33,684 nucleotides of DNA from an archaeon (GTDB lineage Archaea; Nanobdellota; Nanobdellia; Woesearchaeales; GW2011-AR9): NCBI GenBank assembly GCA_002688265.1, contig NZCK01000007.1, positions 1-33,684 on the forward strand, written 5' to 3'. Below, piece by piece: positions 1-33,684 of this stretch; position 1 is the stretch's first letter, and each line of letters starts with the position of its first letter. A program made the position numbers and the translations under genes. Below the pieces are notes generated by a model, which was given only the letters and a program-made list of their open reading frames with translations, searched no databases and was not told where the DNA came from.

Positions 1-78
1 AGATTGTTTTGACCCTTTTACTTCTCAAGAGTAGTTATCTTAGAAATGTTTATAAATAGGTTGCCTATAATAATACTA

Positions 79-813
79 ATGGATCTTGATGAGAAAATTA
101 AGTTAGTAGGCAGACATTTTTCCCCCGATGAAGCAATTATTAGTGGTGGACTTGCTAGTTACTTAAACACAAATATTGTGAGAAACACTGATGATGTAGA
201 TTTAATTGTTGTCTCAAGTGAAGATTTAGGTGACAAAAAGTATAATTTTCAACTAGAAACTCAGATCCATATAGACCTTACACAAGCAGATTATGTTTTT
301 GATTCAATTGATATTTCTAACCCAGAATTACAAATAAGAGCAATAAAAATAAAAGAATATGAAAGTGGAGAAAAGGTAAGTTACTTGGGACCGGAAGCAC
401 TTATAGCAACAAAGCTAACATGTTTTTGTGTGTCAAATATTGATGGACAACCCACTGAATATGGGATAAATGTACTAAGAGATAGAGATTTACAAGATAT
501 TAGAAATCTTCAAAAAATAACACTTGACGAAGAATTAATGTATGATATATTAGGGACAGTTAGACAATTAGAAGAAGTTGAAGATGTGTCAATTTTTTGG
601 GAGATTGCTAAGAGGGTTTTAGTTGAAAGAAATGCAGGAATCTCTTTTAAGAAAAGTGCTTTTGGAATTGCTAGATTTTTAGCAACTATCCCAGAAGAAC
701 ACAGGGAAGAGCAATATCAAAGCTTAAGAGATACTTCTGAGGAGATGCAAACTGGACCGTTTGCAATATATGTTCAAAAAGAAAAATTTCTTAATGCATA
801 TGAATTTCAATAA
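79..813 (+). CDS. nucleotidyltransferase-fold protein (AbiEii/MNT-like)
   Basis: ORF 46..813; N-terminal ISGGLASYL...NTDDVDLIVV resembles the GG/GS...DxD core of the nucleotidyltransferase fold. TATA-like TTTATAAATA at ~48-57 lies ~25 bp upstream of the ATG at 79, favouring a leaderless start at 79. Confidence 0.6.
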   Translation: MDLDEKIKLVGRHFSPDEAIISGGLASYLNTNIVRNTDDVDLIVVSSEDLGDKKYNFQLETQIHIDLTQADYVFDSIDISNPELQIRAIKIKEYESGEKVSYLGPEALIATKLTCFCVSNIDGQPTEYGINVLRDRDLQDIRNLQKITLDEELMYDILGTVRQLEEVEDVSIFWEIAKRVLVERNAGISFKKSAFGIARFLATIPEEHREEQYQSLRDTSEEMQTGPFAIYVQKEKFLNAYEFQ

Positions 814-865
814 AATAAATCTTTTAGTAGCAAATATATAAAAAGATTTGAGGGATTTAAACATT

Positions 866-1678
866 ATGACTCTACACATTATTGGCCTGGGACTTTGGAA
901 TCAAAAAGATATTTCTGTTCGTGGATTAGAGATAGTTCGAAGTTGTGATGCTGTTTATTTAGAGGAGTATACTTCACTGCTCGCTTGTTCACATTCTGAA
1001 TTAGAAGAGTTTTATGGTAAAGAAATTATTTTAGCTGATCGTGCGCATTCTGAACAGAAAGTTAATGAGATCATTAATCTTGCTAAAGAAAAAGATGTAG
1101 CGTTCTTAGTTATCGGAGATCCAGTCTCTGCAACAACACATATGGAAATTGTGCGTAGCTGCATGGAAAAAAAAGTTTCTGTGTCTATTGTGCATAACGC
1201 TTCCATCTTTAGTGCAATTGGAATTACTGGATTGCAACCCTACAAATTCGGTAAAACTATATCAATTCCATTTCTAGAAAGAGTTCCAAATTTAGAAACT
1301 CCTTATCATATGATAAAACAGAATTTGTCAATTGGTACACACACACTTTGTTTGCTGGACATTATGGTTGATAACGTTGCTGCTGAGACTGGTGGCAAAG
1401 TTGCAGACGATGCTCAGAACACTAAATTTATGACTGTACCTGAAGGACTTGCTGTGTTAGAAGATATTGAATCACGATTAAAAGAAGGTGTGATTAAAGA
1501 AGACACTTTTGTTGTTGGGGTTGCTCGTTTAGGACATGATGATTTTGTTGTGAAAGCTGGTAAACTTTCTGTTGTAAAAGAATTTGATTTTGGTGGACCT
1601 TTGCACTCTTTAGTGATTCCAGGAAAACTACATTTCTCTGAAGAAGAAATGCTCCAGTTATGGAGCGACCAAAAATAA
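866..1678 (+). CDS. dphB: diphthine synthase (diphthamide biosynthesis methyltransferase)
   Basis: MTLHIIGLGLWNQKDISVRGLEIVRSCDAVYLEEYTS, GDPVSATTH, PYKFGKTISIPF motifs typical of DphB/tetrapyrrole methylase fold; ATG at 866 preferred over TTG at 848. Confidence 0.92.
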   Translation: MTLHIIGLGLWNQKDISVRGLEIVRSCDAVYLEEYTSLLACSHSELEEFYGKEIILADRAHSEQKVNEIINLAKEKDVAFLVIGDPVSATTHMEIVRSCMEKKVSVSIVHNASIFSAIGITGLQPYKFGKTISIPFLERVPNLETPYHMIKQNLSIGTHTLCLLDIMVDNVAAETGGKVADDAQNTKFMTVPEGLAVLEDIESRLKEGVIKEDTFVVGVARLGHDDFVVKAGKLSVVKEFDFGGPLHSLVIPGKLHFSEEEMLQLWSDQK

Positions 1679-1716
1679 GAATGATTTTTGTGTATTTTAG
1701 AGATGTGGAAGTGAAA

Positions 1717-2439
1717 TTAATAAGATTTTTTTTCTAAATCTGTTAATTCTCTTTGCTTAGCAAATGGAGTATAAGCTAAATGCCCATTACAGAAGTAGTC
1801 GTGTAAGTCCGCCAAAGTTTGGATGTTTCTTTTGTTGAACACAGAATTCTTCACTCGATTATCTTCACTTTGTTCTCGCATTTCTAGAACTTCATCTGTG
1901 ATACCAATATTCTCTGATTCGATAAAAGTTAATTGATAGTCTATTCTTGGTTTTAGAGCAAAAGTTTCTTGGAAGAAATGTTTAGCCCTTGGCATCTGAA
2001 ACTTTGTTGTGATTATACAAAGTTTTGTTAGGTTTCTAATATCGGTGAATAAAATCCTGGTGAAGAAAGCTTCCCCTAAAGTGTCTCTGGCAAAATCCAA
2101 CATTAAGATTTTTTCTTTAGGGATTTCGTTTTCTAATAGTTCTTTGGCAATTGCTTTAGAATCGTTATAGGGTTGACCATCATTGTCAAGTTTGATTGGG
2201 ACATGAGGAGTTGAACTTGTTGGCAGAATAAAATATTTACTGCCTTGTTCTTTGTATACTTGTATTGCTTTTTTGACTCTCACTTTAACCCAAATTGGCA
2301 GAGTTAAATCTTCTTTGAGTCCGCCACCTAAGATAACAATAGCATCGAATTCTTCTGACATTAAAGAAAAATAGAGATGAAGAGTTTTTGAATCTTTTGG
2401 AACAGAGATTTTGTTGAGTATAATTCTTGTTGTACTCAT
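1717..2439 (-). CDS. DUF218/YdcF-like family protein
   Basis: FDAIVILGGGLKEDLTLP...RVKKAI..Y...YFILPTSS...SKAIAKELL...IPKEKILMLDFARDTLGEAFFT...ITTKFQMPRAKHFF matches the YdcF/SanA-like DUF218 pattern. Confidence 0.7.
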   Translation of the reverse strand: MSTTRIILNKISVPKDSKTLHLYFSLMSEEFDAIVILGGGLKEDLTLPIWVKVRVKKAIQVYKEQGSKYFILPTSSTPHVPIKLDNDGQPYNDSKAIAKELLENEIPKEKILMLDFARDTLGEAFFTRILFTDIRNLTKLCIITTKFQMPRAKHFFQETFALKPRIDYQLTFIESENIGITDEVLEMREQSEDNRVKNSVFNKRNIQTLADLHDYFCNGHLAYTPFAKQRELTDLEKKSY

Positions 2440-2457
2440 CTATTTTTTAGCTAAGTT

Positions 2458-3222
2458 TTATTGCTCATTATTAATCTCTCCACTTGCAACATTCCATAAA
2501 TGTTCAAAGTGGCTTCTGTATGTTTCAGCAATAGATTCGTTTTTTATCATTACTGCAGTTACTGGTGTACCCCATGTAACAATAACAACTTTTCTTCCAT
2601 AAACAAATGTATTAGTTGGATTAAATTGCTTTTCTTTTAAGAATCTATAATTAGTAGTGGGAGCTAAGTCTTTTTCAAACAGAAAAACCCCAAGTTTTTT
2701 CATTGTGATTACTCTCTCTTTGATATTATTTTTCCTAAGATCTCTAAAATATTGTTTCATGAATATCGGAAGAGCATCTTGATATTTTTGATCATCAATA
2801 CCAGTAATCAAAACTTCTTGTTTTGCTTTAATAATATCTTTAAGGAAATATTTTAATCCCTCTTTTCCCTTAAAGACTTCTACAAAGGTATCTTCTTTAG
2901 GAATCTTGGTCATAGCTTCTAATTCTGGGATAATACTATCTACTTCCTGTTCTTGAATTTCTAACTTTCTCTTTTGGTCCTCAATATATTGCTTTATTTT
3001 GCTTGGATGAGTGGCTTGAAAGTACTTCTTAGCACCCCTGTAAATATGTGTAACTAAACCCTTATCCATCAATTGTTCCAACTTATCATAAACATGAACC
3101 CGATAAATGCCTGTTTGTTTGCCTATCTCATAGGCTGTGCTAGAGCCAGATTTAAGCAGATTTAGGTATATTTTGATCTCATTCTCTGTTAAACCTACCT
3201 TTCGCAATATTTCTATGTCCAT
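2458..3222 (-). CDS. TrmB-family transcriptional regulator
   Basis: N-terminal wHTH (LRKVGLTENEIKIYLNLLKSGSSTAYEIGKQTGIYRVHVYDKLEQLMDKGLV) plus C-terminal effector domain (FVEVFKGKEGLKYFLKDII...EVLITGID), typical of TrmB. Leaderless start likely (TATA-like tttaaatat on minus, ~3243-3252). Confidence 0.88.
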   Translation of the reverse strand: MDIEILRKVGLTENEIKIYLNLLKSGSSTAYEIGKQTGIYRVHVYDKLEQLMDKGLVTHIYRGAKKYFQATHPSKIKQYIEDQKRKLEIQEQEVDSIIPELEAMTKIPKEDTFVEVFKGKEGLKYFLKDIIKAKQEVLITGIDDQKYQDALPIFMKQYFRDLRKNNIKERVITMKKLGVFLFEKDLAPTTNYRFLKEKQFNPTNTFVYGRKVVIVTWGTPVTAVMIKNESIAETYRSHFEHLWNVASGEINNEQ

Positions 3223-3256
3223 GAATTATGGTAGAATTAACCCATATTTAAAATTT

Positions 3257-3275
3257 TCGTACCAATTTGATACGA
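3257..3275. promoter_or_regulatory. 19-bp near-perfect palindrome, candidate operator of the divergent TrmB regulator
   Basis: TCGTACCAATTTGATACGA: 8 of 9 symmetric pairs match; located between the two divergent TATA-like elements. Confidence 0.6.
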
Positions 3276-3338
3276 CAAGCATTAATATATTTCAATGGTT
3301 ACTACTGATGTATGATAACAAATAAAGAGGAATATAAA

Positions 3339-4319
3339 ATGGACAACAATAATGTTGCTTACAAAACAAAATCAGCACTAAATCTGGGTGGTGAGCAAAC
3401 AAACAGATTAATGCTTGTTTTAAGGACACCTCCATGCGAGTACAATCAATGTACAATGTGTGGTTTTGATAATAATGCTGGAAAAAAAGTTAAGCTCTGG
3501 AACATTAAAAGACAGTATCAAAATGGTGTTTCTGAAGAGGATTTTTCAGATATAAGAAGAATTGATTTTCCAACTGCTGGCTCATTTTATAATGATAGAG
3601 AACTATCCCCAGAATCAAGGAATTACTTATTTTCTGAAGTTAGCAAACTTCCAGTAGATTCAGTAATGGTTGAAACTAGAGTTGATTATCTTACAGAAGA
3701 AAAGGTCAGAGAATCTAAAAGATATCTAAGAGATGATCAGAGTATTGAACTTGCAATTGGACTTGAAAGTTCGGATGATGATATCAGAAATAAAGTATTG
3801 AGAAAAGGTTTGAGTAAAAAAAGCTTTGAAAGATTTGCAGACATCTGTAAAAATACAGATTCGCCATTGTTGGCATACATCTTGATCAAATCCCCAACAT
3901 TATCAGAAGCTGAAGCAGTACAAGATGCCGTTCAAACTGCTGATTATGTTTACAAAATTGCCAATGAAAGAGGCATCAAAGCTAGAGTTGCTTTCAAGCC
4001 AATGTTTATTCCTGAAGGGACTGAACTTGAAGGCCAATATCTTAGTGGAGAATATAAACTGCCTAAATTATGGACCACAATTGAAACTGTAAAAAGAACT
4101 TCTCAATTGGCAAGCTATCAACCAGATTCAATATTTGTTGGTATGTTTGATGAAGATCTGTCAGGAGATCGGTTCTCAAGCAATTGTGGTGGATGTAATT
4201 CAGAAGTAGTTGAAGCGCTAAAGAAATTCAATGGAACACAGGAGTTGTTTGAATTAGAAAAATTAAGTTGTGAATGTAAAACAGAATGGGAATTAGAAGT
4301 TATAGGTGAATTACAATGA
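3339..4319 (+). CDS. radical SAM protein, RaSEA (archaeosine)/Elp3-like family
   Basis: CX4CX2C (CEYNQCTMCGF), FPTAGSFYNDRELSP, VETRVDYLTEEKV, AIGLESSDDDIRNKVLRKG, C-terminal CGGC and CECKTEWE cysteines. ATG at 3339 preceded by AAAGAGG; the 3312 start is less likely. Confidence 0.82.
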   Translation: MDNNNVAYKTKSALNLGGEQTNRLMLVLRTPPCEYNQCTMCGFDNNAGKKVKLWNIKRQYQNGVSEEDFSDIRRIDFPTAGSFYNDRELSPESRNYLFSEVSKLPVDSVMVETRVDYLTEEKVRESKRYLRDDQSIELAIGLESSDDDIRNKVLRKGLSKKSFERFADICKNTDSPLLAYILIKSPTLSEAEAVQDAVQTADYVYKIANERGIKARVAFKPMFIPEGTELEGQYLSGEYKLPKLWTTIETVKRTSQLASYQPDSIFVGMFDEDLSGDRFSSNCGGCNSEVVEALKKFNGTQELFELEKLSCECKTEWELEVIGELQ

Positions 4320-4792
4320 AGGAATACATAGACGCTTCTTTATTCCTAGGAATGCATAGCGCTGATGAAAAAACAAGAGTTGCTTGTAAAAATTACTTTG
4401 TTACTAGACTGAATGACCAAGTTGGAATGAGTTTAGAACAAGTAGGTAAATGCGACGAAGTTATCTGGCAATATCAAAGAGATGAACAAGATGCCTACTA
4501 TCCATTCATGGATAATCTTCACACAATAATGGATATTCAAAGAAAGGGTTACCATGAAAAAGATATCCAAGAAGCAACAACAAATCCAGACTTACAGGAT
4601 TTAAGCATTGCAAATAGATTGACTTTGGGGATGGTAATTTCACGAGGAGCAGAATTGTATTCAGTGAATCCAGAATTAGCTGAAAAGGATTATGTTCGTT
4701 CTCCAGAAACAGGTGAAGAACTTTCCTTCCCACAACCTTTGGAAGAGATGTATCAGCAATCTTTGGAGGTGAGAGTATGTACTCAGGAATAA
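4316..4792 (+). CDS. uncharacterised 158-aa protein (possible PIN-like fold; possibly DUF6190-like)
   Basis: ATGA overlap with the upstream gene; GGTGA SD. N-terminal YIDASLFLGMHS and ANRLTLGMVISRGAELYSVNPEL are vaguely PIN-like. Family assignment is from memory and unverified. Confidence 0.6.
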   Translation: MKEYIDASLFLGMHSADEKTRVACKNYFVTRLNDQVGMSLEQVGKCDEVIWQYQRDEQDAYYPFMDNLHTIMDIQRKGYHEKDIQEATTNPDLQDLSIANRLTLGMVISRGAELYSVNPELAEKDYVRSPETGEELSFPQPLEEMYQQSLEVRVCTQE

Positions 4793-5550
4793 TTCCCCCT
4801 TTAGTAACTCCAGTAGATTACGACGGGAATGTTTGCGAACAAAGTGTAAAGAATCTTATTGATTTTGTTAGACCATTCTCCACTGCTTTGATGCCAACAT
4901 TAAGTTCAGGAGAAGGTTGGGCTTTGAACGATTGGCAATGGAAAGACATGATTAAATTTACAATCAAACATGCTTCAGGTTTGCCTGTCTTAGCAGGAGT
5001 GGAATACAAGACAACAGAAGAAGTTGTAGAAAAAGCACGAAGAGCACAAAGACTTGGTGTTGATGCTGTAGTAATTACTACACCATTTGAAAAAGACATC
5101 ACACAAGATGAGATTTACCAACACTTTTTACAAGTAAGGGAAGTAGGTGTTCCAGTACTTATTTACAACGAAGAAGCAATCTCTGGAAATTCCATAGAAT
5201 ATGGAACTATTGAAAGAATTTGTGGATTAGGAAACATTGTCGGGATAAAAGAAGCTAGTGGTTCTGCTAGTTTCACAAAAAGAATTGTTGATTCTGGATT
5301 AGACATTCCTGTGTTTCAAGGATGGGAACATCTTTGTTATCAATCTAAAGGAGTGGATGGATACATCGTACCTTTAGCTAATTTGGAACCAGAAGTATGT
5401 TCAGAGATGTTAAGAGACCCCACTGCTAAAAAGCAGAGCAGAATTGATTCTCTTTGTAAGAGGTATAACATTCTAGGTGAAGATTGGTATGTTTTCTTGA
5501 AAAAAGAACTGCAGCAAAGAGGAACAATAACAACTATGAGAGTGATCTAA
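4777..5550 (+). CDS. DapA/DHDPS-N-acetylneuraminate lyase family aldolase
   Basis: MYSGIIPPLVTPVDYDGNVCEQSVKNLIDF, ADAVVITTPF-type strand, VLIYNEEAISGNS, Schiff-base segment NIVGIKEASGS; perfect SD GGAGGTGA at 4765-4772 inside the upstream gene. Confidence 0.88.
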   Translation: MYSGIIPPLVTPVDYDGNVCEQSVKNLIDFVRPFSTALMPTLSSGEGWALNDWQWKDMIKFTIKHASGLPVLAGVEYKTTEEVVEKARRAQRLGVDAVVITTPFEKDITQDEIYQHFLQVREVGVPVLIYNEEAISGNSIEYGTIERICGLGNIVGIKEASGSASFTKRIVDSGLDIPVFQGWEHLCYQSKGVDGYIVPLANLEPEVCSEMLRDPTAKKQSRIDSLCKRYNILGEDWYVFLKKELQQRGTITTMRVI

Positions 5551-6621
5551 ATGACAGATAAACTTAGACAAAATAATTGTAATGAGTTGCATATCAGCTA
5601 TGATTCTGGCTCAGGTTGTACGTTTGTTATTGCTCTTAATACAACCTATCACAATAAAGGTAATGGTGGAACCAGAATGAAGAATTACTCTTCTATTGAA
5701 GAAGGTATCGAAGATGCTTTAAGATTAGCAAATGCTATGACCAAAAAATGTGTTGTAATTGGTGATAGGGACAATGGAAAATTTAGTGGAGCAAAAGGAG
5801 TAATCATTGGAGATCCTGCAACACAAAAAACTCCTGAAATGCTAAGAAGCTATGGGCGATTTGTCCAATCCTTAAATGGCAGATTTCAAACTGGTTGTGA
5901 TATGAACATATCTCCTAGCGACCTAGAGTATATGGCAGAAGAAACTCAATATGTCGACGGACTTCCATCGATTGGAATAGGTGATGGAGGAGAAGCTACC
6001 GCATATGGAGTAGTTGTTGCAATGAAAACGCTTTGTGAACAAAAGTATGGAAGTAGTAATTTGAAAGACAGAGTTATTGTTGTTCAAGGTGTTGGAAGTG
6101 TTGGTTCAGATTTAGTTAGAAGATTAACTGAAGAAGGAGCAGAAGTAATTGTAACAGATGTTGATTCCAATAGATTGAGATCTGTTGTGGACCAATATGG
6201 AGTAAAGAGTGTAAGTTCGGAAGAAGCATATTCTGTTAGTTGCGATATCTTCTCACCAAACGCTTGTGGAGATGTTTTGACAGCTGAGAACATAGGTAGG
6301 TTAGATTGTGATTTGGTTATTGGTGCTGCTAACAATCCTTTGTTGGATGGTTTAGAATCTGTTAAACAAATGCAAGAAAGGGGAATTGTTTTTGCACCAG
6401 ATTATGTGGTCAATATTGGAGCACAAGTATTAGCTATCTGTGAAGTTGAAGGAAAAAGTATTGATTTTGCTTATAGTAGAATTCAAGATATTATCCAGAA
6501 AAGACTTGGACAGATTAGTTTGCAGGATCAAACAATGTATGAAGTTGCAGAGAGATTAGTACTTCAAGAAATGCTAAGAACAAAACTTTCACAGACAAGT
6601 ATTACTGAGGTGAAAAGATGA
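5551..6621 (+). CDS. Leu/Glu/Phe/Val-type amino acid dehydrogenase
   Basis: GGTRM, MTKKC...GAKGVIIGDP (catalytic Lys segment), CDMNISPSDLEYMAEETQYV, VVQGVGSVGSDLVRRL (Rossmann), IGAANNPL, VFAPDYVVNIGA, all leucine-dehydrogenase-like. Confidence 0.9.
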   Translation: MTDKLRQNNCNELHISYDSGSGCTFVIALNTTYHNKGNGGTRMKNYSSIEEGIEDALRLANAMTKKCVVIGDRDNGKFSGAKGVIIGDPATQKTPEMLRSYGRFVQSLNGRFQTGCDMNISPSDLEYMAEETQYVDGLPSIGIGDGGEATAYGVVVAMKTLCEQKYGSSNLKDRVIVVQGVGSVGSDLVRRLTEEGAEVIVTDVDSNRLRSVVDQYGVKSVSSEEAYSVSCDIFSPNACGDVLTAENIGRLDCDLVIGAANNPLLDGLESVKQMQERGIVFAPDYVVNIGAQVLAICEVEGKSIDFAYSRIQDIIQKRLGQISLQDQTMYEVAERLVLQEMLRTKLSQTSITEVKR

Positions 6622-7010
6622 AAAGGTATCAGAGAGTTGTTGTCGGAGGATTGTTAATAGCTGGAAGTCTTGGATTATTCGGTTGTTCAGATGACACTCC
6701 AACAGTTACAAATAAAGTAAAACTTGGTATGGGCCAACCATATGTGGCAGTTGGTGATGTAACAGGTGATGGAAAAAGAGATATTGTTTATGGAGACAAA
6801 AAAGGAGTTCATTATTTAGAAAACCTAGGTGATGGCAAATTTGATGAACCAGTTAAAGTCGGTGGCGATTATAATCTTGGTCATGGTCAAATCCCTGTTG
6901 CAGTTGGAGATGTTACTGGCGATGGTTTAGAAGACATTGTCATTGGAAAAAAATCAGGAATCTCTGTTTTAGAAAACCAAGGAGAAGGGAAATTTAAGCC
7001 ATTAGAATAA
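6618..7010 (+). CDS. small lipoprotein with two FG-GAP/VCBS-type repeats
   Basis: Lipobox-like LGLFGC after signal peptide; two VAVGDVTGDGxxDIVxG repeats (DxTGDGxxD). ATGA overlap with upstream CDS and GAGGTGA SD. Confidence 0.8.
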   Translation: MKRYQRVVVGGLLIAGSLGLFGCSDDTPTVTNKVKLGMGQPYVAVGDVTGDGKRDIVYGDKKGVHYLENLGDGKFDEPVKVGGDYNLGHGQIPVAVGDVTGDGLEDIVIGKKSGISVLENQGEGKFKPLE

Positions 7011-7074
7011 ATCTCATTCCTATTTTTATTAATCCTTTTTCATTTATAGATTTATAATCAGCCATATTGAAATA

Positions 7075-7680
7075 TCACCACAGCGCATAGTTAACATTAT
7101 CACTTCGAACTACAGCAGTATCTTTGTAAAGAGCAAATAAACCAGGATTAAACTTGATCCAATTGTCTAGTCTCTGCCTCTTTTCAAAACTAATATGATC
7201 ACCACCCAAAACCGCAGCATAAATTACTTCTCGAATAGTGTCCTCAGCCTCCACTTCATCCATAGTCTCACTGCCTTCCATCAAATATTCTGTCTCTTCT
7301 TCCCATTCCTTGTATTTTGCATCAAGGTCAGCAAATGCCTTTGGTAAATAACTAGATTCCATCTTGGCATAATGCAACTGCTCAAAATGGAATTGTTCAG
7401 CTAAAGCAGAATAATCAGTCATGTTAGTAATTAAAGGATCAAGAGAATCAGAAACCTTTGATAATTCATCAGAATCTAAATCAATATCTTCTAAATCAAG
7501 TAAATTCTCAAGTTTAGATGTTTTTGATTGTTTTTTTGTTGCAGCTTTTTTAGCTTTTTTAGGGTTTTTTGAATTCTCCTTTTCTTTGCTATCTGTTTCA
7601 GAAGAATCTTTAGAAAGAATAGATCCAAGTGCTTCTAGAATTTCTACTAAATCTTCAGATGATTGTGTTTGCACTGCCAT
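7075..7680 (-). CDS. hypothetical protein with Lys-rich low-complexity linker
   Basis: 201-aa ORF; KNPKKAKKAATKKQSKTSK linker followed by acidic and globular C-terminal segments; no family recognised. Confidence 0.6.
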   Translation of the reverse strand: MAVQTQSSEDLVEILEALGSILSKDSSETDSKEKENSKNPKKAKKAATKKQSKTSKLENLLDLEDIDLDSDELSKVSDSLDPLITNMTDYSALAEQFHFEQLHYAKMESSYLPKAFADLDAKYKEWEEETEYLMEGSETMDEVEAEDTIREVIYAAVLGGDHISFEKRQRLDNWIKFNPGLFALYKDTAVVRSDNVNYALW

Positions 7681-7722
7681 AAATTTTCCTCAAAACCTAA
7701 TTATAAGACAAGTGAAACTTAT

Positions 7723-7739
7723 TAATAACTCTTTCCAAA
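7723..7739. repeat. 17-bp direct repeat, left copy (TAATAACTCTTTCCAAA)
   Basis: Identical to 7908-7924, which encodes the 3' end of proS. Confidence 0.85.
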
Positions 7740-7754
7740 TCAGAAAGACATTTT

Positions 7755-7904
7755 AGTGAGTAAGGCTTCGTTCCCTTTGGTCACTTGGCACACGGCAGGG
7801 CCTGAGTCTCGCCCCTCCGCGTTCGTGCAATATATTGTACTCAGGTCGAACAAGAAGTTTTTTTTGCTGCTCTGGCATAGGGCCATGTGTGCGCCCTTAC
7901 TCAA
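7755..7904. other. GC-rich structured intergenic element (ncRNA, 3' structure or small inserted element)
   Basis: Nested inverted repeats: GAGTAAGG 7758-7765 / CCTTACTC 7895-7902; GCACAC 7788-7793 / GTGTGC 7887-7892; CCTGAGT 7801-7807 / ACTCAGG 7839-7845. GC content clearly above flanks. Confidence 0.5.
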
Positions 7905-7906
7905 AT

Positions 7907-9379
7907 CTAATAACTCTTTCCAAAACGGTGCCAACGAACTGCTTTTTCTCCAGTCAAAACACACTTTGTTTCTGCTTCTAAGTCCGGTTGATTGAAAGGT
8001 GCATTAAGAGATTGAATCCCTGTTTCATCTTTAAACTGAATCTCTGAATCATTACTGCCACACCAAGGAATAAGTGCAATTTTCTTCTCTGCTACTGCCT
8101 TAACAATCTCTTCTCTGCTGGTACACTTAACAATAGAATTGTCCAAATGATCCTTAGCTTTATTGTAAAGCCTCTCATGCATTTGTTCCAATTCTAAAGG
8201 TAAAATAGTATTAAGATCAGCCATGGAAACTGCTCTCTTCTCCCCATCATCCCTTCTTGAGAGCATTACATGTTTGTTCTCCAAATCTCTTGGACCCAAT
8301 TCTAACCTAATTGGTGTTCCCTTTAATTCCCACTCATTATATTTGTAACCAGGACTGTACTGCTCTCTTGCATCTAAGTGAACCCTAAGACTCATTTCCT
8401 TCAGTTCTGCTTGGAGTTTAGTGGCTGCTGCTAACACTTCTTCTTTTGCGTGTTTGAAAAGTAAAGGTACAATAACTATTTGATTTTTAGCAACCCTTGG
8501 AGGCAGAACTAAACCCTTATCATCGGAATGCAACATAATCATAGCGCCAATAGACCTGATAGAAATACCCCAACTATTTTGATGAACATAAGTTACCTGT
8601 TCGTTTTTATCTTTGAATTTGATATCAAAAGCTTTGGCAAAATTCTGACCAAGATAATGAGACGTCCCAGCTTGAAGCGCTTTACCATCAGGCATAAACC
8701 CTTCAATACTATAAGTGAAATCAGCACCTGCAAATTTTTCTTTATCTGACTTTTGTCCCGTTAATAAAGGAACTGCCAAAACTTCTTTGAAAGTGTCAAT
8801 GTAAAAATCTACTATTTTTCTAGCTTCATCCACTGCTTCCTCTCTTGTAGCAAAAACAGTGTGACCCTCTTGCCACAAAAATTCTCTGAGTCGAATAAAA
8901 GGAGTACAATGTTTGAATTCCCAACGTACAATGTTACACCATTGATTAAGCCTTAGTGGAAGGTCATTGTGAGATCTGATCCATTTACTGTAAGCGTCAT
9001 ACATAATAGTCTCACTTGTTGGACGAATTGCTAAACGTTCCTTTAACTTAGTACTCCCACCAGTTTCAACCCAAGCAACTTCTGGCGCAAAACCTTCAAC
9101 ATGCTCTTCTTCTTTTGTTAGCAAAGATTCTGGAATAAACATAGGAAAATAACAATTCTCAACACCATCCGCTTTGATCTTCTTGTCAAAATATTCTTTA
9201 ATTGTTTCCCAAATGAAATAAGACCTTGGTCTTAAAATGTAACAACCAGAAACAGGAGAATAATCCATTAGTTCAGATTTCTGAATCAGCTGAGTGAACC
9301 ACTCACTGAAATTTTCTTCTTTGGTAACAGTTAGGCCTAAATTGGCTTTCTTATCTTGCTTCTTTGAGTCTTGTGCCAT
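7907..9379 (-). CDS. proS: prolyl-tRNA synthetase (archaeal/eukaryal type)
   Basis: FSEWFTQLIQKSELMDYSPVSGCYILRPRSYFIWE, RPTSETIMYDAYSKWIRSHNDLPLRLNQWCNIVRWE, FLWQEGHT, C-terminal Tyr; class II aaRS. Confidence 0.96.
   Translation of the reverse strand: MAQDSKKQDKKANLGLTVTKEENFSEWFTQLIQKSELMDYSPVSGCYILRPRSYFIWETIKEYFDKKIKADGVENCYFPMFIPESLLTKEEEHVEGFAPEVAWVETGGSTKLKERLAIRPTSETIMYDAYSKWIRSHNDLPLRLNQWCNIVRWEFKHCTPFIRLREFLWQEGHTVFATREEAVDEARKIVDFYIDTFKEVLAVPLLTGQKSDKEKFAGADFTYSIEGFMPDGKALQAGTSHYLGQNFAKAFDIKFKDKNEQVTYVHQNSWGISIRSIGAMIMLHSDDKGLVLPPRVAKNQIVIVPLLFKHAKEEVLAAATKLQAELKEMSLRVHLDAREQYSPGYKYNEWELKGTPIRLELGPRDLENKHVMLSRRDDGEKRAVSMADLNTILPLELEQMHERLYNKAKDHLDNSIVKCTSREEIVKAVAEKKIALIPWCGSNDSEIQFKDETGIQSLNAPFNQPDLEAETKCVLTGEKAVRWHRFGKSY
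7908..7924. repeat. 17-bp direct repeat, right copy, within the proS 3' end
   Basis: TAATAACTCTTTCCAAA; reverse complement spans most of the FGKSY-stop codons of proS. Confidence 0.85.
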
Positions 9380-9472
9380 TCTAGCTTTTGGTACTTAGAA
9401 GATCTATAAAAAGGCTTGGGTCTAACTAGTTATATTTTTCAAAAAAAAGAAAAAAGGAAGGGTACTCTGGGG

Positions 9473-9505
9473 AAGAGCACCCCTCACAAAAAGGGGGGTG
9501 GTGTT
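9473..9505. other. GC-rich hairpin (CACCCC...GGGGTG) in intergenic region
   Basis: AGCACCCCTCACAAAAAGGGGGGTGGTG between proS and ftsZ; strand and role unknown. Confidence 0.4.
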
Positions 9506-9588
9506 AAGAATATGAAAAGGAATTGTATCCATCACCTCTTTTCCACATCCATGATAATTTGATTTTCAAAAAAATAAAAAACAAAACC

Positions 9589-9718
9589 ATTGGCGCTGGT
9601 CAAGGCTGGGCCACTCCAAACAACTTCGCGATTAATTTTGCTTCTTGTTCAAAAGCAAAATGCTCGTTGTTAGTCGCAGTAATTCTCGCTACTCCAGCAA
9701 GGGGACCCGCGCGCCACT
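9589..9718. ncRNA. putative structured non-coding RNA / 3' structure downstream of ftsZ
   Basis: Nested pairings TGGCGC 9591-9596 / GCGCCA 9711-9716, GGTC 9598-9601 / GACC 9704-9707, GCTGG/CCAGC, apical ATTTTGCTT 9635-9643 / AAGCAAAAT 9653-9661; T-runs on both flanks; GC-rich in an AT-rich genome. Confidence 0.5.
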
Positions 9719-9729
9719 GATTTTTTAAT

Positions 9730-10794
9730 TTAAACTAACTCAATCCCAAGTTCTCTTGAGAAAGCCTTAGCCTTAACAGCCTTCTGACGAGCATCAACCT
9801 TACCTAAGATCCAAGGACTGTTAACTCCAGTAATGATCGTCATCACAGTCACCTTGCCCTTCATAGACTCAGTTACTCTTGCTCCCCAAATAACATTGGC
9901 ATCTTCATCCAAACTCTCAGTAATCATCTCACCAATCCGAGAGATTTCTTCCAAAGTTAAATCAGGACCACCAGTTACATGAATTAAAGCACCAGTTGCA
10001 CCATCATAACTAATGTCAAGTAAAGGATTCGCAAGCGCACCCTTAACAGCCTCTTCTACTCGGTTATTAGTATCACTTGATCCAACTCCGATAGCAGCCA
10101 CTCCACCATTAGTCATAATTGCCCGAACATCTGCATAATCCAAGTTTACTAAACTAGGTACAGCAATGGTCTCTACGATTCCTTTAATCATAGTTGCAAT
10201 TAACTCGTTAGCTACAGCAAAAGCTTGCTGAATTGGTAAGTTTCCTGCAATCTGAACTAATCTGTTGTTGTCAATTACAATTACAGTATCGCAAACCTGA
10301 CGTAGTTGTTGTAAACCAAATTCTGCTTTATCACACCTAGCTTTCTCAATGTTAAAAGGCATAGTCACAGTTCCAATTACAATTGATCCAGTATCTTTAG
10401 CTACTTGAGCTACAACAGGAGCTGCACCAGTTCCAGTTCCACCACCCATTCCAGCACAAACAAAAACCATGTCTGACTGCTTAAGTGAATCTTTTAACAT
10501 TGCCATACTCTCTTGAGCAGCTTCAGCACCCTTACTTGGGTATCCACCACAACCAAGTCCACGAGTACAATCTTTACCAATCAAGAACTTACGGTCTGCA
10601 CCAGTAATTCCTAAATGTTGATGATCAGTATTTGTTGCAATAATTTCAGCACCTTTGATGCCCTTTTTGTAAAGCCAGCCAACCATATTGTTACCCGCTC
10701 CACCAACACCAATTACCTTGATGTTCGCTTGACTCATATTTTCAAATCCTTCTTCTGGCATATTTTGCAATGCACTTTCCACAATAAAATCCAT
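9730..10794 (-). CDS. ftsZ: cell division protein FtsZ
   Basis: IKVIGVGGAGNNMV, NTDHQHL, GMGGGTGTGAAPVVAQVAKD, MPFNIEKAR; ATG at 10794 preceded by GGTGGTGA; ORF track start (10809) is GTG. Confidence 0.96.
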   Translation of the reverse strand: MDFIVESALQNMPEEGFENMSQANIKVIGVGGAGNNMVGWLYKKGIKGAEIIATNTDHQHLGITGADRKFLIGKDCTRGLGCGGYPSKGAEAAQESMAMLKDSLKQSDMVFVCAGMGGGTGTGAAPVVAQVAKDTGSIVIGTVTMPFNIEKARCDKAEFGLQQLRQVCDTVIVIDNNRLVQIAGNLPIQQAFAVANELIATMIKGIVETIAVPSLVNLDYADVRAIMTNGGVAAIGVGSSDTNNRVEEAVKGALANPLLDISYDGATGALIHVTGGPDLTLEEISRIGEMITESLDEDANVIWGARVTESMKGKVTVMTIITGVNSPWILGKVDARQKAVKAKAFSRELGIELV

Positions 10795-10861
10795 TTTGTT
10801 TTTCACCACCTATGTTTTTTCTGTCTTTTCCCCCTATACAGGATGACTATGATTTTTTATA

Positions 10862-10885
10862 TTACAAAATAATTATATCTTGTAA
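10862..10885. promoter_or_regulatory. interrupted palindrome TTACAA-N12-TTGTAA in ftsZ leader/promoter region
   Basis: TTACAAAATAATTATATCTTGTAA upstream of ftsZ and near minus-strand TATA-like elements. Confidence 0.35.
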
Positions 10886-11066
10886 CATAGAGGTTTCACT
10901 ATATAAATCAATATATACTAGTTCAACCTTACTATTTTCTATTAACGTTTGCTCGAAACACTACCGCTTATCGAGACCAAGAAACTTAGAGCATACCAAC
11001 TACCAACGTGATACAACGAAACTACCTACCCTAACAATTCAAACTTTATTTTTACTTAATCTTCTT

Positions 11067-11085
11067 CTTCGAACAGAGTTCGAAG
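11067..11085. other. 8-bp-stem hairpin CTTCGAAC-AGA-GTTCGAAG
   Basis: Perfect inverted repeat in the long gap between nitroreductase and ftsZ. Confidence 0.4.
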
Positions 11086-11230
11086 GTAAACCAACAGATT
11101 TTGGAATGCAAAAATAGTATATAAACTTTTATTGTCATAGCAAAGTTGTGAAATAGTTAGTAATTCTTTTTTTGAAAACTATTTTTTTTAGAAATTTTAA
11201 ATATTGTCGACGAAGAGAATTAAAGAAATC

Positions 11231-11941
11231 TTATTTTTTCTTCCTTGCTTTCAACCTTTCCCTTAACTTTTCAGTTATAGACTTAGATTTTGGCGCTGCC
11301 TTCTTTTTGACTTGGCTCACAGTTTTATTCATTAGATGTTTTACTTCATCTACATTGCCCTTGAAAATTGCAGCATGATTTTTTAGATAACGATTCACAT
11401 TTCTTATTTTACTACGCCATTTCTCTAAATAAATTAAAGATTCCATTGGATACTTAGGAGGTTTAGGAGGATCTGATTTGGCGAAACCAACCGCCACAAT
11501 TGCTTGAGGCCTAACTTCAGCAGGGATTCCACAAATTTCTCTAACCTTATCTTCATCAAAAGCGCCAACCCACTTAGAACCTAAACCTAAACTCGTTGCT
11601 TCTAAAAGCATGTTCTGAACAGCAGCAGCACAGTTTTGAACAGTGTATAACCTTGCGCCCCTTAATCCATAATATCTTTCACCCTTCTCTTCCTCTCCAC
11701 AAACGACTACTAAGGCAGAAGCTAGCGTTATTTTATGTTGTCCAAAAGCAGCTTCAGCTAATTCACGTTTCCGGTCTGGACTTTGCACAACCACAAACTT
11801 CCAATTTTGGATATTTCCAGAACTTGGAGCATGACGGCCAGCATCAATTATCTTACTAACCTTATCCCAATCAACATATTTGGGAAGAAAATCTTCGGTT
11901 GTTCTTCGTTCCTTGATTAAATCCAAAATGTCTTCGTGCAT
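11231..11941 (-). CDS. nitroreductase family protein with basic C-terminal tail
   Basis: IKERRTTEDF, DAGRHAPSSGNIQNWKFVVV, AAAVQNMLLEATSLGLGSKWVGAF; C-term KKKAAPKSKSITEKLRERLKARKKK. Confidence 0.88.
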   Translation of the reverse strand: MHEDILDLIKERRTTEDFLPKYVDWDKVSKIIDAGRHAPSSGNIQNWKFVVVQSPDRKRELAEAAFGQHKITLASALVVVCGEEEKGERYYGLRGARLYTVQNCAAAVQNMLLEATSLGLGSKWVGAFDEDKVREICGIPAEVRPQAIVAVGFAKSDPPKPPKYPMESLIYLEKWRSKIRNVNRYLKNHAAIFKGNVDEVKHLMNKTVSQVKKKAAPKSKSITEKLRERLKARKKK

Positions 11942-12117
11942 TTGTTTACCTCTATTTGTTAGAAGAAGAGATTAAAGGCTTTTATATTTTGCCATTGTGT
12001 GAGGAAAAAGTAATAAAAGATTTTTGAAATTGTCCTTAATAAAACACATTTTTTAGACAAGATTTAAATTATAGGCCCAATTTTGAGTTAATGGTTCCTA
12101 GGTGTACTTAAAATAAT

Positions 12118-12855
12118 ATGAATGAACAAGAGAGAGTACAAGGACACAGAACCCCAAGTTTATCTTTTCTTTTTAGAAATGCAGAAGGTTTAGAAAAATT
12201 AAGAGATGAAATAGTTAGAACTGCAAGAGTTACAGGAAATTTAGCGAGCGTAGGTTGTTCTCAAGGACAAGAAGCATACTCAATCGCAGCATTACTCTGT
12301 TCCCAGGGACTAGATAAATGGAAAATTGAAGGTTATGATATTAATCCAGAGAATATTGAAAGAGCAAATGAAGCAATTTATCATGTTCGCTCAAAACCCA
12401 TTGGCTCAAAAAGACATAAAGAAGCATGGGAATACGTTTCACGTTTTGCTGATGAACCATATGGATATTTTGAACTTGAAAATTCGGCCAAAGATGAATT
12501 TGAAGAAGAATTGGGTGCCCACACAGCAAAACCAAGCAATATTCTTCGAAAAATGTGTGATTTTGCTTGTCATGATATTGTTGGTGGAATCCTCCCCATA
12601 GCCTACGATGCAATTTCTTGTAATAATGTATTAAGATATTATTTAGAACAACCAGAACAACTTTCACAATTCATGAGAAACCTAACCTTAAGTCTTTCTC
12701 CAAATGGGCTGTTGTTAATTGATTCTCCTTTTGTTTTGAATTTAGTAAATGATGAAGATGAATGTACAGAACCAATAATAACAACTTGTCTTTCTGAAAA
12801 CTTTAGAACGATTTATGAATCAGACTTTAATAATTTATATCAAAGAAATTATTGA
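12118..12855 (+). CDS. CheR-like SAM-dependent methyltransferase
   Basis: SFLFRN...ASVGCSQGQEAYSIAALL (motif I of CheR: SxGCSxGxExYSIA), GYDINPENIERA, YDAISCNNVLRYY. Confidence 0.75.
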   Translation: MNEQERVQGHRTPSLSFLFRNAEGLEKLRDEIVRTARVTGNLASVGCSQGQEAYSIAALLCSQGLDKWKIEGYDINPENIERANEAIYHVRSKPIGSKRHKEAWEYVSRFADEPYGYFELENSAKDEFEEELGAHTAKPSNILRKMCDFACHDIVGGILPIAYDAISCNNVLRYYLEQPEQLSQFMRNLTLSLSPNGLLLIDSPFVLNLVNDEDECTEPIITTCLSENFRTIYESDFNNLYQRNY

Positions 12856-12872
12856 GATCATTTATTTGAGAC

Positions 12873-13181
12873 TCATTTCCTTGACAACACCACAGTTAAA
12901 CCAACCACATCGATTAACAAGCCATTGGTTTGAGTCGCTAATTCTTTAGCTAGCATCCTAGTTGTCTTATCAGGTTCAGCATCAGTATAAGTTCTTAAGA
13001 ATTTGATTTTTATTAGTTTTTTTCTTTGCAAAACTACTCTTACTTGCTTGACAACCTCAAGAGTAAGCCCAGCTTTACCAATATTAACCATAGGCCTTAA
13101 TTCCCTACCCATAAGTTTTAACTCTTTTCTAGTTGGCATAAAAGAAGAATTTGAATACTGAGTTATAAGTGTTTGCTCCAT
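12873..13181 (-). CDS. YhbY/CRM-domain RNA-binding protein
   Basis: RKELKLMGRELRPMVNIGKAGLTLEVVKQVRVVLQRKKLIKIKFL...GLTVVLSRK. Confidence 0.88.
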   Translation of the reverse strand: MEQTLITQYSNSSFMPTRKELKLMGRELRPMVNIGKAGLTLEVVKQVRVVLQRKKLIKIKFLRTYTDAEPDKTTRMLAKELATQTNGLLIDVVGLTVVLSRK

Positions 13182-13244
13182 TCAACAGAGAATAATGAAA
13201 AAATAGAAATAATTTAAGAAAAATTATTAAAAATAAAAGAATAT

Positions 13245-13442
13245 CTACAACAAAGCCAAAATCAAACTTGTGAAAATTAAAGTTACCCCTAACAACACAC
13301 AAGGATAAGCAACTTGCTCTGCCACAGTCATTTGACCATAATTCTTAAGACGCCAAATTACAAATTGAACTATTTTGCTTATTTGAGCTTGCAGTTTTGT
13401 AAAATATGCTGTGATTTGATTATTCAGTTCTTTGAAATCCAT
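13245..13442 (-). CDS. small single-TM membrane protein
   Basis: MDFKELNNQITAYFTKL...PCVLLGVTLIFTSLILALL; GGTGGT SD upstream of ATG at 13442. Confidence 0.6.
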   Translation of the reverse strand: MDFKELNNQITAYFTKLQAQISKIVQFVIWRLKNYGQMTVAEQVAYPCVLLGVTLIFTSLILALL

Positions 13443-13462
13443 CCTTACCACCTAATGCAGAT

Positions 13463-13915
13463 TTATTCTGCTTTCTCCTCTTTTTTCTCTTCTGCCTTTT
13501 CTTCAACCTTTGCTTCTTCAGCAGGTTTACCTGTCAAAGGGTTTGGTCCTTGCTTGATCACTTTCAAATTAATTTGCCGAGTATTAGTTGTAATTCTCTC
13601 ACCAGAAACTGTTTTTCTTCGATACAAACCTTTCTGTTTAGATTTGGTCCGAGTTTTTCCAGAGATACCTACGCCTTTTTGAGCTAAAATTCTTTTTCGA
13701 TCTTGTTGAATTCCTTTTCGCATTGGAAATCCAGCCTTGTCAGATCCACCAGTAACTAAAAATTCGTAACCAGGATAACCAAAGTTATCACCTGAAATAT
13801 TATCACCAATATGCTTTCGCATTAAGAATTCTGCAGCTTCATCCTTACAGTCAAACTGTTCGGTTTTTCCGTCTTTATTTCCAATAACTAATTTATAATC
13901 TAATTCTTTTGCCAT
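13463..13915 (-). CDS. rps6e: 30S ribosomal protein S6e
   Basis: KLVIGNKDGKTEQFD, HIGDNISGDNFGYPGYEFLVTGGSDKAGFPMRKG, RRKTVSGERI; MAKELD start at 13915. Confidence 0.95.
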   Translation of the reverse strand: MAKELDYKLVIGNKDGKTEQFDCKDEAAEFLMRKHIGDNISGDNFGYPGYEFLVTGGSDKAGFPMRKGIQQDRKRILAQKGVGISGKTRTKSKQKGLYRRKTVSGERITTNTRQINLKVIKQGPNPLTGKPAEEAKVEEKAEEKKEEKAE

Positions 13916-14109
13916 TTGTATATCTCCCCGAGCCCTAAGCAAGTATCCTTGCAGCCAATATATGGTGACTCAGCTGTTATAGAGGCTATTTTAATAGGTG
14001 ATTTATAAAATGTTTGGTTGATATTAGTTGTTTGTAGAGGAAGATAAGTATATCTCTGAATATAAGGTAAATGTGAAAAGTGCTTAAAGAAGCTTGTTTC
14101 TAAAGTTGC

Positions 14110-14463
14110 ATGCAACTAAACGAAGAATTACTTAAAAAAATAGTTATCAGTGGCAGCATTATTGGAATTGTATTTTTATATTGGTTCGCTGGCACAATTA
14201 CACTTGACCCAATTGCTTCATTAGAAGGTATTCCAAAAGACACTGAAGTGAAATTAACTGGTGAAGTATTATCAGTTTCACAAACAGAGAAAGTGGCGTT
14301 TATTTCTGTTGCAAATCAAGCTATTAAAATAACTGAAGTTGTAGTATTCAAAGATCACGACATCTGGTTAGATTCCGGAGATTATGTTGAGATTGTTGGA
14401 ACCACAGAAGAGTATGAAGGAAAAATGGAATTGATAGCAAGTACGATTACTGTTCTTGATTAA
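14110..14463 (+). CDS. membrane-anchored OB-fold (tRNA_anti-like) protein
   Basis: N-terminal TM (IVISGSIIGIVFLYWFAGTI) followed by VKLTGEVLSVSQ...FISVANQAIKITEVVVF...LDSGDYVEIVGTTEEYEGKMELIASTI. Confidence 0.7.
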   Translation: MQLNEELLKKIVISGSIIGIVFLYWFAGTITLDPIASLEGIPKDTEVKLTGEVLSVSQTEKVAFISVANQAIKITEVVVFKDHDIWLDSGDYVEIVGTTEEYEGKMELIASTITVLD

Positions 14464-14534
14464 GAAAAAAAAAAAAGAAAAAAAAGTGAAAATGAAAGTT
14501 TTTTATAAGCTATGAATATTTGCTAAATAGACCT

Positions 14535-15806
14535 ATGGCAAAAAATGAACTCAAAGAAGCAGAAGAAGAATTTAAACGTGTTTACAGATATATAGTAAAA
14601 GAATTCTATGAATTTGGAAAGATTTTAACATTTCTAGAAGAAGATGACCCTAAAGATGCACTAAAAAGGCTTAGAGGATTGTTCAGCGTAGAAAGAGTAA
14701 TCAGAAGGGAAAACAAATTATTTGAGGAAGCCGAAAAGCATTGTAAGAAAGCTCTTGAACTCTATGAAAATGGACCAGGGAGTAACGAACTTAGAAGAAT
14801 GCTTCAACAAGCAGAAGTATATAACAATTTTTTCACAAAAGAAGGAGCTAGAGGAGGAGTTATTGAAACTGCATTGAAAAAAGCTAGAAAAGACAAGTCT
14901 GCAATTCCTGACGCTATAAAAGACATAAGAATGGCTTTGAAAGGAGTTCCATCTTTTGAAGAAGAAATCAAATTAATAGAAGAAGAATTAAGAAAGATTG
15001 ATTCTGCGTTTACTCACAGCGTTAAAGAAGTTGAATTACAAGTTGGAAAAATAATTGAAGGTTTGGAAGCACTTGATAAAAGAAAAAAAGAACTTGAAAA
15101 AAGAGAAGAAGAATTAAGTGGGAAAAAAACTTGGAAGGAGAGTTGGTTTGGAGGAATATTTGGAGATAAAAAGATCCTATCAGATCATCAAAAAAGTGCA
15201 GCTGCATTAGAAGAGTTAAATGGAGAAATAAATGTTATTCAAGAGAAAAGAGGAGAACTTGTTGAAAAATTGTTTTTGATAATCGAAGAACATTTACATG
15301 TTAACGACCCCGTTTTCTTTGAATTAAAAAAAATATTTGAAGAAATAAAAAGAGTGGATAAAATAGTTGTACAGTACTATAATAATGTGGTAAGAACCCT
15401 TAATTCAGTTAAAACAGCATTACATGATGAATCCATGGACATGTTAAGCAGCAATAAAGGTATTTCAATACTCTCCAGTATGAGCAACAATACGGTATCA
15501 AAGAACTTAGGCGAATTAAAAGAAATTACTCCTGTTTTTGAACAAGAAATTCAAGACTACGCTAAATTTGTAGGAGATATCCCAAAGATAGGAGATTTTG
15601 AATTTGTTGATCTGTCTTTTGATTTTAGTTCTGGTGGGATGGATCTTACTAGTTTTTTTGTTTTTAAACGATTAGAAAGTGCAGAGAATAAACTGGAAAA
15701 ACTACTTAAAAAAGTGAAAGCTATTTTGGAAAAAGTTCGAGAAAACAAAAAAGGTGCTGAAAAGAACGTGAAAAATTACCTGGAAGAAGTTAGACATAAG
15801 TTATGA
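14535..15806 (+). CDS. coiled-coil protein, unknown function
   Basis: Long Lys/Glu-rich heptad-like ORF; start at 14535 (MAKNELKEAEEEF). Confidence 0.65.
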   Translation: MAKNELKEAEEEFKRVYRYIVKEFYEFGKILTFLEEDDPKDALKRLRGLFSVERVIRRENKLFEEAEKHCKKALELYENGPGSNELRRMLQQAEVYNNFFTKEGARGGVIETALKKARKDKSAIPDAIKDIRMALKGVPSFEEEIKLIEEELRKIDSAFTHSVKEVELQVGKIIEGLEALDKRKKELEKREEELSGKKTWKESWFGGIFGDKKILSDHQKSAAALEELNGEINVIQEKRGELVEKLFLIIEEHLHVNDPVFFELKKIFEEIKRVDKIVVQYYNNVVRTLNSVKTALHDESMDMLSSNKGISILSSMSNNTVSKNLGELKEITPVFEQEIQDYAKFVGDIPKIGDFEFVDLSFDFSSGGMDLTSFFVFKRLESAENKLEKLLKKVKAILEKVRENKKGAEKNVKNYLEEVRHKL

Positions 15807-15900
15807 TTTATTCTTTTGACTTTTAAATATATTTAAAATAAAATTTATATTAAATAAATAAATAAATATAAAAAAATAAAAACCAATAGTGGCAATAAAA

Positions 15901-17382
15901 TTACATCGCATCAATATACTCTAATAATAATCTAACGCCAGCCCCAGTTCCACCTTTTGGTTTGTAATACTGCGCTTCCTTCAAAAAAGCGGTTCCGGCG
16001 ATATCAAGATGCGCCCAAGGAGTATTCTTCACAAAATGTTGCAAAAAGATACCAGCAGTAATAGTTCCAGAATCCCTACATTTACTAATATTTTTGACAT
16101 CAGCAATATCACTTTTCATTGTATCTTTGTAATCCTCCCAAAGTGGAAGCCGCCAAACACGATCACCAGAACGCTCACCTGCTTGAGAAAGCATAGTTGC
16201 CATTTCATCATTAGTTGTCATTAAACCGGTTGTCCAATAACCTAGCGCCACAACACAAGCACCAGTTAAAGTTGCCAAATCAATTATTTGATCTGGTTTA
16301 ATATTTTTTTCTGTAAAAGCTAAAGCGTCACTAAGCACAACTCGTCCTTCAGCATCAGTGTTCCCAATCTCAATAGTCTTGCCAGAATAAGTCTTAATAA
16401 TATCATCTGGACGATAAGCAAAAGCACTTGGCATGTTTTCAGCTGAAGCCACAACCGCTATAACTCGATGTTTCACACCTAAGGCTTTAGCGGCACTAAC
16501 TACTGACAAAGCTACAGCAGCACCAGACATATCACATTTCATGGTCTCCATATAACTGCCAGGCTTGATGTTTAAACCACCACTATCAAAAGTTATTCCT
16601 TTCCCAACAACAGCAAGTGATTTTTTAGCGCCTTTTGGATGATAATCAACAACAATCAAACGAGGTTTACGAGAACTTCCATTGCCTACAGCCAAAATAG
16701 CATTACATCCCATTCTTTTTAGAGCCTTCTCGTCGAAAACTGTCACCTTACAACCTTTGCCTTTAAGTTTTCTAGCTTCTTTAGCTAGTACCTCTGGATA
16801 CAAATCATTTGGAGGAGTGTTAACTAAATTCCTAGCATAGTTGGTAAACCTAGCTACAACTTCTGCTCGTTTGATTTCTTTTCTTTTTTCTGGAATTGCC
16901 TTTGCATCATTATTCCAAAGAAATACGTTTTTGATCTTAGATTTTCCATTCCCATTTTTTGATTTGTAATTATCAAAACTATAATCAGCAAGCAGTATTG
17001 CTTCGGCTACAGTAAAAGTCACATCTGGTATTTCTACTTGATTTAATAAACTAAGGTAAGAACTAGCCTTAGTTTGTTTTGCAGCTTTATGGGCTACAGC
17101 CACAGACCGACGTAATCTTTCACAATACAAATCTTTAGCTTTACCTAATCCTACTAAAATTACACTGCTTGCATTGATCTTGCCTAAACTAGATAGAACA
17201 TGAACTTTAGCTGCTTTAGCTTCAAAACTCTTTGATTTACATAGTCTTTGATATTCATCAATAAACTCTGAACCTAGTAAGGAAAGATACTGATTTGTTT
17301 TTTCGTCTTCAAAACATGGAATTAGGATCGCATCCACTTTTGCGTCATGGAGATTTTGTGGAAAAAAATTTATTTTTATCAT
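15901..17382 (-). CDS. pepA: leucyl aminopeptidase, M17 family
   Basis: VGKGITFDSGGLNIKPGSYMETMKCDMSGAA, NTDAEGRVVLSDAL, DLATLTGACVVALG. Confidence 0.95.
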   Translation of the reverse strand: MIKINFFPQNLHDAKVDAILIPCFEDEKTNQYLSLLGSEFIDEYQRLCKSKSFEAKAAKVHVLSSLGKINASSVILVGLGKAKDLYCERLRRSVAVAHKAAKQTKASSYLSLLNQVEIPDVTFTVAEAILLADYSFDNYKSKNGNGKSKIKNVFLWNNDAKAIPEKRKEIKRAEVVARFTNYARNLVNTPPNDLYPEVLAKEARKLKGKGCKVTVFDEKALKRMGCNAILAVGNGSSRKPRLIVVDYHPKGAKKSLAVVGKGITFDSGGLNIKPGSYMETMKCDMSGAAVALSVVSAAKALGVKHRVIAVVASAENMPSAFAYRPDDIIKTYSGKTIEIGNTDAEGRVVLSDALAFTEKNIKPDQIIDLATLTGACVVALGYWTTGLMTTNDEMATMLSQAGERSGDRVWRLPLWEDYKDTMKSDIADVKNISKCRDSGTITAGIFLQHFVKNTPWAHLDIAGTAFLKEAQYYKPKGGTGAGVRLLLEYIDAM

Positions 17383-17507
17383 CTAAAAATTAATTGTTGG
17401 AGTCTATTTAAAGATTGTTGTTTAAGGATACTTATGGAGAAAGAGAAAATAAATAAGATTTCAAAATAAAAAAATTAATTAAAACTTTCGACACAGACAC
17501 ACGTTTC

Positions 17508-18074
17508 TTATGCTTTGAGATTAATTACTTTAAACCCTGCCCCTTGCAAAGTGTCCTGATAATCGATTTGGGCACCAGTAATTTTCTTTAAACTTTCTTT
17601 GTTAATAATAATCTTAACACCTTGATCTTCTATTTCTAAATCCTGGTCTTCATTTGAGTCAACTAAATCCATCCCATACTTAAAACCAGAACAACCACCT
17701 GACAAAACTCTAATTTTAAGAGCATACTTATTATGAGAATTACAGAGTTCATGCAACTTGTCGGCTGCTTTCTTTGTTAATGTCAAAGTCAATTTTGTTT
17801 TGGAATCTGATTCTTCTGAATCTGTAGTTTCTGCTTTTTTTGCTGCTTGTTCTTTTTGAATCTCTGCATTAATTTTTTCCACAGCCTCATTTATTTCAGT
17901 ATCACCTAAACCGTGACCACGAAATCCATCACCAAGTGCTTCAAAGGGAGACACATGACAACCCACACAATGCACACCATAACCCAATAATATTTCTGCA
18001 GCCTTAGGACAACTTTCAATTATTTCACCAATTGCAGTTTCTTTTGTTATTGTTTTTGTCATAATTTTCTCCAT
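17508..18074 (-). CDS. DUF1858 domain fused to IscA/HesB-like (A-type carrier-like) domain
   Basis: N-term ITKETAIGEIIESCPKAAEILLGYGVHCVGCHVSPFEALGDGFRGHGL (DUF1858); C-term TLTKKAADKLHEL...LKIRVLSGGCSGFKYGMDLVD...GAQIDYQDTLQGAGFKVINLKA (HesB/IscA), lacking the terminal CxC. Confidence 0.85.
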   Translation of the reverse strand: MEKIMTKTITKETAIGEIIESCPKAAEILLGYGVHCVGCHVSPFEALGDGFRGHGLGDTEINEAVEKINAEIQKEQAAKKAETTDSEESDSKTKLTLTLTKKAADKLHELCNSHNKYALKIRVLSGGCSGFKYGMDLVDSNEDQDLEIEDQGVKIIINKESLKKITGAQIDYQDTLQGAGFKVINLKA

Positions 18075-18120
18075 AGCTTATTGATTAATATTAGTTATTT
18101 GATTTTTGTCTTTGATGTTT

Positions 18121-19275
18121 TTAATACTTTGCTTTGGAAACTTTTCTTAAAGAATTAATTGTTCGAATAAGTGTTTTAGCTACTAAATCTAAGTCTGTTG
18201 CCGTTGTACTTTCTCCTAAACTGATACGAATACTACTTTGTATACGATACTCATCTAAACCCATAGCCTCTAAGACATGAGAAGATTTGACTGTGCCTGC
18301 CGAACAAGCGCTCCCACTAGAGACAAAAATTCCTTGGCTGCTTAAAGTTAATACCAATGTCTCGGCATCGACACCTAAAAAAGAAAAATTGAGATTATTT
18401 GGAAGTCTTTTGCCCAAGTGTCCATTATAATAACTGTCAGGAATGGAATTAAGGATTTTATCTTTAAATTTTGTTTGCAAAACAGTTAAACGCTTTGATT
18501 CTTTTGTTTTTTCAAGTTCTGAAAGTTGTAAGCTTAAAGCAAAGCCAACAACCCCAGGAACATTCAAAGTTCCTGCCCGAAGTGCGTGTTCTTGCTTTCC
18601 ACCAAAAACTAAAGGCTTTATTTTTATTCCATCTTTAATGTAAAGAAGAGCTATTCCCTTGGGACCATATATTTTGCTAGAGTTAAGTGTCAATAAGTCA
18701 ACACCTAGTTTTTTAACATTGATATCTAAATAATTTGGTGCTTGACAAGCGTCAACATGAAAAAGCAATTTATAACGAGTTGTGACTTTGGAAATTTCTT
18801 TAATAGGATTAATGGTTCCAACTTCGTTGTTGGCGTACACAAGTGAGACCAAAATTGTGTTCTCTTGAATAGCTGATTCAACTTGACTAGCAGAAATTAA
18901 TCCAGTGCTGCTAGGATCCAAATAAGTTACTTGAAAACCTTGACCTTCCAACCATTCTGAGCAGCGTAAAGTAGCTGCATGTTCAGCTCGACTGGTAATT
19001 ATATGCCCCTTGCCTTTGGCTCTCGCAATCCCTTGAATTGCTAAATTAATACTCTCGCTCCCACAACTTGTAAAAACTATTTCTGAATTATCACAATCTA
19101 AAATCCTTGCAATCTTGTTTCTGGCTGTAGCCACTGCTAAACCAGCTTCTTCACCAAACTTATGAATACTACTAGGATTTGCAAACTGTTTTGAAAAATA
19201 AGGTTTCATTTCAGCAAGCACTTCTTTTCTTACAGGAGTAGCAGCAGCATAATCCAAATATATTGATTTTGACAT
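18121..19275 (-). CDS. cysteine desulfurase, NifS/IscS type
   Basis: YLDYAAATPVRKEVL, NSSKIYGPKGIALLYI, SSGSACSAG catalytic loop. Confidence 0.93.
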   Translation of the reverse strand: MSKSIYLDYAAATPVRKEVLAEMKPYFSKQFANPSSIHKFGEEAGLAVATARNKIARILDCDNSEIVFTSCGSESINLAIQGIARAKGKGHIITSRAEHAATLRCSEWLEGQGFQVTYLDPSSTGLISASQVESAIQENTILVSLVYANNEVGTINPIKEISKVTTRYKLLFHVDACQAPNYLDINVKKLGVDLLTLNSSKIYGPKGIALLYIKDGIKIKPLVFGGKQEHALRAGTLNVPGVVGFALSLQLSELEKTKESKRLTVLQTKFKDKILNSIPDSYYNGHLGKRLPNNLNFSFLGVDAETLVLTLSSQGIFVSSGSACSAGTVKSSHVLEAMGLDEYRIQSSIRISLGESTTATDLDLVAKTLIRTINSLRKVSKAKY

Positions 19276-19451
19276 TGAAGAGTTATTCTTGCTCTCTTTT
19301 AATTAATTTTTCTAATTATTTTTGAGATAAACGGTTTCTCTTATTTCTTTTACTATTTTAGAAAAAACAGACAAAAAATAATTAAATGATAAGAGATTTC
19401 ATAAATACATTGGAGTTAATAGATTTTTACAACTAATAGGAGGGGTTTGAT

Positions 19452-20378
19452 ATGAAGAAAAAAATTGGATTAATAATAGTATTTTCTATGATAGTTGGTT
19501 TGCTTGCAAGTCTCGCATTAGCAACACCATTACTTGACAATGATATGTTAAATGAAATCGTTGAGATCGAATCAAATAACATTGGATTTGAATTGCCTGG
19601 GGGATATGAACCTAGTGGGGCAGTGTGGAATCCTTTGCAAGAAAAACTGTACATTGTAAGTGATGATGGTGAAATTAGTTCAATGGATTCAAATGGAGAA
19701 AATTTGGAAAATTTTTATGTGGGTGGAGATCTAGAAGGCGTAACCATCACAAAGCCTAGACGAGATTACCTTTATGTGCTGGTAGAAAGCCCAGATACAA
19801 TTAAAGAATTTTCTTTGGAAACTGAATCTTTCACAGGTAAACAATGGACATTAACCAGTTGGCTTCACGGATCAGATAACCAAGGCGCAGAAGCTATTAC
19901 ATGGATTCCAAAAAGACATCACAACTTTGATGTCTCTGGCGGCGTGTTTGCAGTGGGACTGCAAGAAGATGGAAAAGTATATTTTTTCTCAGTTGACTTA
20001 AGATCAAGTGAATCTGTAGAATATTTAGATTCAATGAACATTGAATTTGAAGGAAGGACAATTGGGTCTGATATCTCAGGAATGCAGTATAACAGAGTTT
20101 CAAGAACATTGTTTGTGATTGCAGATTCTTACAACTCATTGGTGGGTTTACAATTAGATCGAGACAGTGGTGAATGGGAAGAAGTTGCAGAATATTCTTT
20201 GCCAGGAAATAACCAAGAAGGAATCACTTTTATGTTGAATGGAGATGATGCAACTGGATCAATGTTTGTAGCTGAAGATGACGAAGAATTATATCGTTAT
20301 GATGTCTCCATTGTTGATAACATTATCGAAGAATATGTCTTAGATTGGTTTGAAAGTTTGACTGGACATAGAAGATAA
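19452..20378 (+). CDS. secreted SdiA-regulated/esterase-like beta-propeller protein
   Basis: Signal peptide; EPSGAVWNPLQEKLYIVSDDGEIS, DLEGVTI, DISGMQYNRVSRTLFVIAD, NQEGITF...MFVAEDDEELYRY; SD AGGAGGGG upstream. Confidence 0.75.
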   Translation: MKKKIGLIIVFSMIVGLLASLALATPLLDNDMLNEIVEIESNNIGFELPGGYEPSGAVWNPLQEKLYIVSDDGEISSMDSNGENLENFYVGGDLEGVTITKPRRDYLYVLVESPDTIKEFSLETESFTGKQWTLTSWLHGSDNQGAEAITWIPKRHHNFDVSGGVFAVGLQEDGKVYFFSVDLRSSESVEYLDSMNIEFEGRTIGSDISGMQYNRVSRTLFVIADSYNSLVGLQLDRDSGEWEEVAEYSLPGNNQEGITFMLNGDDATGSMFVAEDDEELYRYDVSIVDNIIEEYVLDWFESLTGHRR

Positions 20379-20407
20379 TTTTTTGTTTTTATTTTTTTAA
20401 TTATTTC

Positions 20408-20698
20408 TTACATTCCCAACATATCTCTTAGCTCATCTGTTGGTTTCCAAGGAGGATCAAAAACTACATCTATGTCAACTTTGGTGGCACCCTTGTACTT
20501 AATCATTTGCTTAAGGTCTTCAATCATCTCCGGGCCGAAAGGACAAGTTGGTGAAGTGAAAGTTATTTTTAGATGCACTGTGTTTTCGTCTACAATATCT
20601 ATTTGATAAATCAACCCCAAAGACCAAACATCTATTCCTAATTCAGGATCTTCATAATGTTTACAAACTTCGATTACTTGCTCTTTTGTTATTGCCAT
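20408..20698 (-). CDS. sufT: DUF59/MIP18 family Fe-S assembly protein (SufT/PaaD-like)
   Basis: EDPELGIDVWSLGLIYQIDI...LKITFTSPTCPFGPEM...VDIDVVFDPPW. Confidence 0.9.
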   Translation of the reverse strand: MAITKEQVIEVCKHYEDPELGIDVWSLGLIYQIDIVDENTVHLKITFTSPTCPFGPEMIEDLKQMIKYKGATKVDIDVVFDPPWKPTDELRDMLGM

Positions 20699-20713
20699 TT
20701 TATTAATTTATTA

Positions 20714-21496
20714 TTAATTATTTGATTGCTCGTTAACAAACTGATTAAAACCCTTCTCTTGAATCTTTTTTGCAAGCTCCTTAGATCCTTGCTGAATAAT
20801 TTTCCCATTACAAAGAACCGTAACTTTATCTGGAGATAGCTCCCTCATGAAATGTTCATAATGCGTGATTAAAATTATTCCCATAGGTGAATCTTTTCTT
20901 GCAATATGAATTGCTTTAGCAACAGCCTTAATCCCATCTACATCTAAACCGGAATCTGTCTCATCTAAAATCGCAAACACAGGCTTCAGAAGTAAAAGTT
21001 GTAACATTTCACTTCGTTTTTTTTCTCCACCACTAAAACCAGAGTTTAAATCTCGAGTTCGAAATTTAGGATCCATGTCAAGCAGTTCCATCTTTTCTTT
21101 TAATAATTTGTAAGAATCTATCACAGAAAGTTTTTCTTGTCCTTCACGCTCACGCTTCGTGTTAATTGCCTCCCTTAAAAAATTGCTAATTGTTACACCA
21201 GCAACTTCTGCAGGATACTGAAACGAAAGAAATAAACCTAAATCAGCTCGTTCTTTAACGGAATAATTTGTTATATCTTGACCATTAAATAAAATCTTCC
21301 CTTTAGTGATTTTGTATTTTGGATGACCCATAATCGCGTTAGCTAAAGTGCTCTTGCCAGAACCATTAGGACCCATGATAGCGTGAACATTACCTGATTC
21401 GAAATCAAGAGTAATGCCATGCAAAATCTCTTTTCCTTCAACTTCGACATGAAGATTCTTAATTTTCAAAGTTTGTATTTCTTTTGTAGTTTCCAT
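20714..21496 (-). CDS. sufC: Fe-S cluster assembly ATPase SufC
   Basis: IMGPNGSGKSTLANAIMGHPKY (Walker A), LFLSFQYPAEVAGVTISNFLR, FSGGEKKRSEMLQLLLLKPVFAILDETDSGLDVD. Confidence 0.96.
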   Translation of the reverse strand: METTKEIQTLKIKNLHVEVEGKEILHGITLDFESGNVHAIMGPNGSGKSTLANAIMGHPKYKITKGKILFNGQDITNYSVKERADLGLFLSFQYPAEVAGVTISNFLREAINTKREREGQEKLSVIDSYKLLKEKMELLDMDPKFRTRDLNSGFSGGEKKRSEMLQLLLLKPVFAILDETDSGLDVDGIKAVAKAIHIARKDSPMGIILITHYEHFMRELSPDKVTVLCNGKIIQQGSKELAKKIQEKGFNQFVNEQSNN

Positions 21497-21533
21497 TTTT
21501 GTTTATGATATTTTGTACATTTATTATTAATGA

Positions 21534-21944
21534 TTATTCTAAAGCTTTTTTTAATGTAGTTAATGACAATAAAGCGCATTTTCTTCGAGTGTGGCTGATT
21601 GGAATTCCCAGTAGTTCATAAATGTCAGACTCTGTAAGTTTTAATGCATCAGTTACTTTCTTTCCTTTAATTGCATCTGTTAAAAGTGAAATAGATGCTT
21701 GCGAAATTGCACACCCATCACCTTCAAAACTAACATCAGTTATTGTATCGTTTGTTACATGTAGATAAATTACTATATGATCACCACACATTGGATTGAT
21801 TCCTTTTTCTGTGTGAGTTGAATTTTTAAGCTTACACTTGTTGTGCGGGTTTTTATAGTGATCAATAATATTCTCTTTGTAAATTTCTTGCTCTTCAGTG
21901 AGCTGGTCTTGTTCTGACATATCCGTAGGATTGCTTATTTGCAT
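21534..21944 (-). CDS. sufU: SufU/NifU-like scaffold or sulfur-relay protein
   Basis: HYKNPHNKCKL, NPMCGDHIVIYL, FEGDGCAISQASISLLTDAIKGK, RRKCALLSLTTLKKAL. Confidence 0.92.
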   Translation of the reverse strand: MQISNPTDMSEQDQLTEEQEIYKENIIDHYKNPHNKCKLKNSTHTEKGINPMCGDHIVIYLHVTNDTITDVSFEGDGCAISQASISLLTDAIKGKKVTDALKLTESDIYELLGIPISHTRRKCALLSLTTLKKALE

Positions 21945-23188
21945 TATCTTTTATCTCCGGTTGATACTTTGAATATTTTCTGAGCTTCTTGAACTCCTTT
22001 GATTAATTTATCTATATCTTCTTTACTATTGTAAACATACAAGGATGCGCGACTAGCCCCATTAAAACCTAATTTTTGAAACAAAGGCATAGCACAATGA
22101 TGACCTCCTCGAATTGCAACACCTTGACTGTTAAGTATTTCTCCTACATCATGTGGATGTATTCCCTCAACAATAAATGAAAAAATCGGGGCACGCATTT
22201 TTGTGTTTGCTGAGCCTAATATTTTGACACCAGGAATTTTGCTTAATTTTTCTAACCCATAATTTGTTAGTTCTTGCATCTGTTTCTCAACATTTCGCAT
22301 TCCAATTTTTGTTAAATATTGGATCGCGGCAGCTAAACCTACTGCTCCTGCTACATTTGGTGTGCCAGCCTCAAACTTGTAAGGGATATCATTCCAAGTA
22401 GATTCTTTCTTTGTAACTTCCAAAATCATTCCACCACCAGTGTGAGATGGAGGAAGTTGTTTTAGAAGTTTAGACTTGCCAAACAAAACACCTACTCCCA
22501 TTGGACCTAAGGTTTTGTGTCCAGAAAATGCTAAAAAGTCACAACCTAAGTCTTTAACATCAACTGTTATGTGTGGCACAGATTGAGCAGCGTCAACCAC
22601 AACTAAAGTATTAGGGTTGATACTACGGATGGTTTGAATTATTTCTTTAACTGGATTAATTGTTCCTAAAACATTGGAAACATGAGTCAAGGAAACTATT
22701 TTAGTTTTATTTGAGATTAATTGAGGCAACGTCGTTAGATCTAAACGATAATCAGAATTTATTGGAAGCCATTTGATTATTGCTCCTGTTTGTTTTGCAA
22801 TAAGTTGCCAAGGCACAATATTAGAATGATGCTCCATTTCTGTTAGAATAATTTCATCACCTTCTTTCAGTTTTGATCTTAGTGACAAAGCTAACTTGTT
22901 AAGTGCATCAGTTGTACCACTTGTGAAAATAATTTCTTCTGTTTTGGCATTGATGAATTTAGCTACAACACCCCTGGCATGTTCATACTGAATAGTTGCT
23001 CTACTGGCTAATTCATGAACGCTACGGTGCGTGTTGGAATTGCTGGTTTGATAGTACTTATTTATTGCATCAATTACTACTTGCGGTTTTTGTGTGGTAG
23101 CTCCGTTATCTAAATAGCATAATGGTTTCCCTTTGACTGTTTGCTTCAAAATTGGAAAATCTTTTTTGATTTGGTCTGCTGTTTTCAT
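21944..23188 (-). CDS. sufS: cysteine desulfurase SufS
   Basis: CYLDNGATTQKPQVVIDA, FTSGTTDALN, FSGHKTLGPMGVGVLFG, RGGHHCAMPL. Confidence 0.95.
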   Translation of the reverse strand: MKTADQIKKDFPILKQTVKGKPLCYLDNGATTQKPQVVIDAINKYYQTSNSNTHRSVHELASRATIQYEHARGVVAKFINAKTEEIIFTSGTTDALNKLALSLRSKLKEGDEIILTEMEHHSNIVPWQLIAKQTGAIIKWLPINSDYRLDLTTLPQLISNKTKIVSLTHVSNVLGTINPVKEIIQTIRSINPNTLVVVDAAQSVPHITVDVKDLGCDFLAFSGHKTLGPMGVGVLFGKSKLLKQLPPSHTGGGMILEVTKKESTWNDIPYKFEAGTPNVAGAVGLAAAIQYLTKIGMRNVEKQMQELTNYGLEKLSKIPGVKILGSANTKMRAPIFSFIVEGIHPHDVGEILNSQGVAIRGGHHCAMPLFQKLGFNGASRASLYVYNSKEDIDKLIKGVQEAQKIFKVSTGDKR

Positions 23189-23943
23189 TTTAGATTTATA
23201 CCTAATTTTTGATTGATTGATTTATCTACTTCTTGATAAATTTCTGGTTCTGCTTGCTTTATTGATATTAATTCTTGCATTAAAAGGCCATGTAAAACCA
23301 TGGATTTGGCAGTTGCTTCTGCTATTCCTCGAGATTGCAGGTAAAATATATTTTCCTCTTCTACTCGTCCAATTGCTACACCATGACTACAAACCACAGT
23401 ATCACTTTGAACATCTAATATTGGAAGAGCTTTACATTTTGTATTGTCTCCTTGAGTTAAACATTTCATGTTTTGATGGCTTTCAATATTTTTAATATTT
23501 TTTGGTACTGAGATCTTTGCAATAAAATCTGCTTTTGAATTTTCTTGTAAAACTCCTCTGCAGATGAGATCCCCTTTAGTGTTGTCTGCATGATGCCAAA
23601 CCTTTGTTTTAATTGTGATCTCTTCATCCTTAGATCCAAAAAAGATTACTGTGCTTTTAGCAGACGAATTGTTACCTTTGAGATATATTTCTTGATCCAA
23701 TGAAAAAATTCCTTCTGTTATAATTATATCAATAACATTTAGATTACTGTTCTCTTTTAAAGTGAAATTGGTTTTGATCGTTTTTTCTAATTGATCTTTT
23801 GATTCATGAATTAGGATAATTGTTGCTTTAGAATTTTTGTTTAATTTAATCTCTAGTGTCTTGAAATCCTTTGGAAGTTCATCTACTCTGATTACTTTAA
23901 ATTCTGAAGTGTTCTCTTCAATTATAAATTCTACTTTTGACAT
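23185..23943 (-). CDS. sufD: SufD-like Fe-S assembly protein
   Basis: C-terminal LPILDVQSDTVVCSHGVAIGRVEEENIFYLQSRGIAEATAKSMVLHGLL is SufB/D core; short version. Confidence 0.88.
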   Translation of the reverse strand: MSKVEFIIEENTSEFKVIRVDELPKDFKTLEIKLNKNSKATIILIHESKDQLEKTIKTNFTLKENSNLNVIDIIITEGIFSLDQEIYLKGNNSSAKSTVIFFGSKDEEITIKTKVWHHADNTKGDLICRGVLQENSKADFIAKISVPKNIKNIESHQNMKCLTQGDNTKCKALPILDVQSDTVVCSHGVAIGRVEEENIFYLQSRGIAEATAKSMVLHGLLMQELISIKQAEPEIYQEVDKSINQKLGINLK

Positions 23944-23953
23944 TTTTATTTTA

Positions 23954-25393
23954 TTACATCCCTTCTACTTCTAACTCAATTAATTTGTTTAATTCAATTG
24001 CATACTCCAAAGGGAGAGCTTTTACTATCGGTGAAATAAATCCCCCCACAATTACTTTGATTGCCTGTTCTTCAGAGAGGCCTCTGCTTTGCAAGTAAAA
24101 TAATTGCTCCTCACTAACTTTACTGACACTAGCTTCGTGACCGACCCTGCTTGTTGGGGAATTAATAGACATGGCGGGGAAGGTTTTTGATACTGACTTG
24201 TCATCTAATAAAAGCGCGTCACATTGAACATTGCTTTTGATATTTTTTGCGTTAGGTGTAACTTTAACCAATCCTCTGTAACTTGAAATTCCCCCATCTT
24301 TACTAATGCTCTTTGCTTTGATAATTGAAGTTGTATTGCTTGCAGCGTGAATCACTTTACTCCCTGTATCTTGATCTTGCTCATTTCCAGCAAAGGCTAT
24401 TCCTAAACTTTCACTGTGAGCATTTTCCCCGATAAGAATTGAACAAGGATAAAGCATAGTTTTTTGGCTTCCCATATTGCCATTAGTCCAGATCATTTTA
24501 GCATTTCTGTTTACCAATGCCCGTTTAGTGTTTAAATTGTAAACATTTCTGCTCCAATTTTCAATACTGGTATAACGCATTGTGGCTCCTTCCTTCACGA
24601 AAATTTCAACACAACCTGCATGTAAGCTGCTTTGTTGGTATCTAGGACTAGAACAACCTTCAATGTAATGCAATTCTGCACCCTCATCAACAATAATTAA
24701 GGTGTGTTCAAACTGTCCTCCTTGTTTACCATTCATTCGAAAATAAGCTTGCAAAGGAAGATCAACTTTGATGTTTTTTGGAATGTAAATAAATGTCCCT
24801 CCACTCCAAACCGCAGCATGCAACATGACAAATTTGTGGTCGTTAACAGGAATGCAACTAGTCATAAAATGTTTTTTTACTAAGTCTGGGTATTTGTGGA
24901 TTGCCACATCCATGTTTTCAAAAATAACTCCTTGGTCTTTTAGTTTCTTTTGAAGATTGTGATAAACCATTCCACTATCATACTGAGCACCAACTCCTGC
25001 TAAAGCTTTTTTCTCGGCTTCAGGAATTCCTAATTTTTCAAAAGTTTCTTTAATTTCGTCAGGTACTTGATCCCAAGAATTTGTTTCGGTTGCGTTAGGG
25101 TCAATAAAATATATTATTTTGTTGAGGTCGAGTTCGCTTAAATCTGGACCCCAAGTAGGGATTGCTGTTTTCTGAAAAAGTTTGAAAGCCTTTAATCGTA
25201 TATTTAACATCCACTCTGGTTCCTGTTTTGTATTAGAGATTAACCTTACAATCTGTTCATTAATCCCTGGATTAGCTATGAATTTAGGGCTGTGGTCATC
25301 AGCTGTGTCATAGATGTCTCTATTGATGTCTACATTTATCGTTTTAGATTTATGTTCTTTACCCTTTGATTTTTTATTTGAAGAATTTGACAT
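23954..25393 (-). CDS. sufB: Fe-S cluster assembly protein SufB
   Basis: EPEWMLNIRLKAFKLF, WSGGTFIYIPKNIKVDLPLQAYFRMN, EGCSSPRYQQSSLHAGCVEIFVKEGA, VGHEASVSKVSEEQLFYLQSRGLSEEQA. Confidence 0.97.
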   Translation of the reverse strand: MSNSSNKKSKGKEHKSKTINVDINRDIYDTADDHSPKFIANPGINEQIVRLISNTKQEPEWMLNIRLKAFKLFQKTAIPTWGPDLSELDLNKIIYFIDPNATETNSWDQVPDEIKETFEKLGIPEAEKKALAGVGAQYDSGMVYHNLQKKLKDQGVIFENMDVAIHKYPDLVKKHFMTSCIPVNDHKFVMLHAAVWSGGTFIYIPKNIKVDLPLQAYFRMNGKQGGQFEHTLIIVDEGAELHYIEGCSSPRYQQSSLHAGCVEIFVKEGATMRYTSIENWSRNVYNLNTKRALVNRNAKMIWTNGNMGSQKTMLYPCSILIGENAHSESLGIAFAGNEQDQDTGSKVIHAASNTTSIIKAKSISKDGGISSYRGLVKVTPNAKNIKSNVQCDALLLDDKSVSKTFPAMSINSPTSRVGHEASVSKVSEEQLFYLQSRGLSEEQAIKVIVGGFISPIVKALPLEYAIELNKLIELEVEGM

Positions 25394-25412
25394 AGTTATA
25401 CCTTAAATTTAG

Positions 25413-25832
25413 TTAATTATCAGAATCGCAAATGTTATCTTTTGTTTCTTTGCAAATACTATCACACTGATTATTGCATGGACGATCAGCTTCGCATAAG
25501 TTGGTGTTCTCTGCATAGATTTTACAGAGTAATCCAGAATCTTTTACCAATTTGTTCAATCTCAAAATTTCGGAAGTTAAAGTTTTATTTTCTTTTGCAA
25601 CTTTCTCAACAGCGATAGCTATTTGCTCTTTTATCTGAGGTGTTTCTAAAATGTCATAACCTGCCCGTTTAGATTTTTTGTAATGAGAAATACTGGCCTC
25701 AGTTATCCCCATGATCTTAGCAACTTCTTTTTGAGTCATTCTTTTTTTGATTAAGGCTAAAGCTATTTGTTTGCGAATCGCTGGCAAGACATACCAAACT
25801 TCAATTTCTTGTGGATAAGTTACTTTTCTCAT
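25413..25832 (-). CDS. HTH transcriptional regulator with Cys-rich C-terminus, head of the suf block
   Basis: MTQKEVAKIMGITEASISHYKKSKRAGYD HTH; C-terminal C-x9-C-x5-C-x3-C-x3-C-x7-C. Confidence 0.8.
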   Translation of the reverse strand: MRKVTYPQEIEVWYVLPAIRKQIALALIKKRMTQKEVAKIMGITEASISHYKKSKRAGYDILETPQIKEQIAIAVEKVAKENKTLTSEILRLNKLVKDSGLLCKIYAENTNLCEADRPCNNQCDSICKETKDNICDSDN

Positions 25833-26006
25833 TTTTTTTTCCTTTTTTTACCGAATAGGGCAAGCATAACACCTCCCTCTTGTGGTTTTGAAAGATAAAC
25901 AACACGATTGAGTAGATTCCTTTACCCTGGTGTTATTGATTTCTTCAATACTTATCACTTTTTAAAGACCCCTTGGTGTTTTATTAACTATTGTTAATTT
26001 ATAAGG

Positions 26007-26087
26007 TTTTCTGATAATTTCTTCGAAATGATCAGGCACTAACGTTGTTTTCTGATAATTTTTTCAAATTATCAGGCACTGATGTTG
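26007..26087. repeat. tandem ~41-bp repeat, each unit containing a hairpin (CTGATAATTT...AAATTATCAG)
   Basis: Unit 1 26007-26047 TTTTCTGATAATTTCTTCGAAATGATCAGGCACTAACGTTG; unit 2 26048-26087 TTTTCTGATAATTTTTTCAAATTATCAGGCACTGATGTTG. Confidence 0.8.
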
Positions 26088-26163
26088 TTTTGTGTTAAAA
26101 AAAGGAAAACATTTGAGTTATTATGAATAGATTCTTAAAAAAGAAGGCAAAATAGCCATAACT

Positions 26164-26634
26164 ATGGGATTAGAAATATTTACAGGAACATATACTAGAT
26201 CAGTTGATAAAAAAGGTAGAATTTGGATGCCAAAACCTTGGGAAAACAAATTAACTCAAAATGATCCGTTTTACCTTTTCAAAGCACCACAACTTGATTA
26301 TGTATCTTTAATTCCTGAAAAAGATCTATTGAAACATTACAGGGCTTTTTTTGGAGCTATGCCAAATCCCATTGAATTAGGATTATCTCAAAATCCAAGA
26401 GAAAATGTTAGAGGGGCCTTAAGGTTACTGGAATCACTTGTTGGTTGGGGGCCAAACATAGTAAATATCTCCCCTAGAAAAAAATCAATTGGTATGCGAC
26501 TTCAAGTACCAAAAGATGGTTTTTTTAGATCATTATTAATTCCAGATGAAGCAGTTTCGATGATAGGAATAAATGATCATATTGCAATCTATCAGGGAAC
26601 ACTCCAAGAGATAGAAGCGAGATATAGAACATAG
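26164..26634 (+). CDS. MraZ-like / double SpoVT-AbrB domain protein
   Basis: FTGTYTRSVDKKGRIWMPKPW (MraZ-type F.G.....D.KGR...P) and second half RSLLIPDEAVSMIGINDHIAIYQGTLQEIE. Confidence 0.7.
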   Translation: MGLEIFTGTYTRSVDKKGRIWMPKPWENKLTQNDPFYLFKAPQLDYVSLIPEKDLLKHYRAFFGAMPNPIELGLSQNPRENVRGALRLLESLVGWGPNIVNISPRKKSIGMRLQVPKDGFFRSLLIPDEAVSMIGINDHIAIYQGTLQEIEARYRT

Positions 26635-26648
26635 GTAAAAGTTAACAC

Positions 26649-27722
26649 TTAATACTCAGTCAACTTCTTAACAGAGTTATAATGCAAAAGCGTAGTGTTA
26701 CCTTCCTTATCCTGCTTCTTCTCAGCCTTGATATACTTCCCTTCATTGAGCTTGGCAATCCTACGCTGAAAACTCTTATAACTCATCTCAAAACCCTTAT
26801 CACAAAAAATTTGATACAACTCACCAATCTTTGCACCACTATTGCTCTTGATTAATTCAAGCAGTTCTAACATCTCAGCAGGTAAAGCATCTTTTGGTTT
26901 AATAAAAAACTCATCAACTTTATGAATAGCAACTGCTACATGCTCAACTGTTATTTTTCTGGATGAACGTTCCTCAGCGATATTACCTGCTTCACGCATC
27001 AGATACAAACCAATTCTAACATCACCAGTCTCAGTACATTTCTCCGCCAATTCCGCAAAAGCGTCATCATCAAAACAATCTTGTACAAAAGCATACTTCT
27101 GACGCTCAAGTAAAATTCCTTTTATCTCTGATTCTTTGTAAGCTCGAAAAGTTACAAACTCTGGTGATAACCTGCTACGAATCCGCTCGTCAAGATCACT
27201 AAAAACATCACGATAATTTGTGATTAAGATAATTGTCTTACGATAAATATCTTCCAAAATAGTATAAAGAAAATCTGTGTCCTCTAATTTATCAATTTCA
27301 TCAAACACAAACACAGCACTTTGCCCTTGCTTATTAACCTGAGCTTTAATTAAATCAAACAATTCTGAAGTTTTTTTGTTCTGTATAAATTTGAACCCTA
27401 GTTCATCACAAATTTTGACAAAAACTTTGTAAGTTGTATTTTCTTTCCAACAATTGATGTAAAAAGTATGGATACTGTCAGTTTCTTCTTCTAATTCTCG
27501 AAGCACGTTTTTGCAAGCAGTAGTCTTTCCAATCCCTGGAACACCATCAACAAAAAGATTCCTTCCAGTATGGCCGTCAAGCAATGGTCTTATAGCTATT
27601 GCAAAACGTTTTTGTTCCTGCTCACGGAATTTGAGAATCTTTGGTTGGAAATCATAATCTAAAACAATTGTATCTCGAAATAATGACTCCCCGCTCCTTA
27701 GCATGTTCTTAAACATAGACAT
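26649..27722 (-). CDS. cdc6: Orc1/Cdc6-type AAA+ replication initiator
   Basis: REQEQKRFAIAIRPLLDGHTGRNLFVDGVPGIGKTTACKNVL (Walker A), FVFDEIDKLEDTDFLYTIL (Walker B), ITNYRDVFSDLDERIRSRL, GDVRIGLYLMREAGNIAEE, C-terminal wHTH. Confidence 0.92.
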   Translation of the reverse strand: MSMFKNMLRSGESLFRDTIVLDYDFQPKILKFREQEQKRFAIAIRPLLDGHTGRNLFVDGVPGIGKTTACKNVLRELEEETDSIHTFYINCWKENTTYKVFVKICDELGFKFIQNKKTSELFDLIKAQVNKQGQSAVFVFDEIDKLEDTDFLYTILEDIYRKTIILITNYRDVFSDLDERIRSRLSPEFVTFRAYKESEIKGILLERQKYAFVQDCFDDDAFAELAEKCTETGDVRIGLYLMREAGNIAEERSSRKITVEHVAVAIHKVDEFFIKPKDALPAEMLELLELIKSNSGAKIGELYQIFCDKGFEMSYKSFQRRIAKLNEGKYIKAEKKQDKEGNTTLLHYNSVKKLTEY

Positions 27723-27889
27723 AAGAGCTTTTGTTTTGATATGCGTATATTAAGTTTTTGATGGTGAGGAAGTAATTATCTTTCTTTTAATATAGATGTT
27801 GTATCTGTATAAATTGGAAGTTATTTGATTTTAATTGCTTTTTAATTTTTCCCAAAACAAATATAAACTTGAATCTATTCAGTTTTTGA

Positions 27890-28252
27890 GTGGGTAAAAA
27901 AAAATCTAAACATGATGACTCAAAAAAGTTCATTCTAATCTTTAGTGCGTTACTGCTTTTAGGATTAATCGCATCCTACTTCTTTTACATTAGTGGTTCT
28001 GAAAATTATGGAGATAGTTCCTGTGATATTATCGCGGACTCACAAGAAAGAGCAGATTGTTATACAAGATTAGCTGCCAACACAGGAAACGTAGGTTATT
28101 GCATAAACACCAATTATTGGTTTGAAGAATGTTTGGATACAGCTGATCCTAACCATGCAGCAGATTCAGAGTTGTTACAAGAAATTTGTAATGCGGTGAC
28201 TGACAGTTCTAAACGAGTGGAATGTTCTGAATATGTTGAAGAGAATTATTAG
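27890..28252 (+). CDS. small membrane-anchored Cys-containing extracytoplasmic protein
   Basis: GTG start with TATA-like AAATATAAAC ~25 bp upstream; TM then CDIIADSQERADCYTRLA...CINTNYWFEECLD...CNAVTDSSKRVEC. Confidence 0.65.
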   Translation: MGKKKSKHDDSKKFILIFSALLLLGLIASYFFYISGSENYGDSSCDIIADSQERADCYTRLAANTGNVGYCINTNYWFEECLDTADPNHAADSELLQEICNAVTDSSKRVECSEYVEENY

Positions 28253-28258
28253 CTCAAA

Positions 28259-28415
28259 TAGTTTTGAGTCGTCACGGTGTTCGCCTCCTTGCCGAGATAT
28301 ATGAAAATACTTTGATCTTCTGCAAGTATTTTGTTTTGCCAAAAGCAAGATGCAAAATCTGCGCGCAGCAGAATGGAAAAGCTCGGCCTGGCCAACAGTA
28401 GATGACTCAAAACTA
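28259..28415. ncRNA. putative structured ncRNA / bidirectional terminator-like element
   Basis: Terminal 15-bp stem TAGTTTTGAGTCGTC 28259-28273 / GATGACTCAAAACTA 28401-28415 (one G-U); nested GCCGAG 28291-28296 / CTCGGC 28382-28387; internal AAAATACTT...AAGTATTTT hairpin. Confidence 0.5.
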
Positions 28416-28441
28416 AAATTTTAAAAAAATAGAAATAAAAA

Positions 28442-29743
28442 CTACTTCTTTCCTATCTCTTTCACTCCACTCATATAAGGCCACAGAACTTTTGGAACCT
28501 TAACAGTCCCCTCCTTAGTTTGAAAGTTTTCTAAAATTGCAACCATGGCTCTTGCAGTGGCGATCGCAGTATTATTAATAATATGCACATACTCCTTCTC
28601 ACTTGACGCCTTACCTTTTGGAAGGAATTTTGTGTTTAGAGTTACAGACTGATAATCAGTACAATTACTACAACTAGTTAATTCTCGGTAAGCACCCTTC
28701 TTCTCGTTCTGTCCTGGGAACCAACCCTCAATGTCATATTGCAAACTTTGTTTGTTGCCAATATCACCAGTGCAGATTTGAACTACACGGAAAGGAATTC
28801 CTAGTTTTGTGAAAATTTCTTCTGACAAAGCTTGGGCATATTGAAAGTATTCTTTAGAATCTTCTGGTTTACAATAAATGATCTCTTCGATTTTATTGAA
28901 CTGATGCACTCGAAAAATTCCTTTAGTGTCTCTGCCATGGCTCCCTGCTTCTTTTCTAAAACAAGCACTGATTCCACAAAGTTTTAAAGGTAGTTCTTTC
29001 TCTTTCATTAAGACATCTTGTTTTAAAGCTACAAGCGGGTGTTCACTTGTTCCAATTAAGTAAAGATCTTCGTCTTCGATTTTGTAAATTGTGTCTTGAA
29101 ATTCAGAGAGGTTAACTCCACCAGCTAAAGCTGCACGATTTAACATGAAAGGCGGATAAATCAAATTGAAACCTTTCTCTCTTAGTAGGTCGATTGCGAA
29201 CCTTTGAAGTGCTAAGTCTAGTAGTACTAAATCATTCTTGAGGTAGTAGAATCTAGCTGAACTAACTTTAGCTGCAACATCTAAATCTGCCAAATCTAAA
29301 TCTTCCATGATTTCTTGATGGTCTTTAATTGGAAAATTGAAAACTGGTTTTTTGCCCACTTCTTTTATAGTTGGATTGTCATCTTCACTTTTTCCTTTAG
29401 GTACAGAATCTTCAAGAACGTTCCCAATTTGTTTTAGAAGAGTGTCTCTTTCTTTCTTTAAAGTGTTAGTTTTTTCTTCTTGAGCTTTGAGATCCTCAAC
29501 TAGCTGTTTCATCTCTTTAATCTTTACTTGAGCTTCATCTTTCTTTTTTTGTTTCATTAATTTGTTGATTTCTTCTGAAACAGTATTTCGCTCTTTTTGC
29601 AAATCTTGTAATTTTGTCTTTTCAGAACGCCAGGACTCATCACTACTTAATACCTGATCCACAACTTTTGGATCATGATCTCGTCTTTTCTCGCTAGCCT
29701 TAACTACATCTTTGTTTTCTCGAACGAATTTTATGGATAACAT
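28442..29743 (-). CDS. serS: seryl-tRNA synthetase
   Basis: N-terminal coiled-coil, TSEHPLVAL, FRKEAGSHGRDTKGIFRVHQFNKIE, YRELTSCSNCTDYQS, NNTAIATARAMVAILENFQ. Confidence 0.96.
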   Translation of the reverse strand: MLSIKFVRENKDVVKASEKRRDHDPKVVDQVLSSDESWRSEKTKLQDLQKERNTVSEEINKLMKQKKKDEAQVKIKEMKQLVEDLKAQEEKTNTLKKERDTLLKQIGNVLEDSVPKGKSEDDNPTIKEVGKKPVFNFPIKDHQEIMEDLDLADLDVAAKVSSARFYYLKNDLVLLDLALQRFAIDLLREKGFNLIYPPFMLNRAALAGGVNLSEFQDTIYKIEDEDLYLIGTSEHPLVALKQDVLMKEKELPLKLCGISACFRKEAGSHGRDTKGIFRVHQFNKIEEIIYCKPEDSKEYFQYAQALSEEIFTKLGIPFRVVQICTGDIGNKQSLQYDIEGWFPGQNEKKGAYRELTSCSNCTDYQSVTLNTKFLPKGKASSEKEYVHIINNTAIATARAMVAILENFQTKEGTVKVPKVLWPYMSGVKEIGKK

Positions 29744-29799
29744 GGTAGAAGGAAGGGTTGCCTAGATTTATTTAAAAGTATTGGATAAGAAAGTTAAAA

Positions 29800-30789
29800 T
29801 TATGAAATGTCGTGATATAAGTTGCCAATTGCTATCATTAATGCTCCTACCTCTGGAGGATACCTTGGATCTTGAATCTTAGCAAAAGGTTCTATTGCAA
29901 ATAACTTTGATCTTAAATGTCGCTTTACAATCATAGATTTTATCACTGAACCAAACACAGCTACTGAAAATTGTTGGCCGGAAATTCTTAATTTGTTTGC
30001 TACATATTGAACATTAACAGATATTTGTCTAGAAGAAGCTTTGAGAATTCTCTTGGCCCAAGGGCTGCCAGATTCTGCAGCTATATCAACGTATTTAGCA
30101 AGTTCGGCCACATCACTTCTTTTTAGAAAATTCATTTCAGGATGATCAAAACATCTTAATATGTCTTGGATTATCATAGACAAATCTAACCTATGAGAAA
30201 ATTTACCCCACAATTTTCCAGAATTGAAGTTTTCCTCAACTACCTTTCTCAAGATAGAATCAGTATTAACTTTCAATACTTTTGCGGCATACAAACCAAT
30301 ATGGAAGCCACCTCCACGCAGTAGTCTTGCTTTCTCAATGTTAAGATAGCTTGACATATCATTAGATCCAACTCTCCCATAAACAATCCCTCCTGTTCCA
30401 CTAATAATGATAATACCATCTTCTCCAGCAAAGGCAGAATACCATGAAAGGAAAGTATCAGAAACAACTTTTAGTCTTTGGCATACAATTCCTTTTGCTT
30501 TTAATTGAAGAGTAATCTCAGCATGCATCTTAGGTCGGTTCTTTGGCCCTGCCCCAGATAAACCACAGCAACACCCAAGAATCTTAGCTGCTCGATAATC
30601 TGCACCAACTTTATTCAATGCCTTTAATATTGATTCTACAATGTTAGCTGCAGCTTTCTCTAACCCATAATAATTTGGATTTGATGGTCCTGTTACTACC
30701 TCAGCTAAAACTTGACCGTTTTCTTTAGAAATTACTGCACGGGTCTTGGTTCCACCACCATCAATACCCACATAAAAACCTTCCACCAT
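29800..30789 (-). CDS. BadF/BadG/BcrA/BcrD-type ATPase (GlcNAc-kinase-like)
   Basis: FYVGIDGGGTKTRAVI, GLSGAGPKNRPKM, IIISGTGGIVYGRVG, VAVFGSVIKS; ASKHA fold motifs. Confidence 0.85.
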   Translation of the reverse strand: MVEGFYVGIDGGGTKTRAVISKENGQVLAEVVTGPSNPNYYGLEKAAANIVESILKALNKVGADYRAAKILGCCCGLSGAGPKNRPKMHAEITLQLKAKGIVCQRLKVVSDTFLSWYSAFAGEDGIIIISGTGGIVYGRVGSNDMSSYLNIEKARLLRGGGFHIGLYAAKVLKVNTDSILRKVVEENFNSGKLWGKFSHRLDLSMIIQDILRCFDHPEMNFLKRSDVAELAKYVDIAAESGSPWAKRILKASSRQISVNVQYVANKLRISGQQFSVAVFGSVIKSMIVKRHLRSKLFAIEPFAKIQDPRYPPEVGALMIAIGNLYHDIS

Positions 30790-30844
30790 TACTAAATTAG
30801 AATATATGTTACTATAAATTATTATTGTTTTTTGAAATTAATAA

Positions 30845-31447
30845 TTATAAAACTTGAATTAGATAAGAACTAAAATCAGGTATTCCTACTTGATCACGAA
30901 TGTCACGAGGCAATTTCTCTTTTACAAACAGAAGATTTACACCTGAAATTGTCCTGCTCTGATTTATTTTCCATAAAGTTTCAAATGCTTTAGAAAAATC
31001 ATTAGACCATGTGCGTTCTAATGTCCCAACTATCTCTTCATATACTTGGAAGTCTCTCTCAATTGCAAGTGGATCAAGAATATGTACTAAACCAGGTACA
31101 TCAGCTACAACATCATGATCTACATTATTTCCAATATAGATTGCAGATTCCCTTGCTTGATTAGCAGTTATACCTAACTGTTCTAATGGAGTAGCTAGAG
31201 ATTTTTTGCCACCATATTTCCTAGAATCAAAATAACCTGCAAAATATTGGTCCAAACTAGCATTTCTGGCGTGACCTTCAGTTGCTTCTGTGCACTTGGC
31301 AGATAAGAAATATTGTCCAAAACCAAGAGCAGCAAAATTTGCTAAAGTTCGTTTGGCAGTTGAATTTATCTGCATAGGATTTTTCCCAATTGGACGACGT
31401 AAGACAGTATCATCTTGATCCCAAAAAATCATCTTATTGTAAGACAT
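30845..31447 (-). CDS. HAD-like hydrolase
   Basis: MIFWDQDDTVLRRP (DxDxT), GQYFLSAK, AIYIGNNVDHDVVAD. Confidence 0.7.
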   Translation of the reverse strand: MSYNKMIFWDQDDTVLRRPIGKNPMQINSTAKRTLANFAALGFGQYFLSAKCTEATEGHARNASLDQYFAGYFDSRKYGGKKSLATPLEQLGITANQARESAIYIGNNVDHDVVADVPGLVHILDPLAIERDFQVYEEIVGTLERTWSNDFSKAFETLWKINQSRTISGVNLLFVKEKLPRDIRDQVGIPDFSSYLIQVL

Positions 31448-31583
31448 GAAAGAGTAAATTTTACTCTCTTTTATAAAACTTTCTTATTTTACTCCTTTTT
31501 AGTGATAACTTGTCCGCAAACCTTATAAAGTAGAATCATTCCACACCCACATAAATTAACAATACCTTAGGAGATATTAAAAA

Positions 31584-32174
31584 ATGACTTTAAGAAATAC
31601 ATTAATTACATTAACTGCATTAGCTGGAGTTGCTTTAGGAACTGGTTGCGGAAGTGATGAAGTGCCAGAAGATAGATTCATCTGTGAAGATCCAAAAGAA
31701 ATTTCCAGAAAATTAATCCCTAGTGGAAGTTATGGACCCACAGTAAGAGGAGTTCCAGCAGTATCATATAAAGTCCAAAGAGGAGATAATTTCATCGAAT
31801 TAGTAGATGTAGCTGGAGCAGCCAAATTTACTACAGGTTATAACTATCCAAGTTCAGTTTTAATGTCTGGAGATCAACCCGATGTCCATTATGTATTTGG
31901 TCTTGAAGAATTTGTTGTTGAAGCAAACCCAAATTATAATCCAGAAAAAGGTCTTTTCTATGGAGTAAATTTAGTGTTTCCTGATTTTGATGAAGATGGT
32001 AAAATAAATGGAGTTCCAGGAGAACAAGTTGGCAAATTTACTGTGTCTGGTCAAAGGGACCAATATGATATCTTTGATGTGAGTTGCAGAACCACTGATA
32101 ATTTTTGGAGATATGAACACAGAGGACATTCTAATGAAGTTGAAAAAGGAATTACTTTTACTAGAACACCTTAA
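31584..32174 (+). CDS. predicted lipoprotein, unknown function
   Basis: MTLRNTLITLTALAGVALGTGCGSDE lipobox; AGGAGAT SD upstream. Confidence 0.7.
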   Translation: MTLRNTLITLTALAGVALGTGCGSDEVPEDRFICEDPKEISRKLIPSGSYGPTVRGVPAVSYKVQRGDNFIELVDVAGAAKFTTGYNYPSSVLMSGDQPDVHYVFGLEEFVVEANPNYNPEKGLFYGVNLVFPDFDEDGKINGVPGEQVGKFTVSGQRDQYDIFDVSCRTTDNFWRYEHRGHSNEVEKGITFTRTP

Positions 32175-32274
32175 GAGTTGAGATCATTTTATTTTTATTT
32201 ATTTTATTCATTTTTCTTAATTATTTCTTTCTCTTTAGAAATTATTATTAATAACTTATCTTCTGGATAGAAAA

Positions 32275-32679
32275 ATGACTCTCAGAGATCATCTTAAAGA
32301 AACTACTTCATTCGCTTTAGTTGCAGCAGGAGTGATTATTTGCACAGCAAGTGGAAACGTAGGAATTGATAACACTGTAAACAATATCTTTGGAGATGGT
32401 ATGATATTAAGCCACACATTCTATTCTGATTTGGCAAATAGATTTGGAGCAGATATTGAAAGATACATAGATTGTGATGTTAGATATGAACCAAAACAAG
32501 AAGGACCCTGGTCTTGTGATACTTTTTCAACAGTAGAATATAATGGAGATTCTGCTTTAGGTAAGGTGGCTGCATATTTACCAAGAGGCTCTGGTCTGAG
32601 TACAGGTGCAGCATTAATTGTTGGTGGATTGTTTCTTGCACCTTTAGTTAGAAGAAAAGAAGAAGATTATCAATTTTAA
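32275..32679 (+). CDS. exported/membrane protein with C-terminal TM and basic tail
   Basis: N-term hydrophobic segment; C-term LPRGSGLSTGAALIVGGLFLAPLVRRKEE. Confidence 0.65.
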   Translation: MTLRDHLKETTSFALVAAGVIICTASGNVGIDNTVNNIFGDGMILSHTFYSDLANRFGADIERYIDCDVRYEPKQEGPWSCDTFSTVEYNGDSALGKVAAYLPRGSGLSTGAALIVGGLFLAPLVRRKEEDYQF

Positions 32680-32717
32680 ACTAGAGAATTTTTGAAAATT
32701 AAAAAAAGTTTTTCTAA

Positions 32718-32790
32718 TCGTTACAGCTTTGCCGTAACATATATGCAAATACCTTGTATTTGCGATCGTTACTGCTTACAAAGCAGTAAC
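32718..32790. repeat. tandem palindromic repeats (three hairpins)
   Basis: GTTAC 32720-24 / GTAAC 32734-38; GCAAATAC 32745-52 / GTATTTGC 32756-63; GTTACTGCTT 32768-77 / AAGCAGTAAC 32781-90; repeated ATCGTTAC(A/T)GCTT...GTAACATATAT. Confidence 0.75.
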
Positions 32791-32828
32791 ATATATAAAT
32801 TGAAAATACTTAGCTGTTACTGAATTTA

Positions 32829-33684
32829 GATGTACAAAAAGAGGTGTTTGAAGTTTTTTGTAGTTTTGGCTTTAATTATAACAGTTCTAAGTTCATTTGT
32901 TTTATCCACAGATTTATGTTTTGATGACAGTGATTGTGCCTCTTTAGGAGATACCTGGGCCTGCGATACCAGCATTTTAGAATGCGTAGAATTATATTTT
33001 GGTGATGCTGAAACAAGTGAAGATAGCATAGATGAGACTGTTGATGATACAAATGCAACAGATGAAATACTGGATGAAGAAATTATTGAAGATGAGATTA
33101 TTACAGAACCCGAAACTACTTCAACAACAGACACTAGTGAACTAGAAACTAGCATCAGTGATCTGGACTCTAGAGTAACTGGAGTTGAAACTAATATTGA
33201 TGAATTAACTTCCCAAGTTGAAGAATTAACAACAACTGTAAATGATGTTAACACAAATGTACAATTACTATCTACCGATCAACACCAACTTGAACGAGAT
33301 GTAGAAGAACAAGTTAACACAATTGAATCAGAAGTTTCCGCTGGGCTTGCTGTATTACAAGAAGATATTGACAGCACCAAAACAGAATTGGAAGGAACTC
33401 AAGAAAATATAGAAACCAGCGCAGCTAAAGCCTCCTTCTTTAGAACACTTAGTGTAGTTGGAGTTTTAATTGTAATCTTTGGAGCTATAGGATATTTCTT
33501 AAGGATGCACAAAAAAGAAGAAGAAAAAGTTATTCCTGAAGAAGTTAAAGAATATATCACTAAACAAATTAAACTCGGAGTTGGTGAAACAACTATTGTT
33601 GCTGCTTTGAAAAAAAGTGGGTGGCCAGAACATGATGCCAAATGGGCTTTTGAACAAACAACCGTTCATAACTATAACAAATTT
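32829..33684 (+). CDS. secreted/membrane coiled-coil protein, truncated by window edge
   Basis: Continuous frame from ATG 32829 with no stop: MYKKRCLKFFVVLALIITVLSSFVLSTDLCFDDSDCASLGDTWACDTS... acidic/coiled-coil ... TM SFFRTLSVVGVLIVIFGAIGYFL ... C-term YITKQIKLGVGETTIVAALKKSGWPEHDAKWAF. Absent from ORF track because no stop in window. Confidence 0.85.

Follow-up and report, generated by a model that had tools for sequence, protein, structure and literature searches.

The five plus-strand genes at positions 3339–7010 of a 33,684-nucleotide stretch of archaeal DNA (Woesearchaeales; contig NZCK01000007.1; hereafter the window) include four that recur together in other genomes, and we propose that they form a self-contained, horizontally mobile cassette that would convert arginine to 2-aminoimidazole without oxygen. 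We put the probability of this reading at about one half. Sequence comparison gives good support to identifying the second gene as rohQ and the DapA-like gene as rohR; around this pair, we infer the substrates, the first two steps and their order, the end product, and the anaerobic operation.

The product of the second gene (4316–4792, 158 aa) had been listed as unknown in the original prediction. It is a DUF6190 protein and an ortholog of the cyclodehydratase RohQ: it scored 206.8 bits against PF19689 (cut-off 25), matched PDB entry 9c5w, ‘Cyclodehydratase RohQ’, with an E-value of 9.1e-30 and 9oq8 with one of about 1e-29, and retains 35 of the 36 residues that at least 92% of the selected bacterial homologs have in common. 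The following gene (4777–5550, 257 aa) encodes an ortholog of the retro-aldolase RohR, a member of the DapA/NAL superfamily (PF00701, E 1e-34) that keeps 32 of 35 residues conserved among bacterial RohR homologs, including Glu46, Tyr130, and Lys158, the last within the Schiff-base segment GIKEAS that had been singled out beforehand. One bacterial invariant located two residues from the Schiff-base lysine is altered (S160 to A). The protein scored 110.3 bits against the DapA model TIGR00674 (cut-off 206.15), and a DapA-like gene lies directly after rohQ in nearly all rohQ loci; this linkage and the score below the cut-off rule out the lysine pathway, which had also been set aside in the original prediction. 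In phylogenetic trees, the archaeal RohR set is monophyletic among the bacterial RohRs, and the archaeal RohQ proteins form their own clade with those of Nostoc and of locus L013. A literature search on DUF6190, archaeal RohQ, and Woesearchaeota radical SAM clusters gave no match in the literature searched.

2-Aminoimidazole is the core of the antibiotic azomycin (2-nitroimidazole), and the RohP/MppP route passes through 4-hydroxy-2-ketoarginine. In the published pathway, arginine is processed successively by RohP, RohR, and RohQ to 2-aminoimidazole, on which RohS then acts (PMC10724926; PMC12713392). The rohQ-rohR pair adjoins rohP in the azomycin producer Streptomyces eurocidicus ATCC 27428 (loci L020 and L054) and likewise in Pseudomonas (loci L051 and L056). 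The archaeal set is connected with biosynthetic clusters of actinobacteria. The archaeal operon resembles the rohPQRST clusters of these bacteria in being small and self-contained and in its adjacent rohQ and rohR orthologs, with order and residues kept. It differs from them in lacking RohP, the O2- and PLP-dependent arginine oxidase, and RohS, and in having a radical SAM gene upstream, a gene for an enzyme of the leucine dehydrogenase fold downstream, a TrmB-type regulator, and an archaeal host. Of the 53 bacterial loci fetched, 50 have RohP directly 5' of rohQ-rohR, and none of the archaeal loci do; both RohP and RohR were verified by tblastn. It was likewise not found in genomes G000, G052, G082, G086, G227, and G232, in a search run without a positive-control genome but with a query that matches the 50 bacterial loci. 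The HDO-type N-oxygenase domain of RohS (PF14518) was detected in G232 only and in none of the five genomes with the radical SAM type of operon; the product would therefore stop short of azomycin.

All five reading frames at 3339–7010 are intact, with no internal stop. The radical SAM gene (3339–4319, 326 aa) was taken to start at 3339 rather than at 3312, because its homologs begin at the equivalent of 3339; rohQ and rohR are followed by the genes for a leucine dehydrogenase-like amino-acid dehydrogenase, AADH (5551–6621, 356 aa), and for an FG-GAP-repeat lipoprotein (6618–7010, 130 aa; PF13517, E 1.9e-15). The junctions described earlier are present, as the genes overlap at 4316/4319, 4777/4792, and 6618/6621 and abut at 5550/5551, and so are the Shine-Dalgarno sites, of the AGGTGA/GAGGTGA type, upstream of rohQ, rohR, and the lipoprotein gene. 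A comparison of synonymous and non-synonymous changes indicated purifying selection on each gene (omega about 0.08–0.25 for the operon genes). The original prediction of a single coupled biosynthetic unit holds for the radical SAM gene, rohQ, rohR, and the AADH gene but not for the lipoprotein gene, which lies outside the conserved unit. We rejected the lipoprotein as a pathway member: its gene is translationally coupled to and co-linear with the operon in the window genome only, among five operons compared, and is absent after the AADH gene in L002, L003, L065, and L119.

The boundaries first given for the unit also left out a regulator and a putative operator that belong to it. A TrmB-family transcriptional regulator (2458–3222, minus strand; PF01978, E 6.7e-18) is encoded divergently from the operon, and homologs that are 84–89% identical are divergent from the radical SAM gene in the same four other loci; a regulator of this type is thus a conserved partner in 5/5 radical SAM loci, and one also adjoins the rohQ of L013. 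Between the regulator and the radical SAM gene lies a palindrome, TCGTAC-N7-(G/A)TACGA (3257–3275), that is perfect in five relatives, including L013, and carries one mismatch in the window; shuffling gave an expectation of 0.01 occurrences in the window. The shared sequence is observed, and its role as an operator is putative: the regulator would bind the palindrome and control the unit. No wider regulon was seen, with one site per genome and one-mismatch matches no commoner than those of a reversed-pattern control.

Since the second gene is identified as rohQ and the aldolase gene as rohR, the chemistry is most likely that of arginine and 2-aminoimidazole, by retro-aldol cleavage. In the proposed scheme, the enzyme of the leucine dehydrogenase fold would first deaminate L-arginine (or 4-hydroxyarginine) oxidatively with NAD(P)+. 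The radical SAM enzyme would then abstract a side-chain hydrogen and carry out a second two-electron oxidation, for example a 3,4-desaturation followed by hydration. Together, these two steps would yield 4-hydroxy-2-ketoarginine, the product that bacteria obtain with RohP. RohR would cleave it by a retro-aldol reaction to pyruvate and guanidinoacetaldehyde, and RohQ would cyclodehydrate the latter to 2-aminoimidazole. Other close systems are the MppP/RohP-type PLP arginine oxidases and the guanidine-ring pathways (enduracididine, guanitoxin), with 4-hydroxy-2-ketoarginine as the shared proposed intermediate for the RohP/MppP route; here, by contrast, the oxidase is absent and two unrelated enzymes are proposed as its substitutes. 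Replacement of an O2-dependent first enzyme by a radical SAM enzyme and a dehydrogenase points to a form of the pathway that needs no oxygen. That these two together take arginine to 4-hydroxy-2-ketoarginine, a four-electron oxidation, and so provide an anaerobic route to 2-aminoimidazole in DPANN archaea, is a tentative assignment to which we give somewhat less than an even chance.

AADH contains the domains PF00208 and PF02812 and matches leucine dehydrogenase 6acf by sequence (E 2.7e-64) and 8gxd by fold (TM 0.87). It shares with the leucine, tryptophan, and phenylalanine dehydrogenases (6acf, 8gxd, and 5b37, of which 5b37 is the tryptophan dehydrogenase) the fold and the catalytic Lys/Lys/Asp/Asn set, and the catalytic segments noted earlier are intact (Lys66, Lys82, Asp117, Asn262). 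It differs from them in its overall identity of about 35%, in its pocket residues, and in a loop insertion, and the comparison gave no assignment of specificity. At the positions that we take to line the side-chain pocket of leucine dehydrogenase (numbered L40, A113, V291, and V294), hydrophobic residues are replaced by polar or smaller ones (L40 to N, A113 to G, V291 to Q, V294 to A), and a DxDNG loop is inserted next to the catalytic lysine. We tentatively propose that AADH is an arginine (or hydroxyarginine) dehydrogenase; its pocket is polar, but no clearly acidic position that could hold a guanidinium was found in it. A pocket that is polar and not obviously acidic, the S160 to A change in RohR, and the separate clade of archaeal RohQ with Nostoc and L013 would also fit a related retro-aldol route, in which AADH and the radical SAM enzyme oxidize another amino acid to a 4-hydroxy-2-oxo acid and the specificity of RohR and RohQ has shifted. 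The high conservation of the invariants of both proteins makes this unlikely.

The radical SAM protein was originally likened to the archaeosine enzyme RaSEA, and the RaSEA model TIGR01210 is indeed its best family model, but the score, 176.6–176.8 bits, is under the cut-off of 212.15. Its alignment shows a CX4CX2C cluster motif and conserved C-terminal Cys283, Cys286, Cys311, and Cys313. It thus shares with RaSEA the radical SAM core and the C-terminal CxxC...CxC cysteines, which are common to RaSEA-like proteins, and differs in being linked to rohQ-rohR rather than to arcS/TGT. The RaSEA-like comparators L069 and L070, unverified as RaSEAs, have CX8CX2C; the CX4CX2C spacing is also that of L097, whose score is barely at the cut-off. 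It is very improbable that the protein is RaSEA and its neighbors coincidental, given the score, a gene order kept across distant families, and the lack of TGT in three carrier genomes. TGT was not found in G000, G052, and G086 (the latter two 95–96% complete) and is present in G082; archaeosine is therefore not the purpose of the operon, in line with the earlier view. The AlphaFold model (pLDDT 89) gave generic radical SAM matches only (Elp3, AprD4, viperin) and no functional assignment. We propose O2-independent C–H oxidation as the role of this enzyme; we know of no radical SAM route to 4-hydroxy-2-ketoarginine.

The gene set recurs, so that a refuting condition named in the original prediction does not apply: the order radical SAM, DUF6190, DapA-like, and leucine dehydrogenase-like is found in four Woesearchaeotal genomes, that of the window included, and a fifth (G227) has the set without rohQ. 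Over 382 genomes, the close radical SAM gene and DUF6190 occur together in four and alone in one each (Fisher p 3e-8). In G227, whose three remaining proteins are 78–83% identical to those of the window, rohQ has been cleanly deleted, leaving the scar ATGAAG|ATGTAT; it was therefore ancestrally present in this operon, and the three retained enzymes therefore act upstream or independently of RohQ. Their persistence could mean that the core product is something other than 2-aminoimidazole. The G227 operon bears on two further readings. One, close to the original idea that an aldolase builds a new 2-oxo acid, which is then reductively aminated, is now a minority rival that we regard as doubtful: the radical SAM enzyme would make an aldehyde or modified precursor, RohR would join it to pyruvate to give a 4-hydroxy-2-oxo acid, and AADH would convert the latter by reductive amination into a non-standard amino acid, guanidino or cyclic, while RohQ would serve as an accessory cyclodehydratase. 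The reactions of aldolases and amino-acid dehydrogenases can run in either direction, AADH is encoded by the last conserved gene, and the three core enzymes can evidently work without the cyclodehydratase in G227. However, RohR and RohQ retain almost all invariants of the bacterial retro-aldol/cyclization pair, rohQ is present in 4/5 complete operons and by its scar was ancestral in the fifth, and there is no apparent aldehyde source. Quite unlikely, in our estimate, is that 2-aminoimidazole arises from an otherwise supplied precursor and is then tailored or attached by the radical SAM enzyme and AADH, giving a 2-aminoimidazole-containing metabolite. RaSEA forms archaeosine from a lysine-amidine adduct (PMC11298593). 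Amidine or guanidine groups may therefore be substrates for relatives of this enzyme, and cousin radical SAM proteins occur in different cassettes; yet neither RohP nor another supplier of 4-hydroxy-2-ketoarginine was found in these genomes, and the survival of both genes after the loss of rohQ in G227 is unexpected if they act after RohQ.

The operon proteins are 69–87% identical between genomes. Because this exceeds the 35–61% identity of the ProRS proteins of the same genomes, the operon has, judging from these values, moved horizontally between families of reduced-genome DPANN archaea. Carriage by plasmids, phages, or other viruses was rejected, as DUF6190 was not found in the plasmids searched, the radical SAM protein was not found in the phages searched, and relatives of RohR, RohQ, and the radical SAM protein were not found in the viral contigs searched.

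If the preferred arginine-to-2-aminoimidazole reading is true, the operon would have no precedent in the searched literature, either as a 2-aminoimidazole pathway in archaea or as an oxygen-independent substitute for a RohP/MppP-type arginine oxidase. The chemistry would be new for radical SAM enzymes, and a function would be given to one small RaSEA-like radical SAM protein of a family otherwise annotated ‘archaeosine’ by default. The operon is, in addition, an example of a small cassette of specialized metabolism that travels between DPANN families with reduced genomes.

The original prediction of five ORFs, with their overlaps and Shine-Dalgarno sites, was borne out in full when the window sequence was re-read, and the radical SAM start at 3339 was backed by homologues. 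The second ORF (4316–4792, plus strand) encodes a DUF6190 protein (PF19689, E = 3e-61) whose sole strong PDB relatives, 9c5w and 9oq8 (E about 1e-29), are both named RohQ. RohQ serves azomycin biosynthesis as its cyclodehydratase, and in the reconstituted bacterial route RohP (an O2- and PLP-dependent arginine oxidase), RohR (a retro-aldolase) and RohQ lead to 2-aminoimidazole, after which RohS acts (PMC10724926). A GTDB scan with the window RohQ protein as query gave 56 loci; a DapA-family gene directly follows rohQ in nearly all of them, and a RohP homologue (MppP family) lies upstream in 50 of the 53 bacterial loci. Bacterial loci with both genes include those of Streptomyces eurocidicus ATCC 27428, a named azomycin producer (PMC12713392). 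Since the DapA-family gene adjoins rohQ almost throughout, the azomycin producer included, the third ORF (4777–5550) is identified as RohR. This producer has two separate rohP-rohQ-rohR loci (L020 and L054) with differing neighbours.

The bacterial steps are published work, and both homology and residue conservation extend to the archaeal proteins. Of the positions that at least 92% of bacterial sequences conserve, the archaeal RohQ proteins retain 35 of 36 and the archaeal RohR proteins 32 of 35 (Glu46, Tyr130, and Lys158 among them). The archaeal RohQ proteins form one clade with those of Nostoc and of the Woesearchaeotal locus L013, while the archaeal RohR proteins are monophyletic among bacterial RohRs. 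In three Nostoc loci (L006, L007, and L009), rohQ has no adjacent rohP or rohR; it is flanked by genes for a PRMT-like methyltransferase and an HDO-Rieske fusion, and farther downstream lie DUF6014 and a class-V aminotransferase-like gene.

The window belongs to a draft genome (G000; 1.07 Mb, 84.7% complete) whose nearest operon-bearing relatives are Woesearchaeota, a lineage assumed to be anaerobic. RohP was found neither in the archaeal loci nor in a genome search run without a positive control, and an HDO-type N-oxygenase was found only in G232 (which carries L013) among the archaeal genomes searched. A radical SAM gene (3339–4319) precedes rohQ, and its product best matches the RaSEA model (177 bits versus a cut-off of 212). 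This protein carries a CX4CX2C motif, and its four C-terminal cysteines are common to RaSEA-like proteins, the comparators being putative RaSEAs. Its confidently predicted structure (pLDDT 89) matches general radical SAM folds (Elp3, AprD4, viperin). Archaeosine was rejected as the purpose of the operon because TGT was not found in G000, G052, or G086, the last two being 95–96% complete; it is present in G082. A SUF-type Fe-S assembly cluster and two cysteine desulfurase-like genes, read from translations (18121–25393), also lie in the window, as would fit a cell equipped to load Fe-S enzymes.

The downstream protein (5551–6621) has a Leu/Trp/Phe-dehydrogenase fold with catalytic Lys66, Lys82, Asp117, and Asn262 intact. 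It differs from LeuDH at four positions that we take to surround the leucine side chain there (L40 to N, A113 to G, V291 to Q, and V294 to A), and it has a DxDNG insertion just before the catalytic GAK segment. Together these suggest a larger, polar substrate, although the pocket does not prove arginine; a shifted substrate is a chief rival reading. We infer that the dehydrogenase and the radical SAM protein would together supply the four-electron oxidation performed by RohP with oxygen, after which RohR and then RohQ would act as in bacteria; the proposal covers the two oxidations, the order in which they occur and what the pathway finally makes. The intermediates in the azomycin reconstitution work are reportedly 4-hydroxy-2-ketoarginine and guanidinoacetaldehyde. 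The other chief rival is the synthetic direction originally predicted, in which aldol synthesis and reductive amination would yield a non-standard amino acid.

A further locus bears on the end product. In genome G227, rohQ is cleanly deleted from an otherwise intact operon (L119:5018–8691) that retains the radical SAM, rohR, and dehydrogenase genes; the scar joins the first two rohQ codons (ATGAAG) to the rohR start (ATGTAT), and DUF6190 was not found anywhere in that genome. This loss can be read as the three remaining enzymes working upstream of RohQ, with a spontaneous or dispensable last step, or as a core product other than 2-aminoimidazole. In G029 (L120), rohR and the dehydrogenase gene lie at a contig end, the upstream part falling beyond it.

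Among 382 genomes drawn from the phylum, DUF6190 occurred in five and a close radical SAM homologue (80% or more) in five, with both in four (Fisher p = 3e-8). Operon proteins are 69–87% identical between genomes versus 35–61% for prolyl-tRNA synthetases, and flanking genes are unlike from family to family; these comparisons indicate horizontal transfer of the operon. All genes are under purifying selection. Between genomes, dS for the regulator (2458–3222, minus strand) is mostly 1–4.6, often far above the values of about 0.5–1.5 for the operon genes (3339–6621), despite similar protein identities.

Related cassettes were also noted. L121:3822–8055 and L097:2297–6626 carry a cousin RaSEA-like radical SAM gene (35% identity) that is transcribed divergently from a TrmB-type regulator gene; after it come genes for a SPASM radical SAM protein and for a PrmA/PRMT-like methyltransferase resembling one in actinobacterial and Nostoc roh loci. 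Another cassette (L122:5428–9569, genome G241) combines a TrmB-type regulator and a RaSEA-like radical SAM protein with AdoMet decarboxylase-like, TrpB-like PLP, and QueC-like proteins.

Each operon has a divergent TrmB-family gene, and the intergenic region contains TCGTAC-N7-GTACGA; five genomes have a perfect copy, whereas the window copy has one mismatch. The rohQ locus of G232 (L013:3488–6474), a genome in which no RohR match was found, is likewise preceded by this regulator and by an operator without mismatches. A DUF3865 (HDO-fold) gene stands there in place of the radical SAM, rohR, and dehydrogenase genes, an arrangement that may be a third means of supplying RohQ. The shared regulator and operator sequence suggest that the regulator tracks the rohQ-linked pathway rather than one particular oxidation enzyme.
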